From Portibacter marinus (GTDB lineage: Bacteria > Bacteroidota > Bacteroidia > Chitinophagales > Saprospiraceae), in the NCBI RefSeq assembly GCF_021533195.1, contig NZ_JAJNKB010000003.1, positions 397,001-461,000 on the forward strand: 64,000 nucleotides of DNA. Reading direction: 5' to 3'. Positions 1 through 64,000 of the stretch are shown piece by piece. The notes beneath the pieces were generated by a model. That model was not told where the DNA came from and did no database searches. It worked only from the letters and a program-made list of their open reading frames with translations. Each line of letters begins with the position of its first letter. Positions within the stretch are counted from its first letter, which is position 1. The translations under genes were made by a program, and so were the position numbers.

Positions 1-2127
1 ACTTACTTCTTCGATGTTCTCCTTTTCTACCAATAGCCTTTGCGCAGTCAGTCGCCAAAACATATTATCATTACCCAGCATCTTGATTAATTGATCTTCA
101 TTGTTCTTGTCTAGAGTAATTTGTGGTGCTGCACGATTTTTAGGTACGATTCTCCATATCCGTCCATGTGACTTATCTCTCAATGGATTGACATATGCAT
201 TCCCCTCACCATTTTCAGCGTCATAACCTCCCCACTCTTCAGAAGGAGTAGGATTATGCTGTACGATAAAATTATACCAATCTGCTACCCATAAGAATCC
301 ATCAGGACCTACTTTCGCTTCGACAGGAGAAAACCATTCATCAGCACTTGCTACAATATTTCTACCATCTTTCTCTTTATAACCTGCCCCATCCTTTTCT
401 ATTTTAGCAATATGAACCAATCCACCTGTCGGCTCACAAATAAAAGCTACATTGTTCCAATAAGCCTGAGGATAGGCCCGGGCAGTATAGAAATGATGCC
501 CGGCGGCTGCTGTAAAGCCTCCGAACACATCCACCTGCCGTACATTTTGGGTAATGGGTTGCATTTCATAATGTCCATCTATCTTTTCACTTCCTTTAAT
601 ATCAACAGGTCCTATGTCTACTAAGTGACGATTAGGTATTCCGAGATACACACTGTGTGTATTGTTTGCAGTGGACGCAAATATAGAATTGTCTTCAGTG
701 ATTCCAAGACCCCAGGTATTGTTGCTCGTATTGGTTAGAAACTCAAAAGTATCGACCTTTGGGTTAAACCTGAAGACTCCTTGGCGAAAAGCCAATTCTC
801 TTCCGAATATTTCTCCTTTAAAGCCAGAATAACCTACTGCACCATACACTTGATTATCTATTCCGTATTGAAGATTAGAAGGCCCAGCATGAGTATCAAA
901 AGTTCCCCATCCTTCGATCATCACTTCTCTGACATCTGCAATATCATCGCCATCTGTATCTTTTAAGAAAAGGAATTCAGGCGCCTGAGATACAATCACA
1001 CCACCGTCGAAGAAAACAAAACTGGTCGGTATATTCAATTGATCAGCAAATATGATAATAGAGTCAGCTTTCCCATCACCGTCTGTGTCCTCGAGAATTT
1101 TTATGACATCATCACCTTGACCTTTTTGATCTCTGACCGTATTCGGATAATCTACGGTTTCAATCACCCAAAGTCTTCCCCGCTCATCCCAATTCATAGC
1201 GATAGGATTAATGATGTCCGGTTCAGAAGCGAATAATTCCAATTTAAAACCAGGAGGTACCTGAGTCAATTTTTTAGATTCTTGGGCAGAAAGTGGAAGC
1301 TGATATTTAGGAGCAGGATCTCTTTTTTCGTAGTTTGGTATATTAGCAGCCTCTTCATATTTTAATTCGGGGATGTCAGTCACAAATTGATCTCTATTTG
1401 ATCGTACTTCTTCAGATACAGCCCATAAAATGCCATTCTTGACCAACTTTTGAAAACCGGGATGAGACCAGGTGCGTTCATCATGGCCATAAGCCGTATA
1501 AAAAACTTTGCCTTCTCCATATTCTTTAACCCAAGTCCATGGCTCGCTCTTTCCATTATCATCACGAGTCATGAGTACTTCAATGTCATCTGCTAACTTG
1601 TGATGTACATAAGTTTCATCCCAGGTGGTAAAAGACTGAAGATCAGAAATGACTGGATGTGACTGATCTGAAAAATTTGTTGTAAAAGTATCGGTGTCAT
1701 GTGATTTGAATTGACCTCCTATAAGATTGACAACTTCTTCAGAATTTCTAAAACAATAGCTTGCACAGTGTATAGGTATAAATGCATGACCGGATTCAAT
1801 ATATTTCAACAGTGCACTTTCCTGAGGTGTTGTGATAGAATCATGGTTGGCATAAACTAATAAACCATCATATTGATTCAGGTTAGATAAATTAATATCA
1901 TCAGGATCTTCAGTATAGGTAAAATTGATGCCTTCACTTGCTAAGGACGATGCCAGTATCGGCATGTATTGAGCAGAATGATGATGTTCCTGGTCATGGC
2001 CTAAGAAGAGAATTTCAATTTTTCTTGGTTCTGAATCCTTTACTTCTACTTTGCTGGATTGGCATGCTGCTATGATTATAGTGCTTAAAGTAACCCAGGT
2101 TGCAAATCTTAACCAATTGGACATCAT
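1..2127 (-). CDS. ThuA-domain / PVC-type dehydrogenase lipoprotein (3' end outside window)
   Basis: Open for 709 codons from ATG 2127 to the window edge, so the C-terminus is missing. A hydrophobic leader ends in a lipobox-like IIAAC (Cys22), predicting a lipoprotein. Residues about 35-240 resemble ThuA, a class I glutamine-amidotransferase-like fold (LFLGHDQEHHHS, VYANHDSIT, IPIHCASYCF, TAYGHDERTW). From about residue 290 the protein matches the PVC-type membrane-bound dehydrogenase beta-propeller (PPGFKLELFASEPDI, NWDERGRLWVIE, WVADWYNF), with two acidic calcium-type loops, DTDGDGKAD and DTDGDDIAD. Family members in Bacteroidota and Planctomycetota often carry HEAT repeats and a C-terminal cytochrome c domain, which would lie beyond base 1. 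Probably a periplasmic or outer-membrane sugar/polyol oxidation protein; the substrate cannot be told. Divergent from the AraC-type regulator, which may control it. Confidence 0.85.
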   Translation of the reverse strand, partial: MMSNWLRFATWVTLSTIIIAACQSSKVEVKDSEPRKIEILFLGHDQEHHHSAQYMPILASSLASEGINFTYTEDPDDINLSNLNQYDGLLVYANHDSITTPQESALLKYIESGHAFIPIHCASYCFRNSEEVVNLIGGQFKSHDTDTFTTNFSDQSHPVISDLQSFTTWDETYVHHKLADDIEVLMTRDDNGKSEPWTWVKEYGEGKVFYTAYGHDERTWSHPGFQKLVKNGILWAVSEEVRSNRDQFVTDIPELKYEEAANIPNYEKRDPAPKYQLPLSAQESKKLTQVPPGFKLELFASEPDIINPIAMNWDERGRLWVIETVDYPNTVRDQKGQGDDVIKILEDTDGDGKADSIIIFADQLNIPTSFVFFDGGVIVSQAPEFLFLKDTDGDDIADVREVMIEGWGTFDTHAGPSNLQYGIDNQVYGAVGYSGFKGEIFGRELAFRQGVFRFNPKVDTFEFLTNTSNNTWGLGITEDNSIFASTANNTHSVYLGIPNRHLVDIGPVDIKGSEKIDGHYEMQPITQNVRQVDVFGGFTAAAGHHFYTARAYPQAYWNNVAFICEPTGGLVHIAKIEKDGAGYKEKDGRNIVASADEWFSPVEAKVGPDGFLWVADWYNFIVQHNPTPSEEWGGYDAENGEGNAYVNPLRDKSHGRIWRIVPKNRAAPQITLDKNNEDQLIKMLGNDNMFWRLTAQRLLVEKENIEEVS

Positions 2128-2270
2128 AACTAATCATATTTTAATCCAATGTTAAGACTTTTTCCGATGAAAGAAATACTGAATTATATCAATATCTGAC
2201 TTTATTTTGTCATCATTTCTCAAAATATTCTATATTCAAGATAATTTAGTATAATTATTTCTTAGAAAAA

Positions 2271-3146
2271 TTGAAATCACCACTTCATAAGTCTCCTATC
2301 CCAGATAATCATGCCTACATCATCAAAATGCTGGAGGATGATATTTTTGACCCTACCTGGCATTACCATTCGGAATATCAACTATTTCTGGTGCTTAAAG
2401 GTAAAGGAACAAGATTCATAGGAGATCATATTAAGCCTTTTAGAGTTGGCGACATCACATTTACAGGACCTGATTTACCACATTTATGGAAAAGTGATCA
2501 AAAAGGTGGATGTGAAAATTCATCGCAGGGCGTGGTCATCTATTTTAATGAAGATTTATTCGGGGATAGCCTTCTAGAAAAAGAAGAATTTATTAAAATC
2601 AGGCAATTGCTCTTTAAAAGCCGCAGAGGAATAGATCTGCAAATACCTGTCCTGAAAAAGGTCAAAAGTATGATGATCAATCTACTTAATTGCAATGGTT
2701 TCAATGGTGTCATTAAATTGTTAGAAATACTTCACTTCCTTTCCGAAAGTGAACACTTAACAACCATCGCATCTTCAGGATACACCAACACTTTAAGAGA
2801 TGGAGATACCATTCGAATGAATAAAGTTTATGATTTTGTCTTAAAGAATTTTGATCGCAAAATACATCTTGAAGAACTTTCAGAGATTACCAATATGACC
2901 ACCTCTTCCTTTAGCAGATATTTTAAAATTCATGCGAATAAGACTTTTTCTGAATTCTTAAGTGAAATTAGAATAGGACATGCTTGCAAGCTGCTTATTG
3001 AAAGCAAAACCAACGTTTCAGAAGCATGTTACCGTAGTGGATTTCAAACCATATCCAACTTCAATAGGCAATTCAAAAGAATAGCTAAAAAAACTCCAAA
3101 AGCATATAAAAAAGCATTTGAATCTTCCATGTTGAGCTATATTTGA
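2271..3146 (+). CDS. AraC-family transcriptional regulator with N-terminal cupin sensor
   Basis: 291 residues. The N-terminal half is a cupin-like sensor with the typical WHYHSEYQLFLVLKGKG opening; residues about 185-285 carry the two helix-turn-helix motifs of the AraC/XylS family (LEELSEITNMTTSSFSRYFK and ACYRSGFQTISNFNRQFK). The start used is TTG at 2271. It keeps the N-terminus usual for this family, whereas the next in-frame ATG (codon 20) would cut into the cupin. The cupin probably senses a sugar or related ligand (inference). It faces the ThuA/PVC-type dehydrogenase gene across a 143-bp divergent region, the usual arrangement for a local regulator, and ends 4 bp before cinA. Confidence 0.9.
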   Translation: MKSPLHKSPIPDNHAYIIKMLEDDIFDPTWHYHSEYQLFLVLKGKGTRFIGDHIKPFRVGDITFTGPDLPHLWKSDQKGGCENSSQGVVIYFNEDLFGDSLLEKEEFIKIRQLLFKSRRGIDLQIPVLKKVKSMMINLLNCNGFNGVIKLLEILHFLSESEHLTTIASSGYTNTLRDGDTIRMNKVYDFVLKNFDRKIHLEELSEITNMTTSSFSRYFKIHANKTFSEFLSEIRIGHACKLLIESKTNVSEACYRSGFQTISNFNRQFKRIAKKTPKAYKKAFESSMLSYI

Positions 3147-3150
3147 CCTA

Positions 3151-4380
3151 ATGGAAGCAAAAATTTTAACGATTGGAGATGAATTGCTTATCGGTCAGGT
3201 GATTGATTCAAACTCAGCTTGGCTTGGAGCACAGTTAGAGAAGATTAATGTCACGGTTAGCGAGATCAGATCGATACCAGATTCTGAGGATACCATCATA
3301 AAGAACTTGAAGGCATTATCCAAAGAAGCTGATTTTATCTTGATGACAGGTGGATTAGGTCCGACCAAGGATGACGTCACTAAAAAAGCGATCGCGAAAT
3401 ATTTAGATGTTGACCTCGTTTTCGACGAAGTCATTTTTGATCAAATGAAGAAGCTATTTGAAAAATACAACATTGACCTAAAAGAAACCCATAAGTCACA
3501 GGCTTATATTCCAAGAGGATGCACCGTTATTACGAATCATATGGGAACCGCCCAGGGAATGTGGATGGAGAAAGACGGGAAAGTGATCCTGTCGATGCCG
3601 GGGGTCCCTTATGAGATGCAATACATCATGGAGCACGGTGGATTGGATAAGATTTTACAACGAAATCTTAAACGGCGGATTTTCCATAAAACCATTATGA
3701 CGGCCGGATGGGGTGAAACCATGATTGAAGAAAAGATCAGCAACATTGTGGAAACTTTTCCCAACCATCTGAAAGTCGCCTATTTGCCGAGTCTGGGTAG
3801 TGTACGGGTAAGAGTGAGCAGCCTCACCGGTGATCAAGAAGAGGTCGTTGACTATGCAAAGAGGATCACTTCTGCCCTGGGAGATATTGTCTATGGCTAT
3901 GATGATGTAACCCTTTCTGAAACCATTGGCCAACAATTAAAAGACAGAAATCTAACATTAGGAACGGCTGAAAGCTGCACAGGTGGATATCTCGCCCACA
4001 TGATTACCAGTACTGCGGGTTCATCGGAATACTTTCAGGGTAGTATTATAGCTTATGCCAATCACATCAAAAAGATGCAATTAGGCGTAAAGGAACAAAC
4101 ACTGAAAACATTTGGAGCAGTGAGTGAGCAAACTGTCAGAGAAATGGTCGCCGGAGCTATTGCTAAAATGGGCGTGAATATTGCCATTTCCACCAGTGGA
4201 ATTGCAGGTCCCGGAGGAGGTAGTCCAGAAAAACCAGTGGGTACCATTTGGATTGCAGTAGGAGATAAAAGTCGTGTGATCACGAGACGCCTCCAGCTGA
4301 GCAAAAACAGGTTGAAAAATATTGAATATACTTCCATCGCAGCGTTGAATCTGTTAAGAAAATTTTTACTTGGCAGATAA
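3151..4380 (+). CDS. cinA: CinA-like protein (competence/damage-inducible; nicotinamide-nucleotide amidase)
   Basis: 409 residues, normal length for the two-domain CinA. Residues 1-170 form the molybdopterin-binding-like (MoCF) domain, with GDELLIGQVIDSNSAWL and the signature TGGLGPTKDD. Residues about 255-405 form the PncC amidohydrolase domain, which converts nicotinamide mononucleotide to nicotinate mononucleotide in pyridine-nucleotide salvage; the catalytic serine is predicted as Ser275 in GTAESCTGGYLA, and SGIAGPGGGSPEKPVGT follows. Cytoplasmic. The start lies 4 bp after the AraC-type gene, so co-transcription is possible although the functions look unrelated. Confidence 0.95.
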   Translation: MEAKILTIGDELLIGQVIDSNSAWLGAQLEKINVTVSEIRSIPDSEDTIIKNLKALSKEADFILMTGGLGPTKDDVTKKAIAKYLDVDLVFDEVIFDQMKKLFEKYNIDLKETHKSQAYIPRGCTVITNHMGTAQGMWMEKDGKVILSMPGVPYEMQYIMEHGGLDKILQRNLKRRIFHKTIMTAGWGETMIEEKISNIVETFPNHLKVAYLPSLGSVRVRVSSLTGDQEEVVDYAKRITSALGDIVYGYDDVTLSETIGQQLKDRNLTLGTAESCTGGYLAHMITSTAGSSEYFQGSIIAYANHIKKMQLGVKEQTLKTFGAVSEQTVREMVAGAIAKMGVNIAISTSGIAGPGGGSPEKPVGTIWIAVGDKSRVITRRLQLSKNRLKNIEYTSIAALNLLRKFLLGR

Positions 4381-4386
4381 TTCCTG

Positions 4387-4394
4387 TACTTTTG
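4387..4394 (+). promoter_or_regulatory. Putative -7 element (TACTTTTG) for the E2/OmpA/methyltransferase genes
   Basis: TACTTTTG matches the Bacteroidota -7 consensus TAnnTTTG and lies 25 bp before the E2 start codon, just after the cinA stop. No good TTTG-type -33 element is visible at 19-21 bp, so this rests on the -7 box and position. Confidence 0.45.
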
Positions 4395-4419
4395 TGCTAC
4401 AATAAATCACTCCATAGGT

Positions 4420-5826
4420 ATGGCAATAGTTGACTTAGTAATGCCCAAAATGGGCGAAAGTATTATGGAGGCTACGATTCTGAAATGGCTTAAAAAGGAA
4501 GGCGATTCCGTAGAGCTCGATGAATCGATACTTGAAATAGCCACAGATAAGGTAGATTCTGATATCCCTTCACCGGTAGAGGGTGTGATCTCCGAAATTC
4601 TATTTTCCGAGAATGAAGTAGTAGAAGTAGGAAAGGTAATCGCTAAGATTAAAACAGAGTCAGATGCAGAAGCAGTTCCCTCCCCGGCTGTTCCTGATGT
4701 ACCGGAACAACAAATCAGTGATGTAGAGGAGTCCAGCCCGAATGGACATGCGAGTGACCAGCAACGTGAATTTAAACAAGATGCCGAAAGGGTTCATCAA
4801 CCCAAAAAGGTGACTGCAGTAGAAAAAGCCAGCTACAATCCAAGTTCTACAGATCGCTTTTACTCTCCGCTGGTCAGAACCATTGCGCAGCAAGAGGCCA
4901 TAAGTGTGAGTGAACTAGATCAAATAGAAGGATCAGGTGCCAATGGCAGAGTCACCAAATCTGACATCCTCAATTATGTCGATCATAAGAAATCAGGAAA
5001 AGTTTCACCACCTGTAATCGAAAAATCTCCTGTTGAGACCAGCCAGTTTGAAAAAGCGCAAGTAGAGACCTCAAGTGCTCCATCTCAAGGCAAAACCAGT
5101 GAATCCCTACCCCAGGCTGGTACAGAGATCATCGAAATGGATAGAATGCGTAAGCTCATCGCAGAGCATATGGTGCATTCTAAGCATACTTCACCACATG
5201 TTACTTCATTTGTGGAAGTTGATGTAACAGATATTGTTGAATGGCGAGAGCGTGTGAAGGTAGATTTCCAAAAGAAGTATGGTGAAAAGATTACTTATAC
5301 ACCCATCTTTATTGAAGCTGTGACCATGGCATTGAAAGATTACCCAATGGTCAATGTATCTCTGGAAGGTGATAAGATCATTAAGAAAAACTTCGTAAAT
5401 ATTGGAATGGCAGCAGCATTACCTACCGGTAATCTCATCGTGCCCGTTATCAAAGATGCCGACCACATGAATCTACTTGGCTTGACGAAGTCAGTAAATG
5501 ATCTGGCTAAACGTGCTCGTGAGAACAAATTGAAGGCAGATGAAATTCAAGGAGGCACCTTCACCGTGACAAATGTGGGTACTTTTGGCAATGTGATGGG
5601 TACTCCTATTATTAATCAGCCACAAGTTGCTATATTGGCCGTCGGAGCTATTCGTAAGAAGCCCGCTGTGGTAGAAACTGAAGCAGGAGACCTTATTGCC
5701 GTACGACAAATGATGTTTCTTTCGTTAAGTTATGACCACAGAGTTGTTGATGGCTTTTTAGGAGGATCTTTTTTAAGAAAAATTGCAGACTACCTTGAAG
5801 CTTTCGATAAGACTAGAAACATTTGA
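4420..5826 (+). CDS. Dihydrolipoyllysine-residue acyltransferase (E2 of a 2-oxoacid dehydrogenase complex)
   Basis: 468 residues with the full E2 layout: one lipoyl domain (1-80, lipoylated Lys44 in EIATDKVDSD), an acidic/Pro-rich linker, a peripheral subunit-binding domain (about 145-188, YSPLVRTIAQQEAI to GRVTKSDIL), a second linker, and a catalytic acyltransferase domain with the HxxxDG motif (His440, Asp444). It moves an acyl group from lipoamide to CoA. Which complex it serves (pyruvate, 2-oxoglutarate or branched-chain) cannot be decided: no E1 or E3 gene is near. One lipoyl domain and the MPKMGESIMEATI start resemble the branched-chain or general E2 proteins of Bacteroidota. The stop overlaps the next gene's TTG start by 4 bp. 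Confidence 0.93.
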   Translation: MAIVDLVMPKMGESIMEATILKWLKKEGDSVELDESILEIATDKVDSDIPSPVEGVISEILFSENEVVEVGKVIAKIKTESDAEAVPSPAVPDVPEQQISDVEESSPNGHASDQQREFKQDAERVHQPKKVTAVEKASYNPSSTDRFYSPLVRTIAQQEAISVSELDQIEGSGANGRVTKSDILNYVDHKKSGKVSPPVIEKSPVETSQFEKAQVETSSAPSQGKTSESLPQAGTEIIEMDRMRKLIAEHMVHSKHTSPHVTSFVEVDVTDIVEWRERVKVDFQKKYGEKITYTPIFIEAVTMALKDYPMVNVSLEGDKIIKKNFVNIGMAAALPTGNLIVPVIKDADHMNLLGLTKSVNDLAKRARENKLKADEIQGGTFTVTNVGTFGNVMGTPIINQPQVAILAVGAIRKKPAVVETEAGDLIAVRQMMFLSLSYDHRVVDGFLGGSFLRKIADYLEAFDKTRNI

Positions 5827-8006
5827 CGAAGTTGAAACTAAATAGCGTATACACTATTTTACTGGTGTTCATGACCACATCTTCCTTTGCCCAAGATCGA
5901 TTTTTTCGTTCAGGCACTCAATTTTTTGATAAAGGTCTCTACAGGGATGCGCTAACGGAGTTTCGAAAAGATGCCAATGCTGAAAACAATCGTGATCTTA
6001 TTTTGATGAGAATGATCAGCAACTTCGAGACCAACAATGTTGATGCAGCTAAATCAGATATTTCTAAATTACTTGCTTTTCGAAAAAAAGATGATCAACT
6101 GTATTTATACATCGCGAAAATCTATCATTCAGAGCTGAATTTTGAAAAAGCGGTTGAATATTACAAAGAATACTTGCGAAGAACCACACGAAAGGATCCA
6201 ATGAGAGGATTTGTAATCAGTCAGATTAAGCGTTGTGCTAGTGGGATGGATCTTAAATTTTATGACCAAATTGCTTTTGTTGAAAATATGGGCCGGGAAA
6301 TCAATTCCGTCAATGATGAGATTGATCCCATTCAAAGTCCTAATTATCTCAACAAATATTATTTTTCCAGCAATAGACCGATGTCCGAAGGGGGAAGGAG
6401 AAACAGCCAGGGCTTCAAAGATCCAGTGTATGGGAAATTCTTTTTGGATATGTACACGACTTCTCTGGAAAATGGGCGATGGTCTGCAGTGGAGCCACTT
6501 AACGACCTTTTGAATACCGGGAGAAATGAAAGGGTACTTGATTTCAGTGCAGATGGATCTATTCTATTCTTTCTTAAAGGAGATGGTGTGGAAAGTGGTA
6601 CCATTTACGTAGATACTTTCGGAATCGAAAGAGATGAAATTTATCCACCTAAATTTGACAGTCCTCTGATAGGCGAAAAAGGAGATGTTTATTTGCAATT
6701 CTATACAGACTCTACCATTGTTTTTGCCAGTAAAAGAGCAGGTGGTTATGGTGGTTATGACCTTTATGTATGCTATAAAAGAAATACCTATTGGTCCCCT
6801 CCCAAAAATTTAGGTCCAAACATCAATACAGCCTTTGACGAAGTTTCACCATTCTTAACCAAAGATGGAATGAATTTATATTATAGTTCAAACAGCTTGG
6901 AGAGTATAGGTGGTTTCGATGTATTCAAATCACGATATTCCTATGAGTCTGGCAATTGGGCCAAGGGAGAAAATTTAAACATGGGCATCAACTCCTCATT
7001 GGACGACATGTACTATCGAGTTGCTTCAGACGGTCAGTCATCTTACTTTAGCAGCAATAGGAAAGATGGCTATGGTGGTTTTGATTTATACAGAGCATAT
7101 CTTAAAAATCAGGAAATTGGACAATTGGCATATAACCCTATCCTTCCATTTGTGGCCAATGATGAGTTCATGAAAGAAATCGTTAAAAACAATCGGATCG
7201 AAGTCAGAGATCCGGGGTCTAAGGCCATCATTACCGAAACCTCACCTGAAAAGGTGAGGGAATATGTTCTGGAGCCTTTGTTTTACAATAGGGACGAAAA
7301 CATGTTCACTTTAGCCAACGCCAAAATCATAAATAATCTGGTAGACATCATGACGATTTACCCTCAAACGCGCCTGGTGTTGGAGAGTCACTCTGTCAAG
7401 GAAAGTCAGGTTGCTTATGATCTGTATTTTAGTATGAAAAGAGCAGAGAAAATTGTTGACTATCTCGTGGATCAAGGCATTTCATCAAGACGATTTTTAA
7501 TTCGGGGTCTGGGATCTAATTATCCTATTATTCAACAAGAAAGAGGAAGCGGCACAGAAAAATTAGCCAATAAGCTCAACAGACGGATCGAGTTGCGGTT
7601 GACAGAAACCGAAGATCTTCCATTAGAAATCACCTATGCTGATCCTGTTGTAGCTGATTACCTTAAGGATAGAAGTGCTGAATTGTATAAAACCGTTCAA
7701 AAAGGTTTAACTTACAAAGTTTTTGTGGCAAGGGTGAGTCAGATGTATCAGAATGATATATTGAATTACTACCAGGACGCAATGATTGAAAAAGGATTTG
7801 GTATGGATGATTATGTTTACACCATTGGTCTTTACACCAGTTACTATGACGCACAGGATGTACTTAAATCATTAAAAGAGGATGGAATCGAAGAGGCGAA
7901 GATCATTCCATTCATTGATGGCAAACGCATGGAAAAGGCGAAGTTGTTAGAATTTGCTAACGAATACCCTGATCTTGTGAACTACTTACAGTATAATGGA
8001 CAATAA
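5823..8006 (+). CDS. PorE-like outer-membrane-associated protein: TPR, PD40 propeller, OmpA-like domain
   Basis: 727 residues. A signal peptide ends near SSFAQ. Residues 30-150 look like TPRs (FDKGLYRDALTEFRKD, AVEYYKEYLRR). Residues about 170-430 hold WD40-like PD40 repeats with recurring SSNR and GGYDLY/GGFDVF/GGFDLY motifs. Residues about 490-605 form an OmpA-like peptidoglycan-binding domain (RAEKIVDYLVDQGISSRRFLIRGLG, NRRIELRL), but the usual TDxxG loop reads ESHSVKES. Residues about 630-720 look SPOR-like. This order resembles PorE of the type IX secretion system and its paralogs, which tie outer-membrane complexes to peptidoglycan (family knowledge). The TTG start overlaps the E2 stop (TTGA), so translational coupling is likely. 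It could be a PorE paralog not devoted to T9SS. Confidence 0.85.
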   Translation: MTKLKLNSVYTILLVFMTTSSFAQDRFFRSGTQFFDKGLYRDALTEFRKDANAENNRDLILMRMISNFETNNVDAAKSDISKLLAFRKKDDQLYLYIAKIYHSELNFEKAVEYYKEYLRRTTRKDPMRGFVISQIKRCASGMDLKFYDQIAFVENMGREINSVNDEIDPIQSPNYLNKYYFSSNRPMSEGGRRNSQGFKDPVYGKFFLDMYTTSLENGRWSAVEPLNDLLNTGRNERVLDFSADGSILFFLKGDGVESGTIYVDTFGIERDEIYPPKFDSPLIGEKGDVYLQFYTDSTIVFASKRAGGYGGYDLYVCYKRNTYWSPPKNLGPNINTAFDEVSPFLTKDGMNLYYSSNSLESIGGFDVFKSRYSYESGNWAKGENLNMGINSSLDDMYYRVASDGQSSYFSSNRKDGYGGFDLYRAYLKNQEIGQLAYNPILPFVANDEFMKEIVKNNRIEVRDPGSKAIITETSPEKVREYVLEPLFYNRDENMFTLANAKIINNLVDIMTIYPQTRLVLESHSVKESQVAYDLYFSMKRAEKIVDYLVDQGISSRRFLIRGLGSNYPIIQQERGSGTEKLANKLNRRIELRLTETEDLPLEITYADPVVADYLKDRSAELYKTVQKGLTYKVFVARVSQMYQNDILNYYQDAMIEKGFGMDDYVYTIGLYTSYYDAQDVLKSLKEDGIEEAKIIPFIDGKRMEKAKLLEFANEYPDLVNYLQYNGQ

Positions 8007-8565
8007 TATGGGAACCATTGGATTTTTCAGGGAAAGTATTCGAAATCTGAAAACCGTTGGTACATTTACAAGAAGCTCAAAGTTTCTGTGCAAGGGCATG
8101 ATTAAACATGTCGATTTTTCTACGGCAAAGGTGATTGTTGAATTGGGTGCAGGTGATGGAGTAATCACCAAGCATATTCTGAGAAGTATGGGACCTGAAT
8201 GCAAACTGATGGCCTTTGAGGTCAATGAAAAGTTTATTCATATGCTGAATGACATTAATGATGATCGACTGATCGTCGTTCAGGATTCAGCTGAACATCT
8301 AACTAAGTACCTGGATCTCCACGGACTAAGCCAAGTAGACGCTGTCATTTCTGCCATCCCATTTGTCATCATACCTGAACCCACTGCTACCCATATTGTG
8401 CAGTCATGTAAGGATCACCTCATCGAAGGTGGCAACTATGTACAAGTCCATTACAGCCTTATGGCCAAAAAATTATACGAAAAAGTTTTCGGCAAAGTCA
8501 ATATTAATTGGGTGCCGCTTAATCTTCCACCTGCCTTTGTATTGGTTTGTGAGAATGTGATTTAA
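7996..8565 (+). CDS. Class I SAM-dependent methyltransferase, PmtA-like
   Basis: 189 residues. The SAM-binding motif I is clear (VIVELGAGDGVITKHI), with an acidic motif II (MAFEVNEKFI) and a motif IV-like VDAVISAIPFVIIPEP. The N-terminal block FFRESIRNLKTVGTFTRSSKFL resembles the start of bacterial phospholipid N-methyltransferases (PmtA type), which convert phosphatidylethanolamine to phosphatidylcholine, and the domain is also related to KsgA-type rRNA methyltransferases. The substrate is therefore unproven. The start at 7996 overlaps the upstream gene by 11 bp; ATG 8008, 1 bp after that gene's stop, is an equally good alternative. Convergent with the peptidase gene 3 bp downstream. Confidence 0.78.
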   Translation: MDNNMGTIGFFRESIRNLKTVGTFTRSSKFLCKGMIKHVDFSTAKVIVELGAGDGVITKHILRSMGPECKLMAFEVNEKFIHMLNDINDDRLIVVQDSAEHLTKYLDLHGLSQVDAVISAIPFVIIPEPTATHIVQSCKDHLIEGGNYVQVHYSLMAKKLYEKVFGKVNINWVPLNLPPAFVLVCENVI

Positions 8566-8568
8566 CGT

Positions 8569-11061
8569 TTATTTAGTTCTCGCTCTCTCATTATTCATAT
8601 ACTTAATATCCGTTTCATTATCAGAACTACCTAACAAGTGTTCCGCGAAATAATCTGCCATCATCCAGAAAAAGTACTCTCTCATATCTCCGTACCCGTG
8701 TCTCTGACCAGGAAATACAAAGTAATCAAAGCGTTTATTGGCTTTAATCAGCGCCTGAGCCATTCTGATGGTTCCCGCAGGATGCACATTATTATCAATA
8801 TCACCAGTAGTGATCAACAACTTTCCCTTTAGATTTTTAGCTAAATCTGGATTCTTGTCAATGTCATACTTCCAGGAAATCTCACCTGAGTCGCCAATGA
8901 TTTCTTTGATCCCATGGTGTTTTTCACTCCACCATCTATTGTAAATATTATTTTCATGATTCCCTGATGAAGAAACGGCCACATCGAAAAAATCCGGATA
9001 TACCAACATAGCAGCGGTTGACATAAATCCACCACCGGAATGGCCAAATATTCCTACTTTATCAAGGTCAATAAAATCATGCCGATCTCCCAATTGCTCA
9101 GCCGCATACTTCTTATCTTCAAGACCATAGTCTCTTAGATTTCCATAGCCATAATTATGGTACCATTTAGATCTGGATGGATGGCCTCCCCTGTTTCCGA
9201 TCGATACAACGATAAAGCCCATTTGGGCCAACCTATCAGCTCGGTCCATTCGTCCTGACCATTGCTTATTCACTGCTTCCGTTTGCGGTCCCGGATAAAC
9301 ATATTCTATCAATGGATAATTCAGCGTAGAATCAAAATCAAACGGTTTGTACATTACGCCGTAGAGGTCTGTGATACCATCAGCGGCCTTAACCTTATAC
9401 GGTTCAGGAAATTGGTAGCCTGTTTCAAACAATCTGTCAAGATCCGCCGATTCCAGATCCATCATCAACTTTCCCTGTGTATTAAAAAGCGCAGACTTTG
9501 GAATGGTATTTACACGGCTGTAATTATCCACAAAATAGGTCATATTGTCATTCACTTCAGCGTCATGATTGTAATTTCCTGGATTGAGCAACTTTAAGCC
9601 TGAACCATCGAAATTGACTTTATATAAGTGATAGTAATATGGATCTTCCATATCCTCCCTGCCAGCAGCAGTAAAATACAACACCCTGTTTTCAGTATCA
9701 ATTCCCTCTATACTTTGACTGTGAAATGGACCTTTCGTAATCTGATTTTTCAGGTTTCCTTGATTATCATATAGGTAGAAATGAGCCCAGCCATCCCGCT
9801 CCGACCAATGAATGAGTTCTTCACCTCCATTAACCAAACCCGGAGTTCTTGTATCGATGTAGGTATTCAATCTCTCTTTAATCAAAACCTTCTCCTCATT
9901 GGATTCCAAATCCACGTATCCAAAATCAACTTTCTTGAGGTCCCTGCTTGTTCTTGAAAAATAAAGTTTAGAATCATCCGGCGACAACCAGGTAGACCAG
10001 CGGCGATCCTCATCTCGATCTGTTTTCTTTGACGGAGCTCTAAGAATGCTCAAGCTTTGATCTTTAAATGTATCGATTTCAATCAATTTGCGCTGTTTGC
10101 TTGGGAAGTCAAACACATACATTTCCTCTGATCCCACTTCTTCATCCCCAGCCATGGCATATTTGTAAGTTTCCAGTCGGGGCCTGGGCTGAGCTGTATT
10201 ATCCAATACCCACAAGTCCTTTACTTTCCTACTGTCATCCCTTATCAAGGCAAACTTCTGACCAGAAGGAGACCAAACTACTCTGACACTCTGACGCTTG
10301 TCCTTGTTTTCCTCTTCTTCTACATTGTCTACACCTCTGTTAGATCCTCCGAATGCATAATCCTTTTCTCCATCTTCAGTCCATTGGTGCTCCACGATGG
10401 TACTGTCTTTCTCATCTTTTTGTGCTTTTAGAAAGTTTTCCTTGTCCATCCAGTATAGATTATGATCTCTGGAAAACAAAACATAGCTTGAATCCGGAGA
10501 AATGGAAGCCCAGTCTTTGTCTTTTGGTTCTTTCTTAAAGTCTTCTACCAAAGTCAATGTCTTCGTTGTCAAGTCATACTCGAAATGCCAGACCTTTGCT
10601 ACTTTTTTAGGTTTCTTTTTCTTATCTTTTGAATCTTTCTCACTCTCCATATCATCTTCTTCTTCATCCACTTCCACTAATTTAGACTTTACTTCCCACT
10701 GAAGTTTTCTTTCATCGTCAATGAATTTTAACTTGGAGATTGATAAATGCTTCGCATCGAAAGGATCACCTGTCAATCGGGACATGTCCGCAGCGATCTG
10801 AACATTGTCAAACAAAGCTTCTTTACTACCTTTAGCAGGATCAACGATATACCACGCTTTACCTTCAGAAGTCTCGTACATATACCAAAATCGTTCAGAA
10901 TTCTTCAACCAATGAGGCGTTACACTCGTAGAAAACACTAATTTATCTAAATGATCAGGTGAGAATCGAGCAGCCAGATCATAATTAGGCTGTGGAGTAT
11001 TTTGGGCGTTCAAGACTGCAATATTGGCACTTAGGAGTAGAGACCAAAGAAGATACTTCAT
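8569..11061 (-). CDS. S9-family dipeptidyl peptidase IV-like serine peptidase
   Basis: 830 residues with a signal peptide (MKYLLWSLLLSANIAVLNAQ). The N-terminal two thirds form a DPP-IV-type beta-propeller; residues about 590-815 are the prolyl-oligopeptidase catalytic domain. The catalytic triad is predicted as Ser675 (GHSGGGFM), Asp756 (GDIDNNV) and His788 (GQRHGYG). It probably cleaves dipeptides from peptides in the periplasm or at the cell surface. A highly charged insertion around residues 130-155 (EDDMESEKDSKDKKKKPKK) is unusual and likely a surface loop. Monocistronic by spacing: convergent with the methyltransferase gene and 85 bp from the LytTR regulator upstream. Confidence 0.93.
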   Translation of the reverse strand: MKYLLWSLLLSANIAVLNAQNTPQPNYDLAARFSPDHLDKLVFSTSVTPHWLKNSERFWYMYETSEGKAWYIVDPAKGSKEALFDNVQIAADMSRLTGDPFDAKHLSISKLKFIDDERKLQWEVKSKLVEVDEEEDDMESEKDSKDKKKKPKKVAKVWHFEYDLTTKTLTLVEDFKKEPKDKDWASISPDSSYVLFSRDHNLYWMDKENFLKAQKDEKDSTIVEHQWTEDGEKDYAFGGSNRGVDNVEEEENKDKRQSVRVVWSPSGQKFALIRDDSRKVKDLWVLDNTAQPRPRLETYKYAMAGDEEVGSEEMYVFDFPSKQRKLIEIDTFKDQSLSILRAPSKKTDRDEDRRWSTWLSPDDSKLYFSRTSRDLKKVDFGYVDLESNEEKVLIKERLNTYIDTRTPGLVNGGEELIHWSERDGWAHFYLYDNQGNLKNQITKGPFHSQSIEGIDTENRVLYFTAAGREDMEDPYYYHLYKVNFDGSGLKLLNPGNYNHDAEVNDNMTYFVDNYSRVNTIPKSALFNTQGKLMMDLESADLDRLFETGYQFPEPYKVKAADGITDLYGVMYKPFDFDSTLNYPLIEYVYPGPQTEAVNKQWSGRMDRADRLAQMGFIVVSIGNRGGHPSRSKWYHNYGYGNLRDYGLEDKKYAAEQLGDRHDFIDLDKVGIFGHSGGGFMSTAAMLVYPDFFDVAVSSSGNHENNIYNRWWSEKHHGIKEIIGDSGEISWKYDIDKNPDLAKNLKGKLLITTGDIDNNVHPAGTIRMAQALIKANKRFDYFVFPGQRHGYGDMREYFFWMMADYFAEHLLGSSDNETDIKYMNNERARTK

Positions 11062-11146
11062 AAAACTTGATTATACTTTATATTAAAAAGAGTCGGAAGA
11101 TAAGCATTAGCTGTGAAAATCTATTCATGTGCGAAAGTTCAGACCA

Positions 11147-11845
11147 TTATTTTTGAAGTCCCAGCCTGTGGAATACATATTTCTTGTAATTTTGACCAAT
11201 GGGAATCTCATAGCTATCCATTTTTATTCGGTTCCCTTCCACTGAGTCGATGTTACGAATGGCAACGATATAAGATTTATGAACGCGGATAAACAGATTT
11301 TCTGAAATGTTTCGCTCCATCTCTGTCATACTCATATACGTCAATAATTTCTCATTTTTCGTGATTATCCTAATATAATTCCCTTGTGCTTCCACGAATA
11401 GGATATTAGACAGCGCTATCTTGTGGTACTTTTTATCACTTTTTACAAAAATGAAATCCTCAACATGTTCTGTCGGTGATGGATGAGTACTGGAGTCCAT
11501 CACTGTCTCCAGCTTGTTGATGGCTTTCAAAAATCGATCAAAACTAAACGGTTTCAACAAATAATCTACCACATTGAGCTCAAAACCTTCCAGTGCAAAT
11601 TCCTGATATGCTGAAGTCACTATTATTTTAGGTGGGTTAGACAAACTTTTCAGCATTTCAAATCCAGATAGTTTCGGCATATTAATATCCAGAAAAATCA
11701 GATCAACACGCTTATCTTTTAAAACAGTCAGTGCTTCAAAAGCATGGTAGCAATTCGCTACCTTTTTTAAGTACGAAATCTCGTTAGCAAATTCTTCAAT
11801 ATTGCTGTGAGCTGCTGATTCATCATCTACTATGATAAAATTCAT
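11147..11845 (-). CDS. LytTR-family response regulator (pair 1)
   Basis: 232 residues. Receiver domain 1-120 with acidic pocket Asp7/Asp8 and phosphoacceptor Asp53 (LIFLDINMP); LytTR DNA-binding domain about 130-230 (FVKSDKKYHKIALSNILFVEAQGNYIRI, RVHKSYIVAIRNIDSV). Its ATG overlaps the kinase stop (ATGA), so the pair is translationally coupled. LytTR proteins bind paired direct repeats; no target can be assigned. This gene is the distal member of a two-gene operon. Confidence 0.95.
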   Translation of the reverse strand: MNFIIVDDESAAHSNIEEFANEISYLKKVANCYHAFEALTVLKDKRVDLIFLDINMPKLSGFEMLKSLSNPPKIIVTSAYQEFALEGFELNVVDYLLKPFSFDRFLKAINKLETVMDSSTHPSPTEHVEDFIFVKSDKKYHKIALSNILFVEAQGNYIRIITKNEKLLTYMSMTEMERNISENLFIRVHKSYIVAIRNIDSVEGNRIKMDSYEIPIGQNYKKYVFHRLGLQK

Positions 11846-12843
11846 GTACTGATCCTAAGCTTTGCGATATATTGGTTGTCGAATTGGTCTAGTTTCAAAA
11901 TGTGTCTATTAGGATAAAGCAGATTCAAACTATCTTTCAGGTTTTTTAGACCGATTCCTTTCATTTTGTTTTTGCCATTTCCATCATAATTATTGGAAAT
12001 TTGAAAATCTACCTGCCCATCTGTTTCCTTTAATTTGATGTCGACCACCCCACCATCGATCAATTTTTCTACGCCGTGTTTGAATGCATTTTCAAGTAAA
12101 ATAATAAAAAGCAGAGGGCTGATTTTAGTTGATGTATTTTCGATCTCAGTTTGAAAATTGACATGAACATCCCTCCTAAACCTTGAGGTCTGTAATTCGA
12201 TGTAATTGCTCAAATATTCCATTTCCTCTTCAAGGGTTACAAATTTCTGACCTCCTTTATAGATGGTATAACGCATCAAATCTGATAACTTGAGTACAAA
12301 CCTTTGTGCCTGGACTTGATCACTCTTGATGAGAGCGTATAGATTGTTGAGGGTGTTAAAGTAAAAGTGCGGGTTGATCTGATTCTTTAAGGTCAGTAAT
12401 TCAGCTTTCACACTCTCATTTTCAGTTTTCTTTTTTCTCTCCCACAAAAGATACACCGACGAAAATAAGATATAGAAAAGCAGCCCTGCCAGTAAAATTC
12501 CAAAAAAATCGACGATCCAGGCATTTCCATTGACCACAAAAAAACCATCATTATGGTGTGCGTTTTCGTACTGGGAAAAATGATTGATACCAGCAATTAA
12601 TGTGAAGATGCTGGCGACATACATTAATATTCTCGAAATGCTGTGTTGATTCTGATAGTTTAATATGCCTTTTGTAAAAAGGTAAAGCAAAAGATGGTAA
12701 CCTAGAAGTCCGCCAATCACCAACCTCATTAATATTTTAACATCCTGTGAAGGTGTAATCAATAGGATCACCATTGCGGCCAGGATGGCTGTAGCTGTAA
12801 TCACGTTCTTAAAATTGAACGTCCATTTTGTATCAAAATTCAT
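11842..12843 (-). CDS. LytS/YehU-like sensor histidine kinase (pair 1)
   Basis: 333 residues from ATG 12843: about four transmembrane helices (residues 10-130), then the His_kinase domain with the phospho-accepting LKNQINPHFYFNTLNNLYAL box, and a degenerate HATPase domain (LLFIILLENAFKHGVEKL, GIGLKNLKDSL). The frame stays open upstream to an ATG at 12987, but those 48 extra residues are polar, precede the first membrane helix and look unlike the family, so I prefer 12843. There is no large extracytoplasmic sensor domain, so the signal is probably sensed in or near the membrane. Partner of the overlapping LytTR regulator. Confidence 0.9.
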   Translation of the reverse strand: MNFDTKWTFNFKNVITATAILAAMVILLITPSQDVKILMRLVIGGLLGYHLLLYLFTKGILNYQNQHSISRILMYVASIFTLIAGINHFSQYENAHHNDGFFVVNGNAWIVDFFGILLAGLLFYILFSSVYLLWERKKKTENESVKAELLTLKNQINPHFYFNTLNNLYALIKSDQVQAQRFVLKLSDLMRYTIYKGGQKFVTLEEEMEYLSNYIELQTSRFRRDVHVNFQTEIENTSTKISPLLFIILLENAFKHGVEKLIDGGVVDIKLKETDGQVDFQISNNYDGNGKNKMKGIGLKNLKDSLNLLYPNRHILKLDQFDNQYIAKLRIST

Positions 12844-13052
12844 AGCGATAAAATTAAGCTTTTCGAATATACCGCAATGGTTTTTATGATGAATCGGGTT
12901 ATTTTCTGTTTGATCGAAATAATTGCATATTCTAAACTTAGTCAGTGGCCTTCTGAAAGGGATGGAATAAGACGCAAGTTCCTTCAAATAAATTCGTTCA
13001 CCAGCTGGCAGAAAGCTACTAAGTTCAATGTTTTTAATCTATAAACAATAAT

Positions 13053-14150
13053 ATGAAAGCATTGCAATCCTTATCCAAAATCCTACTCATCATTACCTCT
13101 TTTAACAACATAGCAATAACTCAATCCTTTAATTTTGAACTTGATTCAATCGTTTTAGATTTGATGAATATCCAAAAGGTTCCAGGAGTCATTCTGGCAC
13201 TGATAGAAAATGGTAAGCTAATAAAAATATCTTCTTATGGTTATGCTGATTTTGATAAGAAATTGGCACTACAATCAAATCATGGTTTCAATGTTGGCAG
13301 TATCTCTAAGACTTTTACAGCCTGGGGCATCATGAAATTAGTGGAAGAGGAGAAAATAGATCTTTCCGATTCCGTTTCAAAATTTGAATTGCCTTGCCTG
13401 GGTCACATTGACCAGCAAGATTTGGATCAAATCACCATAAGAGATCTGCTGCAGCATACCGCTGGTCTGAGTGTGCATGGCTATGAAGGTTATAACCAAA
13501 TGCAAGAACTACCTTCTGTTTGTGAAAGCCTTCAAGGCTTGAAAAGAAAGGAAGAAAAAGTATTTGTGGAACATCCTTCGGGTTCCACTTTCCAATATAG
13601 TGGTGGTGGATATACGATTTTGCAAATGATCATTACAAAAGTGAGTGGTATTCCATTCACCCATTTCATGGAGAAAGAATTGTTCAGGAAGTTGGACATG
13701 AAAAACACTACTTTTTTAATAGATCACAAAGTGCTGGAAAGATCTGCATCAATATACGATACTTCTTATCATCAACTGTCCTTCGAATATTTCACTGCTC
13801 AGGCTGCTGCAGGTTTACAAACTTCCATCGAAGATATGAGTAAGTTTGTTCTGGCCCACTTTACATCTAATGAGGTGATTAGTAGTGAATCCATTTCCAT
13901 ACTACAGGAGGGAAGCCAACAATCTAAAAACAATTATGCATCAGGGTATATGATCATGGAGCGGTTTGGATCATTTACTTTACATGGACATGGAGGTTCT
14001 AATGACGGTTGGCAAGCGGGAATGATGATAGATATGAAGCACAAATCAGGCTTTATCATGTTGACCAATGGTATGAATGGCAAAGCGGTTATTTTTCCGA
14101 CATTAATGAAGTGGGGAATTGCTCGTAAAAAAAGGATGGAAGTTAAATAG
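13053..14150 (+). CDS. Serine hydrolase of the beta-lactamase / class C (AmpC-like) family
   Basis: 365 residues with a signal peptide ending near AITQS. It shows the serine beta-lactamase/DD-peptidase-like motifs: SxxK in VGSISKTFTAWG, YxN-like YSGGGYTI, and an HxG-type third motif in HGHGGSNDGW. Proteins with this set in Bacteroidota are mostly esterases, D-aminopeptidases or peptidoglycan-related enzymes rather than antibiotic-resistance enzymes, so the substrate is open. Single gene, divergent from the kinase/regulator operon. An inverted repeat follows the stop. Confidence 0.88.
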   Translation: MKALQSLSKILLIITSFNNIAITQSFNFELDSIVLDLMNIQKVPGVILALIENGKLIKISSYGYADFDKKLALQSNHGFNVGSISKTFTAWGIMKLVEEEKIDLSDSVSKFELPCLGHIDQQDLDQITIRDLLQHTAGLSVHGYEGYNQMQELPSVCESLQGLKRKEEKVFVEHPSGSTFQYSGGGYTILQMIITKVSGIPFTHFMEKELFRKLDMKNTTFLIDHKVLERSASIYDTSYHQLSFEYFTAQAAAGLQTSIEDMSKFVLAHFTSNEVISSESISILQEGSQQSKNNYASGYMIMERFGSFTLHGHGGSNDGWQAGMMIDMKHKSGFIMLTNGMNGKAVIFPTLMKWGIARKKRMEVK

Positions 14151-14152
14151 TA

Positions 14153-14174
14153 TACATTCAGGTGTCTGAATGTA
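14153..14174. terminator. Inverted repeat between convergent genes, possible terminator
   Basis: TACATTCAG and CTGAATGTA form a perfect 9-bp stem around a 4-nt loop, directly behind the serine hydrolase stop and before the end of the convergent kinase gene. The uridine run is weak, so intrinsic termination is only likely. Confidence 0.45.
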
Positions 14175-14218
14175 GTGGTATTGAATTTTGTTATTTATGG
14201 ATGGGAATCAGATATCAA

Positions 14219-15166
14219 TTAATAATAGTGATCAAGAATGGTTTTGTGAGCGCTCAAAATGGCATTATTCATTGCACTGGCATCTAAAAATATAAGTTTT
14301 CTATCTTGGAAAAAGAGCTTCAGCCCAATTTTGTAAAGTTGGTTTAAGGGTTCATGGCAGCCCAACACGATTGTCTTTGAATTCTTTTGTAGCCCGCATA
14401 ATTCACTGCCAATAAGCAATCCACTTAGCAAGTAGTAATTGTGGGAAGGCGCGAGGTTTTCAATAACATCCTTAACCCGAACGGTAAGAAGAACAGATAG
14501 CAGAGGTTGGTGAAACCCAAGCATTAGACCCTGTTTAAAAACATCTATCTTTTGCGAATCCAAGTTTGTTTTGATCACGGAGTGTGCCAATATGCTATGT
14601 TGGGAAAGTACCTCAAATAATTCACCGGTCATGTAGTTTTTCAATGTTGTGAACTGGGCGTTCTGATATTGTAAATGTTTGCTATGAGTGCCTGGCAATA
14701 ATAAGCAATAATCGTCATACTCTTCCAATAAGGAAGTTAGTCCTATGGCCTGTGTTTCCTCTCCTCTCATCATTCCATCTGGGCTTTTCACACCTGAAAT
14801 CAGAATGATTGTAAGTCCATGATCTGTAATCTTCTGGTGTAATAATTCGCGGCCATCATTAGAAAAAGGGAAATCTGCATATGGCATTTCTTGCATGCCA
14901 ATGGATGAGGAGGCCATTCCAGAAATCACCAAAGGCAATTGATCAATATCTTGCCCAATATGCCTAAGTTCTCGCTTTAGAAAATCAATAAAGAAGGCTT
15001 TTCGTGATACGTCAGATTGCTTCAAATATTTAGCGTGTACAGCTCTCACGCCCATTGAATTTGAATGTTCACTGATTACCTCTAGAGAACTTCTATCCAC
15101 CAGCTGCAGTCTAAACTTACTGGTTCCCCAATCGCAACTTACGAACTGATTCGTTTCAGGCATCAT
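14219..15166 (-). CDS. dgoK: 2-dehydro-3-deoxygalactonokinase
   Basis: 315 residues, near the usual length. It opens with the ASKHA-type phosphate-binding segment FVSCDWGTSKFRLQLVD and carries the DgoK-typical RGEETQAIGL, LPGTHSKHLQ and MTGELFEVLSQHSIL motifs. The enzyme phosphorylates 2-keto-3-deoxygalactonate with ATP in galactonate/D-galactose (De Ley-Doudoroff-type) breakdown, in the cytoplasm. No aldolase, dehydratase or transporter of the pathway is adjacent, so it is an orphan here. ATG 15166 is followed by a second Met. Confidence 0.9.
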   Translation of the reverse strand: MMPETNQFVSCDWGTSKFRLQLVDRSSLEVISEHSNSMGVRAVHAKYLKQSDVSRKAFFIDFLKRELRHIGQDIDQLPLVISGMASSSIGMQEMPYADFPFSNDGRELLHQKITDHGLTIILISGVKSPDGMMRGEETQAIGLTSLLEEYDDYCLLLPGTHSKHLQYQNAQFTTLKNYMTGELFEVLSQHSILAHSVIKTNLDSQKIDVFKQGLMLGFHQPLLSVLLTVRVKDVIENLAPSHNYYLLSGLLIGSELCGLQKNSKTIVLGCHEPLNQLYKIGLKLFFQDRKLIFLDASAMNNAILSAHKTILDHYY

Positions 15167-15263
15167 TTTTTAGAAAGCTATTACAAGTTATTTAAGATCA
15201 TGATTGACTATAGACAAGATAGTACTTACAGGGTTTTTTAGATTATGACAAAGAGATTATAAT

Positions 15264-15300
15264 GATAAAAGGCAACCTCGGTATGAGATTGCCTTTTATC
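15264..15300. terminator. Stem-loop terminator behind hppA
   Basis: GATAAAAGGCAA and TTGCCTTTTATC form a perfect 12-bp stem with a 13-nt loop, 26 bp after the hppA stop. The A/T-rich stem ends allow termination in either direction; by position it serves hppA on the minus strand. Confidence 0.75.
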
Positions 15301-15325
15301 AAATTATGATTTAAAATAATATTTC

Positions 15326-17500
15326 TTAGATGAAGGGTGCTATGACGAGTGCAACCACAGACATCAACTTCAGTAAAATATTCAATGATGGTCCGGAAGT
15401 ATCCTTGAACGGGTCACCCACAGTATCTCCCACCACAGTCGCTTTGTGAGCATCACTTCCTTTGTAATACATTTTGCCATCGATTTCAACACCTTCTTCA
15501 AACATTTTCTTGGCATTGTCCCACGCACCACCGGCGTTAGATTGGAAGATGGCCATCAATACACCAGCCACAGTAACACCTGCCAGGACACCTCCCAACA
15601 TTTCAGCACCACCCAGAAAACCAAACGCAACTGGAGTGGAAACTGCAATCAACCCCGGGATGACCATCTCTCTAATGGAAGCCTTTGTCGAAATGTCCAC
15701 ACATTTGCTGTATTGTGCTTTTCCTTCAGCTGCCTCGAAAGTTGCTACGTCAGCATCGCTCCATTCTTTTTGTGGCTTGCCCTCATTCTTTTTCATTACA
15801 CTCAATGCAGCTCTCAACTCAGGTATATCTTTAAATTGTCTTCTCACCTCTTTGATCATATCCATCGCTGCTCTACCTACTGCATTCATCGATAAGGCTG
15901 AAAATAAGAAAGGTAACATTCCACCTACTAAAAGTCCTGCCATTACCTTAGGATTAGCAACGTCAATTGTTGTAATACCAGCTGTCGCCATAAAGGCTGC
16001 AAATAGTGCCAGAGCAGTCAAGGCCGCAGATCCAATTGCAAATCCTTTTCCTATCGCAGCAGTTGTATTTCCTACAGCATCCAACTTGTCTGTTCTTTGT
16101 CTAACTTCTTTGGGCAACTCTGCCATTTCTGCAATTCCACCAGCATTATCAGCAATAGGTCCATAGGCGTCAACTGCTAATTGAATACCTGTATTGGACA
16201 ACATACCCACCGCAGCAATGGCAATTCCATACAATCCTGCAAAATGATGTGCACCGATAATGGCCACTGCCAATATTAAAATCGGAAACATAGTAGACAT
16301 CATGCCAACACCAAGGCCTGCAATGATATTTGTTGCTGATCCTGTCAGGGACTGCTTTACGATAGACATCACAGGTCTTGTACCCGTACCAGTATAAAAT
16401 TCAGTGACAATTCCGATAAGGAGACCAGCAGCCAAACCAAAAAGAACAGCATAAAATACGCCCATGTTGGTATATTCAATACCGCCAATGTTCCATCCCG
16501 ATGGTAGAATCCATTTACATAAAGCAAAAGTTCCGGCAAGCATTAATGCAAAAGACAGATACTCACCGATATTCAAAGCCGTCTGGGGATTACCACCTTC
16601 TTTAACTTTGACAAAGAAGGTTCCTATGATAGAGGTAATGATTCCCAAACAGGCCAATAACAATGGAAGCAATACCGCATTCATTCCACCAAAATCATTT
16701 TCCCCTGTGAATCCAGTCACGCCTATAAAAGCTGCTCCCAAAACCATGGTACCGATAATAGAACCTACATAGGATTCGAAAAGATCCGCTCCCATTCCGG
16801 CAACATCTCCAACATTATCTCCCACATTATCAGCAATGGTTGCAGGGTTCAATGGATGATCTTCAGGGATTCCGGCTTCTACTTTACCTACCAGGTCTGC
16901 ACCTACATCAGCTGCCTTTGTATAAATACCACCACCCACTCTTGCAAAAAGTGCAATGGAGGATGCTCCAAAAGAAAATCCTGTCAAAATGGTAATTACT
17001 CTGGTGACTTGATCCTGTGTTTCTACCCCATACATTTGAGAGTACAAAGCAAACAATAAACCTAATCCTAAAACACCAAGTCCTACCACACCAAGACCCA
17101 TTACTGCTCCCCCGGCGAATGCCACTTCAAGGGCTTTACCGAGACCAGTTCTTGCTGCGTTAGTCGTTCTTACGTTCGCTTTTGTTGCTACTTTCATTCC
17201 AATGAATCCTGCAAGCGCGGATGAAACGGCTCCCAAAATGAATGATAGTGCAACGAGTGGCGAAGAAGCTTCTGATCGACCACTTAAAAACATTAAAACC
17301 GCAACTGCGAGTACAAATATGGAAAGTACCTTATACTCCGCTTTAAGAAATGACATTGCACCTTCTGAAATGTACTTTGCAATGTTGGCCATTTTTTCTG
17401 TTCCTACTTCCTGTTTGGAAACCCAGGATGACTTCCAAAGTGTGTAGAGTAACGCTACTACTCCAAAAACAGGAATAACGTATATTAAAGTTTGTCCCAT
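15326..17500 (-). CDS. hppA: Membrane-bound ion-translocating inorganic pyrophosphatase
   Basis: 724 residues with about 16 transmembrane helices. It couples hydrolysis of pyrophosphate to H+ and/or Na+ export. Family motifs are intact: [53 protein letters not shown] and, near the C-terminus, [17 protein letters not shown]. After VGNTT the sequence reads AAIGKG. In this family Ala at this position marks the K+-dependent subgroup and Lys the K+-independent one, so a K+-dependent pump is predicted; whether it moves Na+ or H+ is not decided here. Own promoter upstream (17557-17587) and a strong stem-loop downstream. Confidence 0.96.
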
Positions 17501-17556
17501 CGTTTTTATTTAACTATTTAATGAATTCGAATTGTTTGCGCTCTTTCAAGCGGCTG

Positions 17557-17587
17557 CAAAAGTACATTTAATTTGGGTTTTTCCCAA
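17557..17587 (-). promoter_or_regulatory. Promoter of hppA (TTG - 20 bp - TACTTTTG)
   Basis: On the minus strand, TTG (17585-17587) is followed after 20 bp by TACTTTTG (17564-17557), a match to the Bacteroidota -33/-7 pattern (TTTG, 19-21 bp, TAnnTTTG). The -7 element lies 56 bp before the hppA ATG. Confidence 0.65.
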
Positions 17588-17720
17588 TATTCCTATCAGT
17601 AAATTGCTGTATATCAGGTATTGCAGCTTTGTGAATTGTGAAGGTCAGTTGAAGTGATATGTTTTATGTCAATTTTGCATTAAAAAAAGGCAGGTTAAAC
17701 AATGAATAACGAATACAGCA

Positions 17721-18016
17721 GTTCATCCACTCATCCCTTTAAGAGCAGCTTGCGCTTCGAAGCCTGGCTCAAGCTGAAAGGGAAATGCTCACTGTGAACT
17801 CTAACACTGACTACTGAATATTGACTACTGAATACTGACTACTGACTACTGAATACAGCACCTCATCCACTCATCCCTTTAAGAGCATCCTGCGCTGCAT
17901 TGCTCAGCTGAAGCTCTGAAAGGGAAATGCTGAAAACTGAATACTGAATCTCATCTCCTCATCCCTTGAAGAGCAGCCTACGCTATAAAAGCCTGACTCA
18001 AGCTCTGAAAGGGAAA
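17721..18016. repeat. Three hairpin-forming intergenic repeats, 65-71 bp each
   Basis: Copies lie at 17721-17789, 17861-17931 and 17950-18016. Each starts with a CATCCCTTTAAGAGC-like arm and ends with AGCTCTGAAAGGGAAA or a close variant. The arms are near-complementary (TCCCTTT...AAAGGGA), and inside copy A a second inverted pair AGCTTG/CAAGCT extends the stem. Together they fill most of the 603-bp gene-free stretch between hppA and the DtxR-type gene. No open reading frame of note occurs here. They look like REP/MITE-type palindromic elements; no transposase is nearby. Confidence 0.75.
17806..17856. repeat. Short direct repeats of ACTGACTACTGAATA type
   Basis: Between hairpin copies A and B the sequence repeats TGACTACTGAATA and TGACTACTGAC units about four times with slight slippage; CTGAATACTGAAT recurs at 17937-17949 before copy C. 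The short repeats border the hairpin elements, suggesting they belong to the same repeat family. Confidence 0.65.
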
Positions 18017-18053
18017 AGTTAAACACCAATCTTTCAACTTCTTTAAATTATTT

Positions 18054-18069
18054 TTTAGACTAATCTAAA
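18054..18069. promoter_or_regulatory. DtxR/MntR-type operator upstream of the metal operon
   Basis: TTTAGACTAATCTAAA is an inverted repeat with 6-bp arms (TTTAGA/TCTAAA). It resembles boxes bound by DtxR/MntR/TroR-type repressors (TTTAGGnnnnCCTAAA class). It covers the -33 region of the putative promoter whose -7 element is at 18079, 34 bp before the repressor's own start codon, which fits metal-dependent autorepression. Confidence 0.7.
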
Positions 18070-18078
18070 TATTAATTT

Positions 18079-18086
18079 TATATTTG
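18079..18086 (+). promoter_or_regulatory. -7 element (TATATTTG) of the dtxR-metal transport operon
   Basis: TATATTTG matches TAnnTTTG exactly and is 17 bp before the start codon. The position 19-21 bp upstream falls inside the DtxR-like palindrome, so repressor binding would block it. Confidence 0.6.
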
Positions 18087-18103
18087 CATCAAATCATTCT
18101 ATT

Positions 18104-18763
18104 ATGACTTCCCATACAGAAGAAAATTACCTTAAAGCCATATATAAGATTGCAGAAAAAGACAAGAAACCGGCCGGCACTAATGCAATAGCCAAGGAAA
18201 TGGATACTTCCGCGGCCTCAGTCACCGATATGCTTAAAAGGCTTTCAGAAAAAGGTCTGATCAATTATCAAAAGTATAAAGGAGTCTCACTTAGCACTAA
18301 AGGGTCAAAAATTGCGACCAATTTGATCCGGAAGCATCGACTTTGGGAAAGCTTTCTCGTGAAAAAGTTAGATTTCACCTGGGATAAAGTGCACGATATT
18401 GCCGAACAAATGGAGCATATTAAGTCCGAAGAATTGGTCAACAGATTAGATGAATTTCTAGGCTTTCCCAAATTTGACCCACATGGAGATCCCATTCCAA
18501 ATGCCGATGGTAAATTTACGCTTCGGGTTCAGGTCCTATTATCATTATTGAGGAAAAATGATAAAGCGAAAGTCATTGGCGTCAAAGAACATGACAATGA
18601 TTTTCTGAGGTATTTGAATTCTAAAAACATTCAATTGGGGTCTGAATTATACATTAGAGAAAAGAATGATTACGACAAATCGATGATCGTTGAAATTGAC
18701 GGAGAAAAGGTCACCTTGACGGAGAAAGTCACTAAACAGATTTATGTAAAGAAGAGCGCATGA
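18104..18763 (+). CDS. DtxR/MntR-family metal-dependent transcriptional repressor
   Basis: 219 residues in the three-part DtxR layout: winged HTH (about 1-65, EENYLKAIYKIAEKD and TSAASVTDMLKRLSEKGLI), a metal-binding dimerisation domain (about 66-145, HRLWESFLVKKLDFTWDKVHDIAEQMEHI, DPHGDPIPNADG), and a C-terminal FeoA/SH3-like domain (about 150-217). It should repress metal uptake when Mn(II) or Fe(II) is plentiful. It is the first gene of an operon with a metal-binding protein (4-bp ATGA overlap) and an ABC ATPase, and a DtxR-type palindrome sits in its promoter. Mn is the better guess because the cognate binding protein lacks a His-rich loop. Confidence 0.93.
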   Translation: MTSHTEENYLKAIYKIAEKDKKPAGTNAIAKEMDTSAASVTDMLKRLSEKGLINYQKYKGVSLSTKGSKIATNLIRKHRLWESFLVKKLDFTWDKVHDIAEQMEHIKSEELVNRLDEFLGFPKFDPHGDPIPNADGKFTLRVQVLLSLLRKNDKAKVIGVKEHDNDFLRYLNSKNIQLGSELYIREKNDYDKSMIVEIDGEKVTLTEKVTKQIYVKKSA

Positions 18764-19764
18764 AAAAATTAATCGAATATTCTTTTATTCTACTTCTGAC
18801 ACTCATTCTCACAAATCTTTACGGACAGAAGAAAACGATTGTTGCCAGTGCCTCGATGATGGCAGATATGGCACAAAACATTGCCGGAGATCTGTTCGAT
18901 GTCAAATACATCGTGCCTCGAGGCCAGGATCCACATCTTTACAAACCCACTCCTAGTGATGTAGTGATGGTAGAAAAAGCGGATTTGATTATCATAAACG
19001 GATTGACCTTCGAAGGTTGGATTTCAAAATTAATCGCTAATTCCGGAACCAGAGCAGAAACCAAGGTCATCAGTGATGGTATTCAACCCATCACGAGTGA
19101 GAAGTATAAGAATTCGTATGATCCACACGCTTGGATGGATGTCAATCTGGTGCAGAAGTACATTGACAATATATTGGAAGCATTGATCAAACTTGATCCA
19201 GAAAATAAAGAAACTTTCGAAAAAAATCACGCTGCCTATTCCCGGAAATTGACAGAATTAGATCAATACATTCTGGATAAAATCAAAGAAATTCCCGAAA
19301 GCAAAAGAATACTGATTACATCCCACGACGCGTTTGCTTATTATGGAAGAAGGTATGGTCTGCAGTTGGAAGCTATCGTCGGCATTTCTACGGAGGCTGA
19401 AGTGCAATCCTCTGATATCATCCGTGTGCATAAAGTCATTCGCGAGAGTGAAGTGCCGGCCATTTTCATGGAAAGTACAATTAATCCTAAAATCCTTCGG
19501 CAAATCGCTAAAGACAATAAGATCGTCATCGGCGGTGAGCTATTCGCAGATTCGTTAGGTGAAAAAGGTGGTCAGGCGGATACCTATCTGAAAATGCTCA
19601 AATACAATACAGATACCATCGTCAAAGGACTGACTACAAATGAGGAAGTAGATAGTGAAAAGTTGAAGGATAGCGGATCTATAGGCTATCTATCTTATTT
19701 ATTCCTGGCCCTGGGTCTATTTGCTATCGTATTTTTTGTAATAAGAAAATTAAACAAAGGCTAA
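18760..19764 (+). CDS. Metal ABC transporter substrate-binding protein (Mn/Zn/Fe type), C-terminally membrane-anchored
   Basis: 334 residues of the cluster A-I (TroA/ZnuA) family. Signal peptide 1-22. Metal ligands are predicted from the family as His59 (GQDPHLYKP), His123 (YDPHAWMD), His189 (ITSHDAFAYYG) and Asp264 (LFADSLGEKGG), the His-His-His-Asp set of TroA. There is no His/acidic-rich loop between the first two ligands, unlike ZnuA. Oddly, residues about 306-334 form a hydrophobic helix followed by RKLNKG, predicting a C-terminal inner-membrane anchor; typical members end after the solute-binding fold and are soluble or lipidated. Overlaps the repressor by 4 bp and abuts the ATPase gene. 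Confidence 0.93.
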   Translation: MKKLIEYSFILLLTLILTNLYGQKKTIVASASMMADMAQNIAGDLFDVKYIVPRGQDPHLYKPTPSDVVMVEKADLIIINGLTFEGWISKLIANSGTRAETKVISDGIQPITSEKYKNSYDPHAWMDVNLVQKYIDNILEALIKLDPENKETFEKNHAAYSRKLTELDQYILDKIKEIPESKRILITSHDAFAYYGRRYGLQLEAIVGISTEAEVQSSDIIRVHKVIRESEVPAIFMESTINPKILRQIAKDNKIVIGGELFADSLGEKGGQADTYLKMLKYNTDTIVKGLTTNEEVDSEKLKDSGSIGYLSYLFLALGLFAIVFFVIRKLNKG

Positions 19765-20499
19765 ATGAATCCAATCAGTATTAAGGGTTTGAGTGTTTCT
19801 TACGAAAGAAAAAGAGTACTTTCTAATATCTTTCTGGAAATCAAAAAGGGTGCGATTTATGGGGTCGTTGGTCCTAATGGTGCCGGAAAGTCTACCCTAT
19901 TTAAATCAATTCTTCAACTAATAGATATAAGTGCAGGTGTCATCATGGTGCTGGGTGAGGATATTGAGGAGGTCAGAAAAAGAATTGCCTATGTTCCGCA
20001 AAAGGATGATGTGGATTGGAATTTTCCTGCCTTGGTCAATGATATTGTCTTAATGGGTCGTTATCCACACAAGAAGGTGTTCCAATGGCTGAACAAAGAA
20101 GATCAACACATTGCTGATGAGGCCATGAGCGAACTGGACATTCTAGACCTTAAAAATCGCCAGATTGGAGAATTATCCGGGGGACAACAACAAAGGGTCT
20201 TCTTAGCCAGGGCTATGGCACAAGAAGCTGAAATTTTTCTTTTGGATGAACCTTTTGTTGGAGTAGATATGACGACTGAAGAAAAGATCATCAAAACACT
20301 GAAACGATTGGCTGGAACTGGCAAGACAATGCTGGTCGTACACCATGACCTTTCAACAGTAGAAGAATACTTTGATCATGTTATATTGATCAATCAGAGG
20401 CTAATAGCTGAAGGACCTACCGCACAAATGTTTACTCAGGAAAATATCAGCAAGACCTACGGGGCCAAGTTAAACCTATTGAATAAAACAACCTGGTAA
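19765..20499 (+). CDS. Metal ABC transporter ATP-binding protein
   Basis: 244 residues. Walker A GPNGAGKST, Q-loop VPQKDDVDWNFP, signature LSGGQQQRVFLARAMAQ, Walker B IFLLDEPF followed by VGVD, and H-loop VVHHDLS are all present, so it should hydrolyse ATP. The Q-loop wording and FPALVNDIVLMGRYPH are typical of Mn/Zn-type (MntB/TroB/ZnuC) ATPases. The start directly follows the binding-protein stop. The expected membrane permease gene does not follow: the next gene, 14 bp on, is an unrelated lipocalin-like gene on the opposite strand. The permease must be elsewhere, or the complex is incomplete. Confidence 0.94.
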   Translation: MNPISIKGLSVSYERKRVLSNIFLEIKKGAIYGVVGPNGAGKSTLFKSILQLIDISAGVIMVLGEDIEEVRKRIAYVPQKDDVDWNFPALVNDIVLMGRYPHKKVFQWLNKEDQHIADEAMSELDILDLKNRQIGELSGGQQQRVFLARAMAQEAEIFLLDEPFVGVDMTTEEKIIKTLKRLAGTGKTMLVVHHDLSTVEEYFDHVILINQRLIAEGPTAQMFTQENISKTYGAKLNLLNKTTW

Positions 20500-20513
20500 A
20501 AGGAGGAGTTTGA

Positions 20514-21176
20514 CTATTCAGGCAATGCACGGGTTGGTTTAAAGACCAATGTTCTAGTACTTTCTTCTCCAATCGGCTTAAGTTTTAGATTTTCTGCGTC
20601 GAATGTAAGTTGAAATCGCTGTTCGTTTTCAAGACGATCGTCTGAGATAAGGGTAACGATTGACCGATGAGGATGAACATAATAATATCCACTTGATCTC
20701 GCTTTATCTTTAAATTCCAAATATCTTCCATCTGGTCTAAAGAATAGAACAATCTCCTGTTGAACGTCGGTCAATTGCCAGGCACCCAGGATTTTGTCTG
20801 TATCAATGATTGGAAGTCTCTCAATTTTCTCTAAATATACTTCTACGACAGCCCCCTCTTCTTCTCTGGTCCAAAACATTGTGGAGTCTTGCACTTCGTA
20901 ATTAAAGTGACCGAATGGGTCGGCAACACCTTTTGACGATATTGGTTTTAGTATGGAAGAATCAGGTTCAATATCTATTATACCTTCCGTATTTTTAGTC
21001 CATCCATTGCCTGAATGATAGACTAAATCTTGCTCTATTTTTATCCATTTTCCTTTTGGGGTCATAACCTGATCTTCGACATTTACTTTCTTTATTTCCC
21101 AAAGACCTACAATTGACTGCGATTGCGATGCATAGGTACATAGCATCATACTAAATAATAAACTGTAAACTTTCAT
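20514..21176 (-). CDS. Secreted lipocalin-like protein of unknown function
   Basis: 220 residues with a signal peptide ending near ASQSQ. Two segments start with the lipocalin-like pattern SIVGLWEIKKV (about 20) and KILGAWQLTDVQ (about 130), each followed by short beta-strand-like stretches, suggesting two small beta-barrel-like halves. No catalytic motif is visible. It ends 14 bp from the convergent metal ATPase gene, and 35 bp separate its start from the Dabb gene upstream. The SIVG.W opening also occurs in the hydrolase at 23568-25307. The function is unknown. Confidence 0.7.
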   Translation of the reverse strand: MKVYSLLFSMMLCTYASQSQSIVGLWEIKKVNVEDQVMTPKGKWIKIEQDLVYHSGNGWTKNTEGIIDIEPDSSILKPISSKGVADPFGHFNYEVQDSTMFWTREEEGAVVEVYLEKIERLPIIDTDKILGAWQLTDVQQEIVLFFRPDGRYLEFKDKARSSGYYYVHPHRSIVTLISDDRLENEQRFQLTFDAENLKLKPIGEESTRTLVFKPTRALPE

Positions 21177-21211
21177 GACTGCATAGATGCATCAAGTACC
21201 GCTTTTGGTGT

Positions 21212-21532
21212 TTAGATCTGCCGACTATCATAGACCAATACTTTTTCCCACAAATGTTCGCAGTTTTTTACAAACTTTTGATGAATGGGATGTTCCTGAT
21301 AGATCGCTTCGTCCTTTTCATTCTCAAAGATCAACATTTCGGTGACAGAAAAACTACCGTCCACCACACCTCTTTGGGCAGTGTCTGCAGGCACTCCAAT
21401 GTGTATGTTTTTCACTTCATCTATGGTTTCCAATGTTCTGATTCCTTTGATCAACTCTTGCTTGTCTTGTTCAGAATCTTTGTTTTTTAACCAAAAAAAC
21501 ACATGGTGTACTATTTTAAATTGACTTGCCAT
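21212..21532 (-). CDS. Dabb-family (stress-responsive alpha/beta barrel) small protein
   Basis: 106 residues. The opening FKIVHHVFFWLKNKDSEQDKQELIKGIRTL and the later GVPADTAQRGVVDGSFSVTEMLIFENEKDEAIYQEHPIHQKFV match the Dabb (dimeric alpha+beta barrel) family. Cytoplasmic, no signal peptide. Dabb proteins include plant stress proteins and small cyclases/isomerases; most bacterial ones have no known reaction. Probably transcribed with the lipocalin-like gene 35 bp downstream. Confidence 0.88.
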   Translation of the reverse strand: MASQFKIVHHVFFWLKNKDSEQDKQELIKGIRTLETIDEVKNIHIGVPADTAQRGVVDGSFSVTEMLIFENEKDEAIYQEHPIHQKFVKNCEHLWEKVLVYDSRQI

Positions 21533-21802
21533 TTTTGAAATTTACTGAATAAATATTTTATGTCAATGTTACGAAATAAATATCTGTTGTTCACCTTCAA
21601 CTGAGGTGGCTTAGGTCAATGCATTTTCCTATTGATTTGCATTGTAGGTCAGTTCGAGGTAAGACATTTGATAAAAAACTGAAGGTTAGCAAAGCTTGCA
21701 AATGGAATTACAAGTCTAAAGGCAAATGGAATTTGTCAGTCCCAGATAGGCTGTGAAGAGAGTGGGAAGTCGCGGACTGAAATCCAAGGTCTAAAGTTAA
21801 GA

Positions 21803-22510
21803 TCATAGGCTGAACAATGTCTTAAATTCTGCACTTTGTCGTCGGGATACCATCACTTCCTCTCCAGTGACCAAAATGATCTTTAACTTCCCATTGAACC
21901 CAGTCGATATCTTATCGACAAAATGGACATTCATTATCTGCTGCCTGTTTGCCCTGAAAAATCGTTGATCATCCAAAATACCCTCCAAATAACTCAATGA
22001 CTTCAACACCAAGGGTTTCTCATCATCGAAATAGATTCTGGTGTAATTTCCCACAGACTCAAACAAACGAATATCAGAAACCTTAACAAACCAGCATTTC
22101 TCACCATCCCTTACAAATATCTGTTGATCCACACTGATTTTTTCTACCCTGTCCTGTTCCGTGGGTGAGTGATTTAACTTTGAAATCGCCTTTTCAAGTC
22201 TTTCTTTGCGAATCGGTTTCATCAGATAATCAACGGCATTGTATTCAAAGGACTTGATTGCATACTCATCAAATGCGGTAGTGAATATGACAGGCGGAAC
22301 AAAATCAAGCGCCTCTAACACTTCAAAACCATTCATTCCAGGCAGATGAATATCCAGAAAGATCACGTCTGGCTGCACCTTCTGAATGACATTGACAGCT
22401 TCAGCACCATCCGCCACTTCTATGAGATCACTAAAAATATTGACTTCTCGTATCATGGCCATTAACTCTTTTCTGGCCAACCTGGAATCCTCTACGATCA
22501 CAGCCTTCAT
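21803..22510 (-). CDS. LytTR-family response regulator (pair 2)
   Basis: 235 residues. Receiver domain 1-120 with Glu7/Asp8 and phosphoacceptor Asp53 (VIFLDIHLPGMNG); LytTR DNA-binding domain about 135-235 (FVRDGEKCWFVKVSDIRLFESVGNYTRIYF, FRANRQQIMNVHFVDKI). The ATG overlaps the kinase stop by 4 bp. Last gene of a three-gene operon: hydrolase, kinase, regulator. It is only moderately similar to the pair 1 regulator, so the two pairs probably serve different signals. Confidence 0.95.
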   Translation of the reverse strand: MKAVIVEDSRLARKELMAMIREVNIFSDLIEVADGAEAVNVIQKVQPDVIFLDIHLPGMNGFEVLEALDFVPPVIFTTAFDEYAIKSFEYNAVDYLMKPIRKERLEKAISKLNHSPTEQDRVEKISVDQQIFVRDGEKCWFVKVSDIRLFESVGNYTRIYFDDEKPLVLKSLSYLEGILDDQRFFRANRQQIMNVHFVDKISTGFNGKLKIILVTGEEVMVSRRQSAEFKTLFSL

Positions 22511-23571
22511 ACTAATACCATTTTAGGGTATGATACTTCAGCAGTGACCATACCTTCACCTTCACCAAGATGTAATTTCCCCTTTGTTCCATATAACAAA
22601 CGCAGGCGTTCACTTATATTTCGGAGACCAACTCCAAGTTTCTGTTGAAGATCTGAGCTTGAATTAAGGCTTCCACTGTTGGACACCCTAAGAATAATTT
22701 GATCGTCCTTAACTGAAACATTGACCTTAACAGTCCCTCCACCAGGCAATTCTGAAATTCCGTGTTTTACAGCATTTTCGACCAACAGCTGGAGCATCAT
22801 TGGGGGTACTTTTTCATCCAGTAAATCCTGATCTACATGAATAGCGTAGCTCAACTTTTCTTCGAACTGTATGCTTAAAAGTTCTAAATACTTTTTGACA
22901 ATCTCAATTTCATTACGCAAGGTCACCAGTGATTGATTGTTGTGAATAAGCGCATATCGAAACATGTCCGAAAAATTCAATAGCATTAGTTTGGCTTTTT
23001 CAGCATCTTCAGAAATCAAAGCTCTGATATTATTGATTGCATTGAACATGAAATGTGGATTGATCTGAGCCTTTAAATTTCCCAATTGCGCTTCTTTCAT
23101 TGTGGCAACCAACTGCCATTTCTCAGACTCGGCATTTTTCCAACTGTGCAAGTAATGAATCATAAAATAGATGCTGTTCCATATTAACATCAATACTCCG
23201 AAAATGAAAAAATTTCCAAAGAATTCCAGCAAAGTAATGATTCGACCATCATGAGCAAATAATAACAATATGGCTACTAAGCCCAAAAATGCGATGGTCA
23301 GCACCAAGGTTCCGATGACAATATATCTTAAAGTAACCTTGAAATTCAACAGATTTATTGATTGACTTTTCAGATAGTACCTGTAAATGGTTGTAAGAAT
23401 CAAACCCCCAAAAAATGCTACGGCAGAATTTACTATTACCCATACGATGTTATCTTGTAACTCTCCAGAATTCTTTAGGCTGAGGTACTGAACAAAGAAA
23501 TTCATCGATGCGAATATACCCCAACCTATCAATTGTGCGATCCAGAAATTCCTATCTCCAGTCTTGATCAT
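22507..23571 (-). CDS. LytS/YehU-like sensor histidine kinase (pair 2)
   Basis: 354 residues from ATG 23571. Four membrane helices occupy about residues 10-150, followed by the His_kinase box LKAQINPHFMFNAINNIRAL and a HATPase region (MMLQLLVENAVKHGISEL, GVGLRNISERL). A start 24 bp upstream (23595) is possible, but 23571 gives an exact ATGA overlap with the hydrolase stop, the same coupling used between this kinase and its regulator. The signal is unknown; co-translation with a secreted hydrolase suggests a link to envelope or peptide metabolism (inference). Confidence 0.92.
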   Translation of the reverse strand: MIKTGDRNFWIAQLIGWGIFASMNFFVQYLSLKNSGELQDNIVWVIVNSAVAFFGGLILTTIYRYYLKSQSINLLNFKVTLRYIVIGTLVLTIAFLGLVAILLLFAHDGRIITLLEFFGNFFIFGVLMLIWNSIYFMIHYLHSWKNAESEKWQLVATMKEAQLGNLKAQINPHFMFNAINNIRALISEDAEKAKLMLLNFSDMFRYALIHNNQSLVTLRNEIEIVKKYLELLSIQFEEKLSYAIHVDQDLLDEKVPPMMLQLLVENAVKHGISELPGGGTVKVNVSVKDDQIILRVSNSGSLNSSSDLQQKLGVGLRNISERLRLLYGTKGKLHLGEGEGMVTAEVSYPKMVLV

Positions 23572-25307
23572 TTGCGGTCGAACTTCAAAATCCAATCGGT
23601 TACAAAGGCTATCACTTCTTCATTGAACGTTTCCTCTAATGCACCATATTCATTTGGCGATCCAGTTCCATCTTTAGAAACCTGAAAAAGGTGATTTAAT
23701 CCTTCAAATTCTTTTACTGTAAAATTTTTATTACCTGCTTTCTCCAGATTTTGCATAATCCCTTCGAGATTAGATTTGGATAAAACTTGTAAGTCCAGAG
23801 ATCCGTTTACCGCTAACACGGGAATACTTAATTTAGAAAGATATACCTCAGGCTCGAAAGAAATAAAATATCTAAACCAGGGATTAGATACAGATTTTAC
23901 TTGACTGGCTATTTCTGCATCAACATCTCCAATTTCCTCTAAATCTTCTTCACTAAGCAGTTGAAACCTTTCTCGCAGTATCTTTTCTATACCTGATCGC
24001 AAATCCTCATCACTTAATTCCTGATTCTCCTTGATAAACGCAAAAACTTCTCTGGATGACTCTACTGAAAAATTGACTTCTTCCGGATCTCCATCACTTG
24101 CCTGGCTGATTGCTGTAATTTGTTCCAACAATAATTCATCTGAATCTATTCCAGGTCCTGCAAGCATGACAATGAAGTCTAGCGCTGTTTTATCTGCCAC
24201 TATAGGTGCAATCAGGCCACCTTCACTGTGACCCATTATTCCGATTTTAACATCCTTCATTTCCTCTCGTGATCTTAAATATTCCACAGCAAATTTGGCA
24301 TCCATGGCCAGATCCATAGATGTGGCACTCTCAAAATTACCGGTAGATTCTCCCACTCCTCTATCATCATATCTTAGGACAGCGACACCATTCCTGGTCA
24401 GATAATCTGAAAGGACCAGAAAGGGTTTGTGACCCAAAAGTTCTTCATTTCTGTCTTGCGGACCAGAGCCACTAACCAAAACCACCGCTTTGTCATAGTT
24501 TCCGCTTAGAGGCAAAGTTAATGTCCCTGCCAATTCATGACCACCTGCCGGATTGGTAAACTTTACGTCTTCCATTCTGTAATCAAAAACTTTGGGTTCT
24601 TGAGGCCTTTTCAGCTCTTTCTTGTCAATGGCTTCTCTTTTTAATACAATTTTTTGGTTTAAAGGACCTTGTCTAAACCTTGCATTGATGATATTGCTAT
24701 CAGGAACATAGGTTCCATCCAACGTAATCCCCATATTCTTAGCAGTGATATTAATTTTATTTCCATCGATGTTTGTTTCACTTGTTTCTATGCCAAAAGC
24801 ACCTTGATCCGGACTGTCCATTGTAGAACTAAAGTCTCCTTTTTCTTCAGCTATGTGGAAAATGAGCCTTAATTGTGTGCCCATGGCATCCAAGCTGGTA
24901 TGCCATGAACCTGCTATAGGATGGTTACTTACTGGAAGGCGGGTATCTATTTTAGATTTTCTGGTCAATTCCAAGGGCAATTTCATGGGGCCCTGATTAA
25001 AACTTCCAGTGATCTTATCCTCAGATGCAAGATAAGTGGCCGTAGTCTCCATGGACATTTTTTTATTCTTAATGACCAATTTTCCATCCTCATAAGTGGT
25101 TTCATCCATCTCAATATCAAATGCACCTTGATTAGGGGAGTCTAGAGTACTTACATAGATACCATCTTCCTCAGTAATGTGAAATATGATTTTGAGCGTG
25201 GTACCTTGAACTTCCAAATCACCCTCCCAGTCACCAACAATCGACTGAGCTCTTAAGCCCAATACAGCTATAATTAGTAATAATAATGTCAACATTCTAT
25301 CTTTCAT
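23568..25307 (-). CDS. Secreted alpha/beta hydrolase with two N-terminal lipocalin-like repeats
   Basis: 579 residues with a signal peptide ending near LGLRAQS. Residues about 20-115 and 128-225 are clear duplicates: each has [IV][AV]GxW, IIFHI/LIFHI, STLDSPNQGAF/STMDSPDQGAF and FNQGP/FRQGP. Residues about 250-575 form an alpha/beta-hydrolase domain with oxyanion segment VLVSGSGPQDRNEE, nucleophile Ser361 (GHSEGGLIAP), acid in VNGSLDLQV and His in EGLNHLFQ. Related proteins are esterases or acyl-aminoacyl peptidase-like; substrate unknown. Its stop overlaps the kinase start (ATGA), making it the first gene of a hydrolase-kinase-regulator operon. Confidence 0.9.
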   Translation of the reverse strand: MKDRMLTLLLLIIAVLGLRAQSIVGDWEGDLEVQGTTLKIIFHITEEDGIYVSTLDSPNQGAFDIEMDETTYEDGKLVIKNKKMSMETTATYLASEDKITGSFNQGPMKLPLELTRKSKIDTRLPVSNHPIAGSWHTSLDAMGTQLRLIFHIAEEKGDFSSTMDSPDQGAFGIETSETNIDGNKINITAKNMGITLDGTYVPDSNIINARFRQGPLNQKIVLKREAIDKKELKRPQEPKVFDYRMEDVKFTNPAGGHELAGTLTLPLSGNYDKAVVLVSGSGPQDRNEELLGHKPFLVLSDYLTRNGVAVLRYDDRGVGESTGNFESATSMDLAMDAKFAVEYLRSREEMKDVKIGIMGHSEGGLIAPIVADKTALDFIVMLAGPGIDSDELLLEQITAISQASDGDPEEVNFSVESSREVFAFIKENQELSDEDLRSGIEKILRERFQLLSEEDLEEIGDVDAEIASQVKSVSNPWFRYFISFEPEVYLSKLSIPVLAVNGSLDLQVLSKSNLEGIMQNLEKAGNKNFTVKEFEGLNHLFQVSKDGTGSPNEYGALEETFNEEVIAFVTDWILKFDRK

Positions 25308-25404
25308 AATATTTCATTTACATGTAACAATGGTACAAACATAGCTGTGAAAGCCCACGAAATCAAGAAAATTGTGATGGATGGTAAAATTAGATGATGA
25401 TTGG

Positions 25405-26580
25405 TCAAATATTCAAGCGCTTGCTTTGGCTTTTTTCCAATGTAATTTCAGACGTGGGGTCAAAATTCTCAATCCAAACCACACCCGGAGATTTATCAGG
25501 TGTAAAACTACCCAGCTCTTCTTCAAACCCCAAAGCCTTGGCACCATTGATTGTCGCCCATTGCAATAAAATTTTTAACGGGATGAAACTATTATATTTT
25601 TTGATGGTCTTAACTTCTTCCCAAATCGATAATTGCCAATTGGAACTCAGACTATCCGTGCCTATTGCCATTGTAGCATTTTCTTCTAAAAAAGCCTGAT
25701 AATCTGGCAGCCTATTCTCAATATAAAGATTCGCATTCGGGCAAGTCACCCAATAAATATTCGATGACCAATTCTGTGCTGCTCTGATGTCTTCCCCCTC
25801 AGTCATGGTGTTATGTACAAATAGTGTACGCTGATCGGGATCCATATGCTTCATGGCATAAAAAATAGAGCTGTTGTGTATAGGCTGAAAATCACTCAGA
25901 GGGGTACCGATTCGTTTGTAAAAATCGAAAAATGCCCCCTCACCATTTATAAACATGGAATTTTCAGCCGGTGTTTCTTGGTTATGGATACTTATAGTGT
26001 TTCCTTTACTATTCTCCCTGTTGATAGCATTAAACAAAGCTTTGGAAACGGAATATGGCGCATGTGGCACAAAGGACTTAAGGCCTGAGTGCTCATCGAA
26101 GACTTCCTTTGCCTTTTGTATCGTAGCTGAAGTCATTGTGGCATTCATCAAATCAAATAACTCTACAAAAGTATGGTATTGAATCGGTGAGTTCTTTTTG
26201 GAGGCTGCTGTATCAGCGGTATTGCTGATATCCCCTACAGCCACAATTCCACTGTCATACATGAATTGGTCAGCAATATTAATATGCTCTTCGATTACTT
26301 CAAGAGGATAATCTCTCAATTGTAAAACCTGGGAGATGAAATTTATCAATCCTGTCCCACTTGAAATGGCACCTTTTAAATGAGAAAGCTCCAAATGACA
26401 ATGCGCATTAATAAATCCGGGACATAAAAGACCCTTGTAATATTCAGTGTCACCAGAATCAGAATTCCTATCAGAATAGACCAAATCTAAAATACGGCCG
26501 CTTTCCATGATGAGCATGTGATTACTTAAAAATTGACCACTAATGGCGTCAAAAATAAAGTCAGCGGTGAGTTTCCTCAT
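25405..26580 (-). CDS. Amidohydrolase-superfamily deaminase/hydrolase
   Basis: 391 residues, cytoplasmic. Metal and active-site motifs of the amidohydrolase superfamily: HxH in [31 protein letters not shown] and the late Asp in [10 protein letters not shown]. This pattern is closest to the TRZ/ATZ/SsnA-type aminohydrolases (for example 5-methylthioadenosine/SAH deaminase, guanine deaminase or aminodeoxyfutalosine deaminase); the exact substrate cannot be fixed. Last gene of the PBP1A-to-amidohydrolase run, 1 bp after the DUF1015 gene, so coupled translation is likely. Confidence 0.88.
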
Positions 26581-26581
26581 C

Positions 26582-27688
26582 TTACAACTTCTGACCTATA
26601 ATTCCACTTTTAATTCGTGGTTCGAACCAGGTGCTTTTAGGTGGTAAGTTTCTTCTTTTATTAGAAAATTTCTTCACATCATCCATCGTCGGTGCTTTTT
26701 GAAGAATACAAATAGAATTAGGATTATCTGTACTTCTTCTCATGATGCTTTTCTGGCTTTCTCTTCCGGAGAAATACGATATGCGATCATCTTTACGAAG
26801 GTCTGGTATTTTGAAAATCAATCTAAATACGATTTGATTCATAATGTAGGCGTCCAGCGCATCAGGACTGACTTCAAATTCTTTCAATATCTTCTTTCGC
26901 CACTTGCCTTTGTAGATCTCACCATTCATCAATATGATAAATTCCCGATCTTTAGAAGGGTAGGCAAATTTTGTAATTCTTCTGACACTGGCATATTCGC
27001 CTAATTCAGCAATAAATACTTCTGGTTTAATATCATCCAGTATTTCCACCATCTTCACATGGTCATAAATTTCGACCTGGTCTTCAGGGAAGTATGCTGT
27101 CAAAAGTTTACTAAAATCAGTGTCTTTGAAAACCATAGGTTTTTTCTTATGCAATCTCCTTTGGGTTTTACACCGGTGATGACCATCTGCCACATAGGCC
27201 TTTCTCACTCCAAACAGGAAAATGTTTCTCAGTGTCTCCAACTGATCTTCTTCTGTAATTTTCCAAAGTTGATGAACGCTTCCATCATCTAGTTCAAAGC
27301 TGTAGGATTTAGGTTCTTTATCAATAATGTTGGATATAAACTTCGCTAGTTTCTTATTCTTTTTATGAAATAAAAGAACCGGTTTGATCATGGCTTTTCG
27401 GTCTAATGTTGATTCCACCATGTCCTGTTCTTTGTCTGGTATGGTGTCTTCATGTAGTAAGATTTTACCACTGATCAATTCCTGAATTTCAGTATTATTT
27501 ACAACTCCTCTATATTTTCTTCCTAAATACTTTATTTGATAGATAAACATTGAATCCTTAGTCGATTCTTTAAACATTCCTGCATTAAAATGCTTTGGAA
27601 ACTGTTCGTTCATGGTCTCAAAAAAAGTATTGGGAGAAGCCAGGAGTGACTTGTTTGGATAGATTGCTTTGAATGGATGTACTCTCAT
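26582..27688 (-). CDS. DUF1015-family protein
   Basis: 368 residues. Matches the DUF1015 family by [12 protein letters not shown] at the start, the central hallmark [12 protein letters not shown] and the C-terminal FKIPDLRK and [14 protein letters not shown]. The DGHHR motif and overall fold suggest an enzyme, but no reaction is established. Cytoplasmic, no signal. Followed after 1 bp by the amidohydrolase and preceded at 18 bp by gcvT. Confidence 0.92.
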
Positions 27689-27706
27689 ATATTATTTAGC
27701 TGTTTT

Positions 27707-28768
27707 TTAGACAAATGGCGTTTTACAAATAGATGCTTTCAAATGCTTCCGCCCTGTTGAAATTAAGATATTTGTTCCTGGCCTGCTGTAGTCAATTGCA
27801 ACATATCCTAGGCCAATGGGTGTGCCGAGATTTGGAGATTGTGTTCCTGAAGTGACCTTCCCAATCACTTCCTCTTTTTCATTTAAAATCTCATAATCGT
27901 GTCTTGGAACTCTTCGGTCATTTACTTTGAAACCAACCAATTTCTTAGTGATTCCTTCCTGTTTTTGTTCGATGAATATTTGCTTAGAATTGAAATCCAC
28001 TTCTTTATTCAACTTAGTGATCCATCCCAGCCCGGCCTCTAGCGGTGAAGTTTCATCATTAATGTCATTTCCATATAAACAATATGCTTTCTCTAAACGC
28101 AGTGTATCTCTAGCTCCTAAACCACATGGCTTTGCTTCAATGGCTTTCCAGAGTTCTGGTAGTTTATGATCCGGAACATATAATTCGAAACCTCCTGAGC
28201 CTGTGTAACCTGTTGCTGAAATAATGGCATCATCGATACCTGCTATCGTTCCCTTTCTGAAATGATAAAACGGGATGTCATCCAGTGTAATATCTGTCAA
28301 ACCTTGTAATACTTCACCTGCATTGGGACCTTGAACCGCCAGCAAACCTATGCGGTCTGATTCATTGATCATTTCTGCTTGCATGTCATTGTTAGACTGA
28401 ATCCAATTCCAGTCTTTTTCAATATTGGATGCATTTACGACCAAAAAGTAGTCTTCCTCATCTAGTTTGTAGACGATCAAGTCATCAACTATTCCTCCTT
28501 TGTGATTAGGAAGACATGAATATTGGGCCTGGTTTATTTTAAGCTTCGATACATCATTACTGGTTACTTTCTGCAACAGTTCCAGCGCCTTCGGACCTTT
28601 GACTCTGAATTCTCCCATATGTGAGACGTCGAAAATACCTACATCATTTCGCACAGCCAAATGCTCATCCTGAATACTGGAATAAACGATCGGCATATTA
28701 AATCCTGCAAATTCTGCCATTTTGGCGCCCAAATCTTTATGTATCTGGGTTAAAGCTGTTTCTTTCAT
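27707..28768 (-). CDS. gcvT: Glycine cleavage system T protein (aminomethyltransferase)
   Basis: 353 residues, slightly short of the usual 360-370. It transfers the methylene group from the aminomethyl-lipoyl H protein to tetrahydrofolate, releasing ammonia. Recognisable by MKETALTQIHKDLGAKMAEFAGFNMPI, FDVSHMGEFRVKG, LAVQGPNAGEVL, SATGYTGSGGFELYV, GLGARDTLRLEKAYCLYGNDI and VTSGTQSPNLGTPIGLGYV. gcvH and gcvP are not adjacent. It sits within a tightly spaced minus-strand run between the HEAT-cyclophilin gene (12 bp) and the DUF1015 gene (18 bp). Confidence 0.96.
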   Translation of the reverse strand: MKETALTQIHKDLGAKMAEFAGFNMPIVYSSIQDEHLAVRNDVGIFDVSHMGEFRVKGPKALELLQKVTSNDVSKLKINQAQYSCLPNHKGGIVDDLIVYKLDEEDYFLVVNASNIEKDWNWIQSNNDMQAEMINESDRIGLLAVQGPNAGEVLQGLTDITLDDIPFYHFRKGTIAGIDDAIISATGYTGSGGFELYVPDHKLPELWKAIEAKPCGLGARDTLRLEKAYCLYGNDINDETSPLEAGLGWITKLNKEVDFNSKQIFIEQKQEGITKKLVGFKVNDRRVPRHDYEILNEKEEVIGKVTSGTQSPNLGTPIGLGYVAIDYSRPGTNILISTGRKHLKASICKTPFV

Positions 28769-28780
28769 TTAAACGCTTTC

Positions 28781-30805
28781 TTAATTACTTATAGAAATTC
28801 GATTGATCTTATCACCTACTTCTATGTCATGAACAACATCCATGCCTGCGATAAGTTTGCCGAATATAGTGTATTTTCCATTTAGATGAGGCGTAGGTGA
28901 ATATGTGATGAACCACTGAGTAGATTCGGTATGTGGGCCGGCACTAGCAAATCCGATATATCCTTCATCATTATAATGTACATTGTTCAGCTCTGAGCGA
29001 ATCGTGAAATCAAGTGAACCATATCCATCACCATCCGGGCATCCAGCCTGTGCCACGAAATTAGGAACAACTCTATGAAAAAACTTATTATTGTAAAAGC
29101 CAGACTTAGCTAATTCTATGACATTCATCACACTTTGAGGAGCGTCTTCCTTGTATAACTGTATTTCTATTTCACCTTTAGTAGTGTTGATTCTGATTTT
29201 AGGCTGAGTTGAATATTGAGCAAACAATTCCCAATCTATAGGCTTAATGTTATCAGATATCACAGGCTGAGGCGCTGACTCCCCTTTAATTCTGGCTATT
29301 GCCCTATTGAGCGCATTGTAGGTTTCCATTTCATCCGGTAAGACCTGACGATTAAGTGCATCATCCAGAAAGTTGACATTTTCATACTGTTCATCAAATT
29401 TCAGTTCTTCGTCGGTAAAAGCTTCTGTTGCAGCTGCTACTTCACCATCTCTACCGGCTGTCAATATCATTTCCAAAAATTTGGCGATTTCCTGTCGTGC
29501 ATTGGCACCACCGCCTCCTCCAAGTACTCTGTAAAAATTCTCATTTTTCAACATATTAACGATGGACTCAACGGTCTTTGTCCTGATAATAGCTGATGAT
29601 GATGAATCATAATTTTCAATCAAGTAATCATAATTTCTAGGATCCTCTGATAATGCTGATATACCTGATGCTTTGACATATTCAGATGTATTATCCTCAA
29701 TAATGGTTTTCAGTGAAGCGGTCGAAGCATATCTGCTTCCAGAATTGTTACCTGAATTTCTTAAAATTGCCTGATGAACTTTGATTTGAACAGAAGGATT
29801 GAGGTTGTTTTTAATCCATCCTCTATATACTGGCGCATCATAGGCATTACCGTGATTTAATAGATATTCAGCTGCACATAACCCAACTTTCACATTATCT
29901 GCGCTAAGTTCACCCAGGACCCTTTCTACCACGTTAATATATGGATAATGGTGAAGCTGACGCAGAATATTGCATTTTACCCTGTAATCAGACTCCTGGG
30001 AATAAAAATTAAATAATTCGGTTTGCAGTTCAACATCTCCCAATCTGGTCAAGGCCGTCGCTAAAGCCATGCGAATGTCAGGATCAGGATGCTCCTTCAT
30101 GATTTTCAATATTTGGAACTTTGATCCTGAAAGATCCGCCTCCTCAAACCTATAAAAATACTGCGCTGCCATTTTTTTGATTGAAATCGGATAATCTCCA
30201 GTCAGATACTTGATTAAAGTTTGATCACCTTCCTGTGCAAACACATCTCTAAGTCCATATTGATAAATGGCATTCACCTGACCTTTTAGTAATAGAGTAT
30301 CTGATTTCCTATAAGTACTGACTGTTGCAATAGGTTGTAGATAATTTTCCGGACCTATTTTTCCCATCGCCTCTAAGATTGCGGCATTGAATGAGTTATT
30401 GACATCTATCGAATCCTGTTGTGAGAAAGCTTGCAAAAGTGGTGTCGCGGCTCGACTTTCTCCAATTTGGCCCAATGCAAACGCAGCCGCTGTCTTGACT
30501 TCAATAAATGGATCTTTTAAGAGTGAAATCAGCGTATCCACTGCGGCCTCGGTCTGATAGGAAGCAAATGCATTAGCAGCTACATAACGATATGCAGGAT
30601 TGCGAGCTCCTGTATAGCTTAATAGAGAATCCTGATCTTGCTTCACTTGCAGATCAATGATTTTCCGTATTTCCGGATCATCATAATCTATATTGACATC
30701 GTAGTACACCTCCTCTGTAGGAGGGACACAGCTTGTTATGATCAATGTCCACAATAGAAATAGGCTACCAATCTTCGCCGCCAAACTCCTCTTCCTCAAA
30801 TTCAT
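28781..30805 (-). CDS. HEAT-repeat lipoprotein with C-terminal cyclophilin-type peptidyl-prolyl isomerase
   Basis: 674 residues from ATG 30805, whose product starts with a lipoprotein signal (MNLRKRSLAAKIG... TLIITSC, Cys at about 26). Residues about 60-470 carry HEAT-like repeats (AAVDTLISLLKDPFIEVKTAAAFALGQIG and many weaker copies). The last about 145 residues are a cyclophilin PPIase: FFHRVVPNFVAQAG, STQWFITYSPTPHLNGKYTIFGK. Predicted periplasmic foldase anchored to a membrane. The frame is open to 30898, but that longer N-terminus would bury the signal peptide. The start overlaps the PBP1A gene by 41 bp in another frame, so the pair is probably coupled. Confidence 0.9.
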   Translation of the reverse strand: MNLRKRSLAAKIGSLFLLWTLIITSCVPPTEEVYYDVNIDYDDPEIRKIIDLQVKQDQDSLLSYTGARNPAYRYVAANAFASYQTEAAVDTLISLLKDPFIEVKTAAAFALGQIGESRAATPLLQAFSQQDSIDVNNSFNAAILEAMGKIGPENYLQPIATVSTYRKSDTLLLKGQVNAIYQYGLRDVFAQEGDQTLIKYLTGDYPISIKKMAAQYFYRFEEADLSGSKFQILKIMKEHPDPDIRMALATALTRLGDVELQTELFNFYSQESDYRVKCNILRQLHHYPYINVVERVLGELSADNVKVGLCAAEYLLNHGNAYDAPVYRGWIKNNLNPSVQIKVHQAILRNSGNNSGSRYASTASLKTIIEDNTSEYVKASGISALSEDPRNYDYLIENYDSSSSAIIRTKTVESIVNMLKNENFYRVLGGGGGANARQEIAKFLEMILTAGRDGEVAAATEAFTDEELKFDEQYENVNFLDDALNRQVLPDEMETYNALNRAIARIKGESAPQPVISDNIKPIDWELFAQYSTQPKIRINTTKGEIEIQLYKEDAPQSVMNVIELAKSGFYNNKFFHRVVPNFVAQAGCPDGDGYGSLDFTIRSELNNVHYNDEGYIGFASAGPHTESTQWFITYSPTPHLNGKYTIFGKLIAGMDVVHDIEVGDKINRISISN

Positions 30806-33347
30806 TTTGCAATTTTTTCTTTTTTCGAAGTGCTTCCTGTTCATCTTCAGGCTCTCCTTGTTTAAACCGTGTACAATCCATGTACTGATAAGCACCACTT
30901 ACTTTTTCAAATCGCTTTTCATAGTTATAGCCGGAATTAGGGTCAGCTTCCAATTTCTGAATGAACTTTATGAAAAATGGCCTGGCCATGACATAGCCTT
31001 GCCCTGCATCCAATGTGAAAAATCGAACCCAATTTTCATCACCACCTACCCATGTTGCAACCACCAGATCTGGTGTAATGCCCATAAACCAGCCGTCGGT
31101 ATAGTCATTTGTAGTCCCTGTTTTACCGCCCACTTCTGACTTGATTCCAAGGCCATACCTTCCTGCCACATTATTTTTTAACATATCGACCATCACCGCA
31201 TTATATACTGGATTCAAGGCTTCCTGTTTTTCACCTATCTGACGATAAATAACCTTCCCATTCTTATCTTCTATTCTTGAAATAAAAATGGGCTCTGTGT
31301 AGGTTCCATTATTGGCAAAGGTAGTGTAGGCACCGGCCATTTCTTTGACCGTCAAGTCCAACGCACCCAATGAGATGGAAGGTAAATTAGGAACTACAGG
31401 TTCACCATTAGGGTGTTTTTGACTGATATCCACACCTGCATTTTCAAGCAGATTTCGAATAATTTCAACCGTTCCCATCTCTTTTACCAACCTTACAGTA
31501 ATGGAATTTTTAGAATAAAGTAATCCCTGATATAAATTGTACTTGTTGCCGGTGAAAGAAGCATTGGCATTATTAGGTGTCCAAACGTCTATCAAGTCAA
31601 AATTACTTTCACCTGGGACAATCGTGTATTGTATATCATCGAATGTCTGACAAGGAGAAATATTCTGAAAGGCGATTGCAGAACTGTATACAAAAGGCTT
31701 CACAGTAGATCCAACCTGTCGTCTGGTAGTGACGTGATCATATTTGAAATATTTAAATCCAGTTCCTCCAACCCATGCCTTGATATAGCCGGTTCCAGGC
31801 TCGACCGCCAGAATACCGGTCTGTAAGTGTCTTAAATGATATTCAACGGAATCGTAGGGGCTCATCATTTTTTCTTCTTCTCCCTCCTCATTGTAAGCAA
31901 ATACCGTCATATTGATCTCGGTATTAAACTCATCGTCGTATAGCTTTTCAAATGCTTTGTACTCCTCTTGCAATGCAGACCAATCCTTACTTTTCGTTAG
32001 TCTGTTATAATTCTTTTCGTCTTTTAATCCGATCAGATTGTCTTCGACTAACGCAGATGCCCGATCATACGAAATGATTAAAGGAAGTTTATACCTGGTG
32101 ATGTTGACACCTTTGTAATCATCATTGATCTTTTCGACTGTCTTTCCTATGCTTCGGTTATAAAGAGAGGCATATCGATCTGAATCGTAAATCCTACGTT
32201 GCAAAGAAGCCCTTCTCAGCTGCTGTTGGCGCTTATCTGCCTGATAAATATAAGGATTCATTCCTTTCCATCGTTTCCAATATCGCTCTTGAACCTCTTT
32301 CATATGCTCACGCATGGCCTCCTCAGCATGAGCTTGATACCGCGGGTCTATCGTAGTAAAGATTTTAAGTCCATCAGTATAAATATTATACTGTGTTCCA
32401 TCTGGTTTAAGTATATCTTCACTTTCAAAAAGGTCCTTTAACCATTTGGTCAATTCTGCCCTGAAATAAGGAGCCGGTCCATCGTTGTGGTCATCACGTT
32501 CAAAACCTGTCATGTCCAATTCAGTGGACATTAGACTATCCTCTGTCTCCTTCGTGATTTTATCGTATCTCTCCATTTGGGACAATACTACATTTCTCCT
32601 TTGCTTTGCCTTTTCAGGGAATCTGATGGGATTGTAAAGGGAAGGGTTTTTTAACATTCCCACGAGCACTGCAGCCTCCTCCTGCCTTAAATCTTGCTGG
32701 TTTTTTCCAAAATAGGTTTGAGCCGCTGCCTGTATACCATGAGCGCCATTGATAAATTCAAATTTATTAAGATACATCGCGACAATCTCCTCCTTCGTAT
32801 AGCTTTTCTCAATACGAACTGCAGTGATCCACTCTTTGAGCTTTATCTTCAACAAAGAATAAGCTCTTCCAAGTCTGCCTTTGCTGCCCAGGTCTGGCCT
32901 GTCAAAAAGCAGTTTGGCTAGTTGTTGAGTGATGGTACTACCTCCCCCACCACTATCCTGTCCTAGTAAAATGGACTTGAATGCCACCCTTCCAAGTGCC
33001 CTAAAATCGATGCCTGTGTGCTTGCTAAACCTGATATCCTCGGTAGCGTATAAGGCCTGAGTGATATATGGTGACAATGAGTCATAAGGGACATTTTCTC
33101 GATTCTCAATGTAATATTTTCCCATTGGTGACCCATCCGATGCGTAAACGATAGAGGCCAGATCGTATCTTGGATTTTCCAAACTTTCGAAACTGGGGAG
33201 GTCGTCGTTTGCAAGAAAAATAAAGAAGCCCAAAAGAAATACTATACCACCGATAGAAAGCACCCACAGTACTTTAACGATATAGCTTAAAATTGCATTC
33301 TTGTCGGATGAACTTTCTGAGTTATTCTTCTTTAGCCTAATTGCCAA
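30765..33347 (-). CDS. Bifunctional class A penicillin-binding protein (PBP1A-type)
   Basis: 860 residues. One N-terminal membrane helix (about 22-48), then a GT51 glycosyltransferase domain (TEDIRFSKHTGID, GGSTITQQLAKLLF, KSYTKEEIVAMYLNKFEF) that polymerises lipid II, and a transpeptidase domain with SxxK in GSTVKPFVYSSAI, SxN in SKNSITVRL and KTG in GGKTGTTNDYTDGW. The C-terminal tail is very acidic (FEEEEFGGED). Builds and cross-links peptidoglycan in the periplasm. First gene of a five-gene minus-strand run. The co-occurrence with an envelope PPIase is functionally sensible; the downstream genes are not obviously related. Confidence 0.96.
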   Translation of the reverse strand: MAIRLKKNNSESSSDKNAILSYIVKVLWVLSIGGIVFLLGFFIFLANDDLPSFESLENPRYDLASIVYASDGSPMGKYYIENRENVPYDSLSPYITQALYATEDIRFSKHTGIDFRALGRVAFKSILLGQDSGGGGSTITQQLAKLLFDRPDLGSKGRLGRAYSLLKIKLKEWITAVRIEKSYTKEEIVAMYLNKFEFINGAHGIQAAAQTYFGKNQQDLRQEEAAVLVGMLKNPSLYNPIRFPEKAKQRRNVVLSQMERYDKITKETEDSLMSTELDMTGFERDDHNDGPAPYFRAELTKWLKDLFESEDILKPDGTQYNIYTDGLKIFTTIDPRYQAHAEEAMREHMKEVQERYWKRWKGMNPYIYQADKRQQQLRRASLQRRIYDSDRYASLYNRSIGKTVEKINDDYKGVNITRYKLPLIISYDRASALVEDNLIGLKDEKNYNRLTKSKDWSALQEEYKAFEKLYDDEFNTEINMTVFAYNEEGEEEKMMSPYDSVEYHLRHLQTGILAVEPGTGYIKAWVGGTGFKYFKYDHVTTRRQVGSTVKPFVYSSAIAFQNISPCQTFDDIQYTIVPGESNFDLIDVWTPNNANASFTGNKYNLYQGLLYSKNSITVRLVKEMGTVEIIRNLLENAGVDISQKHPNGEPVVPNLPSISLGALDLTVKEMAGAYTTFANNGTYTEPIFISRIEDKNGKVIYRQIGEKQEALNPVYNAVMVDMLKNNVAGRYGLGIKSEVGGKTGTTNDYTDGWFMGITPDLVVATWVGGDENWVRFFTLDAGQGYVMARPFFIKFIQKLEADPNSGYNYEKRFEKVSGAYQYMDCTRFKQGEPEDEQEALRKKKKLQNEFEEEEFGGEDW

Positions 33348-33502
33348 TTTATTTCTAGCATTGATTCAGGCGGCAAAATAATTGAAAAAATGTTGAAAAA
33401 TATGCATTACATGGTAAAGTTTGGGTTTCTGGTCTTGAAAAAGGAATATTGGTCTAAAAAACATTCCCATTTCTGGAAATACAATTAGAAATTGGCTATT
33501 TT

Positions 33503-33856
33503 ATGTCAATGTTAAGTTTTTCTAACCCACTTTTCATTGTTCTATTGACAACCGGAGTGAGTGTATGGTTGATTGGGATCTATGTTTTGAAAAATCCACC
33601 GAAAAAAATCAATAAACTATACGGTTATAGAACCCCTAGAGCTATGAGATCACAACAAGCCTGGGATTATGCACAGATTGCGGGGACCAGACGCATGATA
33701 TTTGGGGCCATGATGCTTTGTTTATTGAGTATAGGAGGGCTTTTCATCAGCTTTGGTGAAATAGTAGATTCCTTGTTGGCGATAGGAATGATCATTATCG
33801 TTCTGATGTGGTCGCTCTATAAAACGGAAGTGGAATTAAGAGAAAAGTTTCCATGA
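33503..33856 (+). CDS. SdpI-family small membrane protein
   Basis: 117 residues with three hydrophobic helices (about 10-28, 62-80, 86-104). The segment NPPKKINKLYGYRTPRAMRSQQAWDYAQ is the signature of the SdpI C-terminal family. In Bacillus, SdpI gives immunity to the SdpC toxin, but most short homologs elsewhere have no known role and no toxin gene is visible here. Single gene, divergent from PBP1A. Confidence 0.87.
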   Translation: MSMLSFSNPLFIVLLTTGVSVWLIGIYVLKNPPKKINKLYGYRTPRAMRSQQAWDYAQIAGTRRMIFGAMMLCLLSIGGLFISFGEIVDSLLAIGMIIIVLMWSLYKTEVELREKFP

Positions 33857-33892
33857 TCAATAATAAAGTCCACTAAATCGATCTTAAAAAAA

Positions 33893-33923
33893 AGTCCTGA
33901 ACATCGACTTGATGAACAGGACT
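33893..33923 (-). terminator. Intrinsic terminator of the tRNA-Asn gene
   Basis: On the minus strand, AGTCCTG...CAGGACT forms a 7-bp stem directly followed by a run of eight T residues (plus-strand A run 33886-33893), 5 bp behind the tRNA 3' end. Confidence 0.8.
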
Positions 33924-33927
33924 CTTG

Positions 33928-34001
33928 CGCTTCCTCAAGGACTTGAACCTTGGACCCTCTGATTAACAGTCAGATGCTCTAACCAGCTGAGCTAAGGAAG
34001 C
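33928..34001 (-). tRNA. tRNA-Asn (GTT anticodon)
   Basis: 74-nt cloverleaf on the minus strand. Acceptor stem GCTTCCT/AGGAAGC is perfect; D arm AGCTCAGCTGGTTAGAGC; anticodon stem TCTGA/TCAGA with loop CTGTTAA, giving anticodon GTT; T arm CAAGG-TTCAAGT-CCTTG. The discriminator base is G, the asparagine identity base in bacteria. CCA is not encoded. Confidence 0.95.
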
Positions 34002-34140
34002 ATTTTATATCATTGCTTTTCTTCTAAAGCGACGCAAATTTATTATTTCTATTCTTTCTATCCAATAATTTTACGCAAGAAAATACAGAATTTATAGTTT
34101 GCGGAATGATTTAACCCTTAAACTATTGACCTACAGGACC

Positions 34141-34530
34141 TTAATCAAACCAAATTTCTAACTTGCTTCGAAATATAGCTCTATTGCTTCTAGAGATGGG
34201 AATAGCAATGCCCCCTTCTAACACTAATTCATCCATGCGACTCTGCACTGATTCTAAAAATCTAACATTGAACACATAGGATTGGTGACATCGAAAAAAC
34301 TCGGAATGGGGTAGTTTTGCATATAATGACTTTAGTGTTTGGCTACAAAAAATTTTACAACCATCCTTCATCACCACTTCGCAATAATTACTATCTGATT
34401 TGAGATAAACGATCTCTGCTTTGGGGATAATGTGAATTTTATCAGAACAGACGAGCTTCATTCTTGACTTTGAAGCTTCAATAGTGGGCAGTGAAGTCAA
34501 TGGTTTTTTAAGGATTCTGGCACTTTTCAT
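34141..34530 (-). CDS. Solo LytTR-domain DNA-binding protein
   Basis: 129 residues. A short N-terminal extension (about 25 residues) precedes one LytTR domain (LVCSDKIHIIPKAEIVYLKSDSNYCEVVM, FFRCHQSYVFNVRFLESVQSRMDELVLEGG, IPISRSNRAIFRSKL). There is no receiver domain and no adjacent kinase, so activity must be set by abundance, a ligand or another protein. It follows, on the same strand, the outer-membrane/lipoprotein pair (86 bp gap with a palindrome) and could regulate that pair (inference). Confidence 0.9.
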   Translation of the reverse strand: MKSARILKKPLTSLPTIEASKSRMKLVCSDKIHIIPKAEIVYLKSDSNYCEVVMKDGCKIFCSQTLKSLYAKLPHSEFFRCHQSYVFNVRFLESVQSRMDELVLEGGIAIPISRSNRAIFRSKLEIWFD

Positions 34531-34590
34531 TTTGCAGGGTTGTATTCAAAGATTTTGAATCCAATATAGGGTTTAAATGCTTATCTCAAC

Positions 34591-34606
34591 TCACCCTAAA
34601 GGGTGA
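34591..34606. promoter_or_regulatory. Palindrome TCACCC-TAAA-GGGTGA
   Basis: Perfect 6-bp arms with a 4-nt centre, 10 bp after the stop of the upstream minus-strand gene and 60 bp before the solo LytTR start. A T run follows only on the plus strand, so it is a weak terminator for the minus-strand genes; an operator is the alternative. Confidence 0.4.
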
Positions 34607-34616
34607 TTTTCAGCAC

Positions 34617-35894
34617 CTAATTTACAGCATATTGAGATGATTTCGACTGTTCACGCTTTTGAAAAACAAGATTCATCCCTATTCTCAAATTAAGATTTTC
34701 TGCTCCAAAGGCCTTAAATGTGCCTAATATATGATCGGAAACTGCATACAACTGAACAGGACCCAGTGTAGTGTATCCACTTAATCCCAAATTTAAAGGA
34801 TTAGAACCCACTACACCATATTGAAAAGCAATGGCATGCCTATTGTTCCAATGTCTTTGTATGTTGATGACCGCACCACCATTTAACCTATCGAAATTTT
34901 GATGTGCATAAATAAGCCCGCCAAGATTTACTTTTGATGTTAAAGCATAGCTGACGTTACCATAAAATTTTGCAGGTACAAAATAGCGATAGTCTGCTCT
35001 TGCATCAGTAAAATCTAGTATTGCACCTATTGTATCAATAAAATTGAAATTACCACCGATGACATCTTCCAGATCAGCACCATCGTAAACAAATGTACCC
35101 TGGGTCTCATAATTGTGAACCTGTTCCGCCCAATTGAGAAATCCAAGATCCAAAGCACTTGCTGAAATCCTAATTGGACCATTCTGGTAACTTATACCCA
35201 GATCAAAAGCCAATCCAAAGTTATTGGGAACAAAATTGAAACTCAATATCGAGGGCAATTGTAAATTTTGAAGGTTAATGGGAAATGATGAGTTAAGAAG
35301 AAAATCAGCATTTAATTCCAATTGATATATATCCTCATTGACCGATAATTCAATGGCACTTCTTTCTGTGTGTAGGTTATGGATGCCATTTAGCAATTTA
35401 ACATTGGCACCAAAGGAAAAATTACCTGTATAAGCAAGTCCAAGAACGGTTTCACTATAGGTAGTCATTCCAATATTGGGTTGCAACATAACGCTTCCAC
35501 CGATCACAGATGCATTGCCACCAGCGACCAATTCTACAAGCGGGTTTCCAAACTGGAAATCCGTAAAATGGCGGTAATTGTGTGCAAAATTATACCTGAT
35601 TCGATCGCGTTTATAACTCAATTTGATAAGGGATACATTGGTCCCCAACATCACTTGATTGCGACGAGGACCTACCAAGTCTAATAATCTACCATTCAAT
35701 GCACTTGTGATGGAGATCCCTCTTTGATGCATCACGCCATAAAATGAAGGCAGTCCCACTACAAATTGCTGTTCGACGTCGAAAGCGGGATTCAATTCAG
35801 AACTTTGGTGGAGGTTATTCAGAAAATAAGTGCCAAATTCCTGTTGGGCATTTAGTCCCAGGGTCATCAATAGCAAAATAGCAACCTTTTTCAT
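34617..35894 (-). CDS. Putative outer-membrane beta-barrel protein (DUF5723-like)
   Basis: 425 residues. Signal peptide MKKVAILLLMTLGLNAQ. The rest consists of alternating amphipathic strands with glycine turns (FGTYFLNNLHQSSELNPAF, LPSFYGVMHQRGISIT, GLAYTGNFSFGANVKLLNG, NLGGLIYAHQNF) and an NPAF motif near the start, resembling DUF5723 and PorP/SprF/PorV-type barrels of Bacteroidota. The assignment to DUF5723 is by pattern only. Its ATG overlaps the upstream lipoprotein stop by 4 bp, so the two are probably one functional unit in the outer membrane. Confidence 0.72.
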   Translation of the reverse strand: MKKVAILLLMTLGLNAQQEFGTYFLNNLHQSSELNPAFDVEQQFVVGLPSFYGVMHQRGISITSALNGRLLDLVGPRRNQVMLGTNVSLIKLSYKRDRIRYNFAHNYRHFTDFQFGNPLVELVAGGNASVIGGSVMLQPNIGMTTYSETVLGLAYTGNFSFGANVKLLNGIHNLHTERSAIELSVNEDIYQLELNADFLLNSSFPINLQNLQLPSILSFNFVPNNFGLAFDLGISYQNGPIRISASALDLGFLNWAEQVHNYETQGTFVYDGADLEDVIGGNFNFIDTIGAILDFTDARADYRYFVPAKFYGNVSYALTSKVNLGGLIYAHQNFDRLNGGAVINIQRHWNNRHAIAFQYGVVGSNPLNLGLSGYTTLGPVQLYAVSDHILGTFKAFGAENLNLRIGMNLVFQKREQSKSSQYAVN

Positions 35895-37351
35895 AGCTTG
35901 AACTTTAAACCGATTCTAATATTTAATCCTTGCCTGGATTGCAGTGTTACAAAATCCTGACTAATGCTCCCGGTATCAAACTCAGAAACGGTAACCATTC
36001 TTTTAGCGAATTGCACTTTTTCCAATACGGCTGCTTCCAGGTTAATAAATCTAATATTGTGTTGATTGGGTTCAACTATTAAAGGGTCATCTACTAACAA
36101 TCGTTCAATCTCATGATTATTTTCATCCAGGAAAACGAAGTAGAGTTTCATTTCCAAGGGAAATGAATTTTCGGTAATGACTTTTAATTCTGCCACTTCG
36201 ACACTGGCATTGATGTTGTTTTTAAGGTCAATGGTGTCTTGAAGCACCAATTCATCAATCTTTAAATTCATAGGTAATTCTGAAACCGCTTCAACTTCGA
36301 AAAAGCTTTGATCCGTTGCATATCCTAATATATCCGGATCATCAGCAGGATTGATAATGGCTTCAATATCATAATCGACATAATGTACATTTTCACTGAA
36401 GAGTGTATTGATATTTGAATTCGACTGATCGAAATTAATCTGCGTAGTACTGACCTTTCCTACTTCTTCTATGGATGGAAAGTCCAATACACACTCTGCA
36501 TTCAGCTTTTCGCCTTCCAGCATTTTTATTTTACTATCCACCGTATGGACCACCACTTCATTGGCCTTTATCGCAATAGGGAATCCATAGGTGTGTTTGA
36601 TATTAAAACTGATCTTCGGATCGGCAAATTCAATTCCACCTTGCTTCCATCCATCATATACGGAAAAGGCGATAGAATCACCTTGTAGTGGAAACCTGGT
36701 TCGTTCGTAATTCCCCTCACCATAACTAAATGTCAATTGATTGAAACTCATGGCCACGAAATCCAGTTTAATCCGTTCACCCTCCGGATTCCTTGCATCG
36801 TAATTGAATGAAAGTTTGTTTTGATCAGAATTATAGACATACCCATCCAGATCTATAGAAGGTGTAAACTCTGTAAATGGTGTAGATGTCCTGGCTTTTA
36901 AGGTATGGCTAAACTCAAAAGGTACCCCATCTTTAGCAAGTTCGGGAATTCGCATAACGATCTCGACGTCCTCTTCCTCAGTATGCGTGTACCGAAACCG
37001 CATTTCATCTCCACTCAAAACAGCATTGGTTATGACGAATCTATTCAACACGGATAATGGAAAGAAACTGACCGTATCTTCAATGGGTACTTCTCCAATA
37101 GTCTGTATAGATGGTAGGAGATTATTAATGTTTTCAGACAATAAAGAAGCTTTGTATTTCAGAGTCAAATGACCTTCAGCATCGGATAAAATTTCTAAAT
37201 TATCAGTTTCACCAAAGAGCGTCTCCAGGGAAATATTGGCGTTTATCAATGGAATGGCATATTCTCCATGCAGTTCAAAATCTTTAACACTGGGCAGAGA
37301 ACAGCTCCACATGACAACAATACTTAAGATTATGATTTTAAAGCTTTTCAT
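35891..37351 (-). CDS. Large lipoprotein of unknown function
   Basis: 486 residues. Lipoprotein signal with Cys17 (IVVMWSCSLPS), then FELHGEYAIPLINANISLETLFG and a beta-rich sequence without catalytic motifs. Repeated hydrophobic beta segments (IRFINLEAAVLEKVQFAKRMVTVSEF) suggest an immunoglobulin-like or barrel-associated surface protein. Bacteroidota have many such lipoproteins in two-gene units with a barrel; the downstream barrel-like gene overlaps it by 4 bp (ATGA). Function unknown. Confidence 0.7.
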   Translation of the reverse strand: MKSFKIIILSIVVMWSCSLPSVKDFELHGEYAIPLINANISLETLFGETDNLEILSDAEGHLTLKYKASLLSENINNLLPSIQTIGEVPIEDTVSFFPLSVLNRFVITNAVLSGDEMRFRYTHTEEEDVEIVMRIPELAKDGVPFEFSHTLKARTSTPFTEFTPSIDLDGYVYNSDQNKLSFNYDARNPEGERIKLDFVAMSFNQLTFSYGEGNYERTRFPLQGDSIAFSVYDGWKQGGIEFADPKISFNIKHTYGFPIAIKANEVVVHTVDSKIKMLEGEKLNAECVLDFPSIEEVGKVSTTQINFDQSNSNINTLFSENVHYVDYDIEAIINPADDPDILGYATDQSFFEVEAVSELPMNLKIDELVLQDTIDLKNNINASVEVAELKVITENSFPLEMKLYFVFLDENNHEIERLLVDDPLIVEPNQHNIRFINLEAAVLEKVQFAKRMVTVSEFDTGSISQDFVTLQSRQGLNIRIGLKFKL

Positions 37352-37466
37352 CCGAATTATAACGCATTAAAGACTTCTTTCGATCTGTGTGAATGTTTTA
37401 TGTTCTGGAACAATACTTCAGTTTCTCCGGAAAACCATTGACCTAAATCCACATCTGCTCCATTTA

Positions 37467-38879
37467 TTAGGCATAAAGTTTATACTCCTGCCCCAGTTCC
37501 GGAATTTCTACACTTGGAAAGCCATTTTCGCCGAGGTATTGTTCGAATGCCCTCTGTCTTTCAATTTCACCATGCACCAGGAAAATGGTTTGGACACTGT
37601 CCTTTTGATTGTGAATAAAATGAAGCATCTCCTTCCTGTCTGCATGTGCAGAAAATGATTCCATGACTTCAATGTTTGCAATCACTTGCTTCCACTCACC
37701 GTAGAGCTTTAACTGATCTACTCCGTCTTTCAACATTCCTCCGGGCGTATCCGGAGAACAATATCCTACAATCAAAAAAGTATTTTTCGGATTCTCAATG
37801 CCATGAAATAGGTGGTGCTTTACTCTGCCCGCATTCATCATTCCTGAGGAACTGATGATGATACAAGGTTCCTGAGATTCATTGAGCCATTTGGAAGTTT
37901 TCACATCTTTCACATACGTCAAGTCATTAAATCCAAACGGATTGTCGTCGATCAACATGTATTCGTGTACCTGATTATCAAAACATTCAGGGTGCGAACC
38001 AAAAACAATCGTCGCGTTCACTGCAAGCGGGCTATCCACGTAAACAGGCAGCTTCGGAAGAATTCCTTTCGTATTCATCTGATCCAGCATGTATACAATT
38101 TCCTGGGTTCTGCCAACACTGAATGCCGGAATGATCAACTTACCTTTATCTTCAATACAGGTCTTTTTAATGATCTCAAGAAACTTATTGGACTGAGCAG
38201 GTTTATCTTCATGTTCTTTATCACCGTAGGTAGATTCACATATCAGATAATCCACTTCCTTCATCCAGCGCGGGTCCCGAAGAATGGGTCGATCCGGCCT
38301 TCCGATATCTCCAGAAAATCCAAACATTCTTTCCTCACCATTTTCACGGACTCTCAATACCACGCTCGCGCTCCCTAAAATATGGCCGGCATCTGCAAAA
38401 AACACATCTACACCATCAGTCACATGGACCCAACGATCATAAGAACACCCCAGAAATCTATTCATAGCAGGTTGGACATCTTCACTGGTATAAAGAGGCA
38501 CCCTTAATTCCTTACTCCCTTTATTTTTCTTCAACATCTTTTTGTTGTGCCACTCTACATCTCTTTCCTGAATTTTAGCACTGTCAAGTAACATGATTCC
38601 ACATAGTGATCTTGTGGCATGAGTGCAAATGATATCCCCTTCAAATCCTGCTTTCACAAGTTGAGGAATTCTCCCGCAATGATCGATATGGGCATGAGAA
38701 AGAATCATTGCATCTACTGAAGCTGGATCGAACTCCCAGGAGTTGTTTAAATCCCAGACATTCCTTCCCTTTCCCTGATAAAGACCGCAATCCATCAGAA
38801 TTCTGTAACCATTGTCAAGGGTCAAGAGATGGGCACTTCCCGTCACGTTTCTGGCGGCTCCACAGAATTTTATTTTCAT
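37467..38879 (-). CDS. MBL-fold / beta-CASP RNA hydrolase-like protein
   Basis: 470 residues. Metallo-beta-lactamase motif ILSHAHIDHCGR, further metal ligands in ADAGHILGSASV and FSGDIGRPDRPIL, then a beta-CASP domain with IIPAFSVGRTQEI, CIIISSSGMMNAGRV and ESFSAHADRKEML, the motifs of the CPSF-like/YsgE archaeal-type exonuclease family. Predicted cytoplasmic zinc-dependent RNase (endo- or 5'-3' exonuclease). No signal peptide. Divergent from the oxidoreductase gene across 86 bp. Confidence 0.93.
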   Translation of the reverse strand: MKIKFCGAARNVTGSAHLLTLDNGYRILMDCGLYQGKGRNVWDLNNSWEFDPASVDAMILSHAHIDHCGRIPQLVKAGFEGDIICTHATRSLCGIMLLDSAKIQERDVEWHNKKMLKKNKGSKELRVPLYTSEDVQPAMNRFLGCSYDRWVHVTDGVDVFFADAGHILGSASVVLRVRENGEERMFGFSGDIGRPDRPILRDPRWMKEVDYLICESTYGDKEHEDKPAQSNKFLEIIKKTCIEDKGKLIIPAFSVGRTQEIVYMLDQMNTKGILPKLPVYVDSPLAVNATIVFGSHPECFDNQVHEYMLIDDNPFGFNDLTYVKDVKTSKWLNESQEPCIIISSSGMMNAGRVKHHLFHGIENPKNTFLIVGYCSPDTPGGMLKDGVDQLKLYGEWKQVIANIEVMESFSAHADRKEMLHFIHNQKDSVQTIFLVHGEIERQRAFEQYLGENGFPSVEIPELGQEYKLYA

Positions 38880-38965
38880 TTGTCTTGATTTAAAGCTTGC
38901 AAGATATAAAAAGTGACTTGCTTACAGTATATTGGTGGTTCTGTATTAAGGAAATAAGTTTAGTT

Positions 38966-40303
38966 ATGAATAAAAGAGAATTTTTAAAAAGATCAGCACT
39001 TTACACCGCGGGAGCTACCATTTTACCATCTGCATTATTGAAGTGGAGAAGAGGACATGTACTCAGAACCGCACATATAGGCGTCGGCAACATGGGGGCG
39101 GAAGATCTGAGAGACATATCATCACATGATTCAGTAGTGGTCACCGCTTTAGTGGATGTCGATTCAAAGAACCTCAAAGCGGCACAGAAATTACATCCAA
39201 AAGCTAAAATTTATAAAGACTACCGTGTCATGCTAGAGGAGATGGGCGATCAAATAGACGCTGTCATTGTATCTACCCCTGATCATACGCATGCACCAGC
39301 GTCGATGGCTGCGATGCAAATAGGTAAACCTGTATATTGCCAAAAGCCACTGACACATCATGTTTCAGAAGCAAGGGCTATGAATAAGCTAGCCAAGGAA
39401 AAAGGCTTGGTGACTCAAATGGGTATTCAAGTGCATTCATTTTATGATTATAAGTTGGCCACGATGTTGATTCAGGCTGGAATTATAGGCAAGGTTAGCA
39501 CCGTGCGTGCCTGGTCTCCTAAGAATTGGGGTTATGATGGTCCGGTTCCTGAAGGAAAGGATCCTATACCATCAGATTTGGATTGGAATTTATGGCTGGG
39601 GACTTCGGCTGAAAGACCTTATAAAGATGACGTCTATCATCCAGGTAACTGGAGAAAACTTTTAGACTATGGATGTGGTACACTAGGCGATATGGGGGTA
39701 CATATCTTTGACACTCCATATAATGCATTGGAACTGGATGTACCGAAAACGATAAAGAATGAGTGCAGAGCGCCGAATGGATTTAGTCATCCTTCGAAGA
39801 ATACAGTTACTTACGAGTTTCCTGCCACTGCTCATACTACAGATAATTTCAAATGGGTATGGTATGATGGTCCCGGTGCGCCGGATGATCATCCTGATTT
39901 GGCATTGCCTAATGGAGATGAACTTCCTGATCAGGGTGCTATGTTTATAGGTGAAAAAGGAAGACTATTACTGCCACATTTCATGCAACTACCGAGACAT
40001 ATTGTAGATGGAAAGTATGTAGAATTAGACATGTCAATGGTAGATGAGGAGGCCCTGGGTGGTGTGGTCAGAAACTATGCTTCTGAAGGTCCAAAGCATT
40101 ATCACCAATTTGTTGATGCTTGTTTGGGTCAAGGTGAGACGACAGCACCATTCTCATATGCAGCAAGATTAACGGAAACCATACTTTTGGGTGTAATTGC
40201 CAATAGATTTCCTGGTGAAACTTTGCATTGGGATGCTGAAAAAGCACAGTTTGCTGAAGAAAAAGCCAATAAATATCTAGATGCTCCTTACAGGACTTTT
40301 TAA
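38966..40303 (+). CDS. Gfo/Idh/MocA-family oxidoreductase with Tat-like signal
   Basis: 445 residues from ATG 38966. It opens MNKREFLKRSALYTAGATILPSA in effect as a Tat-type leader (KREFLK in place of RRxFLK). The Rossmann NAD(P) motif is HIGVGNMGAED; the family lysine is in KPVYCQKPLTHHVSEA. The C-terminal half carries DYGCGTLGDMGVHIFDTPYNAL, typical of the Bacteroidota/Planctomycetota sugar-oxidoreductase subgroup. Likely oxidises a sugar derivative in the periplasm. The frame extends upstream to 38897, but those residues lack a signal and would displace the leader, so 38966 is preferred. A strong bidirectional stem-loop follows. Confidence 0.92.
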   Translation: MNKREFLKRSALYTAGATILPSALLKWRRGHVLRTAHIGVGNMGAEDLRDISSHDSVVVTALVDVDSKNLKAAQKLHPKAKIYKDYRVMLEEMGDQIDAVIVSTPDHTHAPASMAAMQIGKPVYCQKPLTHHVSEARAMNKLAKEKGLVTQMGIQVHSFYDYKLATMLIQAGIIGKVSTVRAWSPKNWGYDGPVPEGKDPIPSDLDWNLWLGTSAERPYKDDVYHPGNWRKLLDYGCGTLGDMGVHIFDTPYNALELDVPKTIKNECRAPNGFSHPSKNTVTYEFPATAHTTDNFKWVWYDGPGAPDDHPDLALPNGDELPDQGAMFIGEKGRLLLPHFMQLPRHIVDGKYVELDMSMVDEEALGGVVRNYASEGPKHYHQFVDACLGQGETTAPFSYAARLTETILLGVIANRFPGETLHWDAEKAQFAEEKANKYLDAPYRTF

Positions 40304-40323
40304 TAGTGTTATCCTAATAACAA

Positions 40324-40353
40324 ATGGCTGATATAGTGTGATATATCAGCCAT
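40324..40353. terminator. Bidirectional terminator between convergent genes
   Basis: ATGGCTGATAT and ATATCAGCCAT form an 11-bp perfect stem with an 8-nt loop, 20 bp behind each stop codon of the two convergent genes (stops at 40303 and 40373). T-rich on the plus side (CTTATTTTC). Confidence 0.85.
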
Positions 40354-40372
40354 CTTATTTTCAACTACTATT

Positions 40373-41491
40373 TTACCATATCTTCAGACTTCCATGCTCC
40401 ATCCGCACACTGACTTTCTTTTCTCCGTTTCCAAACTTACCTCTTAACCATGCATCTTCACTGTTTTTATTGACCTGATCTCTCATATCTCCTGGCAGTT
40501 TCAATCCCACATACTCACCTTCAAAATCCATGTCTACTCCACAATTCCCTAACCCTAATTCCACATCGGTATATTCCACGTCCAGATTGATGTCTCCCTT
40601 TTCACAAGCTACCTTATCAATGATCACAGAGCCATATTTTTGACTGATTTTTAAATCTCCCTCTAAGCTTTCTATTTCAATGGGACTATACTTTGTGTCG
40701 GCTTTGAAGTACTTCGCTTTACCAATCAACCAGGTATCGTATTTTCCCGAGTTTCTGACTTCACCGACCTGGTCGATATCATAATTGTCGTATTTAGAGT
40801 CATTTCTGAGCTTAGCTACATCTCCGATTTTATATTGCGAGTACTTTGAATTGATTTTGAATTCTTGCGTTGAACTTCCATTCAGCCTGCTATACTTTAC
40901 ATCTGCAATGACTTCGCCCAGATCCCCAAAGTCTAATTTGCTGTAACCCAAATCCAGATTGATAGTTCCTTCCACAGAATTCATTACTACATTACCATAC
41001 TTCATGACCATGTCCAGTCCATTATTCAAGTCCGGCAAATAAACATCACCATACCTATGTGTTAGCTTTAGATGCACTGAAGCAGGCATTGAGATTTCGT
41101 AATGGATCTTGAAGTCGGTATCACTACCCCATGAAAACCAGCTACTCCAACCCTTTTCTTCTTCAATATCGGTGACTGCTGAAACATAGTTTGATGTGTT
41201 CGAAAAGTCAATATCTATTCGATCAAAAATCTCTTCAGCCTTTGATTCAGAGCTGGTTTTTACATCAATGGTAATTTTGATTTTGATTTTACCAGAATTC
41301 CCTTCTGTGACTGTAATATTTCCATACCTATTTTCTACATTCAAGGTGCCATCGTTGCTAATGTTGAATTCTTTCTCGATCACTTTATCAAGAGCTACTA
41401 AGGGTGCATTGGCTTGGAGGTTGATGGCTCCTAATAGAAGTAGAATTACACTATATGCTAATGGTCTCATCAATTGTAATTTTAGATTCAT
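40373..41491 (-). CDS. Secreted beta-solenoid-like (DUF4097-type) protein, third gene of the ECF operon
   Basis: 372 residues. Signal peptide (LAYSVILLLLGAINLQANA). The body consists of short strand repeats of about 20 residues with a recurring KYG/KYS/KYD element (RYGNITV, RYGDVYLPDL, KYGNVVMNSV, YSKLDFGDL, KYSRLNGSS, KYSQYKIGDV, KYDNYDIDQV, KYDTWLIGKA, KYSPIEIESL, KYGSVIIDKV), which suggests a right-handed beta-helix. This resembles the DUF4097/DUF2807 adhesin-head families. No catalytic motif. The start overlaps the anti-sigma-like gene by 41 bp; ATG 41470 (20-bp overlap) is an alternative. Probably an envelope-stress effector or sensor for the sigma/anti-sigma pair (inference). Confidence 0.75.
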   Translation of the reverse strand: MNLKLQLMRPLAYSVILLLLGAINLQANAPLVALDKVIEKEFNISNDGTLNVENRYGNITVTEGNSGKIKIKITIDVKTSSESKAEEIFDRIDIDFSNTSNYVSAVTDIEEEKGWSSWFSWGSDTDFKIHYEISMPASVHLKLTHRYGDVYLPDLNNGLDMVMKYGNVVMNSVEGTINLDLGYSKLDFGDLGEVIADVKYSRLNGSSTQEFKINSKYSQYKIGDVAKLRNDSKYDNYDIDQVGEVRNSGKYDTWLIGKAKYFKADTKYSPIEIESLEGDLKISQKYGSVIIDKVACEKGDINLDVEYTDVELGLGNCGVDMDFEGEYVGLKLPGDMRDQVNKNSEDAWLRGKFGNGEKKVSVRMEHGSLKIW

Positions 41492-41984
41492 TGCTATTTT
41501 TTTTACTGATAATCCTTTCCAGGATATCTATTTTCGTTTTGTAATTATTGATCATCAGATTGATTAATATTTCTTTGTTCTCATATTCACTGGTCAACAT
41601 TTCTTCTTTCAATTCTTCATAGACTTCATCTAGCTGTTTTAAGTCATTTGCAACATCTTCATCGATTCCCAACTGTTGGACTTGATCCATCTTATGATCA
41701 ATGGTCGTCATGTAATAGTCACTGGCCTCCTGAAATTCTTTAAACTCAGTTTCCGATGCGAACATATCTTGACTGATGGTTTGTTGTCCCTTAGATATGC
41801 CCAGGAAATAGGCTGCGACGATAAGGACTAAAACAGATGCGGCTACACTCAACCCACTCCACAGCATTCGTCTTTTAGAACTTGGAATATGACCTTCTAT
41901 TTCGTTCCAAACGTTGACAGAAGGCTCATCGATGTCCAATTCTGATCTGTGATTTCTTATGAAATCTTCAAGTCGATCGCTCAT
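41451..41984 (-). CDS. Membrane protein in anti-sigma position of an ECF operon
   Basis: 177 residues. A cytoplasmic N-terminal part (about 1-38, MSDRLEDFIRNHRSELDIDEPSVNVWNEIE), one membrane helix (about 41-62) and a helical, coiled-coil-like extracytoplasmic part (EFKEFQEASDYYMTTIDHKMDQVQQLGIDEDVANDLKQLDEVYEELKEEM in sense). The DEPSVNVWNEIEGHI segment is typical of anti-sigma-like proteins in Bacteroidota. It lies directly behind the sigma gene with a 4-bp ATGA overlap, which supports the anti-sigma role; direct sequence evidence for it is limited. Confidence 0.8.
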   Translation of the reverse strand: MSDRLEDFIRNHRSELDIDEPSVNVWNEIEGHIPSSKRRMLWSGLSVAASVLVLIVAAYFLGISKGQQTISQDMFASETEFKEFQEASDYYMTTIDHKMDQVQQLGIDEDVANDLKQLDEVYEELKEEMLTSEYENKEILINLMINNYKTKIDILERIISKKNSNESKITIDETISI

Positions 41985-42532
41985 AATTCCATTTTTAAAT
42001 GATCACGTGATTTAATTAATTCCCGCAGTTTAGCCTTTGCCCGGCTAAACTGAGATTTCGAAGTGGAAGTACTGATATCTAGTATTTCACTTATTTCATC
42101 GTGGCTGTATCCTTCTAACAGATATAGGTTTAAGATCGTCCTATATCCATCAGGCAATTGCTGGATAGCCTTGTGTACAGCTGCAATATCATATTGCACC
42201 TTTTCATCGTTTTCCACTGTGATTTCGGAAGCACTGTCAGGAATATCTTCGAATATGATCTTGTTCTTTCTGATTTGATTCAAACAATTGTTGATCACTA
42301 TTCGCTTTATCCAGGATCCTACACTTGCTTCACCTCGATATTTCTTAAGATTCTTAAAAATGTCGATGAATGAAACTTGCAGGACATCTTCAGCATCCAT
42401 CCTATTACCCATCATTCTAAGGCAGATATTAAACATCGCCTTGGAGTAAAGCTGGTAAAGTTGTTGCTGCGACCGTCTGTCTCCTCTTATACACAGCCTG
42501 ACTAAGTCAGTTTGTACAGAAGTATTCTTCAC
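41981..42532 (-). CDS. ECF-family RNA polymerase sigma factor
   Basis: 183 residues. Region 2 (about 25-90, YSKAMFNICLRMMGNRMDAEDVLQVSFIDIFKNLKKYRGEASVGSWIKRI) and region 4 (about 120-175, LPDGYRTILNLYLLEGYSHDEISEILDISTSTSKSQFSRAKAKL) are intact. Extracytoplasmic-function type. First gene of a three-gene operon with an anti-sigma-like protein and a beta-solenoid protein. An ECF-like promoter (42585-42612) lies 53 bp upstream, so autoregulation is likely. Confidence 0.95.
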   Translation of the reverse strand: MKNTSVQTDLVRLCIRGDRRSQQQLYQLYSKAMFNICLRMMGNRMDAEDVLQVSFIDIFKNLKKYRGEASVGSWIKRIVINNCLNQIRKNKIIFEDIPDSASEITVENDEKVQYDIAAVHKAIQQLPDGYRTILNLYLLEGYSHDEISEILDISTSTSKSQFSRAKAKLRELIKSRDHLKMEL

Positions 42533-42584
42533 TAAAGTTTGGGTTTTCTATGTCAATGTCATACTAAGATAACCGAGACACTTT

Positions 42585-42612
42585 AAAGACAACATGTTTT
42601 TGTTAGGGTTGC
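42585..42612 (-). promoter_or_regulatory. ECF-type promoter (GCAACC - 16 bp - GTCTTT) of the sigma operon
   Basis: On the minus strand GCAACC (42612-42607) is followed after exactly 16 bp by GTCTTT (42590-42585). ECF promoters commonly have a -35 with a conserved AAC core and a -10 starting GTC at this spacing (known for the class); the match is read directly. Initiation would fall about 45 bp before the sigma ATG. Confidence 0.65.
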
Positions 42613-42660
42613 ATGGGAGGATAGTTTTTTATTATAATTGACCCAACAGTGAGCCCTAGC

Positions 42661-42876
42661 GAGCGACCCAACAGGGAACGAATTGACCACCCCAACAAGG
42701 AACAACGCGACCGCCCTAAAAGGGAACGCAGTGACCGACCCAATAGGGAACGCAGTGACCGACCCAATAGGGAACGCAGTGACCGTCCCAACAGGGAGCA
42801 ACGCGACCGCCCTAAAAGGGAACGCAGTGACCGTCCCAACAGGGAACGCAGTGACCGCCCCAACAGCGAGCCTAAG
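42661..42876. repeat. Nine-copy 24-bp tandem repeat array
   Basis: Nine units of exactly 24 bp start at 42661, 42685, 42709, 42733, 42757, 42781, 42805, 42829 and 42853. Each has the core GACCGnCCC...AGGGAACGCAGT; units 2 and 6 (from unit 0) are identical, as are units 3 and 4, which suggests a 96-bp higher-order duplication. Each unit holds a CCC/GGG inverted pair. The array is GC-rich against an AT-rich surround. Because 24 is a multiple of 3 it is open in several frames on both strands (plus strand 42649-42900 would give an 8-residue repeat, RSDRPNRE). It starts directly behind the PorP/SprF stop and ends before the ECF sigma promoter. I do not call it a gene. Confidence 0.9.
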
Positions 42877-42883
42877 CGAGCCC

Positions 42884-43795
42884 CTAATAATCCCTCCTGA
42901 AAGCATAGCTCAAAAATACCTCAAAACTACCTGGAGAGACCTGATTAATTGGACTCAAAGGAACACCATAAGACAGCCCCAAAGAAAAATCCCTGTGAAT
43001 AGCAAGGGCAATTAAAAAATCTATGGATTGCAAACCAAATCCATTGGTAATCTGAGAATTCAACTGAACACCAGCATCCATCTGGCCACGATAATTATAA
43101 GCGATATAATACTGTAATAGTGAATATTGGTCGCTATCAAACTGCAGATGCAAACGGTTTTTTAACGTCGACCCCCTACCAATTGGAGCATTAACAGTCA
43201 CATTGGCAAACAAAGGGGTATTATTACTTACCTTGTCACTTCCAAACAAACCAATCCGATTGGCCAGTAATCTTGGCAAACTGATACCAAAACCAAATAT
43301 GCCATTCCTGTAGTGCATGCCTATCCCTGTATTAAAACTGGTAAAAGAATATATGCCTTCTTCAATGACAGGATCAGATTCGAGCGGATCTATAAGCAAT
43401 ACATTTTGCTTGGTAAAGTCTTTTTTTCCTTGCTGGAAAGAGGCCACAAGACCAAACCTCAACCGCGCTTCATTGACTCTCAATAGATAACTATAATTCA
43501 TGTCCAATGTAAATCTACTTTGAACTCCCGAAGCATTTCGAAAGATATTGGCGCCTAATTTACTGTTTTCATCTAAAGGGAACAGTGCGCCTAATACCTG
43601 CGAGCTTGGTGTGCCGACAGCACCATTCCACTGCTCTCTGTTTAGAAAAGTAAAGTGAATAACACTGTCCCGATCTACGTGCGCCGGATTGATATAATTT
43701 CCATGTAAGATAGATGAAGCATATGGAAGCTCGAGTTGCCCATTCAAACCTTGACATAGAAAGATAAAACTCAGAATCTTTATTATATTTTTCAT
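42884..43795 (-). CDS. PorP/SprF-family type IX secretion system membrane protein
   Basis: 303 residues. Signal peptide ending near LNGQ, followed by the PorP/SprF pattern: YASSILHGNYINPAHVDRDSVIHFTFLNREQWNGAVGTPSSQVLGALFPL and amphipathic strands to the final SFEVFLSYAFRRDY. Proteins of this family sit in the outer membrane and are paired with T9SS cargo with type-B C-terminal domains; SprF is needed for surface delivery of SprB in Flavobacterium (family knowledge). Here it lies 1 bp after such a cargo gene. It is followed immediately by the 24-bp array. Confidence 0.92.
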   Translation of the reverse strand: MKNIIKILSFIFLCQGLNGQLELPYASSILHGNYINPAHVDRDSVIHFTFLNREQWNGAVGTPSSQVLGALFPLDENSKLGANIFRNASGVQSRFTLDMNYSYLLRVNEARLRFGLVASFQQGKKDFTKQNVLLIDPLESDPVIEEGIYSFTSFNTGIGMHYRNGIFGFGISLPRLLANRIGLFGSDKVSNNTPLFANVTVNAPIGRGSTLKNRLHLQFDSDQYSLLQYYIAYNYRGQMDAGVQLNSQITNGFGLQSIDFLIALAIHRDFSLGLSYGVPLSPINQVSPGSFEVFLSYAFRRDY

Positions 43796-43796
43796 A

Positions 43797-46700
43797 TTAG
43801 CGTTCTATAGATATGAATCCCTGAACGACCGTGGCGTCATCGTTTTTCCGGAAAATGTAATAATATGTTCCTTCTGAGAGTGGTTCCCCATTAAAAGTCC
43901 CATCCCAGGAATTGTCATAAGGGCTTTGCTCATACACGGTATTCCCCACTTCATTTAAAATCACTAAAGAGCTATTGGGTAAGTTTTCATTTGCCACACA
44001 GGGAATGACAAACCGATCATTAGCTCCATCATTATTGGGTGTAAGAACATTATTCCCTCTGCAGGACTCTGCATTGTAAAATAAAATCACTTCACCTTCA
44101 TTGCACAGTACTTCACAGGCATCATCACAAACGGTGTAGTTAAATTTAATTTCTCCTCCAATGAATTTAGGATCTGCAGTATAAGAAATTGCAACACCCG
44201 CTACGGTTGCCCTACCCCATCTGGGCTCTGAGACCTCAGTTACTTCATAGTTGTTACCAGATATGAGTATATCATTTTCCAGTGGATTAAAAGTCACTTC
44301 ATTGGATTCCATCACTAATGTGTCATTCACCGGCAGTGGCTTCACTTTTTGTCGTAAAATCACAGAGTCTTTGAATACAACCCCACATTCTATGTGTTCA
44401 ATGTTCCAAACCGCATATGTGGAATCTAGATCTTCCAGTACAGTTATAGTAGCCATGGGATCTTTAATATCATCCACTTCGACCCCGGCATCAACAGACC
44501 AAAAGGCAGATAGCTTGGCCGTGTTTACTTCATCTGCATTCATGATTAATTCTTGCCCAACGCAGTACAGTTGAGGCTGCCCTGCGTCAAAATCAATGTT
44601 TCGTACATTTTCGATTTCAAGCGTTAGCACTTCATCAAATTCTACTTCGCAACCATTATACACTATCTGAAGTGTCACTTCATTGAAGCCGAACCTGAAA
44701 ATGGATGGATCCTGCACTTGATAGCAATTGGCACTTGACTCTCCAATGAGCATGTCACCTAAAAACCATCTGTAACGCTCTCCCTGAAGTCCTGCATTAT
44801 CATCCACACAAAATTCCAGGCCAGAATCATCGTTATTACAACTGAAGATGAAGTCAGTCGATAATGAAAGTCCATCCCGCGGATCGGCAACGTCTATGTT
44901 TAAAATACCAGACCACTCAGAAGGACATCCATTTGCCAATGACCTCACTCTGTAATTTCCGGCATCAGAAGTTTGTAAGTTTAAATGAATGGTGTCGGCA
45001 GTGATTTGATTCCCATCCGGAAGTTCCCATTCTAACGTCAAGTCACCACTAAGATCTGCATATATTTTATAATCAGATTGCAAACATTGGTTACCTGTTG
45101 TTAAAATTGTAGGTACGAACGTATTCTCGTTCACAGTGATTTCTACAATCTCACTTACAGGGGATGTACACTCTCCAATAGTCACTTCCACCGCATAATT
45201 ACCAGATTGCTCCGGTACTACGTCTCCCAGTTCAAGTTGATTATCATTGGTCTCCAATATTCCAGAGGGCGTATTCCAACTGTAAGTTGCACCCACACCG
45301 TAATTAGCCGTACCAAGAAAGAGAGAATCTCCAATACATGCGACTGGATCAGTATCCAAAGTTGGTTGATCCGGACTGATGATATAATTCAATCCAAAAG
45401 TAAACAGCTCAGACTCACATGCTCCATTCAGTACTTTTACACTATATACCCCGTTGTCTACTTCCTCAAAATTGTCAATGGTCAGGGATGAACTCGAAGT
45501 GTTGGCCCGAGGTCCTGTCCATTCGTAAAAAACATCTGCAGATTGGCTTAAAGTAGGAATAATGGTCACGGACGAATTAGGGTCAAGGCAAGGACCTTCT
45601 TCCGAAACATCTACCGAAAATATATCGGGTACGACGACCGTATTCATGGTAATATTATCAAAATAGGTACATCCATTTCGAGTTGTAACAGTTGCGAAAT
45701 ATGTACCTGATTCTATATCAACTACAGGATTAAATTCATTAGAAAAAAATCCATTTGGCCCTTCCCACTGAAACATAGACTCGGGAGGAGCAGTGGTGGT
45801 TAAGGTCACCTTCGAACCTACACATTGAGTCCTGTCTGTCGTAATATCAAATAAAAAAACCGGCTCTATATCCAGTAATAATGGCTCACTCCTTTCTGAT
45901 TCACAAGGTCCCCTCTCTATACTAAGTTGCCATAGGCCATTAAAATTCATTCCTGCATTGGGAATCATCAGAGTTGGTTGATTATTTCTTATGGTGCCGC
46001 TGGGACTATGCCATATAAATACGTCTCCTACTTCTCCAATCGAACTGGTCAGGACGATGGTATCGCCAGAACAATATAATCGGTCTCCTATGATTGCTGG
46101 TTTATCCGGAGTCATATTGGTCGTAACGGAAGTAGTCAGTGTATCTGTAATACATAAATTGTCTTCAATGACCAACTTATAAACTCCCGAAAACTCTGCA
46201 GTAAAGGAATCTGTCACCATGGGCTTTTCTTCCTCAGAATAAAAATCGTTGGGCCCGAACCACCTAATGATGAATTGTTCTTCAGGATCATCTACACACA
46301 GCTCTAAAGGTCTACCAATACAGCCTTCTATTAAATTGGTACAAATAGCGCCTATTGGACTCTCTCTTATTTCAACATCAATCCGATTAGAAGGTCGTGA
46401 TTCACAGAATCCGTTGGATATCACCACTGCTAGCTTATAGGTTCCGGGTGTTAAAGGCACTCTCACGAAAGAGGTGTCAGATGAAGTCAGTAAACTTCTT
46501 GTTGAACCACTAAAGACATACCAATCATACCTGATATTCACGCCGGGAATCGGATCTGTAGACAACAAATGCGGTATCGTTTCACAACCTATTTCATCAG
46601 TGACAATCACAGGCTCTTTGATATCTTCGATAAGAACTTCAATAGATGCAGTCGATTCACAACCTGTATTGACGTTTCTGATCGTTAGGGTGTACAAACC

Positions 46701-49019
46701 TTCATGAACTGCACTCACTTCGGGAATAAAAGGTTCGGCTAGTACACTCTTAAAACCAAGAGGGCCATTCCAATCATAAACATATTGATCTCTTTTCGGT
46801 ATGTTCAGGAAGAATTTTAATGAATCTTCCGGACAGATTCCAACAGTATAGCTGATAGGAACAGGTGCATCAACAATGGTAAAAGTACTTTCACATGTGG
46901 AAACATTATTAGAGTTGTCGAAAACCAATACATTTTTAGTAAAAGTGCTTCCCAGATCGTCACACGTATAATCATTATTTTCAATGACGATGTTCCTGAT
47001 TCCACAATTATCAGTGCTATTACCTGCAAGTTGAGAAGGATTGACCGAAAACTGTTCCAGCGCCACAGCGACTGCCTCAGCTTCAATATTCTCACAAATT
47101 GCAATTGGTAATTCATTATCTTCAATGCCAATGTTAAAAGAACAGCCCGATCGGTTACCAGAAAAGTCAAGGGCTTCTACATTTATTATTGAAGAGCCAA
47201 TAGGAAAAATAATAGTGCTATCCAGAAGTGCGTCATAATTCCCTCTTATGAGCGCGTTCATAGCACCTTCTATTTCAACAGAAATACTAATTTCTTCATC
47301 GCAAGGATTATTTATGATTGCAATTTCACTCAGAGGAAGTGAAAACCCGCATAAACCCGGATTGGTCTCTACTTGCCTGCTAACCCCACAATTGAGCTGG
47401 GGTGACCTGCCGTCTCGAACGGTGACTCTTTGTGGACAGGTAGTTCTATTGCCAGCACAATCCTGAGCCATAAATTTTACAACATGTGGCCCTGCATTTA
47501 GGTCAACATCGATGGTTAGATCATTGATCGGTGTAAAGGTATCATCATCCAGACTAAAAAACATCTGAACCGAATCCACTTGACTTTTAATGATCTGAAC
47601 CTGTCTTATTTCAGCTGAACTCGCAGAACATATATCATTTATACTTTCAGAAGGGTTAGAATTTACACTAGGGACCATTCTAAAATTGATGTATTGATCC
47701 TCTGCCCAGCGATCAACGGTCTGTTTAGAAAAAGGGCCAATTTCAAAGGAGACAGAACCACACTCTTCATCTGTATTTTGAGAAATGCCAATAGGACTGC
47801 CTGATTCATCCAAGAAAACAAAGGTTTCACCAGCATCGTTTCCGTCAAAATTATTAAGATTGACGGTAAAGTAATTTTCCTCGACAAACTCAATTTCAGG
47901 TCCATAGGGTCCAAGTCTAAAATTGACATCATTGACCACTACATCCGGATCGCCCGGTGAGGAAGAAGTAATCGTTTTGATGTCTGAAAATATGATTTCC
48001 AGATCTTCGATCCCGCAACTATCAAAACCACTAGGAACGGCATAATTTATGGTGGTGAAACAATCTGATCCATCAATATTGACGGTGATATCCGGTTCAC
48101 AGTTGGTGAGCGTTGGGAAAATATCATCTTCATAGAAAAAGGAAGCTGCCTGGGCAAATGCATTCCCACAAGCGTCTACAATTACGAAATCAACCGTTTC
48201 AAATTGAATTGCGCCGTCAATTACGCCACACTCAGGAGGGTTAAGGCCTTCCGGATGCACTCCAGGGAACGTGGATGGGTCATTCAAATCATAACTCCCT
48301 GGCACTGCTGCAAAAGTTGAGGTGACCTCATTACAGGCGTCAGTGTAAGAAGCATAACCCATGTTTCTGACCCAATCATTAAAAACCAAATAAGGATTAG
48401 GCGTCATGCTACACATCACACTGATATCTCTTGGTTGAGCGACGAATGTCGGTGGCACATCGTCAATAATGGTAATTGCTTGTATTCCGGTACTGGTATT
48501 GCCACAAACATCTGATGCGATCCAGGTCCTGGTGATGGTACTGTCACATCTGACACTTTTGAATTCATCATTATAAATGGCTTGTATTCTTCCTCCACAT
48601 TGGTCAACCTGATTGGTCACATTTCCAGTAATATTAAGATTATTAAGTTCACTGCAATTTACAGTGACTGGAGGTGGAACTTGAAAAACGGGCGGTATGG
48701 TATCAATGACTGTTATGGTCTGAATGTAAATAGTGGTATCAAAACAGCTGTTCATCGCACTGAACTTGCGTGTAATGATATATTCATAGAATGCACAGGT
48801 ATCTGTCGCATTTGACTTCGTACTGGAATCATTGATAAAAATAAAAGGATCTCCCGGGCAGTCATCTGTGACTTCAGGAAGCTCGGGAAATGCAATGATA
48901 TTCTCGCAAGTTACGGTAGTATCAGAGGGAGGATTGATAAAAGTAATCTGTCCATTAAGAAAATTAATGGAGATAAGTGTAGTAATCCAAAAAAGGCTTA
49001 GTCTTTGTTTCGTTCTCAT
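43797..49019 (-). CDS. Giant T9SS cargo: multi-domain adhesin with gliding-motility-type C-terminal domain
   Basis: 1740 residues. Signal peptide, then early HYR-like repeats (PPSDTTVTCENIIAFPELPEVTDDCPGD, VTVNCSELNNLNITG), a long series of Ig-like/PKD-like domains (about residues 700-1450) with a recurring GxYxLxI-type strand and FFxGPxGF/WxGPxGF motifs, and a Cys-rich distribution suited to disulfides. The last about 85 residues (NNVLTPNNDGANDRFVIPC, NSWDGTFNGEPLSEGTYYYIFRK) are the gliding-motility-associated C-terminal domain, a type-B T9SS sorting signal. Likely a secreted surface adhesin in the class of SprB-like proteins. Neighbour of its PorP/SprF partner, 1 bp apart. Confidence 0.93.
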   Translation of the reverse strand: MRTKQRLSLFWITTLISINFLNGQITFINPPSDTTVTCENIIAFPELPEVTDDCPGDPFIFINDSSTKSNATDTCAFYEYIITRKFSAMNSCFDTTIYIQTITVIDTIPPVFQVPPPVTVNCSELNNLNITGNVTNQVDQCGGRIQAIYNDEFKSVRCDSTITRTWIASDVCGNTSTGIQAITIIDDVPPTFVAQPRDISVMCSMTPNPYLVFNDWVRNMGYASYTDACNEVTSTFAAVPGSYDLNDPSTFPGVHPEGLNPPECGVIDGAIQFETVDFVIVDACGNAFAQAASFFYEDDIFPTLTNCEPDITVNIDGSDCFTTINYAVPSGFDSCGIEDLEIIFSDIKTITSSSPGDPDVVVNDVNFRLGPYGPEIEFVEENYFTVNLNNFDGNDAGETFVFLDESGSPIGISQNTDEECGSVSFEIGPFSKQTVDRWAEDQYINFRMVPSVNSNPSESINDICSASSAEIRQVQIIKSQVDSVQMFFSLDDDTFTPINDLTIDVDLNAGPHVVKFMAQDCAGNRTTCPQRVTVRDGRSPQLNCGVSRQVETNPGLCGFSLPLSEIAIINNPCDEEISISVEIEGAMNALIRGNYDALLDSTIIFPIGSSIINVEALDFSGNRSGCSFNIGIEDNELPIAICENIEAEAVAVALEQFSVNPSQLAGNSTDNCGIRNIVIENNDYTCDDLGSTFTKNVLVFDNSNNVSTCESTFTIVDAPVPISYTVGICPEDSLKFFLNIPKRDQYVYDWNGPLGFKSVLAEPFIPEVSAVHEGLYTLTIRNVNTGCESTASIEVLIEDIKEPVIVTDEIGCETIPHLLSTDPIPGVNIRYDWYVFSGSTRSLLTSSDTSFVRVPLTPGTYKLAVVISNGFCESRPSNRIDVEIRESPIGAICTNLIEGCIGRPLELCVDDPEEQFIIRWFGPNDFYSEEEKPMVTDSFTAEFSGVYKLVIEDNLCITDTLTTSVTTNMTPDKPAIIGDRLYCSGDTIVLTSSIGEVGDVFIWHSPSGTIRNNQPTLMIPNAGMNFNGLWQLSIERGPCESERSEPLLLDIEPVFLFDITTDRTQCVGSKVTLTTTAPPESMFQWEGPNGFFSNEFNPVVDIESGTYFATVTTRNGCTYFDNITMNTVVVPDIFSVDVSEEGPCLDPNSSVTIIPTLSQSADVFYEWTGPRANTSSSSLTIDNFEEVDNGVYSVKVLNGACESELFTFGLNYIISPDQPTLDTDPVACIGDSLFLGTANYGVGATYSWNTPSGILETNDNQLELGDVVPEQSGNYAVEVTIGECTSPVSEIVEITVNENTFVPTILTTGNQCLQSDYKIYADLSGDLTLEWELPDGNQITADTIHLNLQTSDAGNYRVRSLANGCPSEWSGILNIDVADPRDGLSLSTDFIFSCNNDDSGLEFCVDDNAGLQGERYRWFLGDMLIGESSANCYQVQDPSIFRFGFNEVTLQIVYNGCEVEFDEVLTLEIENVRNIDFDAGQPQLYCVGQELIMNADEVNTAKLSAFWSVDAGVEVDDIKDPMATITVLEDLDSTYAVWNIEHIECGVVFKDSVILRQKVKPLPVNDTLVMESNEVTFNPLENDILISGNNYEVTEVSEPRWGRATVAGVAISYTADPKFIGGEIKFNYTVCDDACEVLCNEGEVILFYNAESCRGNNVLTPNNDGANDRFVIPCVANENLPNSSLVILNEVGNTVYEQSPYDNSWDGTFNGEPLSEGTYYYIFRKNDDATVVQGFISIER

Positions 49020-49050
49020 GAAATTTTTTCATGATATTTCTTACCTGGAA

Positions 49051-49227
49051 TTATTCTTCCTCGTCGCTTTTCAGCTTCTTATCCTCTACGTTCTTATTCA
49101 AAAATTGATTCAGTTCGTCGATTTTAAAATTGCCCTGAATTTGTCCAAATTCATTGACTTTGATATCGAAGCCGTCTAACTCTTCATGAACGATGGGTTT
49201 CCCCTTCTTTTTCATTTTCTTAGGCAT
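49051..49227 (-). CDS. Small charged protein (58 aa), unknown function
   Basis: A 58-residue open frame from ATG 49227 to TAA 49051. The N-terminus is strongly basic (MPKKMKKKGKP) and the C-terminus acidic (KLKSDEEE), with a core FDIKVNEFGQIQGNFKIDELNQFLNK that reads as two strands and a helix. No signal peptide. It lies between gltX (49 bp) and the giant T9SS cargo gene (31 bp) on the same strand. The codon use and the fold-like core make it a credible gene; short basic-then-acidic proteins of this type occur widely in Bacteroidota without a known role. Confidence 0.65.
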   Translation of the reverse strand: MPKKMKKKGKPIVHEELDGFDIKVNEFGQIQGNFKIDELNQFLNKNVEDKKLKSDEEE

Positions 49228-49276
49228 GAAATATATTTTACTTAATATTTTATTCTAATATGATCAAAAACTATGC

Positions 49277-50815
49277 TCACTTTTCAGAAACGATGTTATT
49301 AAAACGATTAAAGGCCTCCTCAAGACGTTTTAGAACCCTCTCTTTACCAATGACTTCCATGGCTTTGAAAAGATCCGGACCTTGCATCGTTCCTGAAACT
49401 GCAAGTCTTAAAAATGGCATGATATCACCGTAACCCATCTCATTATCAGCCATATAGCTTTCAAGAGCCAATTTTATTTTGGATGCTGTAAAGTCTTTTT
49501 CTGTCAATACACCAGTGAACCTATTAAATTTTTCCGGTCGATGATCTTTCCATTTTTTTCGGATCATTTTTTCTTCATATTCCCTTACTTCCTCGAAGAA
49601 AAATTTTCCCTTTTCGTAAAAGTCACTGTATAGTTCAACTCTTTCCTTCATTAATTCAGCCACCTTCTCCAGGTAATCTAAATCCACATTTGAATACTTT
49701 TCAGCATTATACTTCTTTAAGTATTGGGCAATCTCTTTATTATCCTTATTGATAATGTATTGTTGATTGTACCACTTCGCTTTATCTATATCAAATCTCG
49801 CACCAGATTTTACAATTTGATCCAAACTGAACGCTTCAGCAAGTTCTTTCATCGAAAATATTTCCTGCTCCGTTCCCGGATTCCATCCCAGAAATGCCAG
49901 AAAATTCACCGTAGCCTCAGGATCAAACCCGTAATCCTTGAAACCTTTGAAGCTGTCTTCTTCGGACTCGCCTCGCCACGCAAGAGGAAAAACTGGAAAA
50001 CCAAATTTGGCACCGTCCCTTTTACTTAGCTTTCCTTTTCCGTTAGGCTTTAAAAGCAATGAAAGGTGTGCAAATTTTGGCATGGTATCTTCCCATTTAA
50101 ATGCTCTGTAGAGTAACACATGGTGTGCTGTAGAAGGTAGCCATTCTTCACCTCTTATAACATGTGTGATTTCCATAAGGTGGTCATCCACAATGTTCGC
50201 CATGTGGTAAGTTGGCATTCCATCTGCTTTCAGTAAAACCTTATCATCTAATTCTGATGAATTAAATCTGACCTCCCCTCTGATGATATCATGGACAATG
50301 ATTTCTTCATTTGGTTGGACCTTGAGTCTTATAATCACATCATCGCTCTCCTTAAGTAGTTTCTTCGTTTCCGCTTCTGAAAGTGTCAGGCTGTTTCGCA
50401 TGCTCATTCTACTGGAATAGTCGTATTTGGGTGCATGTTGTCCTTCCTCGCTTAACCTTTCTCTCATTTTTTCAATTTCATCGGCTGTGTCAAAAGCATA
50501 GTAGGCTTTTCCTTGCTCTACCAACTGTTTTGCATGTTTATTATAAATATCCTTCCTTTCTGATTGCCGATAAGGACCATAATCACCACCTACATGCGGC
50601 CCTTCGTCAGGTGAAATTCCACACCATTCCAATGCTTTTATGATGTATTCCTCAGCACCTGTAACATACCTGTTTTGATCCGTATCCTCAATTCTGAGCA
50701 CAAATGCACCTCCTGTTTTCTTCGCGATTAAATAAGTGTACAGTGCTGTGCGCACACCTCCGATGTGTAAGGGACCTGTAGGACTTGGTGCAAATCTCAC
50801 TCTAACTTTATCCAT
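49277..50815 (-). CDS. gltX: Glutamate-tRNA ligase
   Basis: 512 residues, a normal class I synthetase. HIGH-type motif in FAPSPTGPLHIGGVRTALY, KMSKS-type motif KLSKRDG, and the glutamate-specific RIEDTDQNRYV and MPTYHMANIVDDHLMEITHVIRGEEWLPSTAHH segments. Charges tRNA-Glu (possibly also tRNA-Gln, if a GatCAB route exists; not shown here). Cytoplasmic. Confidence 0.98.
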   Translation of the reverse strand: MDKVRVRFAPSPTGPLHIGGVRTALYTYLIAKKTGGAFVLRIEDTDQNRYVTGAEEYIIKALEWCGISPDEGPHVGGDYGPYRQSERKDIYNKHAKQLVEQGKAYYAFDTADEIEKMRERLSEEGQHAPKYDYSSRMSMRNSLTLSEAETKKLLKESDDVIIRLKVQPNEEIIVHDIIRGEVRFNSSELDDKVLLKADGMPTYHMANIVDDHLMEITHVIRGEEWLPSTAHHVLLYRAFKWEDTMPKFAHLSLLLKPNGKGKLSKRDGAKFGFPVFPLAWRGESEEDSFKGFKDYGFDPEATVNFLAFLGWNPGTEQEIFSMKELAEAFSLDQIVKSGARFDIDKAKWYNQQYIINKDNKEIAQYLKKYNAEKYSNVDLDYLEKVAELMKERVELYSDFYEKGKFFFEEVREYEEKMIRKKWKDHRPEKFNRFTGVLTEKDFTASKIKLALESYMADNEMGYGDIMPFLRLAVSGTMQGPDLFKAMEVIGKERVLKRLEEAFNRFNNIVSEK

Positions 50816-50945
50816 ATCAGCAATTATTGTATTATATTTTTATTTAATATGTCGCAAGTAGCAACTTATTTGCTTTATCACATAATTTAAGTCTATATAA
50901 GTTACAAAAAGCATACTAAAAACGTTTTAGCTCCACATTTTTTAT

Positions 50946-50953
50946 TAGATTTG
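50946..50953 (+). promoter_or_regulatory. -7 element (TAGATTTG) of the polysaccharide deacetylase gene
   Basis: TAGATTTG matches TAnnTTTG and lies 38 bp before the ATG. A T-rich CGTTTT stretch about 18-20 bp upstream could serve as the -33 region. Confidence 0.5.
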
Positions 50954-50991
50954 AAATGCAAATTATTATAAACCCTTGAATACACTGCACC

Positions 50992-51612
50992 ATGTCTATG
51001 TACCTGGCTAAAACGCCTAAGTTTTTCCAGTCACTGTTTCCAAACTTTGTCTGGCGACTGCCTACGGCTGAAAAGAAACTTCACCTGACTTTTGACGATG
51101 GCCCAGTTCCTGAGGTAACGCCCTGGGTATTGGACCAATTGGCAAAATATGACGCCAAAGCCACTTTTTTCTGCGTTGGGGATAATATTAAAAAGCATCC
51201 GGAAATATTTCTAAGGATACAGGAAGAAGGTCATGCGGTGGGCAATCATAGTTTTAACCACCTTAGTGGCTGGGCGACTGATAACATCTCATATTTTCAC
51301 AATATCAGATACTGTGCATCCTTAGTAAATTCTAAATTTTTCAGACCACCTTATGGCAGAATAAAGCCCACGCAAGCTCAATTTCTGCAGCGTCATTATA
51401 AGATTATCATGTGGGATGTATTGAGTGGAGATTTTGATAATAGCATCTCAAATGAGCAATGTTATCACAATGTTATGGATAATGCGAAAAAGGGAAGTAT
51501 AGTGGTTTTTCACGATAATGTGAAAGCGTTGGAAAAACTTCAATATGCGCTCCCGAAGGTTTTAGATTCCTATTCGGAAATGGGATTCACCTTCGACAAG
51601 ATAAATTTATAA
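50992..51612 (+). CDS. Polysaccharide deacetylase (NodB-homology, CE4) protein
   Basis: 206 residues. CE4 motif 1 with catalytic/metal aspartates TFDDGP (Asp35, Asp36), motif 2 AVGNHSFNH, motif 3 FRPPYGR, later IIMWDVLSGDFD and GSIVVFHDN. It should remove acetyl groups from an N-acetylated glycan, probably peptidoglycan or an exopolysaccharide. There is no clear signal peptide, though the N-terminal FFQSLFPNFVW is aromatic, so its location is uncertain. Single gene, ended by a strong terminator. Confidence 0.92.
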   Translation: MSMYLAKTPKFFQSLFPNFVWRLPTAEKKLHLTFDDGPVPEVTPWVLDQLAKYDAKATFFCVGDNIKKHPEIFLRIQEEGHAVGNHSFNHLSGWATDNISYFHNIRYCASLVNSKFFRPPYGRIKPTQAQFLQRHYKIIMWDVLSGDFDNSISNEQCYHNVMDNAKKGSIVVFHDNVKALEKLQYALPKVLDSYSEMGFTFDKINL

Positions 51613-51646
51613 GAAGTAATCTTAATACTTAATTATTTCTCAGATA

Positions 51647-51682
51647 GTCCTACACATGAGCAGAGTGTGTAGGGCTTTTTTT
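51647..51682 (+). terminator. Intrinsic terminator of the polysaccharide deacetylase gene
   Basis: GTCCTACACA and TGTGTAGGGC form a 10-bp stem (one G-T pair) with a 9-nt loop, followed by seven T residues. It lies between the convergent deacetylase and MFS genes. Confidence 0.92.
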
Positions 51683-51698
51683 ATTGATATCGGACAGA

Positions 51699-52925
51699 TT
51701 ATTCTGTCGCGGGTACCGTATGCACATCTCTTCTATGTCGAATTTGTAAGTAACCTATAATAGATAGTGAAATCAAGGAACTTGCAAGGAATCCAACAAA
51801 TAAAGGATAAACTGACCCCATCACGAATTTGCCAATGTACGTGCTGATGGGTACTGCCATAAGGGTAGAAATTAGTCCGGTAATCGCGGCTGCAATTCCT
51901 GCTATATGACCTACTGGCTCCATGGCCAGAGCTCTAAGATTCCCGAATAAATATCCAATTGCAAAGAATTGAACAGCAAAAAAGGAAAGCAGAACGTAAA
52001 TCGCGGGGTTAGGCTCATTGTAATAAAATACAACGTAAGCCAGGGAACTGATAAAATAACTAATGGTCGCCAAATTTACCATCCTCCGCATGCCATATTT
52101 TAAGACCAGGTTGGCATTCGAGAAAATCGAAATGGCCAAGACTACCGCCAGGCCGGCAAACAAATAAGGAAATTCTTCTTTCAGTCCATATTGTTCTTCA
52201 AATACTTGCTGGGATGTACTCAGGTAAACCATAAAAGAGCCAAAAATAAAACCGGAAACAAAGGTGTATCCCATGGTGATTCTCTGATTCAATACTTGTT
52301 TAAAACCATTGGTGAATACCTTCCATCTTACGGGAATGCGATTTTTTTCCTTAAGTGTTTCAGGTTGTCGTTTCCAAAACCAAATCATGACCAATACTCC
52401 GGTCAATACTTGAATATAAAATATACTTTCCCAGTTGGCCGCATCTAATATCCACTTGCCTATTGCCGGAGCTACTATTGGTACCAGAAGAAATACTACG
52501 CTGACAAATGACATGATTCTCGCCATCTGATCACCGCTGTATTTGTCTCTTACTATGGCAATGGCGATAGTCCGTGGCGCAGATAAACCGATACCTTGAA
52601 GAATCCTCCCTGCTATCATGTATTCAAGATTGGGTGCATAAACACAGATCAAGCTCGCAATCACAAATATGCCAAATCCGAAGTAGACCACAGGCTTCCT
52701 CCCATAGGAATCGGAAAGTGGACCGAAGATCATTGGTCCTACACCTAATCCAAGGAAAATCATGGTGACCAGCAGCTGATTATCTGAAGCTTGTGTTACT
52801 CCGATTGATTCTCCGATGATGTCAAGGGCAGGTAGTAAGGCATCAATGGTCAATGCAACCATTGACATTAAAGAAGCCATTAAGGCAATGAATTCGAAAT
52901 CGGATAGTCGGGATTTTACTTGCAC
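51699..52925 (-). CDS. Bcr/CflA-type MFS multidrug efflux transporter
   Basis: 408 residues with about 12 membrane helices. Bcr/CflA hallmarks: FIALMASLMSMVALTIDALLPALDIIG at the start, MTIFLGLGVGPMIFGPLSDSYGRKPVVYFG (motif A), and GLSAPRTIAIAIVRDKYSGDQMARIMSF. Exports drugs or metabolites by proton antiport. Start is GTG at 52925, which keeps the conserved first helix; no in-frame ATG upstream fits. A TATCTTTG element ends only 4 bp before the GTG, so the mRNA may be nearly leaderless. Confidence 0.9.
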   Translation of the reverse strand: MQVKSRLSDFEFIALMASLMSMVALTIDALLPALDIIGESIGVTQASDNQLLVTMIFLGLGVGPMIFGPLSDSYGRKPVVYFGFGIFVIASLICVYAPNLEYMIAGRILQGIGLSAPRTIAIAIVRDKYSGDQMARIMSFVSVVFLLVPIVAPAIGKWILDAANWESIFYIQVLTGVLVMIWFWKRQPETLKEKNRIPVRWKVFTNGFKQVLNQRITMGYTFVSGFIFGSFMVYLSTSQQVFEEQYGLKEEFPYLFAGLAVVLAISIFSNANLVLKYGMRRMVNLATISYFISSLAYVVFYYNEPNPAIYVLLSFFAVQFFAIGYLFGNLRALAMEPVGHIAGIAAAITGLISTLMAVPISTYIGKFVMGSVYPLFVGFLASSLISLSIIGYLQIRHRRDVHTVPATE

Positions 52926-52929
52926 GCGG

Positions 52930-52937
52930 CAAAGATA
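52930..52937 (-). promoter_or_regulatory. -7 element (TATCTTTG) very close to the MFS start codon
   Basis: Minus-strand TATCTTTG matches TAnnTTTG and is separated by 4 bp from the GTG start. If used, transcription would begin at or next to the start codon. No -33 element is evident, so it may be chance. Confidence 0.35.
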
Positions 52938-53158
52938 AATAACTTCAATCTAAATATGACCTTAATTATACAATACTAAGTTTTTTGGGGAAAGCTTCTC
53001 CATTAAGTTTGGACTTGAAATGAATATATTGGATTAAGTGCCCTAACTACTAGTCTGACCAGGTTTGAGTTTAAGCACTGATAAAGATTAATCTTTAGTG
53101 TTAAATGTGATCCAAGAACCAATTTGCTGCGTATATGTTAGAAATAAAATGGATTAAA

Positions 53159-53719
53159 ATGAAAAATTACATTCTCTTCTTTGCGACTTTACTTTCTACT
53201 TTCCTTGCAGCTCAGCAAGCTACTCCTGCATTCGAAATTTCTGATGCTGATGTCAGTAGAAAATCTATTCAATTTTTTGGTGGCAGCACCATCGAAATAG
53301 ACCGTAAAAATCAAGATCCAGAAAAACAGAATGGTGATATTTTACTGACAAAAAAAACTGCTTCTGGTCAGATTTTGTGGACGAAGTTTTATGGTGGTAG
53401 TGGATATGAATACATAGGTTCTTTCGATCGAACCAATGACGGGGGACTTATGATTATAGGAACCACATCTTCATATGGAAAAGGGAACAACGATCTATAT
53501 CTTGTGAAAACCAACGACGAAGGTGAGATCATTTGGGAGAAGACCTACGGTGGATTTTTTAATGAATATGGGTATTACTTTAAGGAACTAAATAATGGGA
53601 ACTTTGCCATCAAGGGAAAGCGACAGTTTTGCGAAGGTGAGAATGTCGGAAGTAACTGCTATGATGAGCCTTGGAATTTTATTGTGGATAAAGGAGGTAA
53701 AGTGTTGGCACAGAATTAA
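53159..53719 (+). CDS. Secreted protein with beta-propeller-like repeats, unknown function
   Basis: 186 residues from ATG 53159, which starts a clean signal peptide (MKNYILFFATLLSTFLAAQ); an upstream ATG at 53135 would add eight polar residues. Strand repeats such as GQILWTKFYGGSGYEYIGSFDRTNDGGLMIIGTTSSYG and GEIIWEKTYGGFFNEYGYYFKELNNGNFAIKG follow the TGG-repeat propeller pattern of long secreted proteins (W.K.YGG...E......DGG....G.T.S). At this length it would hold only about three blades, so it may be a remnant of a longer propeller protein or a small monomer. No C-terminal sorting domain is present. The function is unknown. Confidence 0.72.
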   Translation: MKNYILFFATLLSTFLAAQQATPAFEISDADVSRKSIQFFGGSTIEIDRKNQDPEKQNGDILLTKKTASGQILWTKFYGGSGYEYIGSFDRTNDGGLMIIGTTSSYGKGNNDLYLVKTNDEGEIIWEKTYGGFFNEYGYYFKELNNGNFAIKGKRQFCEGENVGSNCYDEPWNFIVDKGGKVLAQN

Positions 53720-53956
53720 AAAGTTGAGCTTTAATTAAATCAGCATTTTCAATAATTTACGGACCATAAAGTTTTATCAATAACTGCAAATAAAATTTGC
53801 AAGACCTGACTATACCAACTATATTGTCAAGTACAGGTATTAACATATTTGTAGCCAATCAAATCATTGACACGCAAAATTCATGAGGCAATAAATTCAA
53901 ATCGGAAAAGCAGGATCTTATTTGTAAGCGGTCATATGCAGGATTTTAAATAAAAT

Positions 53957-54472
53957 TTAGAATGCCCACTGAGAGTAAGCTAAAATCGCAATTGCTACAA
54001 CCACTCCCACTGTTCCATAAAATGAAATCGCACTGACCACAAAATCTTTTTCATGTACCTGTATAGCGGTTATAGTAGTAAAAGGAATTTTATATTGTCC
54101 GCGCTCCAGAGATAAATTAGTGCGAAGATGTAAGAATTCTTGAGCATTGTTGGAATTACTTCTTGCAAACCATTCTTTATTCAAGGGATGATCTGGTTTT
54201 AAAACAGGACTCAAGTTTCCTTCAATGTATCCATCTTTTAAGTGAGGATTTTCTATCAAATACATTTTTCCCATTTTTTCTTGAATGGTTACATATTCCT
54301 TTTGCTCCATATAAGCTGTAATAGAATCTGAGGATATTGGAAGGACATCGATCGTAGTCAAAAATGTGCAACTCTGAAATGATAATATGATGAATAGAGC
54401 TAGCATGAAAAAAACACCATTTGTGGTTTTAATTGCGAATTTAGGTTTGTGTGCATTTGTAATATCAAACAC
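53957..54472 (-). CDS. Putative lipoprotein with C-terminal membrane helix, unknown function
   Basis: 171 residues. A hydrophobic leader with a lipobox-like ILSFQSC (Cys35) is preceded by about 18 polar residues, so the start may be the internal ATG at codon 23. A C-terminal helix (about 147-168, AISFYGTVGVVVAIAILAYS) suggests a second membrane contact. The middle (ITAYMEQKEYVTIQEKMGKMYLIENPHLKDGYIEG, IPFTTITAIQVHEKDF) resembles a small beta-sheet domain. No family recognised. Its start overlaps the uvrB 3' end by 8 bp on the same strand. Confidence 0.6.
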   Translation of the reverse strand: MFDITNAHKPKFAIKTTNGVFFMLALFIILSFQSCTFLTTIDVLPISSDSITAYMEQKEYVTIQEKMGKMYLIENPHLKDGYIEGNLSPVLKPDHPLNKEWFARSNSNNAQEFLHLRTNLSLERGQYKIPFTTITAIQVHEKDFVVSAISFYGTVGVVVAIAILAYSQWAF

Positions 54473-56492
54473 TCGCCTTCCTTTTCTTCTTCAATGCATT
54501 CAGCTCATCTCTGTATTGAGCAGCCGAAATAAAATCCAATTCCTTTGCAGCTTTCTTCATTTTAGCTTCCGTAGCCATAATCAGATCACTGAGTTGATCT
54601 TTCGACATGTAATTCACCACCGGATCAGCAGCAACAGACGCCTCTGATGGTTCGATGTATGCCTTGGATGGGACTTTACCTTTAATGTCAAGTATAGACT
54701 TAGAGGCCAAAATATCTTCGCGAGATTTAAATATGGTCTGTGGTGTGATGCCATGTTTATCATTATAAGCGATCTGCTTGGCTCTCCTCCGGTTAGTCTC
54801 ATCAATGGTTTGCTGCATGGAATCTGTGATCTTATCTGCATAAAAAATCACCATGCCATTGGCATTCCGGGCGGCTCTTCCGGCCGTTTGGGTCAATGAA
54901 CGTTCATTTCTCAAAAATCCTTCCTTATCCGCATCTATTATGGCAACAAGCGACACCTCCGGTAGGTCAAGCCCTTCGCGAAGTAAATTTACGCCCACCA
55001 ACACATCAAACTCTCCGAGTCGCAAATCTCTTAATATCTCTACCCTGTCTAAAGTATCAATCTCTGAATGGATATATCTTGTTTTAACCTCTAATTTCGT
55101 CAGATATTTGGTTAATTCTTCCGACATTCTTTTGGTCAAAGTAGTCACTAAAACCCTTTCATTCTTTTCAATCCTCTTGCTTATTTCATCCAGCAGATCA
55201 TCTATCTGATTGATCGAAGGTCTGATTTCTATCGGCGGGTCCAATAATCCCGTGGGTCTTACCACCTGCTCCACGATGACACCTCCTGTATGCTCTAATT
55301 CATGATCTCCCGGGGTAGCACTGACATATATCACTTGAGGCACCAGGCGTTCAAATTCTTCGAAAGCTAATGGCCTGTTGTCCATCGCGGAAGGCAACCG
55401 AAATCCATAGTTGACCAGATTCAACTTTCTCGCCCGATCACCGCCCCACATGCCTCTTACCTGGGGTATAGTCACATGACTCTCATCGATGACCATTAAA
55501 TAGTCTTCAGGAAAGTAATCCAGCAAGCAAAAGGGCCTGGTACCCGGTTGCCGACCATCAAAGAATCGTGAATAATTCTCTATTCCATTGCAATAGCCTA
55601 ACTCCCTAATCATTTCCAGATCAAAATTGACCCGCTCCTTAATTCTTTTTGCTTCTAAAAATCTGCCTTCCGCCTCAAAAAACTTCTCGTGTCGGTGTAA
55701 TTCGTCTTCAATGGCTCTGATGATTTCCTGTAGCCTATCTTTATTGGCCACATACAAATTAGCGGGAAAAATCGCGGCATCATTCATACTTTCTATCCGC
55801 TTTCCAGTTTCAATTTCTAACCTGTCAATCGTTTCGATTTCGTCACCAAAAAAAGTAACCCTGTATCCATAATCCAAATAGGGCAGGTTGATGTCTACCG
55901 TATCTCCCTTGACACGAAACGTCCCTCTCTTAAATTCAATATCAGAACGGGAATAAAGGCTTCCGACCAATTTGTAGAGAAACGCATTTCTGGAAATGGT
56001 TTCACCTTGCTTAATTCTGATGATGGAACCCTCGTAATCATCGGGATTTCCCATACCATAGATACAAGACACTGATGCGACTATGATAACATCTCGGCGG
56101 CCTGACAGAAGAGATGAAGTCGCTCTCAATCTAAGCTTATCGATCTGCTCGTTAATTGAAAGATCTTTTTCAATGTAAGTATCGGAAACTGACATGTATG
56201 CCTCGGGTTGGTAGTAGTCATAATACGATACGAAATACTCAACTGCATTATCGGGAAAGAACTCCCGAAACTCGCCATAGAGCTGAGCGGTGAGTGTCTT
56301 ATTATGAGTCAATACCAATGTTGGTCTGTTGACTTCTTGTATGACATTGGCAACTGTAAATGTTTTACCAGACCCTGTAACACCAAGAAGTACTTGTGCT
56401 TCTTCGTGATCGTTCAACCCTTTAACCAATTGTCTGATCGCATCCGGTTGATCTCCAGTAGGTTCATATTTTGATGTAAGATTAAATGCCAT
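54465..56492 (-). CDS. uvrB: Excinuclease ABC subunit B
   Basis: 675 residues. Walker A GVTGSGKTFT, the beta-hairpin region YYDYYQPEAYM, helicase motifs (LLDYFPEDYLMVIDESH, VYVSATPGDHE, GVNLLREGLDLPEVSLVAIIDADKEGFLR, QTAGRAARN) and the C-terminal UVR motif (LIMATEAKMKKAAKELDFISAAQYRDEL). Damage-verifying helicase of nucleotide excision repair. The frame reaches a TTG at 56498, but ATG 56492 gives the standard N-terminus (MAFNLTSKYEPTGDQP). Overlaps recX by 11 bp. Confidence 0.98.
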   Translation of the reverse strand: MAFNLTSKYEPTGDQPDAIRQLVKGLNDHEEAQVLLGVTGSGKTFTVANVIQEVNRPTLVLTHNKTLTAQLYGEFREFFPDNAVEYFVSYYDYYQPEAYMSVSDTYIEKDLSINEQIDKLRLRATSSLLSGRRDVIIVASVSCIYGMGNPDDYEGSIIRIKQGETISRNAFLYKLVGSLYSRSDIEFKRGTFRVKGDTVDINLPYLDYGYRVTFFGDEIETIDRLEIETGKRIESMNDAAIFPANLYVANKDRLQEIIRAIEDELHRHEKFFEAEGRFLEAKRIKERVNFDLEMIRELGYCNGIENYSRFFDGRQPGTRPFCLLDYFPEDYLMVIDESHVTIPQVRGMWGGDRARKLNLVNYGFRLPSAMDNRPLAFEEFERLVPQVIYVSATPGDHELEHTGGVIVEQVVRPTGLLDPPIEIRPSINQIDDLLDEISKRIEKNERVLVTTLTKRMSEELTKYLTKLEVKTRYIHSEIDTLDRVEILRDLRLGEFDVLVGVNLLREGLDLPEVSLVAIIDADKEGFLRNERSLTQTAGRAARNANGMVIFYADKITDSMQQTIDETNRRRAKQIAYNDKHGITPQTIFKSREDILASKSILDIKGKVPSKAYIEPSEASVAADPVVNYMSKDQLSDLIMATEAKMKKAAKELDFISAAQYRDELNALKKKRKASV

Positions 56493-56937
56493 TTTCAATC
56501 GCCATTTTTACCTCTTCATATCCATATCCCTTGCCCATCATGTAATTCATTACTTTCTGTCGTTTTTTATATTCATTTTTTTCCCTGGTCTGATCCCACT
56601 TCTTTTCCCATAAACTTCTGATCATCTCATCATAGTCATCGTCATCGATCTCCTCAAATCCTTTTCTGATGCAGTAATCGGACAATCCCCTTTGCTTTAA
56701 CTCCATCTGTATCTTTTTCTTTCCCCACTTGTTCTGTTTGAATTTTCCTTTTGCATAAGCCTTCGCAAAACGCTCCTCATTCAGAAAATCTTCTTCTATT
56801 AAAATAGCCATGATTTGTTCCAGTTCATCTCCATAGATATTTTCTTTCAGTAATTTAGAACGCACTTCTTTATGGCACCGATCTGTAAACAGACAGTACC
56901 TTCTCATTTTTTCAACCTTGTCGTCAAATAAATTCAT
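56482..56937 (-). CDS. recX: RecX-family regulatory protein
   Basis: 151 residues, usual length. Three-helix repeats with the RecX pattern: MRRYCLFTDRCHKEVRSKLLKENI, FLNEERFAKAYAKGKFKQNKWGKKKIQMELKQRGLS and a C-terminal QKVMNYMMGKGYGYEEVKMAIE. RecX modulates RecA filaments. recA is not adjacent; instead the gene lies between an HAD hydrolase (4-bp overlap) and uvrB (11-bp overlap), forming a compact repair-related cluster. Confidence 0.92.
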   Translation of the reverse strand: MNLFDDKVEKMRRYCLFTDRCHKEVRSKLLKENIYGDELEQIMAILIEEDFLNEERFAKAYAKGKFKQNKWGKKKIQMELKQRGLSDYCIRKGFEEIDDDDYDEMIRSLWEKKWDQTREKNEYKKRQKVMNYMMGKGYGYEEVKMAIENGI

Positions 56938-57566
56938 TGCAAATGTGGCTCAATATAATCCTTAAATAAATCCACGATATCTTTTCCAGGATCATGACAT
57001 ACTGCCGACCATCCTCTTTCCTGCGCGGCTATTATGTTATCCATTCTGTCATCCACAAAAAATATCTCCTCACCTTTTAAACCCAGGCCTTCTTCTACAT
57101 ATTGATAGATGTCAATGTCAGGTTTGGACCTTCCGATTAAGTGAGAATAAAACACCGCATCAAAATATTTTGTTTCGAAGTCAATCTGACCGTGTTCCGT
57201 TTTCATGTGTTGATAAATTTTTGATAAATGAAGTTCGTTGATATTACTGAGTAGGTAAAGCTTATATTTTTGACCCCATTGCTTTAAGAATTCCCAACGG
57301 TTTTGAGGAAACCCTTTCAAAAGAGAGTTCCAGGCTTTAATAACGTCCAGAGCATCAATCTCACCTTCTGTATAATGTTGAAAATTCCATATAAAGGTTT
57401 CTGTATTGATTTTTCCTCGTTCATAAGCCACTATAGACCTTTGAAGTTTTTCAGGGAAACCCGGCGAAACATCAATCTTTAGTAAATCAGAAAAATTTTT
57501 GTAAAACAGGTCAAAGTCTAATTCATATAGCACATTGCCGAAATCGAAAATGACCGCTTTTATCAT
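56934..57566 (-). CDS. HAD-superfamily IA phosphatase (YihX-like)
   Basis: 210 residues. Motif I VIFDFGNVLYELDFD (nucleophile Asp8), motif II in YLLSNIN, motif III Lys in SHLIGRSKPDIDIYQY, motif IV FFVDDRMDNI. The DFGNVL form groups it with YihX-type sugar phosphatases (glucose-1-phosphatase) and related enzymes. Its substrate is unknown. Overlaps recX by 4 bp and lies 2 bp behind pntB. Confidence 0.93.
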   Translation of the reverse strand: MIKAVIFDFGNVLYELDFDLFYKNFSDLLKIDVSPGFPEKLQRSIVAYERGKINTETFIWNFQHYTEGEIDALDVIKAWNSLLKGFPQNRWEFLKQWGQKYKLYLLSNINELHLSKIYQHMKTEHGQIDFETKYFDAVFYSHLIGRSKPDIDIYQYVEEGLGLKGEEIFFVDDRMDNIIAAQERGWSAVCHDPGKDIVDLFKDYIEPHLQ

Positions 57567-57568
57567 TC

Positions 57569-58963
57569 CTATCCTAAAGACTTAATTTCATCTACCAATT
57601 TATTAATACTATCCTTTGCGTCTCCAAAAAACATAGAAGAATTGTCGTTGAAGAAAAGTGGATTTTGAATACCTGCATATCCAGGGCTCATGCTTCTTTT
57701 CATTATAATCACATTCTTCGCTTCCCAGACTTTTAATACAGGCATTCCATAGACTGGACTTCCAGGATCATCTAATGCTGAGGGATTGACCACATCATTA
57801 GCACCTACGATGACGACAACATCTGTGGCAGGTAACATCGCATTCGCTTCATCCAGATCTTTCAACTTAGAATAGGGAACATCTGCCTCAGCTAACAAGA
57901 CGTTCATATGTCCCGGCATACGACCAGCTACCGGATGTATGGCATAGTTAACATCGACATTATTTTCCGCCAGAAGTTCGTCCAGTTCTTTACACACCTT
58001 TTGAGCCTGGGCCACTGCTAATCCATATCCTGGTACGATCATCACCGAGGTGCTGTAATTGAGCATTACTGCCGCGTCATAGGAAGACACCTCCTTTGCT
58101 ACCTTTCCATCCATAGAATCTCCGGCACTTGAACCGCTGCCGGCACTCCCAAACCCACCGATGATAACATTGAGCAATGACCGATTCATGGCCTGACACA
58201 TCAGTACGGTCAAAATGGTACCTGAAGCACCTACCAAAATACCACCAATGATCATGATCTGATTACCATAAATAAATCCCGCAGTTGCAGCTGATATACC
58301 TGTCAAAGAATTCAACAAAGAAATCACCACAGGCATATCTGCTCCGCCAATAGGAGCAACAAAGGAAAATCCATAGACTAAGGAAAGAATGATCAAACCA
58401 ACTAATAAAGCCTGCGATGGTGCCATCGTATAAAGCACTGCTATCACAAGTGTCGCAACAAGCAAAATCAGGTTGATATAGGTATGCCCTGGAAGAATGA
58501 CATTTTTGTCTCTGACCTTACCGTCGAGTTTAAGGTAAGCCAAAATACTGCCTGTAAAAGAAACTGCTCCAACGATAAGCGTGAAAACGGAAATCGCTAT
58601 GCCCAACTTGTAGTCGGCAGAAGCCTTAAACATTTCAAGTACTGCAAGTAAAACAGCACATGCACCTCCAAGTCCATTAAAGATCGAAACCAGCTGGGGC
58701 ATTGCTGTCATTTGAACCCTTTTTGCAGCCATCCACCCTATGGCAGAACCGATGAGCATGCCACCGGCAATCCAGCCATAATTTACTGCTGGCGTTTCTC
58801 CACCTAGCGGGTAAATTAGAGCTATAACTATGGCACCCACCATGGCGATACCGGCTAATATGTTTCCCTTTCTGGCAGTTGCAGGTGTGCTTAATCTTCT
58901 CAGTCCGGTTATAAAAGCAATCGCAGCCAATAAAAATCCAACATCTAGTAAAGTCTTATACAT
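57569..58963 (-). CDS. pntB: NAD(P)+ transhydrogenase beta subunit
   Basis: 464 residues. About nine membrane helices (1-270), then the NADP(H)-binding domain III with MIVPGYGLAVAQAQ, NYAIHPVAGRMPGHMNVLLAEADVPY and ANDVVNPSA. Works with PntAA and PntAB to move hydride from NADH to NADP+ driven by the proton gradient, supplying NADPH. Third gene of the pntAA-pntAB-pntB operon, 2 bp from pntAB. Confidence 0.97.
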   Translation of the reverse strand: MYKTLLDVGFLLAAIAFITGLRRLSTPATARKGNILAGIAMVGAIVIALIYPLGGETPAVNYGWIAGGMLIGSAIGWMAAKRVQMTAMPQLVSIFNGLGGACAVLLAVLEMFKASADYKLGIAISVFTLIVGAVSFTGSILAYLKLDGKVRDKNVILPGHTYINLILLVATLVIAVLYTMAPSQALLVGLIILSLVYGFSFVAPIGGADMPVVISLLNSLTGISAATAGFIYGNQIMIIGGILVGASGTILTVLMCQAMNRSLLNVIIGGFGSAGSGSSAGDSMDGKVAKEVSSYDAAVMLNYSTSVMIVPGYGLAVAQAQKVCKELDELLAENNVDVNYAIHPVAGRMPGHMNVLLAEADVPYSKLKDLDEANAMLPATDVVVIVGANDVVNPSALDDPGSPVYGMPVLKVWEAKNVIIMKRSMSPGYAGIQNPLFFNDNSSMFFGDAKDSINKLVDEIKSLG

Positions 58964-58965
58964 AT

Positions 58966-59280
58966 CTAGGCCTTTTTCTTTTTCTTAAACATTTCCAGCA
59001 TTCTATCAGTCACTGTGAATCCGCCCACAACATTGATCATGGCCAGGATAATACCCAGTGTTCCGAAAACCAAACTGATCATATCATCAGGTTCTGCAGT
59101 TCTAATCAAAATAATTGCTCCGATAATGACTACTCCGCTGATGGCATTGGCACCTGACATCAAAGGTGTATGCAATACGGTAGGCACCTTCGATATGACC
59201 TCAAAGCCCAATAATACTGTAAAGGCAATCAGGTATATGTATATAAGATTAGCTCCTATAAACTGTGTTAATTGTTCCAT
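58966..59280 (-). CDS. NAD(P)+ transhydrogenase, small alpha-2 subunit (PntAB)
   Basis: 104 residues, three membrane helices (about 10-30, 38-60, 68-90) and a basic tail (MFKKKKKA). This separate membrane part of the alpha subunit is found in the three-subunit enzymes such as those of Rhodospirillum. It contains the conserved KVPTVLHTPLMSGANAISGVVIIGAI. 2 bp from pntB and 3 bp from the alpha-1 gene. Confidence 0.95.
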   Translation of the reverse strand: MEQLTQFIGANLIYIYLIAFTVLLGFEVISKVPTVLHTPLMSGANAISGVVIIGAIILIRTAEPDDMISLVFGTLGIILAMINVVGGFTVTDRMLEMFKKKKKA

Positions 59281-59283
59281 TGG

Positions 59284-60357
59284 TTAAATTTTGCTTTTTG
59301 CTAAGATTTCGTTGTCTTCGTCATAGTGTAACTGACCATCCTTGACCATGATATTGACGAAATTGAAAATGTTATTGCTTAGGAGGATGGAGGAGTCTTG
59401 AATCATATGATCTGCAAGACTTGAATTTCCTACGACCGTCACCCCGGAATGTACGATGGTTTCTCCATCTATAGAAACTTCACAATTGCCACCTGTGGAA
59501 GAGGCCAGATCTATGATCACAGAACCTGACTTCATTTTTTCAACCGTTTCCTTCAGGACCAATTTGGGTGCAGGTCTTCCCCTTAGTTGAGCAGTAGTGA
59601 TGATTATGTCAGCATTAGCCGCTCTTTTTTGAACTTCTGCCTGTTGTCTTTGAATAAACTCTTCAGATTGCTGAACTGCATACCCGCCTGCGTCCTTATC
59701 ATCAGCTGCACCTTCCACCTCTACAAACTTTGCTCCCAGAGATTCCACTTCTTCTTTTGACGCTGCTCTTACATCGAAAGCCTCCACCATGGCGCCTAAT
59801 CTCCTGGCTGTCGCAATGGCTTGAAGACCAGCGACCCCTGCTCCTATAACTAATACTTTCGAAGGTTTTATACTTCCTGCAGCTGTAATCATCATAGGCA
59901 AATATCTGGGGAGCATTTCTGCTGCCTTTAATACTGCTTTGTAGCCTGCCACTGATGCCATAGAACTGAGTACATCCATAGATTGGGCGAGTGTCGTTCT
60001 TGGAATCATATCCATACTGAAAGTTTTAAATGGATACTTCTCCATTTGGGCGACAACTTCAGGTTTATTGTATGGTTCCAGTAATGAAATAAAGTGTGCT
60101 TCAGGTTTGATTTGAGCCAATTCCTCCGGACTTAATGGATCTGAACTGTACACAATTTCCGAATCACTTAATATTTTGCTTCTTTCTGCGAATTCTACCC
60201 CATCGTATTTAGAGATATCAAAATGTGCCGCCTCCTGAATCCCATGTTCAGCTAAAATTTTTACACCTATCCCATCATACTTACGTATTAGATCAGGAGC
60301 AATGGGGCATTTTGCATCACTTGTCCCTTTAAGAAATCCTATGTTCATCGTTTCCAA
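59284..60357 (-). CDS. pntA: Re/Si-specific NAD(P)+ transhydrogenase alpha subunit (NAD-binding, PntAA)
   Basis: 357 residues, soluble. Alanine dehydrogenase/PNT-like domain: GFLKGTSDAKCPIAPDLIRKYDGIGVKIL, SMDMIPRTTLAQSMDVLSSMASVAGYKAVL, the NAD Rossmann motif VLVIGAGVAGLQAIATARRLGAMV, RGRPAPKLV and VIDLASSTGGNCE. Binds NADH and forms the complex with the two membrane subunits encoded directly downstream. First gene of the operon. Confidence 0.97.
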   Translation of the reverse strand: METMNIGFLKGTSDAKCPIAPDLIRKYDGIGVKILAEHGIQEAAHFDISKYDGVEFAERSKILSDSEIVYSSDPLSPEELAQIKPEAHFISLLEPYNKPEVVAQMEKYPFKTFSMDMIPRTTLAQSMDVLSSMASVAGYKAVLKAAEMLPRYLPMMITAAGSIKPSKVLVIGAGVAGLQAIATARRLGAMVEAFDVRAASKEEVESLGAKFVEVEGAADDKDAGGYAVQQSEEFIQRQQAEVQKRAANADIIITTAQLRGRPAPKLVLKETVEKMKSGSVIIDLASSTGGNCEVSIDGETIVHSGVTVVGNSSLADHMIQDSSILLSNNIFNFVNIMVKDGQLHYDEDNEILAKSKI

Positions 60358-60631
60358 TTGTTTTCTAAAGCCAAAGTAATTACAAAAAATGACAAATTTC
60401 CTTCAGGCGCTAATAAATTCTTACCATATTGAAAAAATTAATATTTGTTATTTTAGTAATATAAACATATTTATAATTGTCCTAGTAAGATTATTTTTGT
60501 TTTTATTTTGCAAAACTGCTTTTCCGCGCCAAAATTATTTATATATTAGCGCTCCCTCCTACACTTAAGCCTTTCTTTTCAGGAACGTACACCACTTCAA
60601 ATGGTGTGATTTTATCAACCAACTTTCAGAG

Positions 60632-62959
60632 ATGAGAAGACTTCTATTCCTATTGGTCATAGTTACCCTCTGCTCTTTTAACACGAACGCCCAAAGAAAT
60701 TGTGGTTCAATGGATCTTCTAGAACAACATTTACAGGAAGATCCCAAACTGCAGCAAAAAATACATCAGATCGAACAGGCTACCAAAGCTTTTTTGAATA
60801 AAGAGGCCCGACTTCGATCTACATCTTTAATCACCATTCCAGTAGTGGTGCATGTGGTGCATAAATATCCTGTCGAAAATATCAGTGATGAGCAGGTATT
60901 TTCTCAGATAAGAATTTTGAATGAGGATTTCAGGCGCATGAACAGCGATGCAGTGGATACACCAAGTGAATTTCTGCCTGTCGCATCTGATATAGAAATT
61001 GAATTTTGTCTGGCTACTGTGGACCCAAACGGGAATCCTACCAGTGGTATTACCAGAACTTTCACAAGCAAAGCTAGTTTTGGCACCAACGACGATGTGA
61101 AGTCATTTTCAAGTGGTGGAAAAGATCCATGGCCGGCAACCGAATATTTGAATGTCTGGGTCTGTGACATCGGAGATGGTGTGCTTGGCTATGCCCAATT
61201 TCCGGGTGGGTCTCCCGCAACTGATGGAATCGTTAACGACTATCGATACTTTGGGGACATTGGTACGGCAATAGCCCCATTTGACCGAGGAAGAACCATG
61301 ACTCACGAAGTTGGTCACTACCTCAATCTCAGACACATTTGGGGCGACGGAAATTGCAGCAGCGACGATTTTGTTAGCGACACACCGCGGTCCAGTGGTC
61401 CCAATTATACCGGTTCACCATGTATTTATCCAGGACCGAATTCATGCAACGAAGGAGGTAATGATCAGGCCGATATGTTTCAAAACTATATGGATTATTC
61501 AGATGATGGTTGTATGAACCTTTTTACTTTAGGTCAGAAGTATAGAATGAGAGCACTTTTTGAAGTTGGTGGTGCCAGAGCTTCCTTACTAAACAGTCAG
61601 GGATGTGGCGAACCTATAGATCCAACTTGCTATGATGGAATTCAGAATGGTGAAGAGTCTGGAATTGATTGCGGCGGACCTGATTGTATCCCCTGTCCAC
61701 CCGGCCCTACTTGTTCAGATGGAATTCAAAATGGTGAAGAAACAGGAATAGACTGTGGAGGGCCGCTCTGTGTTCCCTGCCCATGTGCCGGCTCAGATGT
61801 AGAAATTGTCATCATTTTAGACAACTATCCGGAAGAGACCACCTGGACATTGAATGATTCCACTGGAATTGTTGTAGCCTCGGGTGGAGACTATGGTACA
61901 GAGCCAGACGGATCAACGGTGATTACCGATCTTTTCCTGGTCAATGGCTGCTACCAATTCAATATTTTTGATGCATATGGCGATGGCATTTGCTGCAATT
62001 TCGGCGAAGGCTTCTACTATATAACAGTGGCTGATACCATAGTTGGATACGGTGGAAATTTTACAACATCTGACAGTGTCCAGTTTTGTGTAGAAAGGAC
62101 CATCGCAAGTACTTGCGAAGATGATAATCAAAACGGAGATGAAACAGGAATTGACTGTGGTGGAACAGTTTGTAATCCATGTCCTCCTGATTCATGTACG
62201 ATGATTGTCATTGATTCTGAAGACTTTGAACAAGGTTTTGGGATATGGAATGATGGAGGCAGTGATTGTGCCTTATATGGTAACAGTTCTTATGCCAGTT
62301 CCGGTGATCGATCCATCAGATTAAGAGACAATACAGCCCAATCCGTCTTGACCAGTGATCCCATTGATCTTAGTAGTTATGAGCAGTTGGAATTATCATT
62401 TGCTTTCTATGCGAGGAGCATGGAAAAGGATGAGGATTTTTGGTTGCAGCTAAGTACCGACGGTGGTTTGACCTTTGAAACGATTGGAGTATGGGTAAGT
62501 GGAACAGACTTTCAAAACGATGTTTTAGATACTGTAACTGTTTCGATTAAAGAGACTACCGATACGCATTCAATCTTTAGATTCAGATGTGACGCAAGTG
62601 CCAATAGTGATCAAATTTATCTGGATGACATCACTCTTATAGGTTGTCAGTCAGAAACATGGACAGAAAAGCAACATTTTACCCAGGAAGCAAGCCCATT
62701 GTCAGTATCTGATTTAAATATTTACCCAAATCCAGCCTCTGACCAACTGAATGTCCATTTTGCACTGGAAGAGCCTGGAGAGTTTCAATTGGGTCTATTT
62801 AACGCAGAAGGTAAAAATTTATATGCCGATCAGATGAGAGGAGAAAAAGGCAACAATGAACTAAACATTGACCTGAAAGAATACAAAGCAGGTGTTTATT
62901 ATCTCTACATTGAACACCATGATGAACACCTTGTAAAAAAGTTTGTCATTATACAATAG
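60632..62959 (+). CDS. Secreted M43-family zinc metalloprotease with T9SS sorting domain
   Basis: 775 residues. Signal peptide (MRRLLFLLVIVTLCSFNTNA). Catalytic domain about 70-320 of the pappalysin/cytophagalysin (M43) type with HExxHxxxxxH zinc motif: His225, Glu226, His229, His235 (HEVGHYLNLRH), followed by NYMDYSDDGCMNLFTLGQ with the Met-turn. Three Cys-rich repeats follow (CYDGIQNGEESGIDCGGPDC, CSDGIQNGEETGIDCGGPLC, CEDDNQNGDETGIDCGGTVC), then a jelly-roll-like domain (about 520-680) and a C-terminal Por-type sorting domain (LNIYPNPASDQLNVHF... GVYYLYIEH). Exported and attached through the type IX system. A strong terminator follows. Confidence 0.96.
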   Translation: MRRLLFLLVIVTLCSFNTNAQRNCGSMDLLEQHLQEDPKLQQKIHQIEQATKAFLNKEARLRSTSLITIPVVVHVVHKYPVENISDEQVFSQIRILNEDFRRMNSDAVDTPSEFLPVASDIEIEFCLATVDPNGNPTSGITRTFTSKASFGTNDDVKSFSSGGKDPWPATEYLNVWVCDIGDGVLGYAQFPGGSPATDGIVNDYRYFGDIGTAIAPFDRGRTMTHEVGHYLNLRHIWGDGNCSSDDFVSDTPRSSGPNYTGSPCIYPGPNSCNEGGNDQADMFQNYMDYSDDGCMNLFTLGQKYRMRALFEVGGARASLLNSQGCGEPIDPTCYDGIQNGEESGIDCGGPDCIPCPPGPTCSDGIQNGEETGIDCGGPLCVPCPCAGSDVEIVIILDNYPEETTWTLNDSTGIVVASGGDYGTEPDGSTVITDLFLVNGCYQFNIFDAYGDGICCNFGEGFYYITVADTIVGYGGNFTTSDSVQFCVERTIASTCEDDNQNGDETGIDCGGTVCNPCPPDSCTMIVIDSEDFEQGFGIWNDGGSDCALYGNSSYASSGDRSIRLRDNTAQSVLTSDPIDLSSYEQLELSFAFYARSMEKDEDFWLQLSTDGGLTFETIGVWVSGTDFQNDVLDTVTVSIKETTDTHSIFRFRCDASANSDQIYLDDITLIGCQSETWTEKQHFTQEASPLSVSDLNIYPNPASDQLNVHFALEEPGEFQLGLFNAEGKNLYADQMRGEKGNNELNIDLKEYKAGVYYLYIEHHDEHLVKKFVIIQ

Positions 62960-62995
62960 GTTACCCCCCGCGTAGCCAAGGTTTTTAACACTTCA

Positions 62996-63031
62996 GTCAG
63001 GCAATCATAATATGTTTGCCTGACTTTTTTT
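62996..63031 (+). terminator. Intrinsic terminator of the M43 protease gene
   Basis: GTCAGGCAA and TTGCCTGAC form a perfect 9-bp stem with an 11-nt loop, followed by a run of T residues (CTTTTTTTAT). Confidence 0.93.
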
Positions 63032-63046
63032 ATCCCATAAAAATCC

Positions 63047-63054
63047 TAATTTTG
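63047..63054 (+). promoter_or_regulatory. -7 element (TAATTTTG) of thrS
   Basis: TAATTTTG matches TAnnTTTG and lies 27 bp before the thrS ATG, just behind the terminator of the upstream gene. The region 19-21 bp upstream is T-rich without a clear TTTG. Confidence 0.5.
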
Positions 63055-63081
63055 CTTTTTCATCTTAGAAAAAGAGATTAT

Positions 63082-64000
63082 ATGATAAATATTACCTTTC
63101 CGGATGGGAATGTCAGACAGTATGAGGAAGGGACTACTGCATTAGAGATTGCTCAATCTATCAGTGAGGGATTAGCCCGAAATGTACTTTCTGCAGAGGT
63201 CAATGGTGAAATTTGGGATGCTACCAGACCCATACCTGAAGATGCAAAAATCAAGCTTTTTACGTGGAGGGATAGGGAAGGTAAAACAACATTTTGGCAT
63301 TCAAGTGCTCACTTAATGGCTGAAGCCTTGGAATCACTTTACCCCGGCACGAAGTTCGGAATTGGACCTGCAATAGAAACCGGTTTCTATTACGATGTTG
63401 ACATGGGTCAAGAAACATTGACCCCTGAAGACCTTCCTCGCATTGAGCATAAAATGTTAGAATTAGCAAGAGAAAAAAATGGGTATGTTAGAACCGAAGT
63501 TCCCAAGGACGAAGCTGTAGCTTATTTTAAAGATAAAGACGACGAATATAAGTTAGAATTGATAGAAGGTCTGGAAGATGGCAAGATCACATTCTATACC
63601 CAGGGGAATTTCACCGATCTATGTAGAGGACCACATATTCCAGACACCGGACCTATTAAGGCGGTTAAATTGACCAGCCTTGCCGGTGCTTACTGGAGGG
63701 GTGATGAAACGAGAAAACAGCTAACCAGGATTTACGGTGTAACTTTTCCTAAACAGAAGGAATTAAAAGAACACTTAGCATTAATCGAAGAGGCTAAGAA
63801 AAGAGACCACCGAAAACTGGGACAGGAACTTGAATTGTTCATGTTTTCGCAGCGTGTCGGATCCGGCTTACCTATGTGGCTGCCCAAGGGTACACAGATC
63901 AGGGAGCGGTTGCAAAATTTCCTGAGACAGCAGCAAGAGAAAGCAGGTTATCAAATGGTGGTCACACCCCATATTGGACAGAAAGAGCTTTACATCACTT
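63082..64000 (+). CDS. thrS: Threonine-tRNA ligase, 5' part (continues beyond window)
   Basis: 306 codons open to the window edge. Residues 1-62 form the TGS domain ([26 protein letters not shown]); about 65-225 the editing domain with HxxxH ([11 protein letters not shown]) and the CxxxH ligands in [31 protein letters not shown]; the catalytic class II core begins near 245 ([30 protein letters not shown]). The catalytic motifs 2 and 3 and the anticodon-binding domain lie past base 64000. Confidence 0.97.

Follow-up and report, generated by a model that had tools for sequence, protein, structure and literature searches.

REP elements are divided into a GTAG and a CGTC superfamily, and two of them in inverted orientation make up what is called a REPIN or BIME (PMC3733652). 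They are short palindromes behind genes, occur with several forms of stem, are commonly paired in inverted orientation and in some cases lie in clusters. According to PMC6006769, atypical and weaker structures that lack GT[AG]G lie beside two groups of TnpA-Y1 genes, those of class 3 and, in Bacteroidetes, those of subclass 2.6. GNA loops are reported to make DNA mini-hairpins very stable (Yoshizawa et al., 1997, as cited in PMC6479982).

We have analysed a stretch of 64,000 nucleotides of the Portibacter marinus genome (the window) that carries a tandem array between porP/sprF and an ECF sigma factor gene. In what follows G000 is the genome of the window, G001 and G002 are congeners, and G232 and the others are relatives from the same family. 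We consider the array to be probably a lineage-specific and locally amplified REP-like repeat of mini-hairpins, which would form in single-stranded DNA and may be mobile, and we attribute to it no specific part in the working of porP or the sigma operon.

The family of hairpins described here shares with REP elements, as they are portrayed in PMC3733652, the size, the short palindromes behind genes, the stem variants, the clusters and, in G232, the inverted pairs. It differs from them in having no GTAG or CGTC tag, in the tandem G-A centre of the stem, in the GNA triloop, in head-to-tail arrays whose spacers vary from genome to genome and in there being only two arrays in G000. Since neither a GTAG-like nor a CGTC-like unpaired tag is present at the foot of the palindrome in the G000 arrays or the G232 flanks, we do not claim REP membership. 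By description, the structures of subclass 2.6 and class 3 in PMC6006769 are also similar, being weaker hairpins of Bacteroidetes that lack GT[AG]G and recur at other places in the genome, but G000 has no Y1 gene. With the GNA mini-hairpins cited in PMC6479982 the array has the C-GNA-G closure in common, although that work is oligonucleotide biophysics and ours concerns a genomic repeat. Among open-licence PubMed Central full texts we recognised no description of a G-A/GNA repeat in Saprospiraceae.

The arrays and their surroundings

The array (Table 1) is real. Tandem Repeats Finder assigns a period of 24 bp to 42667-42866 with a score of 239, and the self-identity of the 240 bp array at a shift of 24 is 0.71, compared with a best value of 0.38 for other 240 bp stretches within the window. 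A period of 96 bp scores higher (340; self-identity 0.76 at a shift of 96), which supports the suggestion in the first-pass annotation that a block of four units has been duplicated. That annotation is also borne out in describing a GC-rich array in AT-rich surroundings (59.8% GC over 42640-42890, against 39.5% for the window), situated directly behind the PorP/SprF stop codon and consisting of potential hairpins unaccounted for by any annotated gene. Two of the core units, those at 42666 and 42690, are imperfect, with one or two outer stem pairs broken. Elsewhere in the window Tandem Repeats Finder reports a 7 bp tandem repeat, ACTGACT, in 7.3 copies (17806-17856).

Table 1. Coordinates of the array, its units and the flanking features in the window.
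Feature	Position	Strand	Basis
Tandem array, period 24 bp	42642..42881	+	
Left edge unit, diverged, GTGAGC-CCTA-GCGAGC, 4-nt loop	42642..42665	+	Pairing by eye
Eight core 24 bp units, each an 8-nt A-rich spacer, a 15-nt hairpin and 1 nt	42666..42857	+	Tandem Repeats Finder, ungapped alignment, covariation
Core hairpin starts	42674, 42698, 42722, 42746, 42770, 42794, 42818, 42842	+	
Right edge unit, diverged, GCGAGC-CTAA-GCGAGC, 4-nt loop; abuts porP stop codon	42858..42881	+	
porP/sprF (PF11751); flanking gene, outside the element	42884..43795	-	Pfam scan
ECF sigma factor gene; flanking, outside the element	41981..42532	-	ORF list, Pfam scan
Promoter-like motif TGCAACC...GTCTTT upstream of the ECF sigma gene; outside the element	42585..42613	-	By eye

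One further array match was found in G000, between leuB and ilvD (G000:C6:14305-14490). Units at this site alternate among stems, for example GGGAAC-GAA-GTGACC, GCAATC-GAA-GATTGC and GTGAGC-GCA-GCGAGC, in a block structure of 48 bp, the corresponding block in the window being 96 bp. Both arrays are placed behind a stop codon and both have a CCYAAMA-like 5' flank to the hairpin. Within each array all hairpins lie on one strand and inverted pairs were not seen; the structured strand is antisense to both window genes and sense to both genes at leuB-ilvD. The first-pass annotation had proposed that a unit present at random intergenic sites across the genome, with no neighbour preference and no transcription, would be ordinary satellite-like DNA. 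In partial agreement with this, the unit recurs in G000 at one unrelated intergenic site, leuB-ilvD. With two arrays only, mobility within G000 would rest on two sites.

The hairpin and its covariation

Sixteen units from the two arrays, 14 of them distinct, align without gaps. The conserved unit is a hairpin of 15 nt with a spacer of 9 nt, the stem having six positions, usually with two G-A mismatches at the centre, and the loop usually being a GNA triloop. Covariation over the 16 units is 0.363 for this hairpin and 0.084 for shuffled units; none of 500 shuffles was as high and slid partners reached at most 0.062. The number of cells changed on both sides of the hairpin is 11, against 3.2 in shuffles. 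This covarying hairpin is a short palindrome able to form a stem-loop. Its two central stem positions are G-A or A-G in 11 of the 14 distinct units and Watson-Crick in three. Tandem G-A pairs are favourable. The loops are mostly GNA (GCA, GAA and GTA), with AAC and AAA also present. All of these G-A and GNA features belong to the + strand, the complement carrying T-C mismatches and TNC loops.

A different fold, with CCC...GGG arms, had been put forward in the first-pass annotation. Such arms are indeed present in most units, but they do not covary (0.055, compared with 0.089 in shuffles) and show no double change, and they were rejected as a conserved fold in favour of the 15-nt hairpin. With standard parameters the DNA folding energy is zero for most of the G-A units; these parameters may not credit GNA loops, and the zero values therefore neither support nor refute folding. 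What occupies the intergenic space is a covarying mini-hairpin that keeps a non-Watson-Crick centre, and a palindrome of this sort is passed over when only perfect inverted repeats are sought.

Congeners and the wider family

Both congeners keep the order of porP and the sigma gene without the array. In G002 the PorP and sigma proteins are 74.5 and 83.6% identical to those of the window, in G001 60.7 and 66.8%, and by eye the TGCAACC...GTCTTT motif is retained, somewhat varied, in both. At the second site leuB and ilvD abut in G002 and are about 100 bp apart in G001, the hairpin motif being absent, compared with 277 bp and an array in G000. A probe of the array DNA against 100 genomes gave, outside G000, short weak matches alone, the best with an E value of 0.0027 (G028). 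The adjacency of the genes without arrays at both sites indicates that the array is lineage-specific and is not a conserved control element of the T9SS or sigma genes. The idea that the array binds a protein and so controls the sigma operon draws on its position, ending some 50 bp upstream of the promoter-like motif, and on the regular 24 bp spacing. Since two congeners retain the genes and the motif without it, and the unit recurs at leuB-ilvD, we regard this as very unlikely.

We counted the motif GNGARCGNAGYGANC in 199 genomes of the family against a reversed-motif control. It matched at least once in 103 of the 199, with most counts close to the control. Clear excesses were found in G232 (89+83 against 6+4, giving 172 copies), G160 (11+20 against 0), G103 (14+17 against 2+2), G171 (70+56 against 29+28), G156 (7+7 against 0+1) and G000 itself (9+2 against 0, the two on C11 being single matches in apparent coding regions). 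There was no excess in G059 (22+16 against 30+25) or G192 (21+17 against 19+32).

For G232 a pairing test was made on 62 entries collapsed from 100 of the 172 matches, the search pattern having demanded no complementarity. Among the matches listed, pair 2-14 is Watson-Crick in 51 of the 62 (shuffled 21.0, s.d. 3.5) and pair 5-11 in 61 (shuffled 48.8, s.d. 1.7). When the 24 distinct sequences are considered, the values are 14 (6.9, s.d. 2.2) and 23 (16.7, s.d. 1.5), respectively. The signal is weaker across the family: among the matches listed, after manual merging of repeated entries from G028 and from G171, 54 of 129 entries have pair 2-14 (34.3, s.d. 5.0) and 86 have pair 5-11 (69.5, s.d. 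5.3), and for the 79 distinct sequences among them neither pair is significant (23 against 20.2 and 45 against 40.3). Copies repeat by descent, so these pairing counts are not independent events.

The spacings between neighbouring hairpins in G232 are 22, 23, 24, 25, 31, 32, 45, 49 bp and more, and the 5' flank is mostly CCTGCAAC. By eye the spacer contains GCAG/CTGC-like letters, though not as the published REP tag. Over 51 loci of this one genome, all 15 cases of opposite-strand neighbours no more than 600 bp apart show the order -,+ (binomial p 6e-5), and this is a REPIN-like arrangement. The spacings also bear on a coding function. Reading frames stay open through the array on both strands, giving four ORFs of 83-110 aa, in agreement with the first-pass annotation, which had accordingly offered a translated repeat of eight residues. 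Such a repeat would read, for example, RERSDRPN on the + strand or GRSLRSLL on the - strand. Two of the four ORFs were scanned and had no Pfam match, the array is absent in congeners, and spacings such as 22, 23, 25 and 31 bp are not multiples of three and would break the frame. The 24 bp length is therefore not a codon effect, and we find a translated repeat extremely improbable.

The motif has 172 matches dispersed in G232, against two arrays only in G000. The G232 matches form 59 clusters at 45 loci. Of these clusters 29 avoid ORFs of 100 aa or longer and 30 fall within such ORFs, many of which are short and perhaps spurious, so that the split is a blurred measure of any intergenic preference. 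The 28 intergenic clusters for which both neighbours are known comprise ten in tandem sense, nine in tandem antisense, seven convergent and two divergent orientations. This distribution speaks against an RNA element, in which hairpins at the 3' end of a transcript would stabilize or terminate the mRNA. The location of both arrays behind a stop codon and the sense orientation of the structured strand at leuB-ilvD are consistent with such a role, which the first-pass annotation had suggested for the T9SS transcript. In the window, however, the G-A/GNA strand is antisense to porP as well as to the sigma gene. Folding of the whole array as RNA, which we discarded as evidence, is no better than that of shuffles (z 0.36 for the sense strand and -0.95 for the other), the array has no terminator-like site, and Rfam gives no match over 42400-43000 with E values up to 1. 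An RNA element is in our view quite unlikely.

A simpler proposal is a plain minisatellite, that is, a GC-rich 24-mer multiplied by slippage with neither hairpin constraint nor mobility. Its higher-order blocks of 96 and 48 bp show local duplication, the array unit occurs at two sites only in G000, and that genome has no Y1 transposase. Against this are the covariation between units, between both arrays and in G232, the hairpin and spacer common to two unrelated sites, and the inverted pairs in G232. We consider it unlikely that slippage of an unconstrained repeat is the whole explanation.

In the REP-like reading that we prefer, each core unit is a short imperfect palindrome able to fold, in single-stranded DNA, into a mini-hairpin, and it may act in that form, for example on the lagging strand. 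The stem has six positions, the two at its centre being G-A mismatches or, in some units, Watson-Crick pairs; a triloop, in most cases C-GNA-G, closes it, and a short A-rich spacer lies on the 5' side. Individual hairpins may first have become established behind stop codons, possibly through a HuH (Y1) transposase that G000 no longer has. Slippage or unequal recombination would then have increased their number locally, one, two or four units at a time. This account assigns the array no special function at porP or the sigma operon.

A pattern scan of genome contigs returned 68 stretches, many in Candidatus Poribacteria; rough arithmetic puts about 30 of the 68 down to chance, and single matches are accordingly not used as evidence. 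A scan of viral contigs gave 44 matching stretches. In one Candidatus Poribacteria locus (L090) two G-A hairpins are 31 bp apart. In an Acidobacteria contig (L091:6600-6720, MELE01000019.1) differing hairpins with GAA loops follow one another at intervals of about 26 bp, and one of them has a tandem G-A centre; the design is similar to that of the array, though in another phylum.

Y1 transposase neighbourhoods

A Y1 (HuH) transposase is a plausible, if unproven, mobilizer of the array. A profile search found no PF01797 (Y1 transposase) gene in G000. The domain is present in 21 of 25 family genomes, namely all 11 of those chosen because they had several motif copies and 10 of the 14 chosen because they had none, such that its presence hardly discriminates. 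The G-A hairpin comes as close as 1 kb to the Y1 gene in just two of 52 Y1 regions of relatives, which speaks against these genes as its direct cognates, and as such they were set aside. One region (L183) has a single hairpin and the other (L309) has six, all in one amplified 146 bp unit.

The Y1 regions are a subset of the PF01797 matches in the family genomes. Of 32 strong-scoring regions, 31 were used (L205 was left out for an in-frame stop, and one of the two Y1 genes of L180 was counted), and of 20 weaker regions 18 were used (L314 and L315, which are fragments, were left out). L244 and L245 do not enter the counts. Within 1 kb of the 31 strong-scoring genes, perfectly paired 5 bp C-GNA-G hairpins reach eight times the density found farther out, with 44 in 69.0 kb compared with nine in 119.5 kb (p 2.8e-7 when set against other triloops), in an unplanned comparison computed on the same regions that suggested it. 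These hairpins are found near 14 of the 31 genes, with a stem type particular to each locus (L174-L204). For the 18 weaker, RAYT-like genes the enrichment is not significant (13 in 39.5 kb against eight in 64.6 kb; p 0.82).

The sequence Y[IV]xxQxxHH is carried by 27 of the 31 strong Y1 proteins, as in subclass 1.2 (DH[IV]H, WQ, YIKNQKEHH) of PMC6006769, where that subclass is listed without such terminal structures. These observations allow a broader and more tentative proposal, which we regard as possible but doubtful: that mobile single-stranded mini-hairpins exist across Saprospiraceae, and perhaps in other phyla, with a C-GNA-G loop, a G-A or Watson-Crick stem centre and a lineage-specific spacer, and that they owe their movement or amplification to orphan IS200-like Y1 transposases bearing Y[IV]xxQxxHH. 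If the link to GNA hairpins is true, these orphan enzymes would gain candidate substrates that can be tested directly.

Two tandem repeats adjoin Y1 genes. In G156 (L309:1852-2869) seven copies of the 146 bp unit, which holds the G-A hairpin GGGAGCGCAGCGACT, lie beside a RAYT-like Y1 gene. In G232 (L174, on G232:C10) the 5' flank of a Y1 gene is occupied by a tandem array of another type, with units of about 26 bp (GACTACGCTTGTTGCTG...).
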